A stretch of 64,000 bases of DNA from positions 506,501 to 570,500 of the forward strand of contig NZ_CP092471.1 of assembly GCF_026168555.1 (NCBI RefSeq), in the 5' to 3' direction. Shown in pieces: positions 1 through 64,000 of this stretch (position 1 is its first letter; the number at the start of each line of letters is the position of its first letter). This DNA is from Qipengyuania spongiae (GTDB lineage: Bacteria > Pseudomonadota > Alphaproteobacteria > Sphingomonadales > Sphingomonadaceae). The translations under genes were made by a program, and so were the position numbers. Below the pieces are notes generated by a model that did not search any database, was not told where the DNA came from, and saw only the letters and a program-made list of their open reading frames with translations.

Positions 1-1
1 C

Positions 2-1192
2 TCGGTCATTGTCGGCCAGCTTTACACCCGCACCGACGTCCGCCGCGATCCGGCCTACACGATCTTCTACATGGGGATTAACGTCGGCGCGGCGACCGCT
101 TCGATCATCTGCGGTTATCTCGGCCAGACCTATGGGTGGCAATACGGCTTTGGCCTTGCCGGTTTCGGCATGCTGATCGGCCTCGTCTTCTTCATCATCG
201 GCAAGCCGCTCCTTCTCGGCAAGGGCGAGCCGAAGGATCCCGCCCGGATCGCCGGGGCGCGCGAGTACTTCATCTACGGCGCCGGACTCGCCATGGTGCT
301 GCTATGCTGGGCCGCGATCCAGTATCAGGAAATGGTCGGCTATGTCCTTGGCGCCTTCGGTGGCGGTCTGGTGCTCTACGTGCTGTTCACCGCGGTGACC
401 AAGCTGCCGAGCGAGGAACGTGACCGCATCTTCGCCGCGATGTTCCTGATCCTCACCTCGATCGTGTTCTGGGCCTTGTTCGAACAGGCAGGTTCCAGCC
501 TCAATCTCTTCACGGATCGGCATGTCGACACGCAGGGCGTCAACGCCTCGATGTTCCAGTCAATCAATGCGATCTACATCGTCCTGCTGGCGCCGATCTT
601 CGCGTTCGTATGGCAGAAGCTGGCGCTCAAGGGGATGGAACCGTCCACGCCGCTCAAGTTCGGCCTTGCCGTGATCCAGGTCGGTCTCGGCTTCCTGGTG
701 CTGGTCTGGGGCGCGCAGAGTGTAGGTGTCAGCGTTCCGACTCCGGTGATCTTCATCTTCCTGATCTACCTGCTGCACACGACTGGCGAGTTGTGCCTGT
801 CTCCGGTGGGCCTGTCGGCCATGAACCGGTTAAGCCCGGCGCACATGGCCTCGCTCATCATGGGCACCTGGTTCTTCGCCTCGGCCACCGGCAATTTCGC
901 CGCCGGCCTGATCGCGGCAGCCACCGGTGCCGAGGGCGTGGGCGAGGAGGCCGGCAAGCAGGTCGTGCTGGGCGTCTATTCAACTGTCGGCTGGTACGCC
1001 GTGGCGACCGGTGTCGTGGTGATGGTCATCAGCCCGCTGATCAAGAAGCTGATGCATCTCGACAGCATTCGCGACGACAGTGTGGGCGACGATCTGGAAG
1101 GCCAGGCCGGGGCCGGTCTGGAAGCGCAGGAAGCCGGCATGCACCCGGCTACCAATCCGCAGGCACCCGGCCAGCACGAACAGAATCGCTAG
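2..1192 (+). CDS. POT/PTR-family proton-coupled peptide transporter, C-terminal part
   Basis: This inner-membrane symporter imports di- and tripeptides with protons. The gene enters from the left edge; the visible 396 residues begin inside the PTR2 signature (GQLYTRTDVRRDPAYTIFYM at about residues 5-24), which lies near the fifth transmembrane helix of POT proteins. Several hydrophobic segments follow, with the family stretch FWALFEQAGSSL and a helix reading ELCLSPVGLSAMNRLSP. The tail is hydrophilic (residues about 355-396), as is usual. The first methionine, at 71, is internal and not the start. Two exported amidohydrolase-like proteins follow on the same strand, which would suit peptide breakdown and uptake, but that link is inference. 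Confidence 0.9.
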   Translation, partial: SVIVGQLYTRTDVRRDPAYTIFYMGINVGAATASIICGYLGQTYGWQYGFGLAGFGMLIGLVFFIIGKPLLLGKGEPKDPARIAGAREYFIYGAGLAMVLLCWAAIQYQEMVGYVLGAFGGGLVLYVLFTAVTKLPSEERDRIFAAMFLILTSIVFWALFEQAGSSLNLFTDRHVDTQGVNASMFQSINAIYIVLLAPIFAFVWQKLALKGMEPSTPLKFGLAVIQVGLGFLVLVWGAQSVGVSVPTPVIFIFLIYLLHTTGELCLSPVGLSAMNRLSPAHMASLIMGTWFFASATGNFAAGLIAAATGAEGVGEEAGKQVVLGVYSTVGWYAVATGVVVMVISPLIKKLMHLDSIRDDSVGDDLEGQAGAGLEAQEAGMHPATNPQAPGQHEQNR

Positions 1193-1274
1193 GCGGTCGG
1201 CAGTAACCGAAAAGCACAATTGACCAGACGGGCCGGGGCAGCGATGTTCCGGCCCATATTCTTTGGGGGACTTC

Positions 1275-2654
1275 ATGAAGAGATTCGCAATGCTCGCCTG
1301 CGCGGCCGCCATGGCCGTGTCGGGCTGTTCGACGGCCGATGGCGGCTCGGGCACGGCTTCGGCTTCCGACGCGCGCGGGGCGGCCCTCGGTGCCGACGGA
1401 CGCGTGCCCTATGCCAGCACTTATCAGCGCTATCCCGGCCGGCCGACCGCGCTGGTCGGCGCGACCGTGTTCGACGGTCGCGGCGGGCGGATCGAGAACG
1501 GCACCGTCCTGTTCCGTGACGGCGAGGTCGTGGCGGTGGGCGACGCCTCGCTTTCGACCGACGGCTACGACCGGATCGACGGGGCCGGCAAGTTCGTCAC
1601 GCCCGGCGTGATCGACATCCACTCGCATCTCGGCGACTACCCGACCCCTAGCGTCGAGGCGCATTCCGACGGAAACGAGGCGACCAGCCCGATGACCCCC
1701 GAAGTCTGGGCCGAGCATTCGGTCTGGCCGCAGGATCCCGGCTTCACCCGCGCGCTCGCCAATGGCGGTGTCACCGCGCTCCAGATCCTGCCCGGCTCGG
1801 CCAATCTCACCGGCGGCCGCTCGGTCACGCTCAAGAACGTCTCGGCCCGCACCGTTCAGGGAATGAAGTTTCCCGGCGCGCCCTACGGCATGAAGATGGC
1901 TTGCGGCGAGAACCCCAAGCGTGTCTATGGCGGCAAGGGCCGGATGCCCTCCACCCGCATGGGCAATTTCGCGGTCAACCGGCAGATGTGGCTCGATGCG
2001 CAGGCCTATGACGGAGAGAAGCGCGACCTCGGCAAGGAGACGCTAAAGGGCGTGCTCGATGGCGAGATCCTGATCCACAACCACTGCTACCGTGCCGACG
2101 AGATGGCGCTGGTGATCGATATGGCCAAGGAAATGGGCTACAAGGTCACGGCCTTCCACCATGCGGTCGAAGCGTACAAGATCGGCGATCTGCTGCGCGA
2201 AAATGACATCTGTAGCGCGATCTGGGCCGACTGGTACGGGTTCAAGATGGAATCCTACGACGGCATCCTCGAGAATGCGGCACTGTTGCAGAAGGCGGGG
2301 GCCTGCGTCGTCATCCATTCCGACGATGCCAACGGCATCCAGCGCCTCAATCAGGAAGCCGCCAAGGCACAGGCCGCGGGTCTCCGTCTCGGCATGGACA
2401 TTCCCGATGCCGACGTGATCGGCTGGTTCACCTACAACGCCGCCAAGGCCATGGGCATTGGCGAGATGACCGGCAGCCTCGAGGCGGGCAAGATGGCCGA
2501 TGTGGTGCTGTGGAACGGCGATCCACTTTCCGTCTATTCCCGTCCCGAAAAGGTCTGGATCGACGGCGCCCTGATGTATGACGCCATGGACCGCACGCGC
2601 CGGCCGGTGAGCGATTTCGAACTCGGTCAGCCCGGTGAAGGAGACGTGAAATGA
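1275..2654 (+). CDS. exported amidohydrolase-superfamily lipoprotein
   Basis: This is a metal-dependent hydrolase of the amidohydrolase superfamily (imidazolonepropionase/prolidase-like branch), 459 residues. The N-terminus is a lipoprotein signal ending in the lipobox VSGC at about residue 17. A beta-sandwich start (VGATVFDG) leads into VTPGVIDIHSHLGD, whose H116 and H118 form the HxH metal site. Further likely ligands are the histidines in AFHHAVEAYKI and the acid in VIHSDDANG. The C-terminus has the usual GSLEAGKMADVVLW closing motif. The ATG at 1275 is preferred over an in-frame TTG at 1263 because GGGGGA lies just ahead of it and the signal peptide starts there. It overlaps the next gene by four bases. 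Substrate unknown; peptides are plausible beside a peptide transporter. Confidence 0.88.
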   Translation: MKRFAMLACAAAMAVSGCSTADGGSGTASASDARGAALGADGRVPYASTYQRYPGRPTALVGATVFDGRGGRIENGTVLFRDGEVVAVGDASLSTDGYDRIDGAGKFVTPGVIDIHSHLGDYPTPSVEAHSDGNEATSPMTPEVWAEHSVWPQDPGFTRALANGGVTALQILPGSANLTGGRSVTLKNVSARTVQGMKFPGAPYGMKMACGENPKRVYGGKGRMPSTRMGNFAVNRQMWLDAQAYDGEKRDLGKETLKGVLDGEILIHNHCYRADEMALVIDMAKEMGYKVTAFHHAVEAYKIGDLLRENDICSAIWADWYGFKMESYDGILENAALLQKAGACVVIHSDDANGIQRLNQEAAKAQAAGLRLGMDIPDADVIGWFTYNAAKAMGIGEMTGSLEAGKMADVVLWNGDPLSVYSRPEKVWIDGALMYDAMDRTRRPVSDFELGQPGEGDVK

Positions 2655-4060
2655 TGAAGGCCAGCAAGCGTCTCTCCCCTCTCGGTGCCGTCGGTATCGC
2701 ACTCGGTCTCGCCGGCGCCTTCGTCGGCCATGCCGCCAATGCACAGGACTTCGCCATCACCGGCGTGACCGTCGCTACCGGCGACGGCAGCGAGCCGGTC
2801 GAGAACGGCGCGGTGCTCGTTCGCGGCGGCCGCGTGGTCTATGCCGGCCCCGCTTCCGGTATGCCCGCGACGGGCGGCGCGACCGCGGTCGACGGACAGG
2901 GTGCCTGGGTCACGCCGGGCATCGTCGCGGCCGTCACCACGCTCGGCCTGCTCGATGTCGGCGGCGTGGGCGAATCGAACGACAGTTCGGCGCGCAATTC
3001 ACCCTTCAGCGCCGCGCTCGACGTGGCGCCGATCGTCAATCCCAACTCCCAGCACATCCTCGTGCACCGCGCCGCCGGCGTCACGCGCGCCGCGACAACG
3101 ACCTCGCCCTCGGCCTCGATCTTCGGCGGTCAGGGCGCGATCATCGATCTCGGTGCCGATCCCGATGCCGTGATGCGCCCGCGCGCCTTTCAGATGGTGG
3201 CTCTGGGCGAGCAGGGTGGACGGATCGCCGGTGGCAGCCGTGCAGCGGCGCATGTCCTGTTCCGTAACGCCCTGCGCGAGGCAATGAGACTGGGCGAGGA
3301 TGCACAGATTCCGGGCCGTTCGTCGGATCGTCCCGAAACCGATCTCGGCGATGATGTTCCAATCGATCCGCGCCTCTCGGGCGAATATGCGGAGAGGGCG
3401 GGCGACGTGCTGCTGACCCGGTTCGACGCCTCGGCACTGGTGCCGGTGGTGCGCGGCGAGCAGATGCTGCTGGTCGCGGTCGAGCGGGCTTCGGACATCC
3501 GCAGCGTGCTGGCTCTGAAGCAGGAATTCCCTCGCCTCGACATGGTTCTGGTCGGGGCGAGCGAAGGCTGGCTGGTGGCGCAGGACATCGCCGCGGCGGG
3601 TGTTCCGGTGATCGCCGACGGGCTCGACGACCTGCCGCAGAACTTCGAGGAACTCGCCGCCACACAGAGCAATATCGGCCGCCTCGCCGCCGCCGGCGTG
3701 ACCGTGGCGATCAATGCCAGCGCGATGGAGAACCCGCGCAATCTCAACCAGTTTGCCGGCAATCTGGTGGCGCTGAGCCGGGTCCCCGGTGCGTCAGGCC
3801 TCAGCTGGGGGCAGGCGCTGGCGACGATTACTTCGGTTCCTGCGCGCATCCTCGGCCTCGAGGGGCGCGCCGGTGCGCTGACGCAGGGCGCAGCCGGCGA
3901 TCTGGTAATGTGGGACGGCGATCCGCTGGAAGTCGGCTCCACACCTACGAGGGTCTTCATCGATGGGGTCGAGCAACCGCTCGAGAACCATCAGAGCAAG
4001 CTCAAGGAACGCTACCGCGATCTCGATCGGGGCGATCTTCCCAAAGGCTATGTCTGGTAG
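2651..4060 (+). CDS. exported amidohydrolase-like protein without metal ligands
   Basis: This 469-residue protein has the amidohydrolase fold outline: a signal peptide ending near HAANAQ, an N-terminal VTVATGDGSEPVENG strand region, and the C-terminal motif GALTQGAAGDLVMWDGDPLEV. Where the family carries HxH after the VTPG turn, this protein reads VTPGIVAAVTTLG. The distal HSD/HTD ligand site is replaced by VAINASAMENP. No other histidine cluster takes their place, so it is probably not a metal hydrolase. The start overlaps the preceding intact amidohydrolase by ATGA, so the two are translationally coupled, which fits a heteromeric partner or pseudoenzyme. That role is inference. Confidence 0.85.
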   Translation: MMKASKRLSPLGAVGIALGLAGAFVGHAANAQDFAITGVTVATGDGSEPVENGAVLVRGGRVVYAGPASGMPATGGATAVDGQGAWVTPGIVAAVTTLGLLDVGGVGESNDSSARNSPFSAALDVAPIVNPNSQHILVHRAAGVTRAATTTSPSASIFGGQGAIIDLGADPDAVMRPRAFQMVALGEQGGRIAGGSRAAAHVLFRNALREAMRLGEDAQIPGRSSDRPETDLGDDVPIDPRLSGEYAERAGDVLLTRFDASALVPVVRGEQMLLVAVERASDIRSVLALKQEFPRLDMVLVGASEGWLVAQDIAAAGVPVIADGLDDLPQNFEELAATQSNIGRLAAAGVTVAINASAMENPRNLNQFAGNLVALSRVPGASGLSWGQALATITSVPARILGLEGRAGALTQGAAGDLVMWDGDPLEVGSTPTRVFIDGVEQPLENHQSKLKERYRDLDRGDLPKGYVW

Positions 4061-4061
4061 G

Positions 4062-4571
4062 ATGAGAGAGATGCGAACGGCTCTGGCGGCTCTTGGCATG
4101 GCGGCGGCGGCCGTCGCCTTCCATGCCGTATCCGCACAGGACGGGCCGCCGGACCGTTCGCAGGATCTCGCCTGGATGAGCAAGCAGCAGGCCTATCTCG
4201 GCGGGCTCTCCGCCGGGGACGGGTGGCGGGTTATGCCGGGCGGGTTGAAATGGCGTTATCTGGAATATGCCGGAAGCGACAGAAAACCGACCGTCGCCGA
4301 CACCGTGACGGTCCACTATGCCGGGACGTTCATCGACGGCGAAACCTTCGATTCCAGCTACGATCGCGGCGAGCCCGCCACCTTTCCGCTCTCGCGACTG
4401 GTGAAGGCCTGGCAAATGGCGATCCCGCAGATGGGCGTGGGCGACACGATCGAGATCGCGGCGCCGGCGGACCTTGCCTACGGAGCCGAGGGGCGCGGTC
4501 CGATCCCGGGCGGGGCGACGCTGCTGTTCAGGGTGGAACTGCTCGGCATCGGAGACCGAACGCAATCTTGA
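4062..4571 (+). CDS. exported FKBP-type peptidyl-prolyl cis-trans isomerase
   Basis: The 169-residue protein begins with a Sec signal peptide (hydrophobic AALGMAAAAVAFHAVSA, cleavage before QDG). A single FKBP domain fills the C-terminal half. It shows VTVHYAGTFIDGETFDSSYDR, then FPLSRLVKAWQMAIPQMGVGD and the AYGAEGRG loop, ending in LLFRVELLGI. It should catalyse proline isomerisation in periplasmic proteins. The ATG at 4062 is used; a second ATG at 4071 (three codons later) is equally possible because the GAGAGAG stretch between them could serve as a ribosome site for neither very well. It follows the amidohydrolase gene by one base. Confidence 0.88.
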   Translation: MREMRTALAALGMAAAAVAFHAVSAQDGPPDRSQDLAWMSKQQAYLGGLSAGDGWRVMPGGLKWRYLEYAGSDRKPTVADTVTVHYAGTFIDGETFDSSYDRGEPATFPLSRLVKAWQMAIPQMGVGDTIEIAAPADLAYGAEGRGPIPGGATLLFRVELLGIGDRTQS

Positions 4572-4611
4572 TCCACCTCGGTTCGGGGGACGAGTGAAGG
4601 AGCAGTCGAAC

Positions 4612-5283
4612 TTGAACGCGCTGATCTCGCTTTTCGCCGCATCGACTGCCTTGGTCGGCACGCATTTCGCCCTTTCGCACCCGTTGCGCGCACCGCTGGT
4701 CCGGGTGCTTGGGACAGGCGGCTTCGCGCTGCTCTACAGCCTCGTCGCGCTGGCGTGCATGATCTGGATGTATCTCGCCTTCGTGGCTGCCCCGGCGGGA
4801 GGTCTTCCCGGTTCCGGCGCAGTCGGATGGGCGATCGCGACGATCCTGACCCTCCCCGCACTGGTGCTGTTCATCGGGTCGCTGAAGGGCAACCCGGCCC
4901 TCCCGGCTCCTGGCGCCGAGAAACTCGCCGCGCGCGATCCGGCGGGGGTCTTCACGGTCACACGCCACCCGATGATGTGGGGCTTTGCACTGTGGGGAAC
5001 AGCGCATCTGGTGCTCTGGTGGAGCTGGCGGACGAACATCGTCGCGCTGGCGATCCTAGTGCTGGCTCTGGTCGGCGCGCGGCTTCAGGACCGCAAGAAG
5101 GAAGCCCAGATGGGCGGCGCATGGAAGGGCTGGGAGGCGCGGACGAGCTACTGGCCGCGCTGGCGCAGCCTGCCCCGGGCCGGCTTGCTTCTCTGGGAGA
5201 TTGCGATCGCGGCATGGCTCGGGATCACTTGGTGGCACCTTGCCGCCGAGGGCATTCCGGCCGGGCTGTGGCGCTGGCTCTAG
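4612..5283 (+). CDS. NnrU-family integral membrane protein
   Basis: This is a 223-residue polytopic protein of the NnrU family, linked in other bacteria to nitric-oxide/nitrite metabolism but of unsettled biochemical role. Visible traits are about six hydrophobic helices and the family motif FTVTRHPMMWGFALWGTAHL, in which RHP.MWG is diagnostic. I place the start at TTG 4612 because AAGGAG lies nine bases upstream; GTG 4594 is the alternative. The stop TAG abuts the stop of the convergent crotonase gene. Confidence 0.82.
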   Translation: MNALISLFAASTALVGTHFALSHPLRAPLVRVLGTGGFALLYSLVALACMIWMYLAFVAAPAGGLPGSGAVGWAIATILTLPALVLFIGSLKGNPALPAPGAEKLAARDPAGVFTVTRHPMMWGFALWGTAHLVLWWSWRTNIVALAILVLALVGARLQDRKKEAQMGGAWKGWEARTSYWPRWRSLPRAGLLLWEIAIAAWLGITWWHLAAEGIPAGLWRWL

Positions 5284-6084
5284 CTATTGCCCGGTAAAGC
5301 GCGGCGCGCGCTTTTCGAGCAGGGCGTCAACGCCCTCCATGTGATCTGCGGTACTATGCATCAGCGCCTGCGCATTTGCGGCCATTTCCAGCGCTGCGTC
5401 GTAGCTGGTCCCACGCCCCTGCCGCATTAGGTTCTTGGCCTGACGCAAAGCGTGAGGCGGCATCGCGGCGACCTTGGCCGCGAGCGCTCGCGCCTCGTCC
5501 ATCAGCGCCGCATCGTCGACCACGCGGCTGACCAGCCCCCAGTCGAGCGCAGTCGCTGCGTCGATCACCTCACCTGTATAGAACAGCTCCGCCGCGCGCG
5601 CCTCGCCGATGATGCGCGGGAGAATCCAGGTGCCCCCGTCACCCGGAATGATCCCGAGCTTGAGGAACGTGACGCCGAATTTCGCGTCCGCACCGGCAAG
5701 GCGCATGTCGGCGAGACAAGCGAGATCGCAGCCCAAGCCGATTGCCGGCCCGTTGACCGCCGCGATCAGCGGGACGCGCAGGCCATAGAGGGCGCGCAAT
5801 ACCTTGTGGATGTTGTCGCGATAGCCGTCGGCGATCTCGGGCGCGGTGCCGCCGAAATTGCCGCTCTTTTCCTTCATCGCGCGAATGTCCCCGCCCGCGC
5901 TGAAGGCGCGCCCCGCCCCGGTCAGGATGACGCAGCGCACGCCCATATCGGCGTTGATCGCGTCGCAGGCCGCCGCGAACGCATCCCCGTCCCCCGCCTG
6001 CCCAAGCGGGTTCATCCGCTCGGGCCGGTCGAGCGTCAGCGTGGTGACGTGGTCGGCGGTCTCGATGCGCAGCAAATCGCTCAC
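5284..6084 (-). CDS. enoyl-CoA hydratase/isomerase (crotonase) family protein
   Basis: This 266-residue crotonase-fold enzyme acts on acyl-CoA thioesters. The first oxyanion-hole segment is [14 protein letters not shown] and the second is [17 protein letters not shown]. The segment that normally holds the catalytic glutamate in hydratases reads [17 protein letters not shown], so the usual P-E pair is absent and only the acid of PGDGG remains. This looks more like an isomerase or PaaG-like member than a true hydratase. It ends in the common EKRAPRFTG tail. The start overlaps the stop of dxs by ATGA, so it is the second gene of a dxs operon. Confidence 0.85.
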
Positions 6085-8003
6085 GCCCGCGCTTCCTCGA
6101 CCCCCGTCGAGTTGTGGCGTAGTGCGGCGAGCACGGTGTCGACGATCTGCGGGGCGTTGAGGCCCGCCTCGTCATATTGCTTCATCGGATCGTCCTGGTC
6201 CTGGAACACGTCCGGGAGGCGCATGGTGCGCACTTTGAGGCCGTTGTCCGTGAGGCCGGTGTCGCTGGCAAAGGTGAGCACATGGGCGCCGAGACCGCCG
6301 ATGGCGCCTTCCTCGACCGTGACCACGACCTCGTGGCTGCGCATCAGCTTCTCGATCAGCGCGGTGTCGAGCGGCTTGGCGAAGCGCATGTCGGCGACCG
6401 TGGTCGAAAGCCCCTTGGCCTCGAGCTGATCGGCGGCCTTCTTCGCCTCTTCGAGGCGCGCGCCGAGCGACAGGATGGCGACCTTGCTCCCTTCGCGCAC
6501 CACGCGGCCCTTGCCGATGGGAAGCTTCTCCAGCGTCTCGGGAATTGCGACCCCGATGCCGTTGCCGCGCGGATAACGGAAGGCGATCGGCCCCTCGTCA
6601 TATTCGGCGGCGGTGTAGGTCATGTGGGCCAGCTCCGCCTCGTCGGCGGCGGCCATCACCACGAAATTGGGCAGCGTCGCCAGATAGGTGATGTCGAATG
6701 ATCCGGCATGGGTGCTGCCGTCGGCCCCCACCAGACCGGCACGGTCGATCGCGAAGCGGACGGGCAGGTTCTGGATCGCGACATCGTGGACCACCTGGTC
6801 GTAGGCGCGCTGGAGGAAGGTCGAATAGATCGCGGCGAAGGGGCGCATCCCCTGCGCGGCGAGCCCGGCGGCGAAGGTCACCCCGTGCTGTTCGGCGATG
6901 CCGACATCGAAGCTGCGATCGGGATGGGCCTTGGCGAAACGATCGACGCCCGTGCCGCTGGGCATGGCGGCGGTGATTGCGCAGATGCGATCGTCGGTCT
7001 CCGCCAGCTTCGCGAGCGTGTCGCCAAACACGTTCTGATAGGCGGGCGGGCCAGCCTTGGACTTGGCCTTCTCGCCCGTCACCACGTCGAATTTGGGTAC
7101 GCCGTGATATTTGTCGGCGCTGTTCTCGGCCGGGGCGTAGCCCTTGCCCTTGGTCGTCACGACATGGATCAGGACCGGGCCCTGCTCGCTGTCGCGCACG
7201 TTCTCCAGCACCGGGATCAGGTGCTCGAGATTGTGCCCGTCGATAGGGCCGACGTAATAGAAGCCCAGTTCCTCGAACAGCGTGCCGCCGGTGACCATGC
7301 CGCGGGCGAATTCCTCGGCCTTTTCGAGACCCGAATGGACCTTGCGGCTGAGCTTGCGCGAAATGCGCGAGGCGAGGCTGCGCAGGCCGAGATATTCGCT
7401 GCTCGACACCATGCGCGCGAGATAGGCGGACAGGCCGCCCACCGGCGGAGCGATCGACATGTCGTTGTCGTTGAGGATCACGACCAGCCGGTTGCCCGCC
7501 TGTTCGGCGTTGTTCATCGCCTCGTAGGCCATGCCGGCGCTCATCGCGCCGTCGCCGATCACGGCGATGCCGCGGCCCGGCCTGTCCTGCATCTTCTTGG
7601 CCATGGCGAAGCCGAGCGCGGCGCTGATCGAGGTGGAACTGTGGGCCGCGCCGAAGGGATCGTATTCGCTCTCGGTACGCTTGGTGAAGCCCGACAGGCC
7701 GCCGCCCTGGCGCAGGGTGCGGATACGGTCGCGGCGGCCGGTGATGATCTTGTGCGGATAGCACTGGTGCCCGACATCCCAGACGAGCTTGTCGTTCGGC
7801 GTGTCGAAAACGTAGTGGATCGCCACGGTCAGTTCGACCACGCCCAGCCCGGAGCCGAGATGGCCCCCGCTGGTGCTGACGGCATCGATCATCTCGGCGC
7901 GCAATTCGTCGGAAAGCTGACGGAGCTGGCCCTGATCCAGCCGGCGAAGATCGGAAGGATATTCGACCGTGTCGAGCAACGGCGTCTTTGGTGGTGAATT
8001 CAT
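6081..8003 (-). CDS. dxs: 1-deoxy-D-xylulose-5-phosphate synthase
   Basis: Dxs condenses pyruvate and glyceraldehyde 3-phosphate with thiamine diphosphate, the first step of the MEP isoprenoid pathway, in the cytoplasm. The 640-residue length is typical. Visible motifs are the [12 protein letters not shown] substrate histidine region near residue 47, [14 protein letters not shown], the ThDP/Mg motif [21 protein letters not shown] through NDNDMS, the catalytic glutamate in [15 protein letters not shown], and the transketolase pyrimidine-domain [17 protein letters not shown]. Isoprenoids here would feed carotenoids, quinones and hopanoids. It heads a two-gene unit with the crotonase. Confidence 0.97.
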
Positions 8004-8105
8004 GATCGCGACTCTAGATCAGCGATCCGCGCCTGTCGATGGAATGAAGCCGGTCGGGAGGATGAGGAATTCGTGAGCCGCCTTTCGGGGCAGCGGGAAA
8101 ATTGC

Positions 8106-8588
8106 TCAGGCCGCGCAATCCTCGCACAAGCCGCGCAGTTCGACGACCGGACGGACGTCGGCAAAGCCCGCATCGCGGCCCGCGGCGCGCAGGGCGCCGG
8201 TCACGCGATCGTCGTCGAGGTGATTGGCTTTTCCGCAATCGTCGCAGATCAGGAAGATGCAATCGTGCCGGCAGCCGGGATGGGTGTTGACCAGATAGGC
8301 ATTGGCGCTCTCGATCCGGTTGGCGAGATTGGTACGCACGAACAGGTCGAGAATGCGGTAGACGCTGTTGGGCGCGACCCGCTTGCCGCGCGCCCGGGAG
8401 AGATTGTCGGCGATGTCGTAGGCCGACGCCGGAATTTCGTGGCGCGCCAGCTCCTCGAACACGGACTGGCGCATCCCGGTCCATTGCTCACCCGCTTCGG
8501 TGAGCGAACCGCGCGCGGCCTCGACCAGAGCGTCGCCCTCGTGTTCAGTGTGAGCGTGTTTCGTGTGGGAATGCGCGTGCGTCGCCAT
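8106..8588 (-). CDS. Fur-family transcriptional regulator, Zur-like
   Basis: This 160-residue repressor of the Fur superfamily most resembles zinc-sensing Zur. The extreme N-terminus is histidine-rich (seven His within the first 16 residues). A winged helix covers about residues 33-90 (MRQSVFEELARHEIPASAYDI and NSVYRILDLFVRTNLANRIES). The dimerisation part holds two CxxC pairs, CDDCGK and CEDC, which would form the structural zinc site, plus HPGCRHDC. The Fur-typical HHDH core is replaced. It lies about 100 bases upstream of dxs on the same strand. No zinc-uptake genes are in the window, so the metal is inferred only from the sequence. Confidence 0.82.
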   Translation of the reverse strand: MATHAHSHTKHAHTEHEGDALVEAARGSLTEAGEQWTGMRQSVFEELARHEIPASAYDIADNLSRARGKRVAPNSVYRILDLFVRTNLANRIESANAYLVNTHPGCRHDCIFLICDDCGKANHLDDDRVTGALRAAGRDAGFADVRPVVELRGLCEDCAA

Positions 8589-8624
8589 GGCTGAAAGGTA
8601 GGCGCGGCAGCGTACGCCTGCAAG

Positions 8625-9314
8625 TCAGTTGCGCTGGAAGCTCGCGCTGTAGACGCCTGGATAGAGGCGCTTCAGCGCTGCGATCTTGGGCGCATCCCAC
8701 CGCTGAATGTAGCCGTGGCTGGGGTTTTTCGCCGCGAAATCCTGATGATGGGTCTCTGCCGGGTAGAAGGCCTGCGCGCGGACGATATCGGTGACGATCG
8801 GGCCGCTCCATTTCCCGCTCCCCTTCATCTGCGCGAGATAGGCCTTGGCAACGGTGAGCTGTTCGGCGGATGTCGGGATCAGCTTGGCATCGTATTGCGC
8901 GCCGCGATCGGGACCTTGCCGATTTTTCAGCGTGGGGTCGGCGACGACGGAGAAGAAGATGCGCAGAAGCTGGTCGTAGCGGATGACCTTCGGATCATAG
9001 GTCACTTTCACCGCCTCGACATGGTCGGTAACGCCGGAGGAGACGATATCGTAGCTCGCCTGCCGCTCGGTTCCGCCGTGATAGCCCGAGACGGCGCTGG
9101 TCACGCCCTTCACATGGCTGAACACGCCCTCGACACCCCAGAAACAGCCACCGGCGAAAATCGCGGTCTTGAGGCCGGCGCTTTCCTTGGCTGCGCGCTT
9201 GGCCGAGGGAGCCGCCACGACGCTTTCCGCGGCGACCGCCTGCTGGCAGCCGGCAGACACCAACGCAAGCGCGCCGGCGCAGAGAGCTGTGCGGGTCTTG
9301 GTCAGGCGGATCAA
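8625..9314 (-). CDS. msrA: exported peptide-methionine (S)-S-oxide reductase
   Basis: MsrA reduces methionine-S-sulfoxide residues in oxidised proteins. The catalytic motif GGCFWGVEG puts the nucleophile at C57, followed by VKGVTSAVSGYHGG and DPTLKNRQGPDRGAQY. The 229-residue form carries a lipoprotein-type leader (lipobox VSAGC near residue 23), so it probably works in the periplasm rather than the cytoplasm. There is no MsrB domain. The start is a TTG at 9314 that overlaps the stop of a tiny upstream gene as TTGA; no alternative ATG exists before the signal peptide. Confidence 0.93.
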   Translation of the reverse strand: MIRLTKTRTALCAGALALVSAGCQQAVAAESVVAAPSAKRAAKESAGLKTAIFAGGCFWGVEGVFSHVKGVTSAVSGYHGGTERQASYDIVSSGVTDHVEAVKVTYDPKVIRYDQLLRIFFSVVADPTLKNRQGPDRGAQYDAKLIPTSAEQLTVAKAYLAQMKGSGKWSGPIVTDIVRAQAFYPAETHHQDFAAKNPSHGYIQRWDAPKIAALKRLYPGVYSASFQRN

Positions 9315-9430
9315 GCCAGCATTCCGGCGATGGCCGAGCCGAATGCCGGATCGAAAGTGACGAGGCCGATCCCGCCAAGCAGGAAGCCGAGGGCGAAATT
9401 GCGGTAAAGCGAGGGGGTGAACAGGGGCAT
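9311..9430 (-). CDS. 39-residue single-pass membrane microprotein
   Basis: A small gene lies directly upstream of msrA, ending in a TTGA overlap with it. It starts at ATG 9430 with GAGAAAG about eight bases ahead. The product begins MPLFTPSLYRNFALGF, continues through a hydrophobic helix (about residues 12-25), and ends in an alanine-rich tail AIAGMLA. This looks like a genuine peptide with one membrane span. Overlap suggests translational coupling with the unusual TTG start of msrA. Function unknown. Confidence 0.6.
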   Translation of the reverse strand: MPLFTPSLYRNFALGFLLGGIGLVTFDPAFGSAIAGMLA

Positions 9431-9572
9431 GTGCTTATCTTTCTCGAATGTCTGCAATCTGTGTACGCGCGCACGGTTTGCAAGACGCTGAATGGCACAG
9501 TTGCGCGCCGTTCAGTCTCGCTCGTCGACCAGAGCGGAAGAGCGAGCGACGAACACCGTCGGACGTCGGCAA

Positions 9573-11159
9573 TCAGTGGCGGAAGTGACGCATCCCGGTG
9601 AACACCATGGCCAAGCCATGCTCGTCAGCGGCAGCGATTACCTCCTCGTCGCGAATCGAGCCACCCGGCTGGATGATCGCGGTCGCGCCCGCTTCGGCGG
9701 CGGCCAGCAGACCGTCGGCGAAGGGGAAGAAGGCGTCGGAAGCCACCGCGCTGCCCTTGGTCCGCGGTTCGGACCAGCCATAGGTTTCGGCGGCCTCGGC
9801 GGCTTTTATCGCGGCGATCCGGCTCGAATCGCGGCGGTTCATCTGGCCTGCGCCGATGCCGGCCGTCGCGCCGTCCTTCGCATAGACGATCGCGTTCGAC
9901 TTGACGTGGCGGGCGACGGTCCAGGCGAACAGGCAGTCCTTCAATTCCTGCTCGCTCGGCTCGCGCTTGGTGACGATCTTCAGGTCTTCAGCGCTGATCG
10001 CCCCGTTGTCGCGCGTCTGGACGAGCAGGCCACCGGTGATCGTCACCTGCGTCACGCCGGGGCGGCGCGGATCGGGGAGGCCATCGGTGATGAGCAGGCG
10101 CAGGTTCTTCTTCTTCGCGAAGGCTGCGCGCGCCGCCTCGTCCGCACCGGGCGCGACGACGACTTCAGTGAAGATCTCGCAGATCGCTTCGGCCGTCGGA
10201 CCGTCGAGCGGGACATTGGTCGCGACGATCCCGCCGAAAGCCGAGACGCTGTCGCAATGCAGTGCATCGGTCCAGGCGTCGAGCAGGCTGGCACGCTGGG
10301 CGACGCCGCAGGGATTGGCGTGCTTGACGATGACCACGGCCGGATCGCCGCCCGCGAACTCCGCAGCCAGTTCCAGCGCGGCGTTGGCGTCGTTGTAGTT
10401 GTTGTAGGAGAGCTCCTTGCCCTGCACCTGCTCGGCCTGCGGCAGACCCTTGGCGACGACACGCTGGGGCACGTAGAGCGCCGCCTTCTGATGCGGGTTC
10501 TCGCCATAGCGCAATTCGCCTGCCAGCGTGCTCGCCATGGCGCGGCGAGCGGGGAAGGTCTCGCCCTGATCGGCATGAGCGAACCACTGGCCGATCGCCG
10601 CGTCATAGGCCGCGGTGGCAGCGAACGCCTTGGCCGCCATGCGCTTGCGGAAATCGAGTGAGGTCGCGCCCGAACTCTCGATCTCGGCCAGCAGCGCGTC
10701 GTAATCCGCCGGATCGGTCAGGATCGTCACGTAACGGTGGTTCTTGGCCGCGCTGCGGACCATGCTCGGCCCGCCGATATCGATGTTCTCGATGATCTCG
10801 TCGCGTTCGGCACCCTTGGCGACCGTCGCCTCGAACGGGTAGAGATTGACCACAACGAGATCGATCGCGCCGATTCCGTGCTCCTGCATCGCGGTAGCAT
10901 GGGCAGCATCATCGCGCACGGCGAGAAGCCCGCCATGAACCATCGGGTGGAGCGTCTTGACCCGGCCGTCCATCATCTCGGGAAAGCCGGTGACGTCCGA
11001 CACGTCGCGGACCTCGAGCCCCGCCTCGCGCAGCGCCTTGGCCGTGCCGCCGGTGGAGACGAGTTCCACCCCGCGCGCCGCCAGCGCCTGTCCCAGTTCG
11101 ACCAATCCGCTCTTGTCGGACACCGAAAGCAGTGCCCGTCCGATCGCTACCTCGCTCAA
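9573..11159 (-). CDS. purH: bifunctional AICAR transformylase / IMP cyclohydrolase
   Basis: PurH performs the last two steps of IMP synthesis. The 528-residue protein has the N-terminal IMP cyclohydrolase (MGS-like) domain with [25 protein letters not shown] and [16 protein letters not shown]. The C-terminal transformylase domain shows [35 protein letters not shown], and [23 protein letters not shown] broken at its usual positions. The start is set at TTG 11159 (product [13 protein letters not shown]), just past the stop of the heparinase-like gene at 11165. No ATG or GTG lies at the correct place, and the residues before it are out of family. Confidence 0.95.
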
Positions 11160-11164
11160 AATGC

Positions 11165-13018
11165 TTACCCCATTCTCTTCAGCAGCCAAGGGAAGCGTTC
11201 CCCGCTGCGCGATGTCAGGCCCGATATCACGAGCTGCCGGCTGGCGCGCGGGCGGCCCAGCCCGTCGACCCACAGGCTGTCCTCGACCGTCAGCTCCTGC
11301 CCGTTGCTGTCGCCGCCGAGGCGGAAATGCCAGTAGCTGCCGTCGGGCAGCGCAAGGCCGGCGCCTCGCCCGTCTTCCGACAGCCCGATCTCGATTCGCG
11401 GCGCCAGATGGAAGCGGATGGCGAAGTCGATCTTGCCGCGCTTGCCGCGCCGCCCCGCGGGCTCCAGCACGTCCTCGCCGCGCAGTTCCTCGCCCTCGGG
11501 CGAAAGGATCAGCACTCTCCGGTGGGTCAGGCCGAAGCGCGAGGCATAGCCGTCATGCGCGGCCTCGAGCCGGGTAGCCGAGCGGCCGCGCACCTTGATC
11601 TCGCCACGCTGGACGTCGACTTCCTCGACCCCTTTGCCGATCTGGCCCTTGATGAGGACGGCGGTGGAATTGGCATCGTCGAGCACGAGAGTCGAATGCG
11701 CGGCGGTGGCGCGCAAACCCTGCTCGATCCGTGCCGGTGTGGCGCCGCCGGCGACTTCGGCACCGCCGCAATTGACCACGATGCGCTGCTCGCCATGGCT
11801 GAACTCGAAAGCCAGCGTGGAGGCGCAGCCGAAGCGGGCATGGCGCGGGCGCGGCGGCGGCGCGGCGTCGAACTGCAGCACGCCCTTGCCCGCCGTGGCG
11901 CGCTGATAGCCCCATTGGCGCAGTTCGCGCGGCGGGCGGGCGCGCACGCCGCTCGCCTCGACCAGTTGAGCGAAATCCCGGGGCGAGACGGCATTCGCAC
12001 CCTGCCACGATCCCAGCCCGCCATCGCCGTGGCGCAGGGTCAGCAAGGGCGGAACCAGCATTTCGATCATCGCGCCGAGCGCGGCGGGCGGATCACGCCG
12101 CACGGCGGCATAGCAGGCGCGAAGGTCGATCAGCAGCGCCACCGCCTCCATCTGCGCGAGTGGGCTGCGCGACAGGAGGCCGCCATCCTCGCTCGCGACC
12201 TCGCCCAGCGCGCGCAGGAACCCGGCCTCGCCGAACAGGCGGCGCGGCCGGCCGTCGGGCAACAACAGCCCCGCCGCGACGATCGCGCACCATCCGGCAA
12301 GCGCTCCCAAGCGATCGGGCGCGGTTTCGACCTTGCGGTCCAGCCAGCGGGCCGTCGCCTCGATCACGTCGTGAATCTCGCCCCGCCGCTTCGGGTTTTC
12401 TCCCGAGAGGAGCAGCGGCGCATGGACCAGCCAGGCGAGCAGGCGCTGGCCGGCGCGCTCGACCGTCCAGGCCGGGCCCTTGCCGGGCTCGGCATTGCAT
12501 TTGAGCCAGTCGAAGAAGATGCCTTCCGCCTGCGCTCTGCACTGTTCGCGCGGTGCCGCGGCGGCGAGATCGCGCAGCCAGGTGAAGCCGTGCAGCACGC
12601 GATTGACCGGCGGGGCGTGGCTGGCACTGGAGGAAAAGTCGCACTTGTTAATTTCCAGCTTCAGCCCGTCGATCGTGAACTGCCCGGCGCGCACGCCCTT
12701 GCCGCGCGCCAGATCGCCGGCGAGCGGGGTCTCGACCGTCCCCAGCAGACGCGGGCGGGCGGGCTTGCGCAAGGGCGCCGCGAGGAACGAGCCAGGCACG
12801 CCGATGCGATAGGCCCAGCGCAACCCGGAATCGAGCAGCCCCTCGCGCGGCGGGGCGAAATCGGCAGGGACCAGCGCGCGGGCCGGCGCGAGTTCGGCCG
12901 GGCCGCCCTCTTCGGCCAGTGCCTCGACCTCGTCGTCGGCCAGCATGAAAGGCGCCGAGCCTTCTTCCGAAAGCGTCTCGTCCTGGCCGCGCTGAAGCGT
13001 AAGCGCGCCCTCGCTCAT
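11165..13018 (-). CDS. heparinase II/III-family protein
   Basis: This 617-residue protein has an alpha/alpha-toroid lyase-like domain (about residues 100-400, with [16 protein letters not shown] and [12 protein letters not shown]) followed by the heparinase II/III beta-sandwich (about 410-600, with [20 protein letters not shown] and [14 protein letters not shown]). Family members cleave uronic-acid polysaccharides, but in this context, between rpe and purH in a four-base-overlap operon, the substrate is unknown. No signal peptide is seen, so it is probably cytoplasmic. The start at 13018 overlaps the rpe stop. Confidence 0.85.
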
Positions 13019-13677
13019 GCACCACCCCGCAAGGCGGCGATGTTGGCCCGGTAATGGTCGGGCCCGCCCCTGAACGTGGCCGATCCGGCGACCAGCACGT
13101 CCGCCCCCGCCGCCACGCAGTCGCGCGCCGTCGCGGCGTCGACCCCGCCGTCTACCTCGAGATGGATCGAACGGCCGTTGGCCTCGATGCGGTGTCGCAC
13201 CGCCTCGATCTTGGCGAGCTGGCTGCGAATGAAGCTCTGCCCGCCGAAGCCGGGATTGACGCTCATCACCAGAACCAGGTCGACGAGGTCCATGAGGTTG
13301 TCGAGCGACTCGACCGGCGTTCCCGGATTGAGCACCACCCCGGCCTTCTTGCCGAGCGCGCGGATCGCCTGAAGCGTGCGGTGGATGTGCGGGCCGGCCT
13401 CGGGATGGACGGTGATGATGTCCGCCCCGGCATCGGCGAAAGCTTCGAGATAGGGGTCGATCGGCGCGATCATCAGATGCACGTCGAACGGCTTGTCGGT
13501 GTGCGGGCGCAGCGCCTTGACCACGGCTGGGCCGATGGTGATGTTGGGCACGTAATGGCCGTCCATCACATCGATATGGATCCAGTCCGCGCCTGCTTCG
13601 TCGATCGCACGGACTTCCTCGCCGAGACGCGCGAAATCGGCGGAGAGGATCGAGGGGGATATCAGCGGCGCAGCCAT
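13015..13677 (-). CDS. rpe: ribulose-phosphate 3-epimerase
   Basis: Rpe interconverts ribulose 5-phosphate and xylulose 5-phosphate in the pentose phosphate pathway. The 220-residue TIM barrel shows [12 protein letters not shown], the metal and catalytic [36 protein letters not shown] and LEVDGGV. The start is ATG 13677 ([14 protein letters not shown]), which matches family N-termini. It leads the operon rpe, heparinase-like, purH. Confidence 0.95.
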
Positions 13678-13919
13678 GTGCGGTACCTGTCGCGAAGGGT
13701 GCCGGTCGGCGTAGGAGTTGCGATTCGCGGTGAACAGGCCTTTCACTGAGTTTTCCCCTTGTAACAACCGAATTGGCGACGGTGCGGGCGGGTCAGGCGG
13801 CGAAATGCGGGCATTAAGCCGCAATTCAGCCCCTTGTGGCCATTGGGCGGACCAGATCTGGGGCAGGTAAGGCGCGATCGGCGCCAACCGTAATTCCCCT
13901 TCGATAACGGATTGTGTGA

Positions 13920-14411
13920 ATGAACAGGATGCTTTTCCCGGCGATCGCCGGATCGCTTGCCGCAGCCGCCGTTCTGGTCGCTGGACCGGCCCAGGCACAG
14001 TACCGGCAGAAGATTTCCAATAACCCCTCCGCCTGTTCCGGCAACGGCCCCGCCGTCTGGGTGACGGTCAATGGCGTCAGCGAGAGCCGCGGCAAGATCC
14101 GCGTCCAGAGTTATCGCGCGATCAAGCAGGACTGGCTGGAAAGCGGGCGCTGGATCAACCGGATCGAAGTGCCGGCCAAGGCGGGGCAGATGACGTTTTG
14201 CGTGCCGGTGCCGGCGGCTGGCCGCTATGGCATTGCAGTGCGCCACGATGTCAACGGCAACGGCAAGACCGACCTTTCGACCGATGGCGGGGCGATGTCG
14301 AACAACCCTTCGTTCAACATCTTCAATCTCGGGAAGCCGAGCTACACCAAGGTGGGGTTCGACGTCGGCAATTCGGTGAAGTCGATCACGATCAACATGC
14401 GCTACATGTGA
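13920..14411 (+). CDS. exported DUF2141-domain protein
   Basis: The 163-residue product has a signal peptide ([19 protein letters not shown], cleavage before QYRQK). The mature part is a DUF2141 beta-sandwich, with the recognisable DVNGNGKTD turn and the closing ITINMRY strand. Two cysteines (in SACSGN and FCVPV) could form a disulfide. Function is unknown. A second DUF2141 protein is encoded at 29643-30143. The last ten bases overlap the convergent TAM41-like gene. Confidence 0.85.
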
Positions 14412-15310
14412 TCGGCGCGCTTCTTGCGGCCGCGGCGCCAGAGCGTCCATAGGACGCCCGGCGCCGCAAGGAGCGGATGTTTCTCGCGAAAGGGCGTCAC
14501 CTCGAAGGCGATCCCCGTGTGCCGCTCCACCTTCCACGCGGCATAGGCGGCCGCGCCTTCGAACGTAGTGGTCGCCTTGCTGAGGCGAAGGAGGTTGAGC
14601 GGCTTCCCGAGCCTCTGCCGTGTGTTCCACCAGCGCCGGATCGTCGCGCGCCTGCGCTCGTCGAGACCGGGCCGCAACCTCTCTCCGTCGCGCACGAATT
14701 CGATGTCCTGCTCGGACCAAGCGAGCGGGAGGAGCCCGTCGAAATGCGCGCGGTTGACGGCAAGAATGTCGTTCTCGCGCCCCGCCTTCTCGACCCGGAA
14801 TTCGGCACGATAGGTTGCCCGGAACAGGGCGCGCCAGTAATCGCCAGCGGTTCCTTCCTCCGGGCCCAGCGCGGCAGCGAGGCGACTGGCGATGCGCGCC
14901 GCGGCAACCACCGCTTCCTGCACCGATTCTGCGGCTTCCTGGTCGCGCGTCCAGGCCAGTGCCGATGGCTGGACGAAGCGCGCCCAAATCGTCGTGTCGC
15001 GCGTCTCGCCCGCGGCGGCCGCACGGAATTTCGCCAGCGACATGGTGGCGATTTTCGCGCGGAGGATCGACCTCTCGTGCCGCCACTCGCGGTAGCTGAC
15101 GCGCGGCCATATCCGCTCGACCTGCGGGCCGGGCAGCAATACGTAGAAATCGAGCACGCCCTCGAGCGATCCGGTGCGCAGATTGGATCCGTAGAACAGC
15201 ACCGCAAGCGCGCCCGCCTCCGCGCCGAGCTTGCTTGCGAACGCGGCGACTTCGGGCCGAACGTCCTGCGCCAGGGCTTCCGTGACACGGTCCCGCAGGC
15301 TGCCGCTCAT
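14402..15310 (-). CDS. nucleotidyltransferase-like protein, candidate TAM41-type CDP-diacylglycerol synthase
   Basis: This 302-residue protein lacks membrane helices. It has a nucleotidyltransferase-type loop, LFYGSNLRTGS at residues 38-48, followed by an acid-bearing strand LDFYVLLPG (53-61). Further on are AKIATMSLAKF (85-95) and IWARFVQP (108-115). This order (YGS loop, DF strand, K-x-MS segment, R-x-x-P element) parallels mitochondrial TAM41, which makes CDP-diacylglycerol from phosphatidate and CTP. The identification is mine from motif order, not a search. It lies seven bases downstream of a diacylglycerol kinase gene, whose product phosphatidate would be its substrate. Confidence 0.6.
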   Translation of the reverse strand: MSGSLRDRVTEALAQDVRPEVAAFASKLGAEAGALAVLFYGSNLRTGSLEGVLDFYVLLPGPQVERIWPRVSYREWRHERSILRAKIATMSLAKFRAAAAGETRDTTIWARFVQPSALAWTRDQEAAESVQEAVVAAARIASRLAAALGPEEGTAGDYWRALFRATYRAEFRVEKAGRENDILAVNRAHFDGLLPLAWSEQDIEFVRDGERLRPGLDERRRATIRRWWNTRQRLGKPLNLLRLSKATTTFEGAAAYAAWKVERHTGIAFEVTPFREKHPLLAAPGVLWTLWRRGRKKRADHM

Positions 15311-15317
15311 TGCTTGC

Positions 15318-16373
15318 TCATGGTACGACGAAGGTGAGTTCGGGCCCCTGCGCGACGAGATAGGACCCCGCCTCGAACGCTTCTCCGTCGAGGATGAACT
15401 GCCCGCCCACCCGCAATTCGAAGGCTTCGGCGTCGATCTGATGCAGGCCCGCCCGGCTCAGCCATTTCGGCTGCCAGCCGGCAACGATCAGCGGAAGGGC
15501 CGCCATAAGCCACCGCTTGGGCCGATCCATCACAGCGAGTTTCAAGCCCCCGCGTTCCGGCCCGAACGGCTTCAGGCCCATCGGCATCCGGTGCAGCGTG
15601 GAAACGAAGAGGATCTCACGCCGCGACGGATCGCCGTGACCCGAATGAGGCGCCGGGTCGCCATCCGGCAGCAGGCGAATGGTCATGGGCACGCCGCGCC
15701 GCCAGGGATTGCTGTTGCGCCCGAAGACCGACTGGATGACGCCCCAGCCGGTCGTGACGCCGACGCCGAGACTGTCGAAAAAGCCAAGCTTGTGCGCGCC
15801 CTGCCCCGCGCCGATCGCATGGGTGAAGGCTCCTGCCCCGAGGATGAAGCCGACCAAAGGATCGTTCCCCTGCTCGCTGGCTCGGCCATCGCCCCGGCCA
15901 TCCGCGTCGCCCAATCGCGTGATCTGCAACGGCCGGCGGACGACCCTGCGCCCGGCCTCGAACGCCTCGATCGCCTCGACCAGAGTCGCATCGGTCGGCG
16001 CGCCGAGATCGACGTTGAGCGCGTTGGTCTTGCCCTTGGGCAGGATCGCGAGGACGGGCCAGTCGGCGCCGAATACCGAATGCCCGCAGGTCAGCACGTC
16101 GCGCACCGTACCGTCGCCGCCGTTGATGACGAGATATTCGATGTTCCGCGCGGCGAAATCGGCGAGCACTTCGACGATCTGCGACCGGGTCTGGGGCGTC
16201 GCGACGACGACATCCTCGCGCCCGCCGAAATAGAGGTCCTGGCCGCGATTGCGATGGCTGCGCGGATTGTAGACGATACCGATCCGCGCCCTGCCCTGTT
16301 CGCGGTCCGGCTCGGGCACGACTGCGCTGCCGGGAGAGGCGGGGCCTGGCAGGCGGTGGATCGACGCAGTCAT
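15318..16373 (-). CDS. diacylglycerol kinase catalytic-domain lipid kinase
   Basis: This 351-residue soluble lipid kinase belongs to the DAGK/YegS family. It begins the domain with RIGIVYNPRSHRN, carries the nucleotide motif INGGDGTVRDVL (GGDGT at 85-89), then LPKGKTNALNVDLG in the substrate-lid region and a C-terminal beta-domain (FPLGPE-like strands to LTFVVP). It likely phosphorylates diacylglycerol to phosphatidate. Start ATG 16373 gives MTASIHRLPG; longer in-frame extensions upstream are not family-like. It is followed by the TAM41-like gene in the same unit. Confidence 0.88.
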   Translation of the reverse strand: MTASIHRLPGPASPGSAVVPEPDREQGRARIGIVYNPRSHRNRGQDLYFGGREDVVVATPQTRSQIVEVLADFAARNIEYLVINGGDGTVRDVLTCGHSVFGADWPVLAILPKGKTNALNVDLGAPTDATLVEAIEAFEAGRRVVRRPLQITRLGDADGRGDGRASEQGNDPLVGFILGAGAFTHAIGAGQGAHKLGFFDSLGVGVTTGWGVIQSVFGRNSNPWRRGVPMTIRLLPDGDPAPHSGHGDPSRREILFVSTLHRMPMGLKPFGPERGGLKLAVMDRPKRWLMAALPLIVAGWQPKWLSRAGLHQIDAEAFELRVGGQFILDGEAFEAGSYLVAQGPELTFVVP

Positions 16374-16579
16374 GAGGGGCAAACGGCTTCGCAATCGAGT
16401 TGTGCCGACAGGCAGGCCGACCGGAGTGCAGCGCACACGGCAGGCCATTCGGCCCACGCCCCTTCCAGCAGAGGTCAGCGCCTGCGCCGCAAGATGGCGA
16501 AAAGCGTCTTCTTTCGCAAGCACGATATGGCGATCGGCATCGGCCGGCCGCGACACGAGCACCTGAGAAGCGCGGCGCG

Positions 16580-17275
16580 TCAGGCATCCTTGAGCTCCGA
16601 AGCGAACACGGCCGGTTCGTGATTTTCCTTCGGCGTCTCCGAAATGATCTTGGGCGGCATTGGGAGGTCGGGCGTCGGGTTGCCGGGCTCGAGCTCGAAC
16701 AACTGGGCGAGCCGGCCATTGCGCACGTCGTAGATCCAGCCGTGCAGGGCGAGTTCCTGACCGCGCCCGACCGCCGCGCGAACCACATCGAGTTCCGACA
16801 AGCGCAGGAGCTGTTCGCGCACGTTCAGCTCGGCGAGGCGGTTCTGCCGCGACAGCGGATCCTCGACTGCGTCGAGCTCGCTGCGATAGGTTTCGTAAAC
16901 CTCGCGCACCGAGCGCAGCCACGACTTCATGTGCCCCGTGGCATCGCCCCGCATGGCTGCGCCGATGCCGCTACAACCGTAATGGCCGCACACGACGATA
17001 TGCTCGATCCGGAAATCCTCCACCGCGTGCTGGAGGTCGGCCAGGAGATTTTCGTCGTCCTGATAGACCAGGTTGGCGAGGTTGCGGTGAATGAACAGTT
17101 CACCCGGACGAGTCTGGGTGATCTGGTGCGGCGCGACGCGGCTGTCGGAGCCGCCGATCCACATGATCTCGGGATTCTGTCCCACCGTCTGCTGCGCGAA
17201 ATAGTCCTTCTTGCGTTCGCGCATCTCGGCCGACCAGGCCTTGTTCGAGAGCATCAGTTCGCGGATTGTCTTCAT
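16580..17275 (-). CDS. beta-carbonic anhydrase-like protein lacking a zinc cysteine
   Basis: This 231-residue beta-class carbonic anhydrase homologue keeps the D44/R46 dyad in GGSDSRVAP, the HRNLANLV loop, and H98 and C101 in VVCGHYGCSG. The residue that should be the first zinc cysteine is G42 (codon GGC): the family reads GCSDSR, this protein GGSDSR. Zinc binding and CO2 hydration should therefore be impaired or altered. It overlaps the SulP transporter gene by ATGA and is its last gene. It may be a structural or regulatory partner of the transporter; that is inference. Confidence 0.88.
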   Translation of the reverse strand: MKTIRELMLSNKAWSAEMRERKKDYFAQQTVGQNPEIMWIGGSDSRVAPHQITQTRPGELFIHRNLANLVYQDDENLLADLQHAVEDFRIEHIVVCGHYGCSGIGAAMRGDATGHMKSWLRSVREVYETYRSELDAVEDPLSRQNRLAELNVREQLLRLSELDVVRAAVGRGQELALHGWIYDVRNGRLAQLFELEPGNPTPDLPMPPKIISETPKENHEPAVFASELKDA

Positions 17276-18852
17276 GTGTAGACCACCTTCTTGGAGGGTG
17301 CTTCGAGCGGGATGTCCTCGAGATGGTCGACATCGCCGCGAATGGTCACCGACACGTCGCGGAAGCACGCGTTGCGGGCGAAGCTGTTGATGATGTCGAT
17401 ATTGTCGGGGTCGATGAATTCCGCCCGTTCCAGATCGATCACCACGCTCGCGCCCTCGGGCACCTTGCCCAGCGAGTTCTGCAGCTCGTACTTGTGGATG
17501 AAGTAGAGGTTGCGGCGGGCGCTCACCATCCAGAAATCGCCATCATTCGCGACGCTGATCGACGTGCGGAAATTGCGCGCCACGACGAAGACGAAACCGA
17601 TGACCAAGCCGATGATGATCCCCCGCAGCAGGTCGGTGAACAGAATCGCCGCGATCGTTGCGATGAACGGCACGAACTGGTGCCAGCCCTGCGACCAGCG
17701 GCGCTTGTAGAGATCGGGGGTGTTGAGCTTGTAGCCGACCTGAATCAGGATCGCGGCGAGCGCGGCGAGCGGGATCAGGTTGAGCACGAACGGGATCAGC
17801 AGCACGCTCAGCAGCAACCAGAAGCCGTGCAGGATGGCCGAGGTCTTGGTCTCTGCGCCCGCGGCGACGTTGGCGGAAGAACGCACGATGACCGAGGTGA
17901 GCGGCAGGCCGCCGATCAGGCCCGACAGGAAGTTGCCGCCGCCCTGGGCGAGCAGTTCGTGGTTCTTGTCGGTGGTGCGGCGCTGGGGATCGATCTCGTC
18001 CACCGCCTTGACGCAGAGCAGCGATTCGAGGCTGGCGACGATGGCGAGCGTGACCGCCACAATCCACACGTCGGGCATGCCGATGGCCGAGAAATCCGGT
18101 GTGCGGAACTGGCCGACGAATTCGCCGAGCGAACCGGAGATCGGCACCTGGACCAGATGGCTCGGCTCGACCGCGAGGCCCGGAGCGAAGATCTTGAACG
18201 CCTCGTTGGCGAGGACGCCGAACACCACGACGACGAGCGGGCCGGGCAGCAGCTTCAGCGGACCGTTCTTGGGCCGTTTCGCATCCCACCAGAAAAGGAA
18301 CAGGATCGAGACGAAGGCGATCAGCATCGGACCGGGCAGGAAGAAGTCCCACACCGAATAGAACAGCGCCGAGAGCGTGTTGAGCCCGTCGGGCTGGAGG
18401 AAGCTGAGGCTGCCTTCGAAATCGCCGTCATAGCCGAGCGCATGGGGGATTTGCTTGAGGATCAGGATGAGGCCGATCGCCGCCAGCATCCCGGTGATGA
18501 CCGAACTGGGGACGAATTCGGACAGCGTGCCGGACCGCGTGAAGTAGAGGCCCACCTGCAGAATGCCCGAAAGCGCCACGGCGAGCAGGAAGACTTCCCA
18601 GCTCGGCAGCACTTCGAGCGCGTCGAGGACGATGACGGTGAGGCCGGCGGCGGGGCCGCTGACCGACAATTGCGATTTCGACAGAATGCCGACGACGATG
18701 CCGCCGACGATGCCGGCGATCAGTCCCGAGAACAGCGGCGCGCCCGAAGCGAGCGCGATACCCAGACACAAAGGCAAGGCGACCAGCGCCACCACGATCG
18801 ATGCGGGGATATCCTTGCCCAGGGATGAGAAGAAGGACGGTTTATCGGCCAC
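17272..18852 (-). CDS. SulP-family anion (probably bicarbonate) transporter with STAS domain
   Basis: This 526-residue SulP permease has a membrane region of multiple helices (about residues 15-400, including ALPLCLGIALASGAPLFSG and SVSGPAAGLTVIV) and a C-terminal STAS-like domain (about 430-515, GASVVIDLERAEFIDPDNI). SulP proteins carry sulfate, bicarbonate or other anions; pairing with a carbonic anhydrase gene by a four-base overlap points to bicarbonate. The start is GTG 18852 with AAGGAG five bases upstream. Only 46 bases separate it from a terminator-like hairpin behind the upstream carbonic anhydrase gene. Confidence 0.9.
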   Translation of the reverse strand: MADKPSFFSSLGKDIPASIVVALVALPLCLGIALASGAPLFSGLIAGIVGGIVVGILSKSQLSVSGPAAGLTVIVLDALEVLPSWEVFLLAVALSGILQVGLYFTRSGTLSEFVPSSVITGMLAAIGLILILKQIPHALGYDGDFEGSLSFLQPDGLNTLSALFYSVWDFFLPGPMLIAFVSILFLFWWDAKRPKNGPLKLLPGPLVVVVFGVLANEAFKIFAPGLAVEPSHLVQVPISGSLGEFVGQFRTPDFSAIGMPDVWIVAVTLAIVASLESLLCVKAVDEIDPQRRTTDKNHELLAQGGGNFLSGLIGGLPLTSVIVRSSANVAAGAETKTSAILHGFWLLLSVLLIPFVLNLIPLAALAAILIQVGYKLNTPDLYKRRWSQGWHQFVPFIATIAAILFTDLLRGIIIGLVIGFVFVVARNFRTSISVANDGDFWMVSARRNLYFIHKYELQNSLGKVPEGASVVIDLERAEFIDPDNIDIINSFARNACFRDVSVTIRGDVDHLEDIPLEAPSKKVVYT

Positions 18853-18897
18853 GACGGCTCCTTGGCTTGGAAGGCTTGTTCAGCGGGTCGAAGAAAT

Positions 18898-18945
18898 GAA
18901 AAAAGGGCCGGCGCGCGCGAACTCCTGCGAACGGCGCACCGGCCC
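18898..18945 (-). terminator. rho-independent terminator or attenuator behind carbonic anhydrase gene
   Basis: Read on the minus strand, a GC-rich stem (GGGCCGG at 18945-18939 pairing with CCGGCCC at 18911-18905, with more partial pairs inside) is followed by six U residues (18904-18899). It starts 21 bases past the carbonic anhydrase stop and ends 46 bases before the SulP GTG. Confidence 0.75.
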
Positions 18946-18965
18946 GGGGAAGAGGCCCTTGAGGG

Positions 18966-19646
18966 CTAGGCCGCTTCCCGCTTCTGTATCGCGCGGCCGC
19001 CGAGATCGGCGACCGGCACGGCATCGGTGTCCATCAGGCGGAACTTGCCGGTCTCGCCGTCGAGCGCGCGGATCGCGCCTTCGGCGATGTCGAAGACCCA
19101 GCCGTGAAGGCGAAGCTCGCCCTTCGCCAGCGCGGTCGCGACACAGGGGTGGCTACGCAGATGCGTGAGCTGAAGGATCACGTTCTCCTCGACCAGCCGG
19201 TCGATCTTTTCACCCTCTCCGGCAGAGGCGCAGCACGCCTCGACCACGGAATGCGCCGCGGTCGAATGGCCGATCCATTCCTTGACCGCCGGCATCCCGT
19301 CGAGCGCGCCTTCGGGAGCGTAATGCGCTTTCATCGCGCCGCAATCGGCATGGCCGCACACGACGATGTCGGTGACGCCGAGACCGACCACCGCATATTC
19401 GATGGTCGAGGTCACGCCGCCGTTCACCCGCTGCCACGGCGGAACGATGTTGCCCGCATTGCGGATGACGAAGAGTTCGCCCGGCTCCGACTGGGTGATG
19501 AGCTCGGGAACGACCCGGCTGTCGGAGCAGCTGATCATCAGCGTGGCCGGGCTCTGGCCTTCGCGGCCCAGCGTTTCGAGGCGTTGTTTCTGTTCGGGAT
19601 AGACGTCGTCGCGGAAGCGCGTGACGCCTTTCATCAGCTGTTCCAT
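18966..19646 (-). CDS. can: beta-carbonic anhydrase
   Basis: This enzyme interconverts CO2 and bicarbonate in the cytoplasm. The 226-residue protein carries all catalytic residues: C40, D42 and R44 in ISCSDSRVVP, and H99 and C102 in VVCGHADCGAMK. The GELFVIRNAGNIVPP loop is also canonical. A good ribosome site (AGGAG) precedes ATG 19646. It lies between a two-component system and the SulP/degenerate carbonic anhydrase pair on the same strand, with a hairpin terminator separating it from the latter. Confidence 0.95.
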   Translation of the reverse strand: MEQLMKGVTRFRDDVYPEQKQRLETLGREGQSPATLMISCSDSRVVPELITQSEPGELFVIRNAGNIVPPWQRVNGGVTSTIEYAVVGLGVTDIVVCGHADCGAMKAHYAPEGALDGMPAVKEWIGHSTAAHSVVEACCASAGEGEKIDRLVEENVILQLTHLRSHPCVATALAKGELRLHGWVFDIAEGAIRALDGETGKFRLMDTDAVPVADLGGRAIQKREAA

Positions 19647-19729
19647 GGAATGGCTCCTGCCTGGTTTGAATGGACCTTGTCGCAGGATTGAATAGGCGCC
19701 CCGTATTTCCCGTCAGCCTCCCGAATGTA

Positions 19730-21088
19730 TCAAAGTGTTTCCACGAGCGACTTTCTGGAAAGCAGAAGCTCGGCGCAAAGACCCCCGCCCTCCCGGTTCG
19801 CCAGTTGCAGCCGCCCGCCATGCGCCAGCGCCACGTTGTGGGCGATGCTGAGGCCGAGGCCCATGCCCGGATGATTGTCCGAGCGCGAAACATCCAGCCG
19901 CTCGAAGGGTCGCATCACCCGGTCGAGCTGTTCGGGCGGAACCCCCGGCCCGCGATCATCCACTTTCACGCTAACGTAATCGCCCCGCGCGCCGCCATCG
20001 GCGGCAAGCGTCAGGACCGCTGCGCCGCCATACTTGACCGCATTGTCGACAAGATTCTCGATCGCCCGGGCGAGATGGTCGTGCACCCCCTCGATCACCA
20101 GCCGGTCGGGCCCTTCATAGGACACCTCGCCACCGAGATCGCTCGCCGCCTCGGCGATGGTCTGGCACAGGCTCGACAGGTCGGTCGGCGCCCGGGTCTC
20201 CCGGTTCTCGCCGGTCTCGAAGAAATCGAGCAGTTCCTGCAGCATCCTCGTCATCTGGCCGATATCGGCGAGCGCGGCGTGGCGATCGGCACTATCCTCG
20301 ATTGCATCCACTCTCAGGCGCAGGCGCGAAAGCGGAGTGCGCAGATCGTGGCCGACCGCGAGAAGGGCCTGCGTGCGCTGGTCGATGACGCCTTCCAGGC
20401 GTGCCTGCATCGCGTTGAGCGCGCGCGACACCTCGCGCATTTCCTGCGGCCCCGCCGTCTCGTCGAAGAGGATTCGGTCGGCCGTGCCGATGAGCTGGGC
20501 GTTGTCCGACAGGCGGCGCAGCGGCATGCTCATCGTGCGCACGAGCAGTGCGGCCGACCCGAGCACGAAAAGCGCGATAAGCCCGACACGGATCGATGTT
20601 TCCAGCAGCAGCCGCCAGTTCACCACCGTTTCGCGCGTGGCGAAGCCGATCCAGAGGTCCTCTTCGATCTGAATCGCCCCCGCCAGCCGCCGGCCGGGCG
20701 CGAAGGTCGGGCCGGGCGCGAGCGTCATGCGGATCGGATGATCGGCAAGGGACGGTTCGAATTCGAAGATCGAACTGGCGATCAGCGCCGCTTCGGGATC
20801 GATCCCGGGCGGAACGGCCGGCGTCCCCTCGATCAGCGAAAGCCGGGTGTGAATGGTCGAGAGGCTGTCGAGCAGCCGGGCCCGGTCCCCGCTGTCGGCG
20901 GTGCGGATAATCCGTTCGGCGATCAGCAATTGCTCCGCGATCCGCTTACCTTGGTCGGTGCGCTGGATATGCGTTTCGCCGGTGCGAATCAGCATGCTGC
21001 CGGCAACGAACTGGACCAGCACGACCAGCGCCAGCACCAGGATCACTTGCCCGGTAAAGCCTTTCGGCCAGAGGCGCCGCCGCGCCAT
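19730..21088 (-). CDS. EnvZ-type sensor histidine kinase
   Basis: This 452-residue inner-membrane kinase has two transmembrane helices (about 12-33 and 166-184) flanking a periplasmic sensor of about 130 residues. A HAMP linker (about 185-240) precedes the HisKA box VGHDLRTPLSRLRLRVD with H247. The ATPase domain has the N box NLVDNAVKYG, the DDRGPGVP D box and MGLGLSIAHNVALAHGG. The start overlaps the response-regulator stop by ATGA. The signal is unknown. Confidence 0.93.
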   Translation of the reverse strand: MARRRLWPKGFTGQVILVLALVVLVQFVAGSMLIRTGETHIQRTDQGKRIAEQLLIAERIIRTADSGDRARLLDSLSTIHTRLSLIEGTPAVPPGIDPEAALIASSIFEFEPSLADHPIRMTLAPGPTFAPGRRLAGAIQIEEDLWIGFATRETVVNWRLLLETSIRVGLIALFVLGSAALLVRTMSMPLRRLSDNAQLIGTADRILFDETAGPQEMREVSRALNAMQARLEGVIDQRTQALLAVGHDLRTPLSRLRLRVDAIEDSADRHAALADIGQMTRMLQELLDFFETGENRETRAPTDLSSLCQTIAEAASDLGGEVSYEGPDRLVIEGVHDHLARAIENLVDNAVKYGGAAVLTLAADGGARGDYVSVKVDDRGPGVPPEQLDRVMRPFERLDVSRSDNHPGMGLGLSIAHNVALAHGGRLQLANREGGGLCAELLLSRKSLVETL

Positions 21089-21813
21089 CAGGCCTCGACA
21101 TTCGCAGTGAAGACGTAGCCGACACCGCGCACCGTGCGGATGAGATCGCGCCCGCCGTCGATCGAGCCGAGCTTGCGGCGGAGACGACTGACGAGCACGT
21201 CGACGCTGCGATCCCCGCTGTCGCGCGCCGTCAGGCGATTGCGCGAATGTTCGAGCAGCGTGTCGCGCCCGATCACCCGTTGTGGCATGTCGAGAAACAC
21301 GTTGAGAAGGTCGAATTCGGCTTCGGAAATCGATACGCGCGAGCCTTCGGGCGCGAACAGTTCGCGCCGCCGCCGGTCCATCCGCCAGCCGTCGAAACGG
21401 ACAACAGAGGCATAATCGCCGCCATCGGCGCCGCCCGCATCCTCGGACCGCCGCAGGACCGAACGGATCCGGGCCACCAGCTCTCCGGGATCGACCGGCT
21501 TTACCAGATAATCGTCTGCCCCCAGTTCGAGCCCCACGATCCGGTCCGTATGGCTCGACCGGGCGCTGATGAAGATGACCGGCACGTTGCTGCGCTGCCG
21601 CAGCCAGCGACACAGGTCGAGCCCGCTGGTGGCAGGCAGCATGACGTCGAGCACCACGAGATCGAACCGCTCGGCCGAAGCTTTGAATTCGGCCGCCGTC
21701 GCGTAGCCGCGAACCGGAAACCCGCTCTGCCGCAAATGCCGCGTGAGCAGGGTTCGCAATGCACCGTCGTCCTCGACGAGAGCGATATGATGGGTGCGTT
21801 CGCTGATCTGCAT
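21088..21813 (-). CDS. OmpR-family response regulator
   Basis: This 241-residue transcription factor has a receiver domain with the acid pocket ALVEDDG, the phosphoacceptor D56 in VVLDVMLPATSG, and the conserved lysine in YLVKPVDPGE. A winged-helix OmpR/PhoB DNA-binding domain follows (about residues 135-238, with SEAEFDLLNVFLDMPQRVIGRD and VDVLVSRLRRKL, RTVRGVGYVF). ATG 21813 (MQISERTHHIALVEDD) is chosen; the longer frame upstream has no family match. It is co-transcribed with the kinase. Confidence 0.94.
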   Translation of the reverse strand: MQISERTHHIALVEDDGALRTLLTRHLRQSGFPVRGYATAAEFKASAERFDLVVLDVMLPATSGLDLCRWLRQRSNVPVIFISARSSHTDRIVGLELGADDYLVKPVDPGELVARIRSVLRRSEDAGGADGGDYASVVRFDGWRMDRRRRELFAPEGSRVSISEAEFDLLNVFLDMPQRVIGRDTLLEHSRNRLTARDSGDRSVDVLVSRLRRKLGSIDGGRDLIRTVRGVGYVFTANVEA

Positions 21814-22128
21814 TGCGTGTTCCGGACCGACGGGCTGGCGACGAAGTGCCGACTTCGCCCACCGCTTAGCTGGTCCGCGAGCCGGCCTCCAGAACAACGA
21901 GAAGCTTTCGGGTCGGGAGCTGCGACGCGGTGCTGCGACTGGGGAACCCGACTTCCCTGTAGAGACCCAACGATAGCGATTTCCTGTTGATCCGTTCCGA
22001 ATCCGAAGGATCGACCAGCCAGGGGAGGTCTAAATCGAGAACACCCGGATTTCCGGCAGGGTCCGCGCTTTGCGCGAAGCGAGCCATGCGGCAGCCACGG
22101 GATGAAAGTTCGCAGAATCGCGGGCCAA
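21814..22128. other. intergenic region upstream of the response regulator, left flank of the ars element
   Basis: This stretch separates the response-regulator start from the left attachment repeat. I see no credible gene: reading frames are short, out of codon-usage pattern and without ribosome sites. It must contain the promoter of the two-component operon on the minus strand, but no clear -35/-10 pair stands out. By the integration model it was the sequence downstream of tRNA-Arg before the element inserted. Confidence 0.6.
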
Positions 22129-22142
22129 TGGCGCACCCGACA
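22129..22142. repeat. left attachment-site repeat (tRNA-Arg 3' end copy)
   Basis: Exact 14-base copy of the tRNA-Arg 3' terminus and CCA (minus-strand sense TGTCGGGTGCGCCA), in the same orientation as the right copy. Identity ends abruptly on both sides. Confidence 0.82.
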
Positions 22143-22305
22143 TTGCTAAAACTTCTGTCGCAGGCAGTGTCGGGACGTCCCTAACTACTCTGTAAAATCA
22201 GGGATTTGTCTTCTATCGTGTTCACGGTTGATCGGCCCCGTTTGCCTGCATTTCGTGTCCCGTGTGGGGTCGAAAGTTGGAACAATTTTATGGTGTGTAT
22301 AACCT

Positions 22306-23448
22306 ATGGCACTGACAGCATTGAAGGTGAAAAACGCCAAGCCCGGTCGCTACGTTGATGGCCGTGGCTTGTGTCTTTTCGTGAAGGAAAGCGGCTCCCG
22401 TAGTTGGGTCTTGCGGATGCAGCATAACGGCAGGCGGCGCGACTATGGATTGGGATCGGCGCTCGACGTGACGCTGACTGAGGCGCGGGACGCCGCAGCC
22501 GCCTTGCGCCGCCAGGTTCGTGCCGGGATCGATCCGGTTGCCGAGCGACGCAAGTCGCGCAAGGTGGTGCCGAGCTTCGAAACCGCAGCGCGCGAATGCT
22601 ACGAGGCGTTGAAGGACGGCTGGAAGAATCAAAACTATCGTAACTGGATTTCCAGCATGGAAAACCATGTCTTCCCGCTGATCAGCAGGAAGCCAGTCGA
22701 TCAGGTGGACAGCACCCACGTCGTCGAGGTGCTCACGCCCATCTGGCTCGACATTCCCGACACTGCTCGCAAAATCTTGCAGCGCATCGGTGCAGTGCTC
22801 GACTTCGCGCATATCAGGGGATGGCGCGAGGAAGAGGCCGCGCTGCGCTCAGTCCGCAAGGGCTTGCCGCGCCAGACCGACAAGGTCGAGCACTTCAAGG
22901 CGATGCCCTATTCACAGATTCCGGCGTTCATGAAGGAACTGGCGACTGCATCACCCACCACGGGCCGCGATGCCCTGCGTTTCACCATCTATAACGCCGT
23001 GCGGTCGAGCGAGACGCGCAAGGCCGTGTGGACCGAAATCGACCTCGACAAGGCGGTCTGGACCATCCCCGGCGAGCGCATGAAAGCAAAGGAAACGCAT
23101 GTCGTGCCGCTCTCTAAGGCAGCCGTTTCCATTCTGCGTCGGCGCTGGAAACTGCGCACGAGCGACGATGGCCTCGTTTTCTCGACCAATGGCGAGAAGC
23201 CCATCAGCGACATGACAATGACCAAGCTGTTGCGGGATGCCGGGATCAAGGGCGCGACCGTCCATGGCTTCCGTTCCGCTTTCACCGATTGGGCGTCGGA
23301 GAAGACCGACTTTCCGAAGGAGGTGGCAGACAAGGCATTGGCGCACAAGCTTAGCAACCAGGTCGAAGCCGCCTATCGCCGTACCGACTTCTTTGACAAG
23401 CGGCGCGAGTTGATGACTAGGTGGGCGGAGTTTCTAGGTCAAAGGTAG
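22306..23448 (+). CDS. P4-type tyrosine integrase
   Basis: This 380-residue site-specific recombinase starts with the DUF4102 arm-binding domain (VKNAKPGRYVDGRGLCLFV, then LGSALDVTLTEARDAA), followed by a core-binding SAM-like domain (about 95-190) and the catalytic domain. Catalytic residues visible are the first Arg in NAVRSSETRKAVW, the HGFR box (HGFRSAFTDW), the later His in ALAHKLSNQV, and the Tyr in EAAYRRTDFF. The length is standard and there is no break, so the enzyme should be active. It starts 164 bases from the left repeat and reads into the element. Confidence 0.93.
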   Translation: MALTALKVKNAKPGRYVDGRGLCLFVKESGSRSWVLRMQHNGRRRDYGLGSALDVTLTEARDAAAALRRQVRAGIDPVAERRKSRKVVPSFETAARECYEALKDGWKNQNYRNWISSMENHVFPLISRKPVDQVDSTHVVEVLTPIWLDIPDTARKILQRIGAVLDFAHIRGWREEEAALRSVRKGLPRQTDKVEHFKAMPYSQIPAFMKELATASPTTGRDALRFTIYNAVRSSETRKAVWTEIDLDKAVWTIPGERMKAKETHVVPLSKAAVSILRRRWKLRTSDDGLVFSTNGEKPISDMTMTKLLRDAGIKGATVHGFRSAFTDWASEKTDFPKEVADKALAHKLSNQVEAAYRRTDFFDKRRELMTRWAEFLGQR

Positions 23449-23481
23449 GTGGATGCGCCCATCGGGATGAGGAGATCGCGC

Positions 23482-24552
23482 TCAGCCAGCGGCAAAGCTA
23501 GATCGCGTTCGGTTGGCAATGGCGACCAGTGACAACATCACCGGCACTTCGACCAGCACGCCTACGACCGTCGCCAGTGCCGCGCCACTACCTAGGCCGA
23601 ACAAACCGATGGCTACCGCCACGGCGAGTTCGAAGAAGTTGGACGTGCCAATAAGGGCGCAGGGCGCGGCGACCGCGTGCGGCACCTTCCATGCCTTGGC
23701 CCAGCCATAGGCGATCAGGAAGATGCCATAGCTCTGGACGATGATCGGCGCGGCTATCAGCACGATCAGCAGCGGTCGCGCGACGATGGTTTCGGCCTGG
23801 AAGCCGAACAGGAGCAGCACCGTCAGCAACAGGCCGATGATCGAGAGCGGCTTCAGGCGTCCGGTGAACTCGGACACCGCCGCTTCATCGCCGCCATGCG
23901 TCGCAAGCAGCCGGTGCCGCACTAAGGCACCCGCTGCGAGCGGGACGACCACATAGAGCGCGACCGAGAGCAGCAGCGTTTCCCAAGGAACTGCAATGTC
24001 GGTCACGCCCAGCAGCAGCGCGACGATAGGCGCGAAAGCAACGATCATGATGAGATCGTTCGCAGCGACTTGCACCAGCGTATAAGCCGGATCGCCCTTG
24101 GTCAGCTGCGACCATACGAAAACCATCGCGGTGCAAGGCGCCGCACCCAACAGGATCAGGCCAGCGATATATTGCTGTGCGTCGGCAGGCGCGATCAGGT
24201 CGGCAAAGACGACCTCGAAGAACAGCACGCCCAGCGCCGCCATCGTGAACGGCTTGATGAGCCAGTTCACCACCAGCGTGATGATGAGCCCTTTTGGTTT
24301 GTCGCCCACCCGGCGCACCGCGCCGAAATCGACCGCGACCATCATCGGGAAGATCATCGCCCAGATCAGCACCGCGACGACGAGATTGACCGAGGCGTAT
24401 TCGATGGCAGCAAGCGAGGCGAACAACTCCGGCGCGACATTTCCAAGCGCAATCCCGGCGAGGATCGCCCCGCCGACCCAGACCGAAAGCCATTTCTCGA
24501 ACAAGCCAAGGCCCGCCGCGCGGGCGTCGATGTCAGCAGTGGCGGCAGTCAT
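23482..24552 (-). CDS. ACR3-family arsenite efflux permease
   Basis: This 356-residue inner-membrane carrier exports arsenite. It has about ten hydrophobic helices. Helix 4 carries the family cysteine in [20 protein letters not shown], and helix 9 the conserved [17 protein letters not shown]. These identify ACR3 rather than ArsB. It is the last gene of the ars operon, overlapping arsC by ATGA, and converges with the integrase gene. Confidence 0.95.
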
Positions 24553-25049
24553 TGCGTGTCAGCCTCGTGGCCAATGGCTTGCAACTTTTCGCGCAGGGCG
24601 ATTTGCTCAAGGCTCGCAATCGGGAGCGCAAGCATCAGGTCGATACGGCGCTTCAGCATGCAGAAGGCATCGAGGAAGGCCGCTGCTTTCTCCGCATCGC
24701 TGCCCTCGACAGCCGCCGGATCGGGAATGCCCCAATGCGCCGAGGTCGGACGACCAGGCCAGACCGGACAGGATTCAGCCGCTGCGCTGTCGCAGACGGT
24801 AAAGATGAGATCGAACTCCGGTCCATCGGCAAACTCGCTCCAGCTCTTGGAGGAATAGCCCTCTGCCGGATAGCCCAGGGTCTTGAGCGTATGGATCGCC
24901 CAGGGATTTACCTTGCCGGTCGGATTGCTTCCGGCGCTGTAGGCCTTGAAGCGGCCTGCCCCGTCATGGTTGAGGATTGCCTCGCCCAAGACCGAGCGAG
25001 CGGAGTTGCCCGTGCACAGGAACAGCACGTTCATCGGTTGGTCTGACAT
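24549..25049 (-). CDS. arsC: arsenate reductase, low-molecular-weight phosphatase type
   Basis: The enzyme reduces arsenate to arsenite for export by the adjacent ACR3. The P-loop [11 protein letters not shown] places the nucleophile at C12, typical of the LMW-phosphatase-derived arsenate reductases. A second cysteine pair lies in [17 protein letters not shown], the region that relays the disulfide in thioredoxin-linked enzymes. At 166 residues it is slightly longer than Staphylococcus-type ArsC. M6 ([10 protein letters not shown]) is an alternative start. Six bases separate it from the ArsI-like gene. Confidence 0.93.
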
Positions 25050-25055
25050 GGGACT

Positions 25056-25526
25056 TCAGCAGCAGGACGTCTTGGCGGGAGCGAGTTGCGGTGCGCAGCA
25101 GGCGCTCGAAGCAGCGTTCGCCGAGGCTAGCTGGTCGAGATCGGGACTGCCGCCATAGGTCGTGCTTTCGCCTTCGGTCAGGAAGGCTTCCCACACCACG
25201 CCATCAGGATCGGCGATCCAGCTCTTTTCCGATTGCGCGTAGCAACAGGTCGTCGCGCCTTCTTCCAGCACCGGACGGTCAGCAGCCCTGAAGCGGTCAT
25301 AGACCTCTTCGAGTTCGGCCTTGTCCTCGACCTGCAAGCCGACATGCTCAATGCCCCTGGTCGCAGCCTCGCGCATCGAGATCGCGAAGTTGATGCGCGG
25401 ATCGTCCAGCATCCATTTGGCATAGTCGGCCTTCACCACAGAGGGTTCAGCGCCAAACAGCCTCGAATAGAAGGCGACGGACTTGTCGATGTCGGTCACG
25501 CCGACATGCACATGGAAGCGTTTCAT
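25056..25526 (-). CDS. ArsI/CadI-family vicinal-oxygen-chelate protein, candidate C-As lyase
   Basis: This 156-residue VOC-fold protein starts MKRFHVHVGVTDIDKSVAFY with metal-site histidines H5/H7; H61 lies in IEHVGLQV and a likely glutamate in DGVVWEAF. The vicinal pair C94-C95 in ATTCCYAQSEKSW is the feature of ArsI enzymes that bind trivalent organoarsenicals and split the C-As bond with Fe(II) and O2. The C-terminus ends in further cysteines (SSACC and TSCC). The related CadI label is possible. The start overlaps arsR by ATGA, and arsC follows. Confidence 0.85.
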   Translation of the reverse strand: MKRFHVHVGVTDIDKSVAFYSRLFGAEPSVVKADYAKWMLDDPRINFAISMREAATRGIEHVGLQVEDKAELEEVYDRFRAADRPVLEEGATTCCYAQSEKSWIADPDGVVWEAFLTEGESTTYGGSPDLDQLASANAASSACCAPQLAPAKTSCC

Positions 25527-25864
25527 CAGGCGCTCTTTCGTTGAGGAGAAGGAAGGCAGGCGGCATCCTCGGAACAGGAGAGGCCGCCGCAGCAATTTTC
25601 AGTGAGGTAGCCCATCAGGCCATTCATCGCGGCATAGTCCGCCGAATAGATGATCGAGCGGCTTTCGCGCCGCTGGGTGACCAGCCCCGCATTGGCGAGC
25701 TGAGCCAAGTGAAAGCTCATTGAAGACGGAGGCACGTCGAGCTTTTCAGCTAGCACCCCGGCGGCAACGCCTTGCTCACCAGCCTGCACGAGCAGGCGGA
25801 ACGCGGCGAGGCGATGCTCCTGTGCCAGTGCGGACAGCGCGCGGATTACGCGGTCGGCTTCCAT
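25526..25864 (-). CDS. arsR: ArsR-family arsenic-responsive repressor
   Basis: This 112-residue winged-helix repressor leads the ars operon. The helix-turn-helix is around residues 36-60 (AAGVLAEKLDVPPSSMSFHLAQLANAG). The wing contains RRESRSIIYSADY. The likely As(III) site is C91-C92 in TENCCGG, with C97 and C103 nearby, so the sensor is of the type with C-terminal cysteines rather than the ELCVCDL type. Its promoter region contains a perfect inverted repeat 16 bases upstream of the start codon. Confidence 0.93.
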   Translation of the reverse strand: MEADRVIRALSALAQEHRLAAFRLLVQAGEQGVAAGVLAEKLDVPPSSMSFHLAQLANAGLVTQRRESRSIIYSADYAAMNGLMGYLTENCCGGLSCSEDAACLPSPQRKSA

Positions 25865-25879
25865 CGCTCACTCCAATGA

Positions 25880-25895
25880 TTCGATAAATATCGAA
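25880..25895. promoter_or_regulatory. candidate ArsR operator
   Basis: TTCGATAAATATCGAA is a perfect 6-bp inverted repeat around a 4-base AT centre, in an AT-rich patch 16 bases upstream of arsR. Its position and symmetry fit autorepression by the dimeric repressor. Confidence 0.7.
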
Positions 25896-25972
25896 ATATG
25901 GAATGAAGCGAGTCTGGTCAAGCCACCAGCTTGCATTCGACCAAGCAAGGATCAGCGAAATTGCGGTCTGGC

Positions 25973-26167
25973 TCAGCTTTCGACGCGCTGGCGGTCAACC
26001 AGGCCGTGCAAGCTGGCCATAGTGACGCGCGTTGCGTTGCCGATCTTCACCGTTTCGATTTCGCCGGTCGCGATCAGCTCATAGAGCTTCGTGCGACCTA
26101 TGCCGATCATGCGGGCAGCGTCATTGATCCTGACGCAGATCGGTTCGATGGGTTGATGGCCGCTCAT
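25973..26167 (-). CDS. AlpA/excisionase-like helix-turn-helix protein
   Basis: The 64-residue protein is a MerR-type winged HTH of the AlpA/Xis group: VRINDAARMIGIGRTKLYELI forms the HTH, followed by the wing ETVKIGNATRVTMASLHGLV. Such proteins direct excision or activate the integrase genes of P4-like elements. It lies inside the element, opposite to the hsdR remnant. Confidence in the family is good; its role in excision is inference. Confidence 0.85.
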   Translation of the reverse strand: MSGHQPIEPICVRINDAARMIGIGRTKLYELIATGEIETVKIGNATRVTMASLHGLVDRQRVES

Positions 26168-26215
26168 TCCGCCGGTTCCTCTTCACGATAGTGAGCGGGA
26201 TCGGCGATCCAGCGA

Positions 26216-27484
26216 TTGATGGCTGATTCGTGCCATCCTGCACCATGGATGCTGATTTTGACCTGCGAGGGGATCCTGAAAAACCATGTGCGCGAAGTGC
26301 GCGATCACTTCCAGCATCTGTGGAGCGACGAGCAGGCCGTGACGGCGCAGGACCGCCTGTTGATCGGCCTCTGCACGCCAGAGCGCCTGCTGGAATTCGT
26401 CCGCTCCTACGTCCTGTTCGACCGCAAGGTAGACAAGATCGTCGCCCGCCATCAGCAATTCTTTGGCATCCGCGCGCTGCTTGACCAGATCAGCCGGATC
26501 AAACCCGATGGCGCGCGCGAAGGCGGGGTGATCTGGCACACCACCGGTTCGGGCAAGAGCTTCACGATGGTGATGCTATGCAAGGCCCTGCTGCTGCACG
26601 AGAAGCTGAAGGCCTGCCGTCTGGTCGTGGTGACCGACCGCCGCGATCTGGAAAAGCAGCTGGCAGGCAACTTCCTGAATGGCGGAGCCTTCGGCTCGGA
26701 CATTGGCTCGAAAGATGCGGGCAAGGCCAAGGCGCAATCGGGCCGCGATTTGGCCAAGCGCATCGGCAAGGGCACCGAGCGGATCATCTTCACGATCATT
26801 AACAAGTTCGGCAGCGCAGCGCGCCACGCCGAGTGCCGCAACGACAGCGCGGACATGATCGTACTGGTCGATGAAGGCCACCGCAGCCAGGGCGGCGAAA
26901 ACCACGAGCGGATGCGCAAGGCTCTGCCAAACGCTGCTTATGTCGCGTTCACCGGCACGCCGCTGCTCAAGGACGACAAGACGGCCAACAAGTTCGGGCG
27001 CATCGTCCACGCCTACACGATGAAGGACGCCGTTTCGGACGGCACGGTGACACCGTTGCTCTACGAGGAACGCAAGCCGATCCTCGACGTAAACGAGCGC
27101 GCGATCGACAACTGGTTCGAGAAGGTCACCGCTGGCCTTTCCGATGAGCAGAGGGGTGATCTCAAGAAGAAATTCGGGACCAAGGGCGCGGTTTATGGCT
27201 CCGGCGACCGGATCAATCTGATCGCACTCGATATCGCGACCCACTTCAAGGAGAACTTCAAGGATCTCGACCTCGGCCTGAAGGGTCAGCTGGCAACTGA
27301 TTCCAAGCGCTCAGCCATCCGCTACAAGAAGGCCTTGGACGCAACCGGTCTGGTCAGCAGCGCCATCGTCATTTCGCCCCCAGATATCCGAAAAGCTCTG
27401 TTGCCGCGCCTGTTCGGCCTGACCGGCTTGGACAAGGCAAAGGTTATTACCGAGAAGGTTGTCGAGGTAACCGGAAACGAATAG
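26216..27484 (+). pseudogene. truncated type I restriction endonuclease R subunit (hsdR)
   Basis: The 422-residue open frame covers only the motor core of HsdR, a roughly 1000-residue family. Helicase motif I is WHTTGSGKSFTM, motif II is VDEGHRSQGG and motif III is AFTGTPLLK. The N-terminal nuclease domain is missing; the readable homology starts near VREVRDHFQHLW just after the frame begins. The C-terminal half is also lost after about ISPPDIRK, with an unrelated tail. No hsdM or hsdS is present. It sits between the AlpA-like gene and the tRNA, so it is a relic of an earlier cargo. Confidence 0.85.
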
Positions 27485-27636
27485 CGCGCCGAAAATTGCC
27501 TTCACGCACCAAGAAGCGTCCCAAAAAGCTCCAGAATGTGCTGGAAAAGCCCGCACATTGTGTGGGGCCAATCGTAGGAACGCTTTCTACAGCTCTGCCG
27601 AATTTTGTTTGAAAACAACTCGCTAAGGCAGTTGAC
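27485..27636. other. right end of the ars element, no gene seen
   Basis: About 150 bases between the hsdR remnant and tRNA-Arg, more AT-rich toward the tRNA. No open frame with a ribosome site is visible. By model this is the inner flank of the right attachment site. Confidence 0.6.
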
Positions 27637-27650
27637 TGGCGCACCCGACA
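27637..27650. repeat. right attachment-site repeat in tRNA-Arg 3' end
   Basis: The 14 bases encode the last residues of the acceptor stem, the discriminator base and CCA of tRNA-Arg on the minus strand. They match the left repeat exactly and in direct orientation. Confidence 0.82.
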
Positions 27651-27713
27651 GGATTCGAACCTGTGACCTTCGCCTTCGGAGGGCGACACTCTATCCAGCT
27701 GAGCTACGGGTGC
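27637..27713 (-). tRNA. tRNA-Arg (anticodon CCG)
   Basis: A full 77-base cloverleaf with encoded CCA. The acceptor stem is GCACCCG paired with CGGGTGC, the D arm GCTCAGCTGGATAGAGT, and the anticodon arm TCGCC-CTCCGAA-GGCGA with anticodon CCG. The T arm is CAGGTTCGAATCCTG. All stems pair. The gene reads CGG codons for arginine and remains functional after integration because its 3' end was regenerated. Confidence 0.97.
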
Positions 27714-27834
27714 TTGTGCTTACGCGATGCTTACGCGGAATGAATTGCGATGTGAACCCAATCCTTGCATTCATCTAAGCTCTTAAGGTTCCAAACAAAT
27801 CCCTCAAATCAACCTGCGCAAATCAGCTTGACAC

Positions 27835-27878
<44 letters not shown>

Positions 27879-28005
27879 ATTCTTGCGATCGCTCGCGATG
27901 GCTGGGGCGCTTAGCAAAAGCGGAAGGCGCGTGCCAAGAACATTTGCGTGGGGCTGCGCGCCAGCGTTAGGTTTTGCGCAACCATGGCTTGCTAGGGCGG
28001 CTTAT

Positions 28006-28404
28006 ATGAACGCCTATTCCCATGCATTCGACCTGTCCGAGGCGACCATCCTGCCGCCGATCGAGCACGAGCGCGAATCGGCGTCGCTGACGTTTCGGTG
28101 GAATGCGCTGCATGACGCCGCCGACGCGCTTGCATCTCTGGCCGGGTGCGCTCGCGAGGATGGCCGGAGCGAGATGGCTGCGCTCTCACGACGGGCGGCG
28201 GTGGCCGATGCCGACCGGCGCGCACTGGTGGTCCAAGGGATCGACGATCTGGCGGCGGTCATGCGAACCGGGCTGACGGCGATCCTGGCAGTGGTCGATG
28301 CGGGCGGTGAGGCAAGCGCCGCCGCGGCGACGTTGTGGCGCGAGTTCCAGTCCGGACGGGAAGCGCTCTGCGCCTTGGTGGAGACGCCCGAGGGGATCGC
28401 TTAG
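28006..28404 (+). CDS. hypothetical protein, helical
   Basis: A 132-residue protein I do not recognise. It begins MNAYSHAFDLSEATILPPIE, is soluble and mostly alpha-helical by composition (alanine-, leucine- and arginine-rich stretches such as LHDAADALASLAGCA). The start ATG 28006 has AGGGCGG ahead. The frame extends upstream, but that part overlaps the truncated tRNA region and is not protein-like. It is the first chromosomal gene beyond the element. Confidence 0.6.
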   Translation: MNAYSHAFDLSEATILPPIEHERESASLTFRWNALHDAADALASLAGCAREDGRSEMAALSRRAAVADADRRALVVQGIDDLAAVMRTGLTAILAVVDAGGEASAAAATLWREFQSGREALCALVETPEGIA

Positions 28405-28440
28405 AAACCGAGCACTCCCACCTCGCGACAGCTTGACGTG

Positions 28441-28455
28441 GTTCGCTTTTTGTTC
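28441..28455 (+). promoter_or_regulatory. LexA (SOS) box upstream of mmcB
   Basis: GTTC-N7-GTTC (GTTCGCTTTTTGTTC) matches the alphaproteobacterial LexA consensus exactly. It lies 12 bases before the mmcB ATG, where bound repressor would block transcription. Confidence 0.85.
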
Positions 28456-28467
28456 CAGATTCCGCGG

Positions 28468-28965
28468 ATGGCCTCGACTTCCGCTTTTCCCCTTCCCATC
28501 GACGATTGCCGCACCGCCCGGAACGTCGCACGCGGCATCCAGCGCCTGTTCGCACGCAACGGCATCTGGTGCCTTTCCGAAATGCCGCTGCGCAACGGGC
28601 GGCGCGCCGATCTGATGGGCGTCGATGCCAAGGGGCGGGTGATCATCGTCGAGATCAAGGTCCAGCGGGGCGACCTGCTTGGCGACGGCAAGTGGCCCGA
28701 CTATCTCGATTTCTGCGACCGGTTCTACTGGGGCCTGCCGCCGGAACTCGATCGCAGCCCGCTCGATGGCGACGGGTATCGTCCCGATTGCTGCGGCGTG
28801 ATCGTGGCCGATGGCTACGATGCGGAGATCGTGCGCCCCGCCCCGCTTCACGCGCTGGCCGCCGCGCGGCGCAAGGTCGAGGTGGAACGGCTGGCCCGCG
28901 CCGCCCTGCGGCGGCTGACCGTCGGCACCGATCCCGAATGCGCGCCGTGGGGCAACGAAGCCTAG
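28468..28965 (+). CDS. mmcB: MmcB-family DNA repair protein (putative endonuclease fold)
   Basis: This 165-residue protein matches the MmcB family, an SOS-induced factor for mitomycin C resistance in Caulobacter. A PD-(D/E)xK-like core is visible: the acid in NGRRADLMGVD, then VIIVEIKVQRGDLLGD with the E-x-K pair, and PDYLDFCDRFYWGLPPEL. The start is ATG 28468 rather than the in-frame GTG at 28438, because the LexA box at 28441-28455 lies between them and must be upstream of the gene. Confidence 0.9.
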   Translation: MASTSAFPLPIDDCRTARNVARGIQRLFARNGIWCLSEMPLRNGRRADLMGVDAKGRVIIVEIKVQRGDLLGDGKWPDYLDFCDRFYWGLPPELDRSPLDGDGYRPDCCGVIVADGYDAEIVRPAPLHALAAARRKVEVERLARAALRRLTVGTDPECAPWGNEA

Positions 28966-29001
28966 CCATTCGCCCTTCCGCTGGTGCATAGAGCATCTAT
29001 C

Positions 29002-29718
29002 ATGCTCGCCGCGATCCTGATTTCCGCCGCCGCCATGACGGCGATCGTCGCGTTGCGTTACGTCGCGGCGAGCGGTATCTTCGCGCTTATCACCGGCCGG
29101 GTGAGGCCCGGCTATCACGCCCGCCTCGGCCCCCAGATTCGTCGCGAAATCGGCTGGTCCTTCGCCTCCGCCGCGATCTACGGCATTCCGGCGGGCATTG
29201 TCGCCTGGGGCTGGCAGGAACATGGCTGGACGCAAATCTATACCGGGTGGAGCGACTATCCGCTGTGGTATCTGCCGGTCTCGCTATTCGTCTATCTCTT
29301 CCTTCACGATACCTGGTTCTACTGGACCCACCGCCTCATGCACCGCCCGCGCTGGTTCACGTTGGCGCACGGTGTCCACCATGCCAGCCGCCCGCCGACC
29401 GCCTGGGCAGCGATGAGCTTTCACCCGATCGAGGCGCTGACCGGCGCGATCGTTGTGCCGCTGCTGGTATTTCTCGTCCCGATCAATGTTGCGGTGCTCG
29501 GCCTCGTCCTGCTGACGATGACAGTGATGGGGGTGACCAACCACATGGGCTGGGAGATGTTTCCTCGCGCTCTGGTTCACTCGCGGTTAGGGGGCTGGCT
29601 CATAACCGCCAGCCATCACCAGCTTCATCACGAAAAGTACCGATGCAATTACGGACTGTATTTTCGCTTCTGGGACAGACTCTGCGGGACCGACCGGGGG
29701 CTCTCGCCCAACGCCTGA
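29002..29718 (+). CDS. sterol desaturase / fatty-acid hydroxylase family membrane di-iron enzyme
   Basis: This 238-residue inner-membrane protein has four to five helices and the histidine boxes of the fatty-acid hydroxylase superfamily: HDTWFYWTHRLMH, HGVHHAS and HHQLHHEKY. These bind two irons and use oxygen for C-H hydroxylation. Similar proteins act on carotenoids, sterols or lipids; the substrate here is not shown. GTG 28984 is an alternative start six codons earlier. Its last 76 bases overlap the next gene in another frame. Confidence 0.88.
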   Translation: MLAAILISAAAMTAIVALRYVAASGIFALITGRVRPGYHARLGPQIRREIGWSFASAAIYGIPAGIVAWGWQEHGWTQIYTGWSDYPLWYLPVSLFVYLFLHDTWFYWTHRLMHRPRWFTLAHGVHHASRPPTAWAAMSFHPIEALTGAIVVPLLVFLVPINVAVLGLVLLTMTVMGVTNHMGWEMFPRALVHSRLGGWLITASHHQLHHEKYRCNYGLYFRFWDRLCGTDRGLSPNA

Positions 29719-30143
29719 TCGCAGCGCCCGCCATCCTGCTCGCGCTCGGTGCGGCCAGCCCGCAAACCGGTGTCGACATAACGGTCACGGTCACCGGGCT
29801 GCGCAACGCCGACGGCGTGGTTCGCGCCTGCATGACTCACGAACCTGCCAGCTTTCCGAAGTGCCGCGGGGTCGAGGGCGCGCAGGGAATGGCAGTTCCC
29901 GTGGCCGAAAGCGACACGCTGACCTTCCGCAACGTGCGCCCGGGCCGCTACGCCATCGCCCTGCTTCATGACGAGAACGACAACGGCAAGGCCGATCGCG
30001 CGGCGCTGATGATCCCCAGCGAAGGGTTCGGCTTCTCGCGCGACGCCCGTGTGCGGATGGGCCCGCCGCGCTTCGAGGATGCGGCGTTCGACGTCGCGGG
30101 AAAGCCGCAGGCGCTCTCGATCCGCATGCGCTACGTCCTCTGA
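29643..30143 (+). CDS. exported DUF2141-domain protein (second copy)
   Basis: A 166-residue DUF2141 protein. After a long n-region, a hydrophobic stretch LIAAPAILLALGAA acts as a signal peptide, followed by VDITVTVTGLRNADGVVRAC. The core shows the calcium-like DENDNGKAD turn and the closing strand LSIRMRYVL, both shared with the protein at 13920. A conserved cysteine pair is in RACMTH and FPKCRG. ATG 29643 lies within the previous gene; no start codon exists after its stop before the signal peptide, so a long overlap is needed. Confidence 0.8.
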   Translation: MQLRTVFSLLGQTLRDRPGALAQRLIAAPAILLALGAASPQTGVDITVTVTGLRNADGVVRACMTHEPASFPKCRGVEGAQGMAVPVAESDTLTFRNVRPGRYAIALLHDENDNGKADRAALMIPSEGFGFSRDARVRMGPPRFEDAAFDVAGKPQALSIRMRYVL

Positions 30144-30215
30144 ACCCATCCCGTATCCATCTGCAAGACAGAGCGTAAACGGCGATTTACGATAATTTTA
30201 CCCTGTCGGAGCCAT

Positions 30216-30240
30216 AGATTGTCGAAGAACTGAGCAATCT
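30216..30240. promoter_or_regulatory. small inverted repeat upstream of the PAS-protein gene
   Basis: AGATTG and CAATCT, perfectly inverted with a 13-base spacer, lie 15 bases before the ATG at 30255 within an AT-richer upstream stretch. It could be an operator; nothing else supports that. Confidence 0.3.
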
Positions 30241-30254
30241 AGCGGGGGCAGGCC

Positions 30255-32117
30255 ATGGACAGGCTTGGCGGCACTTTCGGCTCCTACGATCACGCCGACG
30301 ATCACGACGATTACGATGACTCCGATCACGGAGATGACCTCGGCGCGCCGCAATCGCCCGTCGGCCAGGACGAGCGCCGGATGCAGGTGCGCGCCTACAA
30401 TCATTGGGCCAGCCTCCTGGGCAATCGCAACTTTCCCGCCATTTCGGGTCTCGATCTGGAGCGGCTCGACGACTTCGCGCCCTCGTCGGTCCTGCTCGAC
30501 TTCACCGACGGCGTGGAGGATCCGCGCGTCTGCTTTCTCGGCGCCGAACTGGCCGCCGAATGCGATGCGGGGGGACGCATAGTTCGCCTGTCCGACGTGC
30601 CAAGCCGTTCGCTGTTGAGCCGGATCACCGACCATTACATGCAGATCCTGGCCAATCAGGCCCCGATCGGCTTCGAGGCGGAATTCCTCAATCAGCGCGA
30701 CCAGACCGTGCTCTATCGCGGCATCCTGCTGCCCTATTCCAGCAACGATACGACCATCGATTTCATCTATGGCGTCATCAACTGGAAGAAGCTGGCCGAC
30801 AGCGAGATGGCGGACGAGCTGCTTCTCGAAATCGACCGCGAACTGGAGAACGGCGCCATCGGTGCGGCGGCGAACGACGAGCCCGTGCTCGAACTCTCCG
30901 CCGCATGGATGGAAGTGGTCGAGGATCCGGGTCACGAAGCTTCGGCTCCGATCGACTGGAACGCCGCCGGATCGCCGCTTCGCCGCCGTGGGGACGATCC
31001 CGCCTTCGCGAACCCGATCGACGGGCAGGATCGGGACGAATGGGAGTGGTCGGCGGAAGAGGACGATATGTCTGATTATTCGGTCGATTATGGCGAGAAT
31101 GGACTTGAGGACGAGGGCGATGGCGGGGATGTCGACGAGGTCGTCAATCCGCTCGCCGACGAGAGCGTGGGTTCCGGTCTTGCCGCGCTTGTCACGCGTG
31201 GGCAGCGACGACCGCTTCTGATCGATCCGGCCCAGTGCGCGGAGCAGTCCGAATCCCCGGAAGATCGGGGCCCCGCCATTCCGCAGGCCTACGAACCCGA
31301 GGACAACGGAATCGTTTTCGTCCCCGCCCCGATCGAGGCGCCCCTCGCCAGTCGTGACGCAGGGGGCGCGGCGCAGGACGCTGTCGAAGAACCGGCAGAA
31401 GCCCCGCGGAACGAGACCGAAACCAGGGACGAGCAGGACGAGGTTTCTCGCGAAGGTGAAGCCGACGACGTCGAACCGTCCCCCGGTTTCGCGGAGGAGC
31501 CGGACATCCGCGAGGAGGGACTCCACGATACGCTCGCCGCCGCGCGCGAGTTGGCCCAGCACGCGCAGGCGACCGACGACCGCACCCGCGTCGCGCTCTA
31601 TCGGGCCGTCGGGCGTGCCTACGATGTCAGTATCGCCGCCGCGCTCGATCCCGAAGGCTTCGCCGAAATCATCGCCGACAACGGGCTGAGCGTGCAGGCC
31701 AGAGCGCCGATGACGCCGATCGTGAAGCTCGTCTTCGGCAGCGATTACGACAAGACCCGCATCACCGAATACGCCGCTGTCCTTGCCCATGCCCGCCGTC
31801 TCGACATCGCTCGCGGCGGACTCGCGCCCTTCCTCACGAACGTCGAAGGAGGCCTGAAGAGCGTGGTCGAGGCCGAGCGGAGCGCGCGCCGCGAGGAAGC
31901 GGGCAAGCCAGCCCGCTCGTCTCAGGGCATCAAGCCGGGGCTGGTGAAAAAACTGCGCAAGCTCGAGCCGGTCGATCTGACCGCGCTCGACAGCACCGGT
32001 CCGGAATTCACGCTGGTAATGGTCCGGCGCGAGCAGGATGGGGGGATCGTCCTGCTGGGCGAAGTTCCACAGGCGACTCGTCTCGTCGAACGCGCCGCGC
32101 GAACACTGGTCGGCTAA
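30255..32117 (+). CDS. PAS-domain protein with acidic linker, function unknown
   Basis: This 620-residue soluble protein has an odd Asp/His-rich N-terminus (about residues 11-28). A PAS_5-like domain covers about 45-200 (HWASLLGNRNFPAIS, VCFLGAELAAECDAGG, LLSRITDHYMQILANQAPIGFE, FIYGVINWKKL). A strongly acidic low-complexity linker spans about 240-430. The C-terminal 180 residues are helical (TRVALYRAVGRAYDVSIAAAL). There is no kinase, cyclase or GGDEF domain, so it is probably a signalling adaptor. No partner is evident nearby. Confidence 0.75.
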   Translation: MDRLGGTFGSYDHADDHDDYDDSDHGDDLGAPQSPVGQDERRMQVRAYNHWASLLGNRNFPAISGLDLERLDDFAPSSVLLDFTDGVEDPRVCFLGAELAAECDAGGRIVRLSDVPSRSLLSRITDHYMQILANQAPIGFEAEFLNQRDQTVLYRGILLPYSSNDTTIDFIYGVINWKKLADSEMADELLLEIDRELENGAIGAAANDEPVLELSAAWMEVVEDPGHEASAPIDWNAAGSPLRRRGDDPAFANPIDGQDRDEWEWSAEEDDMSDYSVDYGENGLEDEGDGGDVDEVVNPLADESVGSGLAALVTRGQRRPLLIDPAQCAEQSESPEDRGPAIPQAYEPEDNGIVFVPAPIEAPLASRDAGGAAQDAVEEPAEAPRNETETRDEQDEVSREGEADDVEPSPGFAEEPDIREEGLHDTLAAARELAQHAQATDDRTRVALYRAVGRAYDVSIAAALDPEGFAEIIADNGLSVQARAPMTPIVKLVFGSDYDKTRITEYAAVLAHARRLDIARGGLAPFLTNVEGGLKSVVEAERSARREEAGKPARSSQGIKPGLVKKLRKLEPVDLTALDSTGPEFTLVMVRREQDGGIVLLGEVPQATRLVERAARTLVG

Positions 32118-32177
32118 CACGGCTCGCGCCCCGGCCGGGGGTAGGCACCGGGGACGGCACGCGCTAGCGCCCGCCCG

Positions 32178-33311
32178 ATGCCGCTGTTTCCCACCGCGCC
32201 CGTCCGTATCCAGCCCTATTACGGCTATCGCAACCGCGAACGCCTGTTCCTGACCGCGCGCGCCCTGCGATCGGACAAGCCGGGTTTCGAGCCGGGAGGG
32301 CGGCTCCGCGCGATCCGCACGATGATCGCGCAGTTCGCCTCGCACGAGGTAACGGGGCTGCCGGTAACGCTCGAGCTGAAGCGCGCCGAAGGCTCGACCT
32401 CTCACCACACCGGTACCACCGATAGCGAAGGTTTCGTCCATTTCGACATAGCGCTCTCGACCGCCTGGGAAACGGGCGATGAAAGCAGGTGGGACGTGGT
32501 CGCCCTCCACTGGCACGATGGCAACGGCGATCGCCGGGTGGAAGCCCATGTGCTGGCACCGGGCAGCGCGACCGGGCTCGCCGTCATCTCCGACATCGAC
32601 GACACGATCATCGAGACCGGCATTACCGGCGGCTTCCGCCAGATCCTGCGCAACTGGCGCAGGGTGGTGGCGCAATTGCCCGACGAGCGCCTGCTGGTGC
32701 CGGGCGCGGACCTCTTCTACGGCGCGCTGGGCGGAGGTGCCATCGAACGTACGGGCAAACCGCATACCGGGGACCGGCTGACGGCGACACGGCACCCGTT
32801 CTTCTACGTCTCCTCCAGCCCGTGGAACCTTTTTTCCTATCTCGTTGCGTTCCAGAAAAGCCGCAAGCTGCCGCTTGGGCCGCTGATGCTGCGCGACTGG
32901 GGTCTGAACCGCGCGACTTTCGGGTCTTCGAGCCACGGCGCGCACAAGAAGGACGCGATCCGCGCCATCATGGCGACCTATCCCGAACTGCGCTTCGCGC
33001 TCATCGGCGACGACACGCAGGGCGACCTGACCGCCTTCGGTGCGATCGTGGCGGAGCGCGCCGAACAGGTGCGCGCGGTCTTCATTCGCCGCGCGGGCGA
33101 TCCCTTCACGCCGGAAGAACTGATCGCCAAGGGCAAGATCGAGGCTGCCGGCGTGCCGTTGTGGCTGGGCGAAAGCTATGACAGCGGCAAGGAATTCCTC
33201 CGCTCGATCGGGCTCGGCCGCGACGGCGAGGCGGAGGAGATCGTCAAGGCCGTCGACAAGCAGGCCCAGGCCGGGAATACCGCGAAGGCGAAGGAGACCG
33301 TCGGACCATGA
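32178..33311 (+). CDS. App1-type phosphatidate phosphatase domain protein (DUF2183)
   Basis: This 377-residue protein has the DUF2183/App1 catalytic domain. The HAD-like motif VISDIDDTIIETG at 136-148 supplies the DxDxT nucleophile, FYVSSSPWNLF the second motif, and FALIGDDTQGDL the last acids. Fungal App1 removes phosphate from phosphatidate; bacterial members are little studied. The N-terminal part is a small beta-domain typical of this group. No signal peptide is seen. It overlaps the next gene by ATGA. Confidence 0.87.
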   Translation: MPLFPTAPVRIQPYYGYRNRERLFLTARALRSDKPGFEPGGRLRAIRTMIAQFASHEVTGLPVTLELKRAEGSTSHHTGTTDSEGFVHFDIALSTAWETGDESRWDVVALHWHDGNGDRRVEAHVLAPGSATGLAVISDIDDTIIETGITGGFRQILRNWRRVVAQLPDERLLVPGADLFYGALGGGAIERTGKPHTGDRLTATRHPFFYVSSSPWNLFSYLVAFQKSRKLPLGPLMLRDWGLNRATFGSSSHGAHKKDAIRAIMATYPELRFALIGDDTQGDLTAFGAIVAERAEQVRAVFIRRAGDPFTPEELIAKGKIEAAGVPLWLGESYDSGKEFLRSIGLGRDGEAEEIVKAVDKQAQAGNTAKAKETVGP

Positions 33312-34246
33312 GGAGACCGGGCAAGTTGGGCTGGACCGTCATCGGCATCGCGCTCCTTGCGTTGCTCGCCTTCGGTCTGTGGCGCTGGTCCGTCGCGGCC
33401 GGATCGGCGAGCACGCTCGACTGGATCGATGCGCGCTTTCCCCGCGAGCGGGGCGCCGAGCTGTTGGCGTCAGGCGATACGGGCGCTGACGGAGCGGCAC
33501 ATAGCGAGATCTGGGCGCCCGAGGGCTCGCCGCCGGCTGGCGGTTTTCCCCTGGTCGTCTTCGCCCATGGCGGCGGCTGGCATTCGGGCGCTCCGCAGGA
33601 TTACCGCTTCGTCGCGCGGACTTTTGCCGAACATGGCTATGCCACCGCCCTGATCGGCTACCGCCTGGTGCCCGAAGGTCGCTATCCCGCCATGCTCGAA
33701 GACAGTGCGGCGGCGCTGCGCTGGGTGCGCGACATGGCGGACCGGACGCGGATCGATGCCGACCGCATGGTGCTGATCGGCCATTCGGCGGGCGCCTACA
33801 ATGTCCTCATGCTCGGCCTCGACCCGCAATGGCTCGCCACTGCGGGAGTGTCGGCGGACTCGATTGCAGGCGTCGTCAGCATGGCTGGGCCGGCCGATTT
33901 CTTCCCCTTCGACAAGGAATCCTCGATCAACGCCTTTGGCCATGTTGCGGACGGGCGGCTTACGCAGCCGGTCGCCTTCGCCCGCGCCGATGCGCCGCCG
34001 ATCCTGCTCCTTCACGGCGCGGCGGACGATGTGGTGCGGCCTTACAATTCGCGCAATCTCGAACGGGCGGTCCGGGCCGCTGGAGGGGATGCGCGAAGGA
34101 TCGAATTCGAGGGGATGAGCCATGCCGGCCTGATCATGGGCCTCTCGAAACCCTTCGCGCAGGGCGGGCGCGTGCTCGATCCGATCCTGCGATTCCTGCG
34201 CGAGCGGCGCGAAGCTTCAGTTCCGGTTCAGCCCGAAATCCGTTAA
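33308..34246 (+). CDS. membrane-anchored alpha/beta hydrolase (esterase)
   Basis: A 312-residue esterase of the hormone-sensitive-lipase-like type. One N-terminal helix (WTVIGIALLALLAFGLW) anchors it, with the enzyme facing the periplasm. The oxyanion motif is HGGGWHSG (88-95), the nucleophile S160 in IGHSAGAYN, the acid in LLHGAADDVV, and the histidine in GMSHAGLI. Substrate unknown. It is translationally coupled to the App1-type phosphatase, so both may process lipids. Confidence 0.87.
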   Translation: MRRPGKLGWTVIGIALLALLAFGLWRWSVAAGSASTLDWIDARFPRERGAELLASGDTGADGAAHSEIWAPEGSPPAGGFPLVVFAHGGGWHSGAPQDYRFVARTFAEHGYATALIGYRLVPEGRYPAMLEDSAAALRWVRDMADRTRIDADRMVLIGHSAGAYNVLMLGLDPQWLATAGVSADSIAGVVSMAGPADFFPFDKESSINAFGHVADGRLTQPVAFARADAPPILLLHGAADDVVRPYNSRNLERAVRAAGGDARRIEFEGMSHAGLIMGLSKPFAQGGRVLDPILRFLRERREASVPVQPEIR

Positions 34247-34257
34247 GGCAAGCGTCA

Positions 34258-35640
34258 ATGCCCGCCATCCATCGCTTCACCACGCGTTTTCTGGCCGCTC
34301 TCGCCCTTCTGGTGCTGGGAGCGCAGCCGGTCATGGCGCAGTCGATCCTGCGCGATGCGGAGACCGAGGCGTTCCTCGCCGACCTGTCCGAACCGCTGGT
34401 GGAGGCCGCGGGCCTGCGTCCCGGCAATGTCGAGATGGTGCTGATCAACGATCCTTCGATCAACGCCTTCGTCGCGGGCGGGCAGGCGGTCTATCTCCAC
34501 AGCGGCCTCATCAGTGCGGCGGGCAGCGCCAACGAGGTGCAGGGCGTGGTCGCGCACGAGCTCGGCCATATCACCGGCGGGCATATCGTGCGCCAAGGCG
34601 ATGGGATGAAAGCGGCCAGCAACATCTCGCTCCTCTCGCTGCTTGCCGGGATCGGCGCAGCGTTGGCGGGCGCAGGCGACGCCGCGATGGCTGCGGTCAT
34701 GGCGGGTCAGCGCGCGGCGATGGGCAAGTTCCTCGCCTATTCGCGCATGGAGGAAGGCTCGGCCGACATTGCCGGGGCACAATTCCTTTCGGATGCCGGA
34801 ATCACGGGTCAGGGATCGCTCACCTTCTTCGGCCGGTTGCAGAACCGCGAGTTCCGCTACGGCTACAGCCAGGACGACGATGCGGCCTTCACCCGCACCC
34901 ACCCCCTGTCGGGCGACCGCATCGCCACGCTGCGCGAGGTGTACGAGAAGGATCCGGCCTGGAACACGCCACCGGATGCCGAACTCCAGCAGCGATTCAT
35001 CCGGATCAGAGCAAAACTGGCAGGATATCTTTCCGATCCGCAGCAAATTTTACGCACCTATCCCGAAAGCGACACTTCGGTGCCGGCGCGTTATGCCCGA
35101 GCCTATGCCTATCACCGCACGGCCCGGGTCGAGGAGGCGCTGGACGAGACCCGCGCCCTGCTCGCTACGGCGCCCGACGATCCCTATTTCCTCGAGCTGC
35201 AAGGGCAGATCCTGCTCGAATCCGGCCGCCCGGAAGAAGCGCTCGGCGTGCTGCGCCGGGCGACCGCGCTCACCAATGCCCAGCCGTTGATCGCCACGCT
35301 GTTCGGCCATGCGCTGATCGCCACCGAGGACAGCTCCAATCACGAAGAAGCCGAGCGCGTGCTCCGCGCCGCCGTCGCCAAGGACCGTTTCAATCCCTTC
35401 GCCTGGCGCCAGCTCGGCACCGTCTATGCAGCGCGCGGTGATATCCCGCGCGCCCGGCTCGCCAGCGCCGAACAGCAGGTGATGACGCGCGAATACGAGA
35501 TGGCTCTGCGCAGCGCGCGCGAGGCGGAAGCGGGGCTGCCGCAGGGCTCGGCCGACTGGATCCGCGCGCAGGACGTCGCTCTGGAAGCGCGCGCCATGCT
35601 CGAGCGGGTGAAGGATAGCGGTAGCGATACCGGCCGCTGA
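34258..35640 (+). CDS. exported M48 metalloprotease with TPR repeats (BepA-like)
   Basis: The 460-residue protein has a signal peptide ending at PVMAQ. A zinc protease domain follows with HELGH at 100-104 and the third ligand in EEGSADIAGAQFL. The C-terminal region, about residues 270-440, is built of TPR-like helical repeats (ARYARAYAYHRTARVEEALDE begins one). This layout is that of BepA/YfgC, a periplasmic protease and chaperone that monitors LptD and BAM assembly. It starts a run of exported quality-control genes: DsbA-like and a second M48. Confidence 0.92.
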   Translation: MPAIHRFTTRFLAALALLVLGAQPVMAQSILRDAETEAFLADLSEPLVEAAGLRPGNVEMVLINDPSINAFVAGGQAVYLHSGLISAAGSANEVQGVVAHELGHITGGHIVRQGDGMKAASNISLLSLLAGIGAALAGAGDAAMAAVMAGQRAAMGKFLAYSRMEEGSADIAGAQFLSDAGITGQGSLTFFGRLQNREFRYGYSQDDDAAFTRTHPLSGDRIATLREVYEKDPAWNTPPDAELQQRFIRIRAKLAGYLSDPQQILRTYPESDTSVPARYARAYAYHRTARVEEALDETRALLATAPDDPYFLELQGQILLESGRPEEALGVLRRATALTNAQPLIATLFGHALIATEDSSNHEEAERVLRAAVAKDRFNPFAWRQLGTVYAARGDIPRARLASAEQQVMTREYEMALRSAREAEAGLPQGSADWIRAQDVALEARAMLERVKDSGSDTGR

Positions 35641-35657
35641 CTGGCAGGGGCATTCCC

Positions 35658-36350
35658 ATGAAGCAGCATGTCGTCACCGCCGCACTGGCGCTCGTCTTCG
35701 GTTTCGTCGGTGCGGGGATCTGGTCGCTCAGCGGCCTCGGCGAAAACCGCACCCGCGAATATCTGCTCGCGCATCCTGGCATTCTCAACGACATGGTCGA
35801 AGCGCTCAAGGCCGAGCAGAGCGGCGAACGGCTCGCCGCGGCGGGCGATACGGTGTTCGAACCCTTTCCCGGGGCGGTGCTCGGCAATCCGCAGGGCACG
35901 CGCACGCTGGTCAGCTTCACCGACCACGCTTGCGGCTATTGCCGCCAGAGCGAACCCGATCTGCGCCGTCTGATCGCCGAGGACCCCCAGCTGCGCGTGG
36001 TGATGCGCGAATGGCCGATCTTCGAAGGTTCGGAAGCAGCCGCTCGCATGGCGCTCGCCGCTGCCGAACAGGGGCGCTACGACGCGTTCTACAAGGCGCT
36101 GTTCGATCTCGGCCAGCCGACCCCCGCCTCGATCGCGCGCGCGGCCGAAACCGCCCGGCTCGACATGGAGCGCGCCCGCCGCATCGCCGGATCGGGCGAG
36201 GTCACCGCCGAACTTGCGCGCAACGACCAGCTCGCCCGCTCGCTTGGCTTCGTTGGCACGCCCGCCTGGGTCACCGGCGACCAGATCCTTCAGGGCGCGG
36301 TCGGCTACGACGCGCTGGCCGATGCGGTAGAGCAGAGCGACGAGGCGTGA
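35658..36350 (+). CDS. DsbA-family exported thioredoxin-fold protein
   Basis: A 230-residue protein with an N-terminal membrane or signal helix (LALVFGFVGAGIWSL) and a DsbA-type thioredoxin domain. The redox motif CGYC lies at 92-95 in FTDHACGYCRQSEP, and the cis-proline loop is FVGTPAWVTGD. An N-terminal extension ahead of the domain (residues 30-70) resembles ScsC/BdbD-like proteins. It should oxidise or isomerise disulfides outside the cytoplasm. It overlaps the next gene by GTGA. Confidence 0.9.
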   Translation: MKQHVVTAALALVFGFVGAGIWSLSGLGENRTREYLLAHPGILNDMVEALKAEQSGERLAAAGDTVFEPFPGAVLGNPQGTRTLVSFTDHACGYCRQSEPDLRRLIAEDPQLRVVMREWPIFEGSEAAARMALAAAEQGRYDAFYKALFDLGQPTPASIARAAETARLDMERARRIAGSGEVTAELARNDQLARSLGFVGTPAWVTGDQILQGAVGYDALADAVEQSDEA

Positions 36351-37300
36351 GGCGGCGGCTCGCTGCCCTTGCGGGTGCGCTGACGCTCGCCTTCTCGCCA
36401 TCAGTCGCTGCGGCACCGACCGGCGATCTCGCGCTGCTGCAACAACGCGACGCGCAGCTTTTCTCCATCGGCTGGCGCCTCGCCCGTGCGAACGCGCCCT
36501 ATTGCCGAGAGACCGTGCCGGCGATCGGGATGCTGCTTCACGACGTGTCGGCCTATGACGATCCTGCCGCGACTCGCGCCGCACTCGGCCTATCCGGCGA
36601 TATCGGGGTACAGGCGGTCGCTCCCGATTCCCCGGCCGAGGCCGCCGGCCTGCGCGCCAATGCGACTTTCGCCGCGATAAACGGTGCGACGATGGCGGAC
36701 ATTCCACCGAGCCAACCGCGCTGGGAGCGACTGGCCATGTTGCAGGACAGGATCGATGCCGAACTGGCCGTGCCCGCGCAGATCGGCTGGACCGGTCCCG
36801 GCGGCACCCTGCACAGCGAGCAGATTGCCCCGGTGCCGGTCTGCCGCACGCGCTTCGAAGTGCTGAGCTCGGGCAGCCGCGCGCTGGCGGAGGGGTCGCG
36901 GGTGATCTTCGGCCGCGACTTTCCCGGCTTCGCCTATGTCGAGGACGAATTCGCCGCCGCTGTCGCGCACGAACTCGCGCACAATCTCCTCGGCCATCGT
37001 GCACAGCTCGATGCGGAAGGGCGCACGCGCTCGCGGATTCGCCTGACCGAGCGCGAAGCCGACCGGCTGATGCCATGGCTGCTCTACAATGCCGGCTACG
37101 ATCCGCGTGCGGCGGTCCGTTTCATGAGGCGCTGGGGTCCGCGCCATGGCGGCGGCCTGTTCCGCAAGCGCACCCATGACGGGTGGGACGAGCGGGTCGA
37201 GTTCATCACCGCCGAAATCGAGGCGATGGGCCAGGTGATCGGCGAGACCGGAGCCGCCGACTGGTCGCGCCATTTCCGGCGCGAGACCGGCCCGGACTAG
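36347..37300 (+). CDS. exported M48-type metallopeptidase with PDZ-like domain
   Basis: This 317-residue protein has a signal peptide (LAALAGALTLAFSPSVAAA). A PDZ-like segment is around 85-140 (VQAVAPDSPAEAAGLRANA), and the zinc motif HELAH is at 208-212, with the third ligand probably in TEREADRLMPWLL. The start is GTG 36347, overlapping the stop of the DsbA-like gene. Its stop TAG is shared with the convergent HD-domain gene in the tetramer CTAG. The substrate is unknown. Confidence 0.85.
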   Translation: MRRRLAALAGALTLAFSPSVAAAPTGDLALLQQRDAQLFSIGWRLARANAPYCRETVPAIGMLLHDVSAYDDPAATRAALGLSGDIGVQAVAPDSPAEAAGLRANATFAAINGATMADIPPSQPRWERLAMLQDRIDAELAVPAQIGWTGPGGTLHSEQIAPVPVCRTRFEVLSSGSRALAEGSRVIFGRDFPGFAYVEDEFAAAVAHELAHNLLGHRAQLDAEGRTRSRIRLTEREADRLMPWLLYNAGYDPRAAVRFMRRWGPRHGGGLFRKRTHDGWDERVEFITAEIEAMGQVIGETGAADWSRHFRRETGPD

Positions 37301-37932
37301 GACGTTTCCTCTTCCGCCTCGGGCGCCTTGGCATAGAGGCTCGCCAGCGGCTTCGCCATCACCCGGCGGACCATCGGCTCGAAGAATTCGAGGCTCTCGC
37401 TCTCGTAATCCGGATCGAACGCGGCCTGATCGTACTTCTCGCAGAATTCGCGGCACGCCTCGAAATATGGGTTGTCGCGGAATTGCTCGCGAGCGTTCTG
37501 GTCCATGCCGAGGAAGTGGAAATAATAGTAACCCTGGAAGGCGCCGTGGTTCTGGCAGATCCAGTGGTTCTCCTCGCTCACGAAGGGCTTGAGGATCGAG
37601 GCGGCGACTTCGGGATGATTGTAACTCCCCAGCGTGTCGCCGATGTCGTGCAGCAGCGCCATCACCACATATTGCTCGTCCCGCCCGTCGCGATGGGCGC
37701 GAGTCGCGGTCTGAAGCGAGTGCTCCAGCCGGCAGACCGGAAAGCCACCGAAATCACCGTCGAGCAGCCGGAGATGGTCGAGCACCCGGTCCGGCAGGCC
37801 GCGGGCGAATGCGCGGTATTCCCCGCCGATGATCCGCCAGTCGTCGGCCGTGCCTTCCTTCATCTCGCGAAACGCCGCCCGGCTTCTGGCGTGTTCCGCG
37901 ATCCCGTGGGCCGTCTGTTCGCTGACATCCAT
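37297..37932 (-). CDS. HD-domain protein, candidate mixed-valent di-iron oxygenase
   Basis: The 211-residue protein carries the HD-fold ligands in order: H71 in CRLEHSLQ, H95-D96 in ALLHDIGD, H123 and H129 in ENHWICQNHGAF, and an acid in CEKYDQAAFDPDY. The stretch HGAFQGYYYFHFLGMDQNARE and the surrounding order recall PhnZ/TmpB-type oxygenases and myo-inositol oxygenase more than phosphohydrolases. Plain phosphohydrolase remains possible. No phosphonate genes are adjacent. The gene stands alone on the minus strand. Confidence 0.75.
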   Translation of the reverse strand: MDVSEQTAHGIAEHARSRAAFREMKEGTADDWRIIGGEYRAFARGLPDRVLDHLRLLDGDFGGFPVCRLEHSLQTATRAHRDGRDEQYVVMALLHDIGDTLGSYNHPEVAASILKPFVSEENHWICQNHGAFQGYYYFHFLGMDQNAREQFRDNPYFEACREFCEKYDQAAFDPDYESESLEFFEPMVRRVMAKPLASLYAKAPEAEEETS

Positions 37933-38015
37933 CGTATCTCTCCCTCGCCCCGCCCGAAAGCAGGCATCCTAGCGTCTGGCGCAGAGCCTCGCAATTGCGC
38001 TAAGGCGTCTCGCCT

Positions 38016-39248
38016 ATGGCCGTGCTGCCCTTCCAGCCCACTCCGTTCTTCGCCAACAAGAACCGTGCCTTCTGGTATCTGCAACTGGGCGGCTGGGGCG
38101 GCGTGTTCCTGCTCTACGGCATGTCCTCGATCGCCAACAGCCAGCCGATCGACCGCCTCGTCATCCGCCTCATCGCCACCATCACCGGCTTCTCGCTCAG
38201 CCTGATCCTCTCGGTGATCTACCGCCAGCTGATCGCCCAGCGTCCGCTTGTCACGTGGACCGGAACGGTGGTGGTCCTGGCGCTGGCGACCGGGGTCCAC
38301 GCTTTCATCGACAGCTGGGTACTCGACCTTGCCGGGGCGTCGAACAGCACTGGCTTCGCGCGCCTGTTCGTCGGCATCTATTTCTTCGATCTCGTGCTGC
38401 TCGGCGCATGGTCGGCGCTTTATTACGCGATCAATTTCTTCCTTCAGGTGGAGGAACAGGCCGATCGCCTCGAACGGCTGGAAGCGCAGGCGACCAGCGC
38501 CCAACTCGCCATGCTGCGGTATCAGCTCAATCCCCATTTCCTGTTCAACACGCTGAATTCGATCAGCACCCTCGTCCTGCTCAAGCAGACCGCGCCGGCC
38601 AATGCGATGCTCACCCGCCTCTCGAGCTTCCTGCGCCATACGCTCGTCACCGAACCGGGCGCGAAGGTAACGATCGAGCAGGAGATCGAGACGCTGAAGC
38701 TCTACCTCGACATCGAACGGATGCGGTTCGAGGAGCGCTTGCAGACCAATTTCCGCGTCGATCCGCAGGCGGCCGAAGCCTGCCTTCCATCGATGCTGCT
38801 GCAGCCCCTGGTCGAGAATGCGATCAAGTACGGCGTCAGCCCGCAGGAGGAAGGTGCCGAGATCACGCTGACAGCCAAGATCGTCGGTCAGCGCCTCCGC
38901 GTGACGGTCAGCGACACCGGCCCCGGCATCAGCGAGGCGGGGTCCGGCAGCGGCTCGGGCACGATCCCGCCCGCCATGCTCGACCGTTCGCGCCGCACCA
39001 CCTCGACTGGCGTCGGCCTCGCCAATATCCGCGACCGGCTGGCGCAGGCCTATGGCGACGAGCATCGTTTCGAAATCCGCTCTCCCGAGAGCGGCGGCTT
39101 CACCGTCCTGATCGAGATCCCCTTCGAAGGGGCCGAGACGGACGCCCTTCCATCCCCTAGAAACCCCCAAACGATCCCATCGCGGCAACCGGCGTCCCCC
39201 TCGCCCGTTGCCGAAGGATCAGTGCCGCAAAGGGCCCCACAGACATGA
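38016..39248 (+). CDS. LytS/YehU-type sensor histidine kinase
   Basis: A 410-residue kinase with four N-terminal membrane helices (about residues 20-145), a coiled linker (VEEQADRLERLEAQ) and a His_kinase domain. The phosphoacceptor is in LRYQLNPHFLFNTLNS. The ATPase motifs are PLVENAIKYGV and TGVGLANIRDRL, with SDTGPGIS. The C-terminus has a proline/serine-rich tail of about 35 residues. It overlaps the LytTR regulator gene by ATGA, making a LytS/LytR two-component unit. Confidence 0.93.
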   Translation: MAVLPFQPTPFFANKNRAFWYLQLGGWGGVFLLYGMSSIANSQPIDRLVIRLIATITGFSLSLILSVIYRQLIAQRPLVTWTGTVVVLALATGVHAFIDSWVLDLAGASNSTGFARLFVGIYFFDLVLLGAWSALYYAINFFLQVEEQADRLERLEAQATSAQLAMLRYQLNPHFLFNTLNSISTLVLLKQTAPANAMLTRLSSFLRHTLVTEPGAKVTIEQEIETLKLYLDIERMRFEERLQTNFRVDPQAAEACLPSMLLQPLVENAIKYGVSPQEEGAEITLTAKIVGQRLRVTVSDTGPGISEAGSGSGSGTIPPAMLDRSRRTTSTGVGLANIRDRLAQAYGDEHRFEIRSPESGGFTVLIEIPFEGAETDALPSPRNPQTIPSRQPASPSPVAEGSVPQRAPQT

Positions 39249-40042
39249 CCATACGCACCATCCTCGTCGACGACGAGAAACTCGCCATCCAGGGCCTCCA
39301 ACTCCGGCTCGAGCCATATGGCGACGTCGAGATCATCGAGACCTGCCAGAACGGGCGCGAGGCGATCCGCGCGATCAAGACGCAGAAGCCCGACCTCGTC
39401 TTCCTTGACATCCAGATGCCCGGCTTCGACGGATTCTCGGTGGTTCAGGGCGTGATGGAGATCGACCCGCCGCTGTTCGTGTTCGTGACCGCCTTTCAGG
39501 AACACGCGATCCGCGCTTTCGAGGCAAACGCCGTCAATTACCTGATGAAGCCGGTCGACGAGGACAAGCTCGCCGACACGATCGAGCGCGTAAGGCAGCG
39601 CCTCGCGGAAAAGAAGAGTTCGGACGAGGCGGACAAGCTGCGCAACGTTCTGGCCGAAGTCGCGCCCGAGGCGGCCGAGGAGATGACCGGCGAGGACGGC
39701 GAGGCCGCCGGCCGTTACGAAAAGCTCATCAATGTGAAGGATCGCGGCCAGATCTTTCGCGTCGAGGTCGGCACGATCGAGCATATCGAGGCCGCGGGCG
39801 ATTACATGTGCATCTATACCGGCGACAATTCGCTGATCCTGCGCGAGACGATGAAGGATCTCGAGCGCCGTCTCGATCCGCGCAAGTTCCAGCGCGTCCA
39901 CCGCTCGACCATCGTCAATCTCGACCAGGTCCGCCAGGTGAAGCCGCACACCAATGGCGAGTGCTTCCTGGTGCTCGACAGCGGAGCCGAGGTGAAGGTC
40001 AGCCGCAGCTATCGCGACGTGGTCGCGCGCTTCGTTCACTGA
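39245..40042 (+). CDS. LytTR-family response regulator
   Basis: The 265-residue regulator has a receiver domain with acids D9-D10, phosphoacceptor D55 in LVFLDIQMPGFDGFS, and lysine in NYLMKPVDEDK. After a linker comes the LytTR DNA-binding domain (about 160-262; FRVEVGTIEHIEAAGDYMC, FQRVHRSTIVNLDQVRQV, VKVSRSYRDVV). LytTR proteins bind imperfect direct repeats; targets are not evident here. Confidence 0.94.
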   Translation: MTIRTILVDDEKLAIQGLQLRLEPYGDVEIIETCQNGREAIRAIKTQKPDLVFLDIQMPGFDGFSVVQGVMEIDPPLFVFVTAFQEHAIRAFEANAVNYLMKPVDEDKLADTIERVRQRLAEKKSSDEADKLRNVLAEVAPEAAEEMTGEDGEAAGRYEKLINVKDRGQIFRVEVGTIEHIEAAGDYMCIYTGDNSLILRETMKDLERRLDPRKFQRVHRSTIVNLDQVRQVKPHTNGECFLVLDSGAEVKVSRSYRDVVARFVH

Positions 40043-40081
40043 TCGCGGATCGGACATTGCGGATCGGACAGGGGGCAAGGG

Positions 40082-41221
40082 ATGACGACAGGGTCGCCTG
40101 AGGGGCGGGCGCAGGTCCGGCGGCTGGAGCGTGGCGGGTTCATCCTGTTCCTCGCGCTTTTTACGATCGGCCTCGCGTGGATCGCTTGGCCCTTCGCCTC
40201 GGCGATCCTGTGGGCGGCGCTGGCGGCGATCATCTTCCAGCCGCTGTTCCTGTGGTTCGAGCGGCAGCTGGGCGGCGGCAATCGCGCGGCGATCGTCACC
40301 CTGCTCATGGTCACGATCCTCGTCGTCGTTCCGGCGATCTGGATCGGCAACATCGTGATCGAACAGGGCACGCGCATCTATTTCGCGCTCCAGAGCCAGC
40401 AGATCGATCCCGCCGCTTCTTTCGACCGGGTGCACGATGCCCTGCCGCTGAGCTGGCAGCGGATGATCGACAATGCCGGCTACGGCGATTTCGGCACGCT
40501 GCAACAGCGCGTCTCCCAATTCACGGAACAGGCGCTGGTGCTGGTCGGGCGGCAGGCTCTGGCGCTGGGCGGCAGCGCCTTCGCCTTCGTGCTCTCGCTC
40601 GGCGTTGGGCTCTACGTGCTGTATTTCCTCCTGCGCGACGGACAACGCATCGCGCCCGCGATCCGGGATTCGCTCCCGCTCGAACCGGTGGTCGCCCAGC
40701 AATTGGCCGACCGGTTCGCGGTGGTCGTACGCGCGACGATCAAGGGATCGGTCGTGGTCGGACTGGCGCAGGGTGCGCTGGGCGCGATCACTTTCTGGAT
40801 CGTCGGGATGCCCGCCGCCGTCCTGTTCGGCGTACTGATGGCGATCTTCTCGCTGCTCCCCGCGCTCGGCCCGGCCATCGTGTGGATTCCGGTCGCGATC
40901 TACCTCGCGGTCATCGGCGGGTGGTGGCAGGCGGCCGTCATGGTGGCCTCCGGCGTTGGCGTGATCGGCCTCGTCGACAATCTCCTGCGCCCGATCCTGG
41001 TCGGACGCGATACCGGCATTCCCGACTGGCTGGTACTGGTGACGACGCTGGGCGGCATCGCCACGCTCGGTCTCAGCGGCATCGTCGTCGGCCCGCTGCT
41101 GGCCGGCCTTTTCCTCACCGGCTGGGCGGTCCTGCGCGAAGAGCGCGGCATTGCTCCCCCGCCGCCTGCCGAACCTCAGGCCGAGCCTGACCCGGCCCTT
41201 ATCGAAAGACCCGAATCATGA
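40082..41221 (+). CDS. AI-2E/PerM-family membrane transporter
   Basis: A 379-residue inner-membrane protein of the AI-2E exporter (TqsA/PerM) superfamily. It has about eight hydrophobic segments with the long periplasmic segment after helix 3 and the family motif FWIVGMPAAVLFGVLMAIFSLLP broken across two helices, followed by GVIGLVDNLLRPILVG. Members export quorum signals or sodium; which applies is unknown. It overlaps nadC by ATGA. Confidence 0.9.
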   Translation: MTTGSPEGRAQVRRLERGGFILFLALFTIGLAWIAWPFASAILWAALAAIIFQPLFLWFERQLGGGNRAAIVTLLMVTILVVVPAIWIGNIVIEQGTRIYFALQSQQIDPAASFDRVHDALPLSWQRMIDNAGYGDFGTLQQRVSQFTEQALVLVGRQALALGGSAFAFVLSLGVGLYVLYFLLRDGQRIAPAIRDSLPLEPVVAQQLADRFAVVVRATIKGSVVVGLAQGALGAITFWIVGMPAAVLFGVLMAIFSLLPALGPAIVWIPVAIYLAVIGGWWQAAVMVASGVGVIGLVDNLLRPILVGRDTGIPDWLVLVTTLGGIATLGLSGIVVGPLLAGLFLTGWAVLREERGIAPPPPAEPQAEPDPALIERPES

Positions 41222-42084
41222 ACGCGACCTGGACCCTGCCCGGCTTCGACCTCGACGCCTTCGTCCGCGACACACTGGCCGAGGATCTCGGTACAGGTCT
41301 GGCAGGCAACGGGCGCGACGTGACCAGCGAGAGCGTGATTCCCGCTGACGCGCGCTTTTCCGGCGTCATGGACAGCCGCGACGCGATCCGCGTGGCCGGA
41401 CTTCCGATCGCCACAGCCTTCTTCCGCGCGCTCGACCCTGATGTCGAGATCGAGGTGCTGGCGGGCGATGGCGACGCGGTCGCGCCCGGCGGCAATCTGA
41501 TGCGGTTGACCGGCAATGCACGGGCGCTGCTGACCGCCGAGCGCAGCGCGCTCAATACCGTCCAGCACCTCTCCGGCATCGCCACCATGGTGCGCACCTA
41601 TGTCGATGCGATGGACAATCCCGACTGCATCCTGCTCGATACCCGCAAGACCATTCCCGGGCTGCGGGTGCTGGAGAAATACGCGGTGCGGATGGGCGGG
41701 GGATCGAATCACCGCATGGGATTGTGGGACGCGGCGATGATCAAGGACAACCACGTCCTCGTCGCGGGCAGCGTGGGCGAGGCGGTGCGCCGCGCCGTAG
41801 AGGCCGGCGTGCGCGAAATTATCTGCGAGGTCGACCGGATCGATCAGATTGAGCCCGCTCTGGAAGCCGGGGCCACACGCCTGCTGCTCGACAACATGGA
41901 CCCGGCCACGCTGCGCGAGGCGGTGGGTATCGTCGCCGGACGCGTCCCGACCGAAGCGAGCGGCGGGATCGACCTTGCCACCATCGCGGCCAAGGCGGCG
42001 ACGGGCGTCGACTACGTCTCGGTCGGCCGTCTGACCCAGAGCGCGCCTGCAGCTGATATCGGGCTGGACTTCACCCCGCTGTGA
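41218..42084 (+). CDS. nadC: nicotinate-nucleotide pyrophosphorylase (carboxylating)
   Basis: NadC (quinolinate phosphoribosyltransferase) turns quinolinate and PRPP into nicotinate mononucleotide in de novo NAD synthesis. The 288-residue protein shows AEDLGTG, GDVTSE-like RDVTSESVIP, the AERSALNTVQHLSGIAT helix, DTRKTIPGLR, GGGSNHRMGLWDAAMIKDNH split at usual residues, ICEVD and LLLDNM. No nadA or nadB is nearby. Its stop overlaps the next gene's GTG. Confidence 0.96.
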   Translation: MNATWTLPGFDLDAFVRDTLAEDLGTGLAGNGRDVTSESVIPADARFSGVMDSRDAIRVAGLPIATAFFRALDPDVEIEVLAGDGDAVAPGGNLMRLTGNARALLTAERSALNTVQHLSGIATMVRTYVDAMDNPDCILLDTRKTIPGLRVLEKYAVRMGGGSNHRMGLWDAAMIKDNHVLVAGSVGEAVRRAVEAGVREIICEVDRIDQIEPALEAGATRLLLDNMDPATLREAVGIVAGRVPTEASGGIDLATIAAKAATGVDYVSVGRLTQSAPAADIGLDFTPL

Positions 42085-42791
42085 GGTCTCGCGCTGCGAG
42101 AATGGCGATCGGTCTGACCGCTTCCGTCATGGCCGCGCCGCTCGCCGCGCAATCCTATCAGTGCCGGATGCCCAAGACGGTGAGCGCTCCGGCCATCGTG
42201 CCCGACGGGCCGGTGCGCCGGCTCCCCGTCACCGGCTACACCATGGCGCTGAGCTGGAGCCCGGAGTTCTGTCGTCCGCGCGAGGGGCAGCGCGCCCACG
42301 CCCTGCAATGCTCCCGCGACAATGGCCGCTTCGGCTTCGTGCTGCACGGCTTCTGGCCCGAAAGCGCGCGCAGCTGGCCGCAATGGTGCCCGACCGCGCG
42401 GCGGCCGACCGGCGCCGCGATCGCGCGCCAGCTCTGTGCCAGTCCCTCACCGCGTCTGGTCGCCCGGCAATGGGCGAAGCATGGAAGCTGTTCGGGCTGG
42501 AACTCGCGGACCTATTTCCGGGTCAGCAACATCCTGTTCGATTCGCTGCGCTTTCCCGACTTCGACCGTCTGAGCCGCAAGCCGGACCTTACAGCAGGCG
42601 ATGTGCGCGGCTGGTTTCTCGCAGCGAATGGCGGCTGGCGGCGCGATGCCATTGGCGTGAAACTGAACGCGCGCGGCTGGCTGGAGGAAGTGCGGCTCTG
42701 CTACAACCGCCGCTTCCGCCCCGAAGCCTGCGATAGGCGGCGGTTCGGCCCGGCGGACAATGCCGCGGTGCGAATCTGGCGTGGGCTCTAG
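42081..42791 (+). CDS. exported ribonuclease T2
   Basis: The 236-residue secreted ribonuclease has a signal peptide ([16 protein letters not shown]). Both catalytic segments are present: CAS I as [10 protein letters not shown] with H89, and CAS II as [10 protein letters not shown] with H134. Several cysteines fit the disulfides of the fold. It should cut single-stranded RNA in the periplasm or outside. The GTG start at 42081 overlaps the nadC stop; ATG 42102 is the alternative. Its TAG stop shares CTAG with convergent tadA. Confidence 0.92.
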
Positions 42792-43234
42792 CGCCGCGCG
42801 CGGAAAAAATCGCGCAACAGCGCGGCCGCCTCGCTTTCGCGAATGCCGGAATAGGTTTCAGGCCGATGGAGACATTGCGGCTGGTCGAAGATTCGTGCCC
42901 CGTGCTCGACCGCGCCGCCTTTCGGGTCACTTGCCGCGTAATAGAGCCGCGCGATTCGCGCATGGACGATGGCGCCGGCGCACATCGCACAGGGCTCCAG
43001 CGTCACCCACAGGTCGCAATCGGTCAGTCGATCGGTGCCCAGCCTCTCGCAGGCGGCGCGGATCGCCAGGATCTCGGCATGGGCGGTGGGATCCCTCGTG
43101 GCTCGGGGAGCATTGCCCCCCGAGCCGAGGATTTCGCCATCGCGCATCACGACCGCTCCCACCGGAACCTCGCCCGAATCGCGCGCGGCACGCGCGATCT
43201 CGAGCGCCGCGTTCATCGGCCGGGAATCGAACAT
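42788..43234 (-). CDS. tadA: tRNA-specific adenosine-34 deaminase
   Basis: TadA converts A34 to inosine in the wobble position of tRNA-Arg(ACG). The 148-residue deaminase has [10 protein letters not shown], the zinc/proton-shuttle motif HAE at 52-54 ([10 protein letters not shown]), and PCAMC at 81-85 with C82 and C85 as zinc ligands. The start is ATG 43234; the M at 43216 is possible. The stop TAG is shared with the convergent RNase T2 gene as CTAG. Confidence 0.94.
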
Positions 43235-43251
43235 GCGCGTGGCGGTTTCGG

Positions 43252-43500
43252 TTATTCCTCGTCGCCGGTGGCCGGTTCGCCCGCGGCATCTTCGGCCGGC
43301 GTGATGTCGACGGTCGGAACCTCGACCGTGGTCTCTTCGGTGCCGACTTCGACTTCCGGCGTGGTCACGTCGTATTCGGGCATGTTGCCGCCTTCGACGT
43401 TCACTTCGGGCATTTCGCCTTCTTCGGTCTGGTCGACGTCGCAGGCCGCGAGGGCCAGCGAAGCGGACAGGGCCGCGGCGGTAAAGATCAGTTTCTTCAT
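43252..43500 (-). CDS. small acidic lipoprotein, unknown function
   Basis: The 82-residue product has a lipoprotein signal ([15 protein letters not shown], lipobox LAAC). The mature part is very acidic with imperfect Val/Glu/Thr/Pro repeats of the type [21 protein letters not shown] and [17 protein letters not shown] lies ahead of ATG 43500. No known domain. It lies just upstream of tadA on the same strand. Confidence 0.8.
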
Positions 43501-43568
43501 TGGATTTCTCCTTGCCATCCGGGCACAGGATAGGAGCGTCGTCAGGACGGCGCAATCGGGTAACGGTC

Positions 43569-43597
43569 TTGACCGATTGCGGGGGCGGGGCTATGCG
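43569..43597 (+). promoter_or_regulatory. candidate sigma-70 promoter of rpmB
   Basis: TTGACC at 43569-43574 and TATGCG at 43592-43597, spaced 17 bases, lie 82 bases upstream of the rpmB ATG. The -35 is close to consensus, the -10 moderately so. Confidence 0.45.
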
Positions 43598-43678
43598 CGC
43601 CGCTTTCCGGGACACCACCGGCCATCGATTCCGCCGCAGCATCACGTTCGCGGCCACAGACCGAACGAGAGAAACATC

Positions 43679-43975
43679 ATGTCGCGTATTTGCGAACTGA
43701 CCGGCAAGGGTCGCCAGGTGGGCCACAATGTGAGCCACGCCAACAACCGGACCAAGAAGGTCTTCCTGCCCAATCTGCAGAACGTCACGCTGCTGAGCGA
43801 GATGCTCGACCGCAGCTTCAAGTTTCGCGTGTCGACGCACGGCCTGCGTTCGGTCGAGCACAATGGCGGGCTCGACAACTGGCTGCTCAAGACCCGTGAC
43901 GAGAAGCTCTCGGCCCGCGCTCTCAAGGTGAAGCGCGAGCTGAAGAAGTCGGCCAAGGAAGCCGCAGCCGCCTGA
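43679..43975 (+). CDS. rpmB: 50S ribosomal protein L28
   Basis: A 98-residue ribosomal protein. It begins [20 protein letters not shown], includes [15 protein letters not shown] and the C-terminal basic helix, matching L28 throughout. It is a single-gene unit on the plus strand with its own promoter candidate, and a hairpin follows. The longer frame upstream is spurious. Confidence 0.97.
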
Positions 43976-44007
43976 CACGGCTTTCGCCGTTCTGACGACG
44001 CTTGAAC

Positions 44008-44034
44008 AGGCGCGCGGGACCATCCTGCGCGCCT
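44008..44034 (+). terminator. hairpin terminator after rpmB
   Basis: AGGCGCGC (44008-44015) pairs perfectly with GCGCGCCT (44027-44034) over an 11-base loop, 33 bases past the stop. The following T-run is short and mixed (TTCTGCGTTT), so it may be a weak terminator. Confidence 0.55.
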
Positions 44035-44066
44035 TTCTGCGTTTGCGGGCCGCTCCCTGCGAGACG

Positions 44067-45026
44067 TCAGGGATCGTAGGCGAATTCTAGTAGCAGGCTG
44101 CGCTGGAAGCCGCTGCGATTGTCGTCCGAGATCAGCCACACCGTCGCCGTTCCGCTCGATTCGGGGCGCAGGGCGATCCCCTCGTAATTGTCGGTCGGTG
44201 CGCCATCGGGCAGCGCGAAGCTGTCGACCGGGCGCCACACCCGCCCCGGCGCGAGATCGGCGATCCGGTAGCGCGCAATGGTGGTCGCAAAACCCGGCGG
44301 CAGCTTCCAGACCACTTTCCTGAGCAGCACCAGCAGCGTTCCGTCGGGATGCGGGACGGCGTCGACCGGGCGGAACCCATCCGGAACGGCGAGCCCGAAG
44401 ATCGCGCCGTCCGCATCGAGGCCGGGATCAGCGACCGGATCTCCCGCGAACAGCACACCCATATGCGTCCCGCCCCGCGCGCTCTCCGCGACGACCACGA
44501 AGCGCCCGTCGGGCAGACGAGCCAGCGATTCGGGACCGGAATTGTAGCGCCAGCCGGCCATGGCGGGCGGTCTCGCCTCGACCTCGCCGACAAGCGCGGA
44601 CGAGGCGCGGGTGATGGCGTTGCGCCCCTCCGCCGCCGCCCAGACCCGGCCGCCGCCCGGTTCCCCGGCAAGCGCCTCGATATCGCCGCTGACCTTGTCG
44701 TAGGCGCCGCGTGTGAAGATCGGACGTTGTTCGGCACCAGTGAAATCCGGCCCCTCAAGCTCGATCATCCGACCCGTATCGCTCGCTGCCAGCAGACGGT
44801 CGCCGCCGCGCCAGAGCAGCGCTGAATAACCACCCGCCGACGGGTCATCGCTGGTCAGCTCCCAGCCGCGCAGCAGCCGGAACGGCCCCGACGCGGCCGG
44901 GCCGATGGCGAGGGGCGAAAGCGTGATCGGCGGCAGATCGTCGCCAGTCGGGACAGGCGTGCGCAGCCACAATCCCGGCGCCAAGGCGAGCACAAGAGTC
45001 GCAGCCGCCAAGCGTCGTCGGAGCAT
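44067..45026 (-). CDS. exported esterase-like protein of the phytase-like family
   Basis: A 319-residue protein with a signal peptide or anchor (LAAATLVLALAPGLWL), then a beta-propeller of the Phytase-like (esterase-like) family. Visible blades include GGYSALLWRGGDRLLAASDTG broken across the strand, YNSGPESLARLPDGRFVV, and the terminal DNYEGIALRPESSG and SDDNRSGFQRSLLLEF, the family signature. Substrate unknown. It lies downstream of the M23 peptidase gene on the same strand. Confidence 0.87.
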   Translation of the reverse strand: MLRRRLAAATLVLALAPGLWLRTPVPTGDDLPPITLSPLAIGPAASGPFRLLRGWELTSDDPSAGGYSALLWRGGDRLLAASDTGRMIELEGPDFTGAEQRPIFTRGAYDKVSGDIEALAGEPGGGRVWAAAEGRNAITRASSALVGEVEARPPAMAGWRYNSGPESLARLPDGRFVVVAESARGGTHMGVLFAGDPVADPGLDADGAIFGLAVPDGFRPVDAVPHPDGTLLVLLRKVVWKLPPGFATTIARYRIADLAPGRVWRPVDSFALPDGAPTDNYEGIALRPESSGTATVWLISDDNRSGFQRSLLLEFAYDP

Positions 45027-45045
45027 GGCCTCGCGCGCCTGGCGG

Positions 45046-45987
45046 TCAGGGCATCGGGCCGGTGAAGAGCAGCGGGTCGAGCCGCTTGTCCCGCCACATC
45101 AGGCTCCAGTGGAGATGCGGCCCCGTCGCCCGTCCCGAGGCGCCGATATCGCCGATATGCTGGCCCTGCCGCACCCGGTCCCCCTTGCTCACCAGCAGGC
45201 GCGAAGCGTGGAGGAAGGCGCTGTTGAGACCCTGTCCGTGATCGATGATGAGCAACTGCCCTTCGAGACTGAAATCGGTAACGGCGAGCACCACCACCCC
45301 GTCCGCCGGAGCGACGAAGGGCGTGCCGCTGCTCCCCGTGGCGATGTCGATACCCGAATGGTAGCTGCCCGCCTCGCCGCCACGATAGATGCGCTGCGAT
45401 CCGAAACGGCCCGAGATGCGCCCCGTCGCCGGCCAGAGGAAATCCTGCCGCCAGCCCTGCGACCCGGTCTCGACCGCGCGGGCGGAATAGATCGCTTCGA
45501 GTTCGGGACGCCGGCGCGCCATGAAGCTCTCGCTCGCGCCGCCGGCTCTGCGCGCGACATTGACTCGCTCGATGTTCCAGTCGCGCGGCGCGATCGTCAG
45601 CTCGCGCGCCACGGTCGCGCCCGAGGCCAGAAGCGCACTCAGGCGCACGGTGACGCCCTCGTCGCGGTCGAAGGCGGCGAAGAACCGCCCGTCCTCTCCG
45701 AAAGCGATCGGCGTGTCGCCGAGCATGGCGCTGGTCGTGTTCGAGGGCACCTGCCCTCGAATCCAGCCGCCCTGTTCGAGCTGGCCCTCGAATTCGAGAC
45801 TGCGCCGCACGGGCTCGGCCGGTGTCGGCGAGGGCGCGGGAACGGGCTGCACGACCTCCTGCGCGCGCGTACTAACGGGCGGCGGACTAGGGTCGGGCGC
45901 AGCGGCCTGCGGCACGCAGCCGGCGAGCAGCAGGAAAGGCGCGGCCCGGAAAGGGGGCGGGATCGTCCGCCTCGTCGTTCTGCTCAA
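45046..45987 (-). CDS. M23-family peptidase lipoprotein (LytM domain)
   Basis: This 313-residue protein has a lipoprotein signal (lipobox LLAGC near residue 23), a Pro/Ala-rich linker, a beta-rich middle domain and a C-terminal LytM domain. Zinc ligands are visible in SYHSGIDIATG, and the catalytic HLHW motif is in GPHLHWSL; the second ligand region includes DHGQGLNSAFLHASRL. All catalytic residues seem intact, so it may cut peptidoglycan cross-bridges. The start is TTG 45987, overlapping the DUF2093 stop as TTGA. Confidence 0.9.
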   Translation of the reverse strand: MSRTTRRTIPPPFRAAPFLLLAGCVPQAAAPDPSPPPVSTRAQEVVQPVPAPSPTPAEPVRRSLEFEGQLEQGGWIRGQVPSNTTSAMLGDTPIAFGEDGRFFAAFDRDEGVTVRLSALLASGATVARELTIAPRDWNIERVNVARRAGGASESFMARRRPELEAIYSARAVETGSQGWRQDFLWPATGRISGRFGSQRIYRGGEAGSYHSGIDIATGSSGTPFVAPADGVVVLAVTDFSLEGQLLIIDHGQGLNSAFLHASRLLVSKGDRVRQGQHIGDIGASGRATGPHLHWSLMWRDKRLDPLLFTGPMP

Positions 45988-46190
45988 GGCTTCAGGCGTT
46001 CGGTCGCGAGCTGGGCACTGGCATAGGGCTCCTGCCGCTCGACCGACCAGTAGCGCAAATCTTCCAGCGCCACCGGAACGCCGCTGGCAGCGCAGATCAC
46101 ATGGTTGCCCGGTCGCAGGACGCGAAAGCCGTTGGGACCATAGCGCAGCTTCGCCTCGCCGCCGGATTCTCTGTTGGATGACATCAGCAT
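45984..46190 (-). CDS. DUF2093-domain protein
   Basis: A 68-residue alphaproteobacterial family protein. The motif LRYGPNGFRVLRPGNHVIC, then ALEDLRYWSVERQEPYAS, is diagnostic of DUF2093. The two cysteines of this short protein (ICAASG) do not make a clear zinc site. AGGA lies eight bases before ATG 46190. It is coupled to the M23 gene by a TTGA overlap and lies 35 bases downstream of xseA. Function unknown. Confidence 0.87.
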   Translation of the reverse strand: MLMSSNRESGGEAKLRYGPNGFRVLRPGNHVICAASGVPVALEDLRYWSVERQEPYASAQLATERLKP

Positions 46191-46225
46191 GGAGCGTTCC
46201 TAGCAGGCGGCACCTGACCGGACAA

Positions 46226-47689
46226 TTACGCGAAGAGGTCGTCCTGCCCCGGCGCGCTTTCCTTCGGGCGCGCGGGCTTGCGGGGCGGGAATGGGCGCGA
46301 AGCGACGGGGACGCCGGACACGGTGGGTGCCACATCGAGCGCCCCGTCACGAAATATCAGCCGCAGCGCCGCTTCCTTCTCGGCCGTCGCCCTCTCGGTC
46401 AGCGTCGTGCCCTTGCCGTTCTCCACCCGGACATAGCCGCGCCGCAGCACGTTGTCGGGATCGAGCGAGGTCATCACCCGTGCGAGCGCCGCCAGCCGCT
46501 CGCGCCGCTCGACCAGCGGCCGCGCGACGAGACCGGGATCGAAGCGCTGCCTGGCGAGCGCCCGCGCCGCCTCGCGCCAGTTCCGCTGCAGGAGCGAGGG
46601 GGCAAGCCGCAGTTCGGCAAGATTTGCCCGCCCGCGTACGGCCTTGTCGGTCAGCCCTCGACGCAGCCGCTCGGCCAGATCGTCGAGCCGTTGCGCCTGC
46701 GGCTGAAGCAGCGCCTCGGCGCGCGGCAGGCGCTGGACCCGGGCTTCCAGTCGCTCGCGCCCCAGCGTCACCGGGCGCAGCGCGCACTGGCGCTGACGGT
46801 GGACAAGATCGGCGATGGTCGCGGCGAGTTCGGCACGCACCGGAACCGCCATCTCCGCCGCCGCAGTGGGGGTCGGCGCGCGCCGGTCGGCGGCGTAATC
46901 CGCGAGCGTCGTGTCGGTCTCGTGCCCGACCGCGCTGATCGTGGGGATGGTGCAGTCCGCGATGGCGCGCACCACCGCCTCCTCGTTGAAGATCCACAAA
47001 TCCTCGATCGAGCCGCCGCCCCGCGCCACGATCACGAGATCGGGCCGGTCGGAATGGCCTTCTGGCATGGAAGAGAACCCGCGAACGGCGCCGGCCACCT
47101 GCTCGGCCGCGCCCTGCCCCTGGACCAGTACGGGCCAGACGATCACCCGCGTCGGAAAACGGTCCGCCAGCCGGTGGAGGATGTCGCGAATCACCGCCCC
47201 GGTCGGGCTGGTGACTACGCCGATCGTGCGCGGAAGGAAGGGCAAGGACCGCTTGCGTTCCGACGCGAACAGTCCCTCCGCCTCCAGCCGGGCCTTGGTC
47301 TTTTCCAGCAGCGCCAGCAGCGCGCCCTCGCCCGCCAGCTCCATCCGCTCGATCACGATCTGGTATTTCGAGCGGCCGGGATAAGTGGTCAGCTTGCCGC
47401 TCGCGACCACTTCCAGCCCGTCTTCCGGCACGAAGGGCAGGCGCGGCGTCGCTGAGCGCCACATAACTCCGTCGATCACCGCCTTGTCGTCCTTGAGGCA
47501 CGTGTAGAGATGGCCGCTCGCCGCGCGCTTCACGCCCGACAGCTCGCCGCGCACGCGGACGAAGCCGAAGCGATCTTCCACCGTGCGCTTCAGCGCTTGG
47601 GAAATCGCGCTTACCGACAGGGCCTCGGCGTTGTCCCCCTCCCGCATGCGCGCTACCAAGCCGCCTTCAGTGTCTTCGGGAGTTGCCAT
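46226..47689 (-). CDS. xseA: exodeoxyribonuclease VII large subunit
   Basis: XseA is the catalytic subunit of ExoVII, which degrades single-stranded DNA. The 487-residue protein has the N-terminal OB-fold ([17 protein letters not shown]), the core with [17 protein letters not shown] and the catalytic [16 protein letters not shown] and [23 protein letters not shown] segments. A coiled-coil region follows (about 280-400). The start ATG 47689 shares two bases with the divergent purD ATG. The small subunit gene is not in the window. Confidence 0.95.
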
Positions 47690-48983
47690 GAATATCCTTC
47701 TGCTGGGGTCGGGCGGGCGCGAACATGCCCTTGCGTGGAAGCTGGCGCAATCCCGCCTTCTCGCCGGAGCGGACGACACGCTCTACGCCGCGCCCGGCAA
47801 TCCGGGCATTGCCGAGCACGCGAAATGCGTCGATCTCGACGCGGGCGACCACCATGCGGTGACGACATTCTGCAAGGCCAACGCCATCGGCCTGGTTGTC
47901 ATCGGCCCGGAGGCGCCGCTGGTCGACGGGCTCGCCGATAGTTTGCGCGCCGCGAACGTGCCGGTGTTCGGCCCCTCGCGGAAGGCCGCCCGGCTCGAAG
48001 GCAGCAAGGGTTTCACCAAGGAGCTGTGCGACCGCGCCGGTATCCCGACAGCGCGCTACATCCGCTGCCACAGCCTCGAGGAGGCTTGGGGCGCGCTGGC
48101 CCGGTTCGACCCGCCCTTCGTGCTCAAGGCCGACGGGCTTGCCGCGGGCAAGGGCGTGGTGATCGCCGCCACGCGCGAGGAAGCGCAGCATGCGCTTGGC
48201 GACATGTTCGGCGGCAAGTTCGGCAGCGCCGGCAGCGAAGTCGTGATCGAGCAGTTCCTCACCGGCGAGGAGGCGAGTTTTTTCGCCCTGACCGACGGCA
48301 CCACCATAGTGCCGCTGGGCACCGCGCAGGACCACAAGCGCGTGAACGAAGGCGACACCGGCCCCAATACCGGGGGGATGGGCGCCTATTCCCCCGCCCC
48401 GGTGCTTGGCGAGGCGCTCCAGAGCGAGGTGATGGCGCGGATCGTCGAGCCCACCGTGCGGACCCTGCGCGAGGAAGGAATGCCCTATTCTGGCGTGCTC
48501 TATGCCGGATTGATGCTGACCGCCGAGGGGCCGAGCCTGATCGAATACAATGCCCGCTTCGGCGATCCCGAATGCCAGGTGCTGATGATGCGGCTGGAAA
48601 GCGATCTCGGCGAGCTGATGCTGGCCTGTGCCGAAGGGCGGCTGGGCGAGATCGATCCGCCGCGCCTGTCTGACGACACCGCGCTGACCGTGGTGATGGC
48701 GGCCAGGGGCTATCCCGGAACGCCGGAGAAAGGCGGTGCGATCGCTCTGGGATCGGCCGAGGCGGGTGATGCCAAGGTCTTCCATGCCGGGACGGCGCGG
48801 GGCGAGGATGGCGGGCTGGTCGCCACCGGCGGCCGCGTGCTCAACGTCACCGCGACCGGAGCCAATGTCACCGGGGCGCAGGCCAGCGCCTATGCCGCGC
48901 TCGACGCGATCGACTTCCCCAGCGGCTTCTGCCGCCGCGACATCGGCTGGCGGGAGGTCGAGCGGGAAGCGGCAAGGGCCTGA
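47688..48983 (+). CDS. purD: phosphoribosylamine-glycine ligase
   Basis: PurD makes GAR in the second step of purine synthesis. The 431-residue ATP-grasp enzyme begins [19 protein letters not shown], with [47 protein letters not shown], and [13 protein letters not shown] 47688 is the family start. The start codon overlaps that of xseA on the opposite strand in one CATG, so the purD promoter must lie inside the xseA coding region. purH lies 36 kb away. Confidence 0.96.
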
Positions 48984-49054
48984 AATTGCAAGGAACCGGA
49001 AAGACCGCAGGGTCGTTGCCGAAAGAAGCACCCCACTCGTTTCCGGAGCCTTCC

Positions 49055-50371
49055 ATGCGCCCTGCTGCCTCGCTTCTCGCGCTTGCCCTTACCGCCCTGC
49101 CGGCTACTGCCTTGGCGCAGGCCGGTGCCGGCAATTCCCAACCCGCCGCCGATGAAGATCGCGGGCGCCAGGGCGTGGAGATCACCGGCCACGTCATCAA
49201 GCCCGTGCCGCTCGAGTGGAGCGAGGAGCGGATGGCCCGCCTCGCATTGCCGCCCGGCTTTGCAATGAACGTCTTCGCCCGCGACCTCCAGAATGCCCGC
49301 ATGATGAAGGTCGCCGACAACGGAGCGCTCTATCTCACGCGCCGCCAGCAGGGGGATGTCCTGATGCTGCGCGACACCAATGGCGACGGCACGGCCGATC
49401 AGCAGCGGGTCGTCGCGCAGAAGGAGCAGATGCACGGGATCGAGATCGTCGGCGACACCGCCTATCTCATCACTGTCAACGAACTCTTCCGTGCGCCGAT
49501 CGCGGCCGATGGGTCCCTGGGCGCACTGGAAACCATCGCGGACGATTTTCCCGAAGGCGGGCAGCATCCCAACCGCATGGTGGTGATGGGGCCGGACGAC
49601 CGGCTCTACGTCTCGGTCGGATCGACCTGCAACGCCTGTGGCGAGACCAATGACGAGAACGCCACCATCGTCTCGCTTGCTCCCGACGGCAGCGACCGGC
49701 GCATTTTCGCGAGCGGACTGCGCAACACGATCGGCTACGGCTTCGAGCCGGCCACCGGCGTCGCCTACGGCTTCGATCACGGGATCGACTGGCTGGGCGA
49801 CCACGAACAGCATGAAGAGTTCAACCGGTTGACCGAAGGCGCCCGCTACGGCTGGCCCTATGTCTACGCCATGTCGCGCTTCAATCCGCAGGACACGCCG
49901 CCCGACGAGAGCTTTTCGGAATATGCCGCGGGGAGCGTCGAGCCGATCGGGCTGCACACGCCCCACGCCGCGCCGATGCAGATGGTATTCGACACCAGTG
50001 GCGCGCTGCCCGCCGACTATTCCGGCGACGCCTTCGTTGCCATGCGCGGATCGTGGAACCGGCAGCCGCCCTCGGGCTACGAGGTGCTGCGCGTCGATTT
50101 CGAGAACGGCCAGCCGGTCGGCATGGAACCGTTCGTGACCGGCTTCCTGATGGAGGATTCCGAAAGCCCGACCGGCTGGGGCCAGATGGGCCGCCTCGCT
50201 GGAATGGCGCAGGGGCCGGACGGCGCGCTCTACCTCTCGGATGACGAGAACGGCATCATCTACCGGATCGTTTACGAAGGCCCCTCTGCCCCCGAGCGGC
50301 CCGAACCGCGCTTCACGAATGCGGACGAGGGCGACCTGCAGCTGGGTCTGGTCGAGCGCGACGGCGGCTAG
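49055..50371 (+). CDS. exported PQQ-dependent sugar dehydrogenase (sorbosone dehydrogenase-like)
   Basis: This 438-residue protein has a signal peptide ending at ATALAQA and a six-bladed propeller of the soluble aldose/sorbosone dehydrogenase family. Visible elements are FPEGGQHPNRMVVMGPDDRLYVS, ASGLRNTIGYGFEPATG, the HGIDWLGDHEQHEEFN segment, and DGALYLSDDENGIIYRI near the end. Family enzymes use PQQ and calcium to oxidise sugars. The substrate and PQQ supply are unknown from this window. Most likely cofactor residues appear conserved. Confidence 0.83.
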   Translation: MRPAASLLALALTALPATALAQAGAGNSQPAADEDRGRQGVEITGHVIKPVPLEWSEERMARLALPPGFAMNVFARDLQNARMMKVADNGALYLTRRQQGDVLMLRDTNGDGTADQQRVVAQKEQMHGIEIVGDTAYLITVNELFRAPIAADGSLGALETIADDFPEGGQHPNRMVVMGPDDRLYVSVGSTCNACGETNDENATIVSLAPDGSDRRIFASGLRNTIGYGFEPATGVAYGFDHGIDWLGDHEQHEEFNRLTEGARYGWPYVYAMSRFNPQDTPPDESFSEYAAGSVEPIGLHTPHAAPMQMVFDTSGALPADYSGDAFVAMRGSWNRQPPSGYEVLRVDFENGQPVGMEPFVTGFLMEDSESPTGWGQMGRLAGMAQGPDGALYLSDDENGIIYRIVYEGPSAPERPEPRFTNADEGDLQLGLVERDGG

Positions 50372-50401
50372 AGCCCGCGGCCGCCGCGCCAACCGGCCGG
50401 A

Positions 50402-51409
50402 TCAGGCTGCTTCGCGTTCCACCAGAGCCTTGAGATCAGCCTCCGGCCGGGCGCCGTAATGGCTGATGATTTCGGCCGCGCAGATCGCACCCATCTCCAG
50501 ACAGCGTTCCAGCGTCTCGCCGCGCGCGTGGCCGGTGAGGAAGCCTGCGGCGAAAAGATCGCCCGCGCCGGTCGTGTCGACGACCTTGTCGATCGGTTCG
50601 GCCGGGACCTCTGCTCGCGTATCGCCCGACACCGCGACCGCACCTTTCGCGCTGCGGGTGGCGACGAGCACCGGCACCTTGCCTTTCAGCGAGGCCAGCC
50701 CGGCATCGAAATCCCTTTCGCCCGTCAGCGTCGCCAGCTCGGTCTCGTTGACGAACAGGATGTCGATCAGCCCGTCGGCAATCAGCGCGCGGAAATCGTC
50801 ACCGTGGCGATCGATCACGAAGCTCTCGCTCGCAGTAAAGGCGACCTTGCGCCCGGCATTGCGCACCACCTCGATCGCCCGGCGCATCGCGCTGCGCGGT
50901 TCTTCCGGGTCCCAGAGATAACCTTCTAGATAGAGGATCCCGGCACTGGCGATCAGGTCCTCGTCGAGCGCTTCGGGCGGGAGGTACTGGCTCGCCCCGA
51001 GAAAGGTGTTCATCGTCCGCTCGCCATCCGGCGTCACGAAGATCAGGCAACGCGCGGTCGGCGGCTCGGCCTCGCGTTTCGGCGTTTCGAAATCGACACC
51101 CACCGCGCGGATGTCGTGGCTGAACACCCCGCCCAGCTGGTCGTCGGCGACCTGGCCGATGAAGGCGCAGCGCGCGCCGAGCGCGGCCATGCCGGCCAGC
51201 GTGTTCGCCGCCGAACCGCCCGAGATTTCCTTCGCCGGACCCATCGCATTGTAAAGCTCTTCCGCGCGCGCGGTGTCGACCAGCGTCATCCCGCCCTTGG
51301 CGAGGCCGAGCTCGTCGATCAGGCCGTCCTCGCACGGGGCCATCACGTCGACGATGGCGTTGCCGATGGCGATCACGTCGTAACGCGTCGGGGTGGCGGT
51401 ATCGGTCAT
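50402..51409 (-). CDS. PfkB-family kinase, adenosine kinase-like
   Basis: This 335-residue ribokinase-fold enzyme shows AIGNAIVDVMA at the N-terminus, GGSAANTLAGMAALGARCAFIGQVADD for sugar binding, and the anion-hole/catalytic DTTGAGDLFAAGFLTGHA near residue 283. GGSAAN and the closing AAEIISHYGARP are typical of the adenosine kinase branch in Alphaproteobacteria, so phosphorylation of adenosine to AMP is likely. The start is ATG 51409 with family-like MTDTATPTRYDVIAIGN. Confidence 0.9.
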   Translation of the reverse strand: MTDTATPTRYDVIAIGNAIVDVMAPCEDGLIDELGLAKGGMTLVDTARAEELYNAMGPAKEISGGSAANTLAGMAALGARCAFIGQVADDQLGGVFSHDIRAVGVDFETPKREAEPPTARCLIFVTPDGERTMNTFLGASQYLPPEALDEDLIASAGILYLEGYLWDPEEPRSAMRRAIEVVRNAGRKVAFTASESFVIDRHGDDFRALIADGLIDILFVNETELATLTGERDFDAGLASLKGKVPVLVATRSAKGAVAVSGDTRAEVPAEPIDKVVDTTGAGDLFAAGFLTGHARGETLERCLEMGAICAAEIISHYGARPEADLKALVEREAA

Positions 51410-51529
51410 GGAATCTCCGGTAAGGTTTCGGACTGGCATTTCGCTTGATCGGGCGCGTTAGCGGCTGGTCGCATGGGGGCCAAGGCGCGATTGACTTCGC
51501 CCGCCGGCATGGCCCAAGCGCCGCAGCCG

Positions 51530-52219
51530 ATGACATCGCTCGCCCGCGCCCTTGCCCTGTCGATCGGACAGTTGCGCGATCCGGCGATCCGCCGCGTGCT
51601 GTTCAAGACTCTCGGGCTGACGCTGGCGCTCTTCGCCGCGCTCGGCTGGGCGGCGAGCTTCGGGTTCCAGGCCGCGCTGGAATGGGCGGGGCTGGCGGAC
51701 GGCAGCGGCTGGGGCGCGCTGCTGGCAGTGATCTTCGCCCTCACGGCCGGCTGGCTGCTCTTCCGCCTGGTGGCACTCGCCGTGCTGCAATTCTTCGCCG
51801 AGGACGTGGTCCGCGCGGTCGAGGAGCGGCATTATCCGGACGAGGCGGCGCTCGCCCGCACCATTCCGTTCGCCGAGAGCCTGCGCCATTCGACCGGGGC
51901 GACCACCCGCGCCCTGCTCGCCAATGCCGCCGCTCTCCCCGTCGCCGGCCTGCTGACGCCCACCGGCATCGGCGCGCCGCTGGTCTTCTGGCTGGTCAAC
52001 GCCGTGCTGCTGGGCCGCGAATTGCAGGACATGGTGTGGCTGCGCTATCGGACCGAAGCAACGGCCCGGGCGCCGCTGGCGAGGCCCACGCGGTTCCTGC
52101 TGGGCGGCGCGATCGCCGCGTTGCTGGCAGTGCCGTTCGTCAATTTTCTCGCGCCGGTCCTCGGAGCGGCCGCCGCGACCCATCTCGTTCACCGGAGAAT
52201 GCGAAGTGAGACTCTTTAG
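51530..52219 (+). CDS. EI24-domain (CysZ-like) membrane protein
   Basis: A 229-residue polytopic protein of the EI24/CysZ family with four to five helices (LGLTLALFAALGWAASFGF, LLAVIFALTAGWLLFRLVALAVLQFF and later ones). The family features FFAEDVVRAVEERHYP and GRELQDMVWLRY are visible. CysZ members carry sulfate; others have unknown substrates. Start candidates are ATG 51473, 51509 and 51530; I take 51530. It overlaps the next lipoprotein gene by 14 bases. Confidence 0.82.
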   Translation: MTSLARALALSIGQLRDPAIRRVLFKTLGLTLALFAALGWAASFGFQAALEWAGLADGSGWGALLAVIFALTAGWLLFRLVALAVLQFFAEDVVRAVEERHYPDEAALARTIPFAESLRHSTGATTRALLANAAALPVAGLLTPTGIGAPLVFWLVNAVLLGRELQDMVWLRYRTEATARAPLARPTRFLLGGAIAALLAVPFVNFLAPVLGAAAATHLVHRRMRSETL

Positions 52220-52628
52220 CGCCGCGATCCTCGCAACCCTGCTGGCAGGATGCGTCGCGCCGTCGACCCGGCAGGCGCCCCCTTCCGCCCGGCCAGCCGC
52301 GCCCCCGCCGATGAGCCAGCCGGGCCCGCGCCCCGCGCCCAGCACCACCGGCTTCATCGCGCCGCGCGTCATGAACATGCCGGGCCTCGAGGGAGTGATC
52401 GGCCGAAACGCGACCGATCTCGCCAATATCTTCGGACCGCCGCGCCTTCAGGTGAAGGAAGGGGATGCGACCAAGCTGCAATTCGGCGGCGATGCCTGCG
52501 TGCTCGACATCTTTCTCTATCCGGTCACGCCGCGTGCCGAGCCGACCGCGACCTATGTGGATGCGCGCCGCCGCACCGATGCGCGCGATGTCGATCGGGC
52601 GGCCTGCGTGAAAGCGCTGAGACGCTAG
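52206..52628 (+). CDS. hypothetical lipoprotein
   Basis: The 140-residue product has a lipoprotein signal with lipobox LAGC at residues 13-16, then a proline-rich linker and a conserved-looking domain (GVIGRNATDLANIFGPPRLQVKEGDATKLQF, with ACVLDIFLYP). The signature resembles small outer-membrane-type assembly lipoproteins, but I cannot name it. GTG 52206 has GGAG ten bases ahead. The stop shares CTAG with a gene on the other strand. Confidence 0.75.
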   Translation: MRLFSAAILATLLAGCVAPSTRQAPPSARPAAPPPMSQPGPRPAPSTTGFIAPRVMNMPGLEGVIGRNATDLANIFGPPRLQVKEGDATKLQFGGDACVLDIFLYPVTPRAEPTATYVDARRRTDARDVDRAACVKALRR

Positions 52629-52861
52629 CGGTCGCTGAAGTCGAGCGGCGCTTCCGCTCCGCCGGCAAGCGGCGGCGGGCCACGCGGCGGTATCGCAGGA
52701 ATTAACGCGCCAGCTTCGGGCGGGCGGCGGCGCTTGTTGCGCCGGGCCATCCGTGTCTGCCACGTTGCCGCGTCCAGCCGGGTGCACGCGTCGCGCTTAC
52801 GAATTTCCGAGGCGATGTGAGCCGCCATCCGGCCGATCATATCGGTGAGGAAACGCGCCAT
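52625..52861 (-). CDS. hypothetical 78-residue protein at the end of the suf operon
   Basis: A small basic, proline- and arginine-rich protein starting MARFLTDMIGRMAAHIASEI, then a low-complexity C-terminus. It follows sufA by seven bases and ends in the same CTAG as the convergent lipoprotein gene, as three other credible pairs do in this window. That spacing is the main support for its reality; no ribosome site stands out and no domain is recognised. Confidence 0.45.
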   Translation of the reverse strand: MARFLTDMIGRMAAHIASEIRKRDACTRLDAATWQTRMARRNKRRRPPEAGALIPAIPPRGPPPLAGGAEAPLDFSDR

Positions 52862-52868
52862 GGCGGGC

Positions 52869-53228
52869 TCAGACCATGAAGCTTTCGCCGCACCCGCACG
52901 CGCCCTTGGCGTTGGGATTGGCGAAGACGAAGCCGGCGGAGAAATCGTCCTCCACCCAGTCCATCGTGCTGCCGACGAGATAGAGCACGCTCGCCCCGTC
53001 GATGTAGAAGACGCCGCCCGGCGTGGCGATCTTTTCGTCCATCGCCGCTTCCTGCGACACGTAGTCGACCGAATAGGCGAGGCCGGAACAGCCCCGGCGG
53101 GGGGTGGAAAGCTTGACCCCGATCGAACCTTCGGGCGCCTTGGCCATCAGTTCGGCAATGCGCGCCTCGGCGCGCTCGGTCAGGACGACGGCGGCCTTGG
53201 GGGCAGGACGGGTCTTCGTATCGGCCAT
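52869..53228 (-). CDS. sufA: A-type iron-sulfur carrier (SufA/ErpA)
   Basis: A 119-residue HesB/IscA-like carrier. It has the three conserved cysteines in RRGCSGLAYSVDYV and GACGCGESF at the C-terminus. It delivers or receives Fe-S clusters from the SufBCD scaffold. It overlaps sufT by ATGA. SufA and ErpA cannot be told apart by sequence alone; operon position favours SufA. Confidence 0.92.
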   Translation of the reverse strand: MADTKTRPAPKAAVVLTERAEARIAELMAKAPEGSIGVKLSTPRRGCSGLAYSVDYVSQEAAMDEKIATPGGVFYIDGASVLYLVGSTMDWVEDDFSAGFVFANPNAKGACGCGESFMV

Positions 53229-53740
53229 CACAGCATCCCCAGTTCGAGACGCGCCTCGTCGGTCATCTTTTCCGGGCCCCAGGGCGGGTCCCACACCAGA
53301 TTGACCTCGGCATCGCGCACGCCGGGCACGCTCGCGGCGCGCAGCTCGACCTCGCCAGGCATGGATTCGGCGACCGGGCAGTGCGGCGTCGTCAGCGTCA
53401 TGGTGACGATCACGTCGGCATCTTCGGACACCTCGACTCCGTAGATCAGGCCGAGATCGTAGATGTTGACCGGGATCTCCGGGTCGTAGATTTCCTTCAG
53501 AGCGGCGACCACGTCCTGCTGCAATTTGCCGCCGGGGCCGGATGCGGAATCGGCATCGGGCGCCTTTTGAAGGAATCCCTCGAGATAGTCGCGCTTGCGC
53601 TCCATCGTCTGCCTCGGCGATTCCTCACCGGCATCCTCGACCGCGTCGTCGACTCTGGCGCGCGGCGGCTTGTCCAGCACCTGTTCGTTGGGCGCGGGCG
53701 CCGCCACGAAATCCTTCTCTTCTGTGTTCGTATCCGTCAT
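53228..53740 (-). CDS. sufT: SufT-type DUF59 Fe-S assembly factor
   Basis: A 170-residue protein with a variable acidic N-terminal third and a C-terminal MIP18/DUF59 domain (about 75-165). The domain reads ALKEIYDPEIPVNIYDLGLIYGVEV, then TLTTPHCPVAESMPGEV with a conserved Cys, and LVWDPPWGPEKMT. SufT proteins help cluster maturation. It overlaps sufS and sufA by four bases each. Confidence 0.9.
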   Translation of the reverse strand: MTDTNTEEKDFVAAPAPNEQVLDKPPRARVDDAVEDAGEESPRQTMERKRDYLEGFLQKAPDADSASGPGGKLQQDVVAALKEIYDPEIPVNIYDLGLIYGVEVSEDADVIVTMTLTTPHCPVAESMPGEVELRAASVPGVRDAEVNLVWDPPWGPEKMTDEARLELGML

Positions 53741-54954
53741 CCGAAGATCCTCTGGGTGCGTTCGATGCCGCGCATCAGCGCCGCGATGTCGCTCTCGTCC
53801 GAGTAGAGCCCGAAGCTCGCCCGCGCGGTGGCGGGGACGCCGAGATGCTCCATCAGCGGCTGCGCGCAGTGATGCCCGGCGCGGATCGCGACGTTTTCCT
53901 CGTCCAATATGGTGCCGAGATCGTGCGGATGAACCCCCTGAAGCGCGAAACTTACGATGCCCGCGCTGTCCTCGGGGCCGAACAGCGTCACCGAATTGAG
54001 CGAGCGCAATTCTTCGCGCAGCGTTCCGGCGAGTGCTCGCTCGTGTTGAAGAAGCTGTTCCACCCCCTGTTCCGCGACATAGTCTATCGCCGCATGGAGT
54101 GCGATCGCCTCGGTGATCATCGGCGTCCCCGCCTCGAAGCGCTGCGGCGCGGGGGCGTAAGTGGTGCCGTCGAACGCGACCTTGTCGATCATCGCCCCGC
54201 CGCCCTGCCACGGGGGCATGTCCCGGAGGATTTCCTCCCGCGCCCACAAAACGCCGATGCCGGTGGGGCCGTAGAGCTTGTGGGCCGAGAAGGCGTAGAA
54301 ATCGCAATCGAAGGCAGCCATGTCGAGCGCCATGCGCGGCGCCGCCTGGCACCCGTCGAGCAGCAGCTTGGCCCCTACCGAATGCACAAGGTACGCCGCT
54401 CGACGCACGTCGAGCACGCTGCCGAGCACGTTTGAGATGTGGGCAAGCGAGACCAGTTTCGTGCGCGAAGTCAGCATCTCGGCGAGCGCGTCGAGGTCGA
54501 TGCAGTGATCCTCGGTCAGCGGGCAGACATCGATCACCGCACCAGTCCGCTCGGTCAGCATCTGCCACGGCACGATGTTCGAATGGTGCTCCAGCGTGGA
54601 CAGGACGATCCGGTCGCCCTCGCCGATATTCGCCGCGCCCCAGGTGGCGGCGACCAGATTGATCGCCTCGGTCGCGCCGCGCACGAACACGATCTCGCTG
54701 TCGGATTTCGCGCCGACGAAAGCCGCCACGCGCCGCCGCGCCGCCTCGTAGCCGAGCGTCATTTCGGCGCTGCGCGAATAGACCCCGCGATGGACCGTGG
54801 CGTAATCCTCGCCCAGCGCCCGCGCCATCGCGTCGATCACGGGTTTGGGCTTCTGCGCCGTCGCGGCGGTATCGAGATAGTGCCACGGCTCGCCGGTCGC
54901 AGTGATCAACCCCGGAAAATCGGTCTTGCGGGAAAGGGTCGCGATGTCGCTCAC
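53737..54954 (-). CDS. sufS: SufS-type cysteine desulfurase
   Basis: SufS takes sulfur from cysteine via PLP and passes it to the SufBCD scaffold. The 405-residue class-V aminotransferase fold shows YLDTAATAQKP, LEHHSNIVPWQ, the PLP lysine in FSAHKLYGPTGIG, and the active-site cysteine in RAGHHCAQPLM. No SufE or SufU gene is present in the operon. The start is GTG 54954, overlapping the sufD stop as GTGA. Confidence 0.95.
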   Translation of the reverse strand: MSDIATLSRKTDFPGLITATGEPWHYLDTAATAQKPKPVIDAMARALGEDYATVHRGVYSRSAEMTLGYEAARRRVAAFVGAKSDSEIVFVRGATEAINLVAATWGAANIGEGDRIVLSTLEHHSNIVPWQMLTERTGAVIDVCPLTEDHCIDLDALAEMLTSRTKLVSLAHISNVLGSVLDVRRAAYLVHSVGAKLLLDGCQAAPRMALDMAAFDCDFYAFSAHKLYGPTGIGVLWAREEILRDMPPWQGGGAMIDKVAFDGTTYAPAPQRFEAGTPMITEAIALHAAIDYVAEQGVEQLLQHERALAGTLREELRSLNSVTLFGPEDSAGIVSFALQGVHPHDLGTILDEENVAIRAGHHCAQPLMEHLGVPATARASFGLYSDESDIAALMRGIERTQRIFG

Positions 54955-55700
54955 AAATGCCGGTCCAGCTTGTCGAGCGCGACGCGCATCAGCCGCTGGC
55001 GCGCTTCCTCGTCCTCGAGCGACACCAGCGCATCGCCGATGAAGGCCTGCACCAGCAGCCGCCGCGAAAGCTCGGGCGGGAGACCGCGCGCGGCCATGTA
55101 ATAACGCGCCGTCTCGTCGAGCTGGCCAACCGTTGCGCCGTGGGCGCATTTGACATCGTCGGCGAAGATTTCGAGCTGCGGCACGGCATTCACGCTTGCG
55201 CCCTTTTCGAGCAGCAGGCCCTTGAAATCCTGCGCCGCGTCGGTCTTCTGCGCTTGGCGCACCACGTCGATCGACCCGAGGAAATTGCCCGTCCCCTGCC
55301 CCCAATGGACGCTGCGGACGGTCTGGTTGCTGGTGCCTTCGGGCTCGGCATGGACGGTGCGGGTGACGAATTCGCGCACCGTCTCGCGTCCGCCCACGGT
55401 GATGCCGCCGAATTCGAAATGCGCGCCTTTCGCCAGCGTCGCCTCGACTTCGATCCGGGCATATTCGGCGGACGCCAGCACCGCGAACAGCTCGCACCGC
55501 CCTCCCGCACCCACGCTCACGCGCAATCGCCGGACATCGGTTTCGGGCGTATCCTTGCCATCCTCGATCACGATGCAGTCGCGCCAGCTTTCGCCGGGTC
55601 CGACCGAGATCTCGTCCCAGCCGGGCACCGCGCTCAAGCGATCGACCGCGGCATAGCGCCAGGCTTCCTCGCGAGTCGTTGGGAGGGGCGCGGCGCTCAC
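54951..55700 (-). CDS. sufD: SufD scaffold subunit
   Basis: SufD pairs with SufB in the SufBC2D scaffold. At 249 residues it is short for the family (often over 400). The beta-helix core (about 70-240) is intact: HFEFGGITVGGRETVREFVT, VHWGQGTGNFLGSIDVV, DVKCAHGATVGQLDET and YYMAARGLPPELSRRLLVQAFI are all SufD-like. The usual long N-terminal region is reduced to about 60 residues. The start is GTG 55700, overlapping the exported protein gene. Confidence 0.92.
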   Translation of the reverse strand: MSAAPLPTTREEAWRYAAVDRLSAVPGWDEISVGPGESWRDCIVIEDGKDTPETDVRRLRVSVGAGGRCELFAVLASAEYARIEVEATLAKGAHFEFGGITVGGRETVREFVTRTVHAEPEGTSNQTVRSVHWGQGTGNFLGSIDVVRQAQKTDAAQDFKGLLLEKGASVNAVPQLEIFADDVKCAHGATVGQLDETARYYMAARGLPPELSRRLLVQAFIGDALVSLEDEEARQRLMRVALDKLDRHL

Positions 55701-56122
55701 TTGGCTCTCGCCCGCACTTCGGCGAGATAGCGCACGCCGGCCTCGTGGGCTGCATCGAGGCAGGGAACCAGCGTTTCGGCATGCGCCTGCATCAACCGGT
55801 TGCGTTCTTCGGTAGGGACATCGAGCGAACTCAGCCGGTTCATCTCGGGAACCTCGGGCGCGAAGCAGCGCAGCATGGCGCCGCAACGGATGCCGTCGAT
55901 TTCCTCGTCGCCAGTGCTCTGGTTCGTGCGGCAGGTGAGCTGGCCATCCTGCGCCGCAAGGCCGCCTTTCCAGGCTTCGAGCTTGCGGCCGATGACCACG
56001 ATTTCGTCGGCGACCTCCTTCGTCGGGGCGGTAACGAAGGTCGGCAGCGGCGGCGGCGGCGGCGCGGCAGCAGGTGCAGCAACGGATTGGGCCATCAGCA
56101 GGATCGATGCGAGAATGCTCAT
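55697..56122 (-). CDS. exported protein of unknown function inside the suf operon
   Basis: A 141-residue protein with a signal peptide (ASILLMAQSVAAPAAA) and a proline-rich linker. The mature domain holds four cysteines in pairs (LTCRTNQS, IRCGAMLRC, LVPCLDAA), suited to disulfides. It has no recognised domain. It overlaps sufC upstream by ATGA and sufD downstream by GTGA, so it is a fixed part of the operon although its product is predicted to leave the cytoplasm. Confidence 0.8.
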   Translation of the reverse strand: MSILASILLMAQSVAAPAAAPPPPPLPTFVTAPTKEVADEIVVIGRKLEAWKGGLAAQDGQLTCRTNQSTGDEEIDGIRCGAMLRCFAPEVPEMNRLSSLDVPTEERNRLMQAHAETLVPCLDAAHEAGVRYLAEVRARAK

Positions 56123-56865
56123 GCCGCCATCACCTTTTCATAGCCTTCGTTCTCGAGGTCGAGCGCGAGCTCTGGTCCGCCGGTCTTCACGATTTGCCCC
56201 TGCGACAGGATATGGACGAAGTCCGGGCGGACATATTCGAGCAGGCGCTGGTAATGCGTGATCAGCAGCACGGCCTTGTCTTCAGCGCGCATGATCGTGT
56301 TGATCCCGTCACCGACTACCCGAAGCGCGTCGATGTCGAGGCCACTGTCCGTTTCGTCCAGCACGGCGAATTTCGGATCGAGAATGCCCATCTGGACCAT
56401 CTCGGCGCGCTTCTTCTCGCCGCCGGAAAAGCCGACATTCACGTTGCGCTTGAGCATGTCCATGTCGAGTTTGAGCAGGCCCGCCTTCTCCTTGGCGACA
56501 CGCAGGAATTCGCCACCGGTCAGCGGCTCCTCATCGCGCGACTTGCGTTGCGCATTCAGCGCCTCGCGCAGGAACTGGACGTTGGAGACGCCGGGAATTT
56601 CGACCGGATACTGGAAGCCCAGGAAAAGCCCCGCCGCGGCGCGCTCATGCGGCTCCATTTCGAGGAGGTCCTGCCCGTCGAAAGCGACCGATCCGCCGGT
56701 AACCTCGTAACCCGGACGACCGCCCAGCACGTAAGACAAGGTGGACTTGCCCGCGCCGTTGGGACCCATGATGGCATGGACCTCACCCGCATTCACTTCC
56801 AGCGTCAGGCCCTTGAGGATTTCCTTGCCGGCGATTTCGGCGTGGAGATTGTCGATTTTCAGCAT
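56119..56865 (-). CDS. sufC: SufC ATPase
   Basis: SufC drives conformational change of the SufBCD scaffold by ATP hydrolysis. The 248-residue ABC ATPase has the Walker A GPNGAGKSTLSYVLGG, Q-loop region GFQYPVEIPGVS, the signature GFSGGEKKRAEM, Walker B FAVLDETDSGLDIDAL and the H-loop ITHYQRLL. ATG 56865 is the start. It follows the DUF559 gene by one base. Confidence 0.96.
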   Translation of the reverse strand: MLKIDNLHAEIAGKEILKGLTLEVNAGEVHAIMGPNGAGKSTLSYVLGGRPGYEVTGGSVAFDGQDLLEMEPHERAAAGLFLGFQYPVEIPGVSNVQFLREALNAQRKSRDEEPLTGGEFLRVAKEKAGLLKLDMDMLKRNVNVGFSGGEKKRAEMVQMGILDPKFAVLDETDSGLDIDALRVVGDGINTIMRAEDKAVLLITHYQRLLEYVRPDFVHILSQGQIVKTGGPELALDLENEGYEKVMAA

Positions 56866-56866
56866 T

Positions 56867-57484
56867 CTACGGCTTCCGGTTCGTGGGATTGTCGGCACGG
56901 CGCGGGGCCGGACGCGAGGGTTTGGGACCGCGGGGGCCATTGTCTCCGGCTCCCCGCCGGCTGGGTCCGTTGCCGGCGCGATCGTAGCGCGGCTTGCTCT
57001 GCCGGGGATTTTCGGCCTCGTGCCGGCGGCGCGCGGCCTGGCGATCGCGCAGGCGGCGGTTCATGGCTTCGAACACGTCGCCCATCGCCTCGTCGGGCTC
57101 GGCAAGGATGCGCGCGGCGGAGATCCGCAGCACCTCGATCCCCACGGCGGCGAGGCTCTTGTCGCGGCGCGATTGCAGCGCGTCCGCTTCGGCCTCCTCG
57201 ATATCGACCGCGAGCCCCAGCGGATGCGAAACAAAATCGAGGATCGCCGAGCCGACCACCACATGGCGCCCGAACTTGTACTTGCCGAAATCCTCGGCCG
57301 CGAAGCGCGCAGCGAGCGCCTGGTGCGCCTCGGACGAATTTCGCCGCCGATCCCGCGCCCGCTCGTGCAGCGCGTCGAGCCGCTTCTCCGAGATCTCCCA
57401 CCCGCGGCCACGCTTCTTGATCGTGGGCGCGTCGTCGGCGGTCTCGGATGGATCGCGGAGCTGGAGGGTCTTGCGGTCAGTCAT
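56867..57484 (-). CDS. DUF559-like nuclease-fold protein inside the suf operon
   Basis: A 205-residue protein. The middle part (about 50-145) resembles DUF559, a Vsr-like endonuclease fold: RRNSSEAHQALAARFAAED, FGRHVVVGSAILDFVS, VDIEEAEADALQSRRDKSLAAVG and IEVLRISA. The acid residues E, D and E of the fold are seen. The C-terminal 60 residues are basic, proline- and arginine-rich, suggesting nucleic-acid contact. Overlap with the next gene by ATGA fixes it in the operon. Confidence 0.72.
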   Translation of the reverse strand: MTDRKTLQLRDPSETADDAPTIKKRGRGWEISEKRLDALHERARDRRRNSSEAHQALAARFAAEDFGKYKFGRHVVVGSAILDFVSHPLGLAVDIEEAEADALQSRRDKSLAAVGIEVLRISAARILAEPDEAMGDVFEAMNRRLRDRQAARRRHEAENPRQSKPRYDRAGNGPSRRGAGDNGPRGPKPSRPAPRRADNPTNRKP

Positions 57485-57786
57485 GCTGCCTCCTTCTCGC
57501 CGAACCAATGAAGGCGCATGGCGTGTAGGAAGGCGGGGTCGGTAACCGGATATGGGCAAGCATCCCCGAGCACCGAATCGATACCGCAGTCAGGACAAAG
57601 CGCCGTGAAAGGGTCCGGTGCCTCCGAATAGCTGCCTTGCGTTTCTTCAATCCACTCTTCGATGCTCGAAGGCGAAAAGATCGATTCACAGTGGAAGCAG
57701 CCGCACTCCTTGCTCTCCCGTAGGAGCGTCCGATTCATCGCGGCAAGCCGATGAGCTGCTTGAATAGTTTTTGAGTCGAGGTTCAC
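57481..57786 (-). CDS. zinc-ribbon-like small protein inside the suf operon
   Basis: A 101-residue protein with two cysteine pairs, CGCFHC at about 28-33 and [12 protein letters not shown] near 64-75, which would bind zinc. The frame around [22 protein letters not shown] is a conserved signature of a widespread small family of unknown function. The start is GTG 57786, overlapping the sufB stop as GTGA; it overlaps the DUF559 gene by four bases. Confidence 0.78.
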
Positions 57787-59279
57787 CCCACACTCCCCTC
57801 AAGACTAATCGCCAGCAGCTTCTGCGCCTCGACCGCAAACTCCATCGGCAGCTGCTTCATCACGTCCTTGGCGAAGCCGTTGACGATCAGCGCCATCGCC
57901 TCCTCCTCGTCCAGCCCGCGCTGCATGGCGTAGAACAGCTGGTCGTCGGAAATCTTGCTGGTGGTCGCCTCGTGCTCGATCTGGGCGCTCGGGTTCTTGA
58001 CCTCGATATAGGGCACGGTGTGCGCGCCGCACTGGTCGCCGATCAGCAGACTGTCGCATTCGGTGCGGTTGCGCACGTTCTCGGCATTGGCCGCGACTGC
58101 CACGCGGCCGCGATAGGTGTTGCTGCTCTTGCCCGCCGAAATGCCCTTGGAGATGATCGTGCTGCGCGTGCCGCTGGCATTGTGGATCATCTTGGTGCCC
58201 GTGTCGGCCTGCTGGTAATTGTTGGTCACCGCGACCGAGTAGAACTCGCCCACGCTGTCGACGCCGTTGAGCACGCAGCTGGGATACTTCCAGGTAACGG
58301 CACTGCCGGTCTCGACCTGCGTCCAGCTGATCTTGCTGCGCGCGCCTTGACACAAGCCACGCTTGGTGACGAAATTGTAGATGCCGCCCTTGCCCTCGGC
58401 ATTGCCGGGATACCAGTTCTGGACGGTCGAGTACTTGATCTCGGCATCTTCCATCGCGACCAGTTCGACGACGGCGGCATGAAGCTGGTTCTCGTCGCGC
58501 ATCGGGGCGGTGCAGCCTTCGAGATAGCTGACATAACTGCCCTTCTCGGCCACGATCAGCGTGCGTTCGAACTGGCCGGTGTTCTCCGCATTGATGCGGA
58601 AATAGGTGGAAAGCTCCATCGGGCAGCGCACCCCTTCGGGCACGTAGACGAACGTGCCGTCCGAAAAGACCGCGCAGTTGAGCGTCGCGAAGTAATTGTC
58701 GCGCTGCGGCACGATGCGGCCAAGCCACTTCTTGACGAGCTCGGGATATTCGCGGATCGCCTCGCTGATGGATAGGAAGATGACGCCCGCCTTCTTCAGC
58801 TCCTCGCGGAAGGTGGTGGCGACGCTGACGCTGTCGAAGACCGCATCGACCGCCACCTTGCGCGCGCCCTTCACGCCCGCAAGGACCTCCTGCTCCGCGA
58901 TCGGAATGCCGAGCTTGTCGTAGGTCGACTTGATTTCGGGATCGAGCTCGTCGAGCGATTCCAGCTCCACCTTCTTCTTCGGCGCGGCGTAGTAATAGGC
59001 GTCCTGATAGTCGATCGGCGGATATCCGAGCTTGGCCCAGTCCGGCTCCACCATCTCCTGCCAGATGCGGAACGCCTTCAGCCGCCATTCGAGCATCCAT
59101 TCGGGCTCTTTCTTCTTGGCGGAAATGAAGCGGACCGTATCTTCGTCGAGGCCCTTGGGCGCGAATTCGGTGTCGATCTCCGAATGCCAGCCGAATTCGT
59201 ATTCGGCGACCTTCGCGGCGGCCTCCCTCGCCTCGCGGTCCTGCTCCGGACGGGTCTGGATATCGATGGTGTCGCTCAT
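57783..59279 (-). CDS. sufB: SufB scaffold subunit
   Basis: SufB is the core Fe-S assembly scaffold subunit. The 498-residue length is normal. Typical segments are [45 protein letters not shown] broken at usual positions, [42 protein letters not shown] and the C-terminal [27 protein letters not shown] 59279 overlaps the regulator stop by ATGA. Confidence 0.97.
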
Positions 59280-59698
59280 GCCATTTCTTTCGCGGGCGCG
59301 GGATGCGTGCCCAGTTGAGTCAGGGGAATCGCCGCCAGCGCACCGCGCAGGGCGTCGTTGATGACCGGCCAGTGCGACCGGACGCTGCAATCATGGTCCA
59401 CCACGCAAGTACCGCCGTCGATGCAGGCGGTGAGCGCGATCGGCCCCTCCACCGCCTCGACGATGTCGGCAACGCTGATCGCCGCGGCAGGCCGGGCCAG
59501 CTGCAGGCCGCCGCCCGCTCCGCGCGTCGAACGCAGCAACCCGGCGGCGGACAGCTTGCTTACCAGCTTCTGCACCGTGGGCACAGGCAGGCCGGTTTCC
59601 GCCGCCAGCTCGGATGCGCTGGTGCGACCCCCGCCGCAATGGCGAGCCGCTGCACTCATCGTCAGCACGGCATAATCGGCGAGGTTGGAAAGGCGCAT
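59276..59698 (-). CDS. iscR: IscR-like Rrf2-family Fe-S regulator of the suf operon
   Basis: A 140-residue winged-helix regulator leading the suf operon. [20 protein letters not shown] starts the HTH, followed by [27 protein letters not shown] and the wing [14 protein letters not shown]. The cluster ligands C92, C98 and C104 match the numbering of E. coli IscR, so it should carry a [2Fe-2S] cluster. A palindrome directly upstream fits autoregulation. Confidence 0.92.
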
Positions 59699-59703
59699 AG
59701 CTT

Positions 59704-59726
59704 AATCGGACCAAATCGTTCCGATT
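59704..59726. promoter_or_regulatory. candidate Rrf2/IscR operator of the suf operon
   Basis: AATCGGA and TCCGATT form a perfect 7-bp inverted repeat with a 9-base spacer, immediately upstream of the regulator start. The size and position suit a dimeric Rrf2 repressor. Confidence 0.75.
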
Positions 59727-59782
59727 GGCGAGCTAGTGATGCAAACCGCGCCTTTCAACCCAAATCCGCCTCCTGCGAGTCG

Positions 59783-60703
59783 TTAGCAGTCCTCTTGATC
59801 GCCGTTCCCAAGCTCGCGCAGATTCTTCGCATCGAGCATTTCGTTCAGAATCGGAGAATCTCCATCGCCGAGCCGCGCCGGCGTACGGCCCGCGAACAGT
59901 CGGAGCTCACGGATCATGTGCGACTGATCGTAGAAGGCCTCGGCAATCTCGGCTTCGTATTCGTCGGTCAGCGTGGGAAGGGAAAGCAGCGCCGCGGTGC
60001 GCAGGGCGCGGTATTTTCGTCGCAGCGCCATCGGTGAAACTCCGAAATAACGTTCCACCAGACGCTGTGTCTGCCGGCGGCAATAGCCGCTCTCCGCGTA
60101 AAGCGCGCCAAGATCGGGCACCAGCGCGCGGGCGAGCCAGGCATTGGTGGCAGCAATCAACCGTGCATGACCGGGATTGACGTCCCGCAACGCTCCGCGG
60201 ATCATCATGCCGAGCTCCCGAGCGCACGCTTTCCCATCCATCCGCCCTTCGCGATAGGCCGCGCACAGGGCATGACCCCGCGTGACCAAGTCGGAATCTA
60301 GCCAACTGCCCGCATCATAAAGTCGGTTCGCATGGGTCTTGGCGCACAACCCGGTGAGCGCTGCCCAGCCGAGCGGAGTGAGCGCCGCACCGATGGCATG
60401 GAACGGGCCGTCGACCGCGAAAGGCGCAGCCTGAGCGAACGGGGTGAGGAGATTGACTTCGTACGAGGGATCGCTTCCGCCCCCCGGCCGGCTCATCACC
60501 CCGTTGCCGTAGGCGAAAAGGACCAGATGCCCAACCGCGGCCGGCTGGATATCGTTGATCTGCAGCTCATCGCAGCGGAAATGGTAGAAAGTGGTGACGT
60601 GATCGGCCAGTTCGGGAGGGCTACCCAGATAGTCGAGCGTGAACCGGCTCGCAGGCGTCAGCCGCGATTCCCCCCTTTCGCAATCGACGCCCCCGTCATG
60701 CAT
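59783..60703 (-). CDS. AraC-family transcriptional regulator
   Basis: A 306-residue regulator with an N-terminal unassigned sensor domain and a C-terminal AraC HTH region. The DNA-binding part reads ALYAESGYCRRQTQRLVERYFG and AEAFYDQSHMIRELRLFAGRTP, with the FGVSPMALRRKYR helix. The frame extends to 60928, but I start at ATG 60703 because AGAGG lies ahead and a terminator sits in the extension (60774-60808). Targets unknown. Confidence 0.85.
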   Translation of the reverse strand: MHDGGVDCERGESRLTPASRFTLDYLGSPPELADHVTTFYHFRCDELQINDIQPAAVGHLVLFAYGNGVMSRPGGGSDPSYEVNLLTPFAQAAPFAVDGPFHAIGAALTPLGWAALTGLCAKTHANRLYDAGSWLDSDLVTRGHALCAAYREGRMDGKACARELGMMIRGALRDVNPGHARLIAATNAWLARALVPDLGALYAESGYCRRQTQRLVERYFGVSPMALRRKYRALRTAALLSLPTLTDEYEAEIAEAFYDQSHMIRELRLFAGRTPARLGDGDSPILNEMLDAKNLRELGNGDQEDC

Positions 60704-60773
60704 TCGCAACCTCTCGGCTTGCGACCCTTGGACATTGCTGCCCCAAATCGCACCGCGAATCCAGAAGCTATCC

Positions 60774-60808
60774 AAAAAAAGGGCGGCCTCCGGAATGGAA
60801 AGCCGCCC
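60774..60808 (-). terminator. rho-independent terminator between pyrD and the AraC-type gene
   Basis: On the minus strand GGGCGGC (60808-60802) pairs with GCCGCCC (60787-60781), with extra pairs inside, followed by seven U residues (60780-60774). It would end a short minus-strand transcript started upstream. Confidence 0.7.
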
Positions 60809-60988
60809 CTTGAAGTCGAGGAACCCGTCACATGAATGCGCCGAGCCCTTCGGGTCGCAGGCATTGTCATAAACGTCATTGATTGCGGAGCATTGTATGC
60901 AAGCGACATAATGCGAGGCATCGTGCACCGGACCCTTTCGAATGTTCCACGTCTCGACAGCACAAGCGGGCGGTCATAGGGGTCTGCC

Positions 60989-62017
60989 ATGCTGTTCCCG
61001 CTCTTCAAGCCGGCCCTGTTCCGCATCGACCCGGAGCGGGCGCACCGCCTCACGATCGAGACGCTGAAGAAGGTTCCCACGCGCCGCCCCGCAAAGCCCG
61101 GCCGGTTGGCGATCGACGTCGCGGGACTGCGCTTTCCCAACCCGGTCGGGCTTGCAGCCGGGTTCGACAAGGATGCCGAAGTGGTCCCGGCAATGTTCGG
61201 GCTGGGTTTCGGAGCGGTCGAGGTCGGCTCGATCACGCCGCGCCCCCAGGCCGGCAATCCCAAGCCGCGCCTTTTCCGGCTGGTCGAGGACCGGGCAGTC
61301 ATCAACCGGATGGGCTTTAACAATGGCGGCGCCGAAGCGGCCGCCCGGCGGCTCGCGACGCAGCGGCGCGGACCGGGCGTGCTGGGGATAAACATCGGGG
61401 CGAACAAGGACAGCACCGATCGCATCGCGGATTATGCGCTGATGACCCGGCAGATGGCACCGCTGGCCGATTATCTCACCGTGAACATCTCAAGCCCCAA
61501 CACCCCCGGGCTGCGCGCGCTTCAGGACGAGGGGGCTCTGAAAGAGTTGCTCGACGCCGTCTTCGAAGCGCGGGGGGGCGAAGGTCCGCCGGTGTTTCTG
61601 AAAGTCGCCCCCGATCTCGAACGCGCGGATATCGACGCCATCGCACGGATCGCGCTCGGTTCCGGACTGAACGGTCTGATCGTCTCGAACACCACGATTT
61701 CGCGGCCGGCTCTTCGTTCCACCCAAGCTGCGGAAACGGGTGGCCTTTCCGGCGCGCCGCTTCGCGATCTCGCGCTCGAACGCCTGCGCGATTTTCGCAA
61801 AGCCACTGGCGGGGCGATCCCGCTGATCGGCGTGGGTGGAATAGCCACCGCCGAGGATGCCTGGGCGCGGATCCGCGCCGGCGCCAGCCTGGTCCAGCTC
61901 TACAGCGCCATGGTCTATGAAGGGCCCGCACTTCCCGGGCGGATCACCCGCGGCCTCGAGCGGTTGATGGATCGCGACGGGTTCGGCTCGATTGCCGAAG
62001 CGGTCGGAAGCGAATAA
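60989..62017 (+). CDS. pyrD: dihydroorotate dehydrogenase (quinone)
   Basis: PyrD oxidises dihydroorotate to orotate, reducing membrane quinone, in pyrimidine synthesis. The 342-residue class-2 enzyme has an N-terminal membrane-association helix (FKPALFRIDPERAHRLTIETL), then PVGLAAGFDKDAEV, GSITPRPQAGNPKPRLFRL, the catalytic serine in NISSPNTPG, LKVAPDL, and VGGIATAEDAWARIRAGASLVQ. ATG 60989 is chosen. Confidence 0.96.
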   Translation: MLFPLFKPALFRIDPERAHRLTIETLKKVPTRRPAKPGRLAIDVAGLRFPNPVGLAAGFDKDAEVVPAMFGLGFGAVEVGSITPRPQAGNPKPRLFRLVEDRAVINRMGFNNGGAEAAARRLATQRRGPGVLGINIGANKDSTDRIADYALMTRQMAPLADYLTVNISSPNTPGLRALQDEGALKELLDAVFEARGGEGPPVFLKVAPDLERADIDAIARIALGSGLNGLIVSNTTISRPALRSTQAAETGGLSGAPLRDLALERLRDFRKATGGAIPLIGVGGIATAEDAWARIRAGASLVQLYSAMVYEGPALPGRITRGLERLMDRDGFGSIAEAVGSE

Positions 62018-62027
62018 CGCCCTCGCC

Positions 62028-63731
62028 ATGCTGCGCCATCTTCTCGCTCCGCTGGTCGCCCTTTCCCTTGCCGGATGCGCCACCATCGCACCGCCCGCTC
62101 CGGCATCGACCGAGACCATCACCGGCAGCGTTAGCGCCGCCGATCCGCGGGCCGAAGACGCGGGGCGCGAGATGCTCCGGCGCGGCGGAAGCGCGACCGA
62201 CGCCGCCATCGCCGTTATGCTCGCGCTTACAGTGGTCGAGCCGCAGAGTTCGGGTATCGGCGGAGGCGGCTTTCTCGTCAGGGGAATGCGCGATGGTTCG
62301 GTGGAAGCCTATGATGGCCGCGAAACCGCACCCGCGGCCGCGACGCCGGACTGGTTCCTGAAACCCGACGGCACATTGCCGCCTTTCGGCGAATCGGTCC
62401 GCAGCGGCCTCAGCGTCGGGGTCCCCGGCAATATCGCGCTCGCCATGCGCGCCCATGCCGATCACGGCCGCCTTCCCTGGTCAGAACTTTTCGAACCGGC
62501 AATCCGCCTCGCCCGCGACGGCTTCCAGATCAATCCGCGCCTGCACGGCTCGCTTTCCGCCAGCCGCGACCGCGCTGCCTTCACTTCCCTGGGACGCGAA
62601 TTGTTCTTCGACGAGACCGGCGAACCGCGGCCGGTCGGTCATCTGGTTACGAACGAGCCACTGGCGCGAACTCTGGAAGAAATTGCAGCCGATCCCGCGC
62701 GTTTCTACACCGGACCCGATGCGGCGGAATGGAGCGAGGCAATCGCCGGAGCCACCCCGCGGCCGAGCGGAATGACGGCAGAGGATTTCGCGAACTATCG
62801 CGCGAAAACGCGCGACCCGGTGTGCGGCACCTACCGGGCGCACCGGGTCTGTTCGATGGGTCCGCCGACTTCGGGCGGCGTTGTGGTGTTGCAGATGCTC
62901 GGCATGCTCGAGCGATTCGATCTGGCCGCACTCGGCTTGCGCGACCCGAGGACCTGGCATCTGTTCGTGGAAGCACAGCGCCTCGCCTATGCCGACCGCG
63001 AGCTCTATCTTGCCGACAGCGATTTCGTGTCGGTTCCGCTCGAGGGGCTGCTCGATCCGGCATACCTTGCCCGGCGCAGCGCGGTGATCGCATCGGGTTC
63101 GACCATCGAGACAGTCCAACCGGGCCAACCCGCTGGCGCCCCCCGCGCTTTGGCCGACGGAGACGAACCGGAGGAAAAGGGCACCACCCATTTCGCCATC
63201 GTGGATGCGGACCAGACCATGATCAGCTACACCTCGACGATCGAAGGCCCCTTCGGATCGGGCCTGATGGTGGGCGGGTTCTATCTTAACAACGAACTGA
63301 CCGATTTCAGCCGTTCCCCGACCGTCGATGGCCGTCCGGTCGCCAATCGTGTCGAGGGCGGCAAGCGTCCGCGCAGCTCGATGGCGCCGGTCGTGATCTA
63401 CGATCCGCAAGGCCGCCCGCTGCTTGCCATCGGGGCGGCCGGGGGCGCGACCATTCCCGTTCAGACGGCCCGCAGCATCGTCGGGATCATCGATTTCGGC
63501 CTTCCCGCCGAGGATGCGCTGGGCTTGCCGTTCATCATGGCCGGCGGCGATGGCGTATTCGTCGAGCAGGGGACCTGGCTCGCCGATGCTATTCCCGCGC
63601 TCGTCGCGCTGGGACATGGCGAAGTCTCCACGCGGCAGGTGGGCTTGAAGGCTGGCGCGGTCCTGCGCACCGAAAGCGGATGGGTCTCTGCCCGCGACCC
63701 CCGGATCGAAGCGCAGGTTGCCCTTCCCTGA
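62028..63731 (+). CDS. ggt: gamma-glutamyltransferase lipoprotein
   Basis: This 567-residue enzyme transfers or hydrolyses gamma-glutamyl groups of glutathione in the periplasm. A lipoprotein signal (LAPLVALSLAGC) starts it. The N-terminal nucleophile site is in KGTTHFAIVDADQTMISYTS, where T follows KGT; the large subunit has PQSSGIGGGGFLV and YDGRETAP, and the small-subunit core SSMAPVVIYDPQGRPLLAIGAAGG. ATG 62028 follows pyrD by ten bases. Confidence 0.93.
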   Translation: MLRHLLAPLVALSLAGCATIAPPAPASTETITGSVSAADPRAEDAGREMLRRGGSATDAAIAVMLALTVVEPQSSGIGGGGFLVRGMRDGSVEAYDGRETAPAAATPDWFLKPDGTLPPFGESVRSGLSVGVPGNIALAMRAHADHGRLPWSELFEPAIRLARDGFQINPRLHGSLSASRDRAAFTSLGRELFFDETGEPRPVGHLVTNEPLARTLEEIAADPARFYTGPDAAEWSEAIAGATPRPSGMTAEDFANYRAKTRDPVCGTYRAHRVCSMGPPTSGGVVVLQMLGMLERFDLAALGLRDPRTWHLFVEAQRLAYADRELYLADSDFVSVPLEGLLDPAYLARRSAVIASGSTIETVQPGQPAGAPRALADGDEPEEKGTTHFAIVDADQTMISYTSTIEGPFGSGLMVGGFYLNNELTDFSRSPTVDGRPVANRVEGGKRPRSSMAPVVIYDPQGRPLLAIGAAGGATIPVQTARSIVGIIDFGLPAEDALGLPFIMAGGDGVFVEQGTWLADAIPALVALGHGEVSTRQVGLKAGAVLRTESGWVSARDPRIEAQVALP

Positions 63732-63779
63732 TCGCCGAGTGAGTGGCCCGCTTGCCGTAACCGTGCCGCCAAATTACAC

Positions 63780-63799
63780 CCGGCCTCGGGAGTAGGCCG
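63780..63799. other. hairpin upstream of the acyl-CoA synthetase gene
   Basis: CGGCCT and AGGCCG, separated by seven bases, form a short stem 20 bases before the acyl-CoA synthetase start. No U-tract follows on the plus strand. It may end the ggt message weakly or lie in the next leader. Confidence 0.3.
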
Positions 63800-63818
63800 A
63801 AAAACAAAGCGAGGGCTC

Positions 63819-64000
63819 GTGCAGATTCTGTCGGATATCGACCAGGCGAACAATCTGGTCGAACTCTTCCTGAAGCGCGCCGACGAAAAGGGCGATGTCG
63901 CTTTCCTCGGCTTCAAGCATCAGGGGCGATGGCAGACGATAAGTTGGGCGGAAGCCGCGCGGCAAGTCTGTCTGCTCGCTGAAAACCTGCGCGCGCTGGG
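63819..64000 (+). CDS. AMP-binding (long-chain acyl-CoA) synthetase, N-terminal part
   Basis: The visible 60 residues start at GTG 63819 and read MQILSDIDQANNLVELFLKR, then GDVAFLGFKHQGRWQTISWA, LLAENLRALG. Those are typical of the N-terminus of AMP-dependent acyl-CoA synthetases (long-chain fatty acid ligases), which activate fatty acids. The catalytic motifs lie beyond the right edge. GAGGG sits just ahead of the GTG. Confidence 0.72.
   Translation, partial: MQILSDIDQANNLVELFLKRADEKGDVAFLGFKHQGRWQTISWAEAARQVCLLAENLRAL

Follow-up and report, generated by a model that had tools for sequence, protein, structure and literature searches.

The window, which is the whole stretch of 64,000 nucleotides analysed here, contains two neighbouring genes on the minus strand. 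The initial annotation had placed two open reading frames seven bases apart at 15318-16373 and 14402-15310, and both were found there.

15318..16373, minus strand: DAGK_cat lipid kinase (Pfam PF00781), 351 aa, ATG at 16373; likely a CpgB-like ceramide kinase
15311..15317, minus strand: gap of seven bases between the kinase ORF and the 302-aa ORF, read from the sequence
14402..15310, minus strand: Tam41-fold nucleotidyltransferase, 302 aa; likely a CpgC-like CTP:ceramide-1-phosphate cytidylyltransferase, by prediction

The seven-base gap is consistent with one transcript carrying both genes. Upstream of the pair lies a beta-carbonic anhydrase (PF00484, window 16580-17368); also upstream, and by eye only, 17272-18852 reads as a SulP-like transporter and 18966-19646 as a second carbonic anhydrase. 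A DUF2141 ORF (76.6 bits, window 13920-14411) is convergent with the 302-aa gene and overlaps its final 10 bases.

The window kinase matched the Pfam DAGK_cat profile above its cut-off (E 4e-10). Its GGDGT motif (residues 85-89) was conserved in the alignment, and the protein contains one cysteine and no CxxxCxxC motif. The genome encodes one further DAGK_cat protein and one NAD kinase. In Caulobacter crescentus, CpgB (CC_1160 / CCNA_01218) is described as a ceramide kinase (PMC10331486); like the window kinase it is of the DAGK type, has a GGDG motif, is without CxxxCxxC and is paired with cpgC. The two kinases are likened by family and position, and ceramide specificity of the window kinase is predicted.

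Fold and conserved residues of the 302-residue protein

Searched alone, the 302-residue protein gave no significant sequence match in Pfam, NCBIfam or PDB (phmmer). Homology searches returned 4017 homologues at E <= 0.001 among 8000 candidates scored, so the reading frame is a real, conserved gene. Among the 120 matches listed per search, most were unnamed or hypothetical and a few UniRef entries were named phosphatidate cytidylyltransferase; no Caulobacter protein was seen among these matches, names being given for part of them.

The YGS (residues 40-42) and LDF (53-55) elements reported in the initial annotation are present. Its lysine and arginine motifs are real too, with a different spacing from that given: K86-IAT-MS reads K-x3-MS and R111-FVQ-P115 reads R-x3-P. 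In 42 of 42 aligned homologues Y40, G41, S42, D54, P69, K86, W109, R111, Q114 and P115 were invariant, and so were E170, R172, E174, T249, F250, Y256, K260 and P279. D54 and K86 are thereby candidates for the catalytic acid and the CTP-binding residues. Loci L061 and L065 (automatic start choice) and L067 and L069 (cut at contig ends) were left out of both the alignment (A3) and the tree described below; the alignment also omits L052, which is close to L049.

Structural modelling predicts a nucleotidyltransferase domain with a winged helix, the combination that marks Tam41/Mmp37. Tam41 was by far the closest structural match of the model; the match ends at model residue 233-250, and the conserved C-terminal part with the invariant Y256, K260 and P279 extends past it. 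Identity to the known Tam41/Mmp37 structures (S. pombe 6ig2/6ig4; Firmicutes 7ecd) was 10-14%. The Pfam Tam41_Mmp37 check proposed in the initial annotation gave no PF09139 match at E <= 1 for the window protein, which thus lies under the detection level of this profile, and family profiles searched against PDB returned no Tam41 match for it. PF09139 matches were obtained in 3 of 42 members of the homologous family. In hmmscan L056 scored 28.8 bits (E 9.8e-7), above the cut-off of 24; L048 (23.1) and L005, which is the gene in L070 (21.8), scored below it. Against PDB, L070 searched alone reached 6ig2 at E 1.6 with an HMM alignment that was not significant, and the single search with L056 did not find Tam41. 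A genome scan with PF09139, which is insensitive, was positive in 0/1 own genome, 1/200 phylum genomes and 1/289 class genomes; these counts say little about absence, because the class scan missed L056 (genome G311, 28.8 bits). With the fold match and one homologue above the PF09139 cut-off, the annotation of a TAM41-type nucleotidyltransferase beside a lipid kinase holds, and the model strongly supports the Tam41 fold.

No strongly hydrophobic stretch was found in the protein (highest 19-residue hydropathy 1.53) and its C-terminal part is basic, which bears out the earlier description as soluble in the sense of not integral to the membrane. CdsA, on the other hand, is an integral membrane enzyme with no homology to Tam41 (PMC7018664). 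The 302-residue protein showed no PF01148 match and no transmembrane character of the CdsA type. CdsA would likewise yield a CDP-activated lipid, and the window genome has its own separate copy, which is its one CdsA-family gene.

Gene neighbourhood and distribution of the family

The synteny set comprised 60 loci: 20 order regions (drawn from 93 other positive genomes), 34 class places (every one of the 33 positive class genomes other than the own genome), the G102 locus, L001-L004 and the window. Flanks of 8-9 kb at most were fetched, shorter at contig ends, and 6 kb for L001-L004. The kinase adjoined the cpgC-like gene on the same strand in 55/60 loci. Outside the clade that contains the window gene, serine palmitoyltransferase (Spt), CerS or LptF2/G2 was encoded within the fetched stretch in 43/47 loci (Spt 35, CerS 34, Lpt 39, kinase 43). 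The four exceptions were L089, with a phosphoesterase and the kinase and a contig end 1.4 kb on; L047, where the contig ends inside the kinase; L058, with kinase and CpgA and no Spt, CerS or Lpt; and L069, which holds one part of the gene, the other part lying on L067 of the same genome with kinase, Lpt and CerS.

In the Robiginitomaculum locus L004 (39% identity), the only one of L001-L004 that does not come from Erythrobacteraceae, the gene stands between a DAGK_cat kinase and Spt (649 bits on the NCBIfam equivalog, cut-off 500), and two LptF/LptG proteins, a phosphoesterase and a GNAT-like protein are close by. The GNAT-like protein scored just below the Acetyltransf_1 cut-off; given where it lies, and given that PMC11324152 describes CC_1154 as an N-acyltransferase, we take it to be the ceramide synthase CerS. 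The Dongia mobilis locus L057 is ordered CerS, CDP-alcohol transferase, two Lpt genes, phosphoesterase, CDP-alcohol transferase, kinase, cpgC-like gene, Spt, epimerase and AMP-binding enzyme. With the exception of the first transferase, this order agrees with how PMC11324152 numbers the genes CC_1154 to CC_1164 and describes their roles. The Dongia cluster encodes a further CDP-alcohol phosphotransferase (L057:1475-2689) whose PF01066 domain lies at residues 218-337 of 404, and relatives of it were a separate best match in 5/35 class-set loci.

Caulobacter CpgC (CC_1161 / CCNA_01219) also lies beside the ceramide kinase gene, with spt as neighbour by gene number (PMC11324152), and carries a CDP-DAG-synthase-type InterPro domain, comparable with the Tam41 fold predicted for the window protein. 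CC_1161 sits inside the ceramide cluster, whereas the window pair lies outside one. Orthology with CC_1161 is a probable relationship, assigned from synteny.

Within the alphaproteobacterial class sample the cpgC-like gene was present in 34/289 genomes and CerS in 42/289, two of the CerS matches being weak. Both occurred together in 33 genomes, i.e. in 33/34 carriers (Fisher p 5e-34, a value that ignores shared ancestry). The one carrier with no CerS match, G260, is 82% complete, and its locus L045 has part of Spt. Nine genomes, including both with weak CerS matches, had CerS and no cpgC-like gene, as would be expected if the gene served the synthesis of a single head group and ceramide could be made without it. 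The gene was found in 14/299 genomes of the phylum sample, two of them outside the class, and in 94/147 genomes of the order sample with one match each. A PF01148 (CdsA-family) gene was kept in 34/34 class-sample carriers, and a CdsA-replacement role was set aside for this reason.

The split-off clade and its host genome

The window clade (13 loci) showed a different arrangement. The kinase was paired with the gene in 13/13 loci, Spt, CerS or Lpt stood near the pair in 0/13, and CpgA was near in 3/13 (L003, L099, L101). No Spt, CerS or LptF2-G2 gene was found within the 64-kb window. Since PMC11324152 reports that sphingolipid genes are scattered in Sphingomonadales, the missing ceramide neighbours do not exclude CpgC membership. 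The own genome encodes Spt at C1:812118-813311 (797.9 bits on the NCBIfam equivalog, cut-off 670) and a CerS-like gene at C1:1280567-1281715 with an LptF/LptG pair close by. In the corresponding region (L081:9565-14838) a 392-aa protein (10740-11918) with no Pfam match at E <= 0.01 lies between CerS and the LptF/LptG pair, and the region looks like a remnant of a sphingolipid cluster.

Three CDP-alcohol phosphotransferases are encoded in the own genome. None of them matched Dongia CpgA with E <= 1e-3, and no CpgA-like protein was found in this genome. The third transferase (L082:7915-8622, G000:C1:1552914-1553621) has 235 aa and a PF01066 domain and is weakly like archaetidylinositol-phosphate synthase; as a cluster companion in other loci it gave one weak match only, at L099. 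It has no role assigned to it, and we regard it as a candidate enzyme for the glycerate transfer, the step still missing here.

In the tree the window clade (13 rows) had a support of 100/100 and joined, at 97/89, four ceramide-cluster rows: L037 (Niveispirillum lacus) and L038, from Niveispirillum and its genus, and L039 and L040 from family f8. Five further genomes of the same family have cluster-borne genes (L103-L107), and the window clade did not group with these. The label 'cluster' in the tree covers any row not marked 'solo' or 'CpgA only', including L047 and L089 without Spt, CerS or Lpt. One family contains two distinct kinase/cpgC lineages, the cluster-borne one and the split-off window clade nearer to Niveispirillum; with one match per genome, this suggests transfer or displacement.

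Proposed substrate and product of the pair

It is very probable that the pair belongs to phosphosphingolipid synthesis. We propose that the two genes are related to cpgB and cpgC of Caulobacter, which act in synthesis of the bacterial phosphosphingolipid ceramide phosphoglycerate (CPG). The Tam41-fold enzyme would move CMP from CTP onto ceramide-1-phosphate at the membrane surface, giving CDP-ceramide and pyrophosphate, and a CDP-alcohol phosphotransferase would then put glycerate or phosphoglycerate in the place of CMP, yielding CPG. This full proposal, a CpgB/CpgC-like pair with CDP-ceramide as the product, is in our judgement probable, with less assurance than the pathway assignment. CC_1161 is reported to be required for CPG; it has an InterPro domain that suggests a CDP-DAG synthase, and formation of an NDP-activated ceramide was proposed for it (PMC11324152). 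Nearly all cpgB-bearing genera make, or could make, sphingolipids according to PMC10331486. Several points weigh against the CDP-ceramide reading: the ceramide genes are away from the pair in all 13 window-clade loci, a CpgA-like protein was not found in the own genome, carrier G260 gave no CerS match, and the p-value of the co-occurrence ignores shared ancestry.

The initial annotation had read the pair as a soluble route from DAG over phosphatidate to CDP-diacylglycerol, separate from CdsA; as an alternative to CdsA, such a route would feed cardiolipin or phosphatidylglycerol. The Tam41 fold favours such a route, as the mitochondrial enzyme makes CDP-DAG (PMC7018664) and, among the bacterial Tam41 proteins already known (PMC11646218; structure 7ecd), one is reported to do the same (PMC11646218). 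In vitro, Caulobacter CpgB accepts DAG as a substrate for phosphorylation to much the same extent as ceramide (PMC10331486), and the phosphatidate cytidylyltransferase names among the UniRef matches listed point the same way; the in vitro activity and the bacterial CDP-DAG synthase also count against CDP-ceramide. However, in the cpgB deletion the phosphatidate of Caulobacter was unchanged in vivo, and ceramide is held to be the in vivo substrate (PMC10331486). Nearly all class-sample carriers also have the CerS-like gene, and the gene context of the relatives is that of ceramide (43/47 loci outside the window clade), not of cardiolipin. The claimed phosphatidate substrate, and a product feeding cardiolipin apart from CdsA, are not supported: the family sits and co-occurs with the ceramide/CPG gene set, the kinase is like CpgB by family and position, and all 34 carriers tested retain a CdsA-family gene. 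With CdsA kept in these carriers and the gene following ceramide synthesis, we prefer another reading to the soluble CDP-DAG/cardiolipin route and consider this route unlikely.

An enzyme of the CPG pathway that works without CDP-ceramide, by joining glycerate or phosphoglycerate directly to ceramide-1-phosphate or by using another nucleotide or phosphosphingolipid acceptor, seems improbable to us as well. It agrees with published schemes in which CpgC converts ceramide-1-phosphate to CPG by a mechanism still called unidentified (PMC12275187; PMC13228409), and the conserved C-terminal part beyond the Tam41 match speaks for it too. The predicted nucleotidyltransferase fold, with Tam41 by far the closest match, argues against it, and direct glycerate attachment was termed energetically not very favourable in PMC11324152. 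Redeployment of the split-off pair in Erythrobacteraceae and kin to another phospholipid or signalling lipid would account for the loss of ceramide neighbours from every window-clade locus and for the separation of this clade from the cluster-borne gene of same-family genomes; yet the kinase is still paired with the gene throughout the clade, CpgA is near in three loci and the window genome retains Spt and CerS, so that we hold this very unlikely.

The term CDP-ceramide occurred in none of the 5.39 million papers covered by a text search. Titles and abstract openings of the papers retrieved on Tam41, ceramide and cytidylyltransferase described no ceramide-1-phosphate cytidylyltransferase, and searches on Tam41 in Firmicutes and on Erythrobacter sphingolipids gave nothing useful. 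The genes cpgB and cpgC and a suggested NDP-activated ceramide are already described; the pair would allow an unusually direct test of the CpgC step. More generally, we lean slightly towards the view that the Tam41 fold does not serve phosphatidate alone: in sphingolipid-making proteobacteria it would be a CTP:ceramide-1-phosphate cytidylyltransferase, with CDP-ceramide as the activated donor for bacterial phosphosphingolipids.

The predicted Tam41 fold and the near-exclusive co-occurrence with CerS reduce the open CpgC step to one assay question, CTP with ceramide-1-phosphate versus CTP with phosphatidate. Acidic sphingolipids of the CPG type support survival of Caulobacter without lipopolysaccharide, and the pair may account for a step missing from bacterial sphingolipid synthesis. 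CDP-ceramide, if formed, would be a new activated lipid and extend the range of Tam41 enzymes; the enzyme still missing for the acidic sphingolipids would then be expected to be a CDP-alcohol phosphotransferase.
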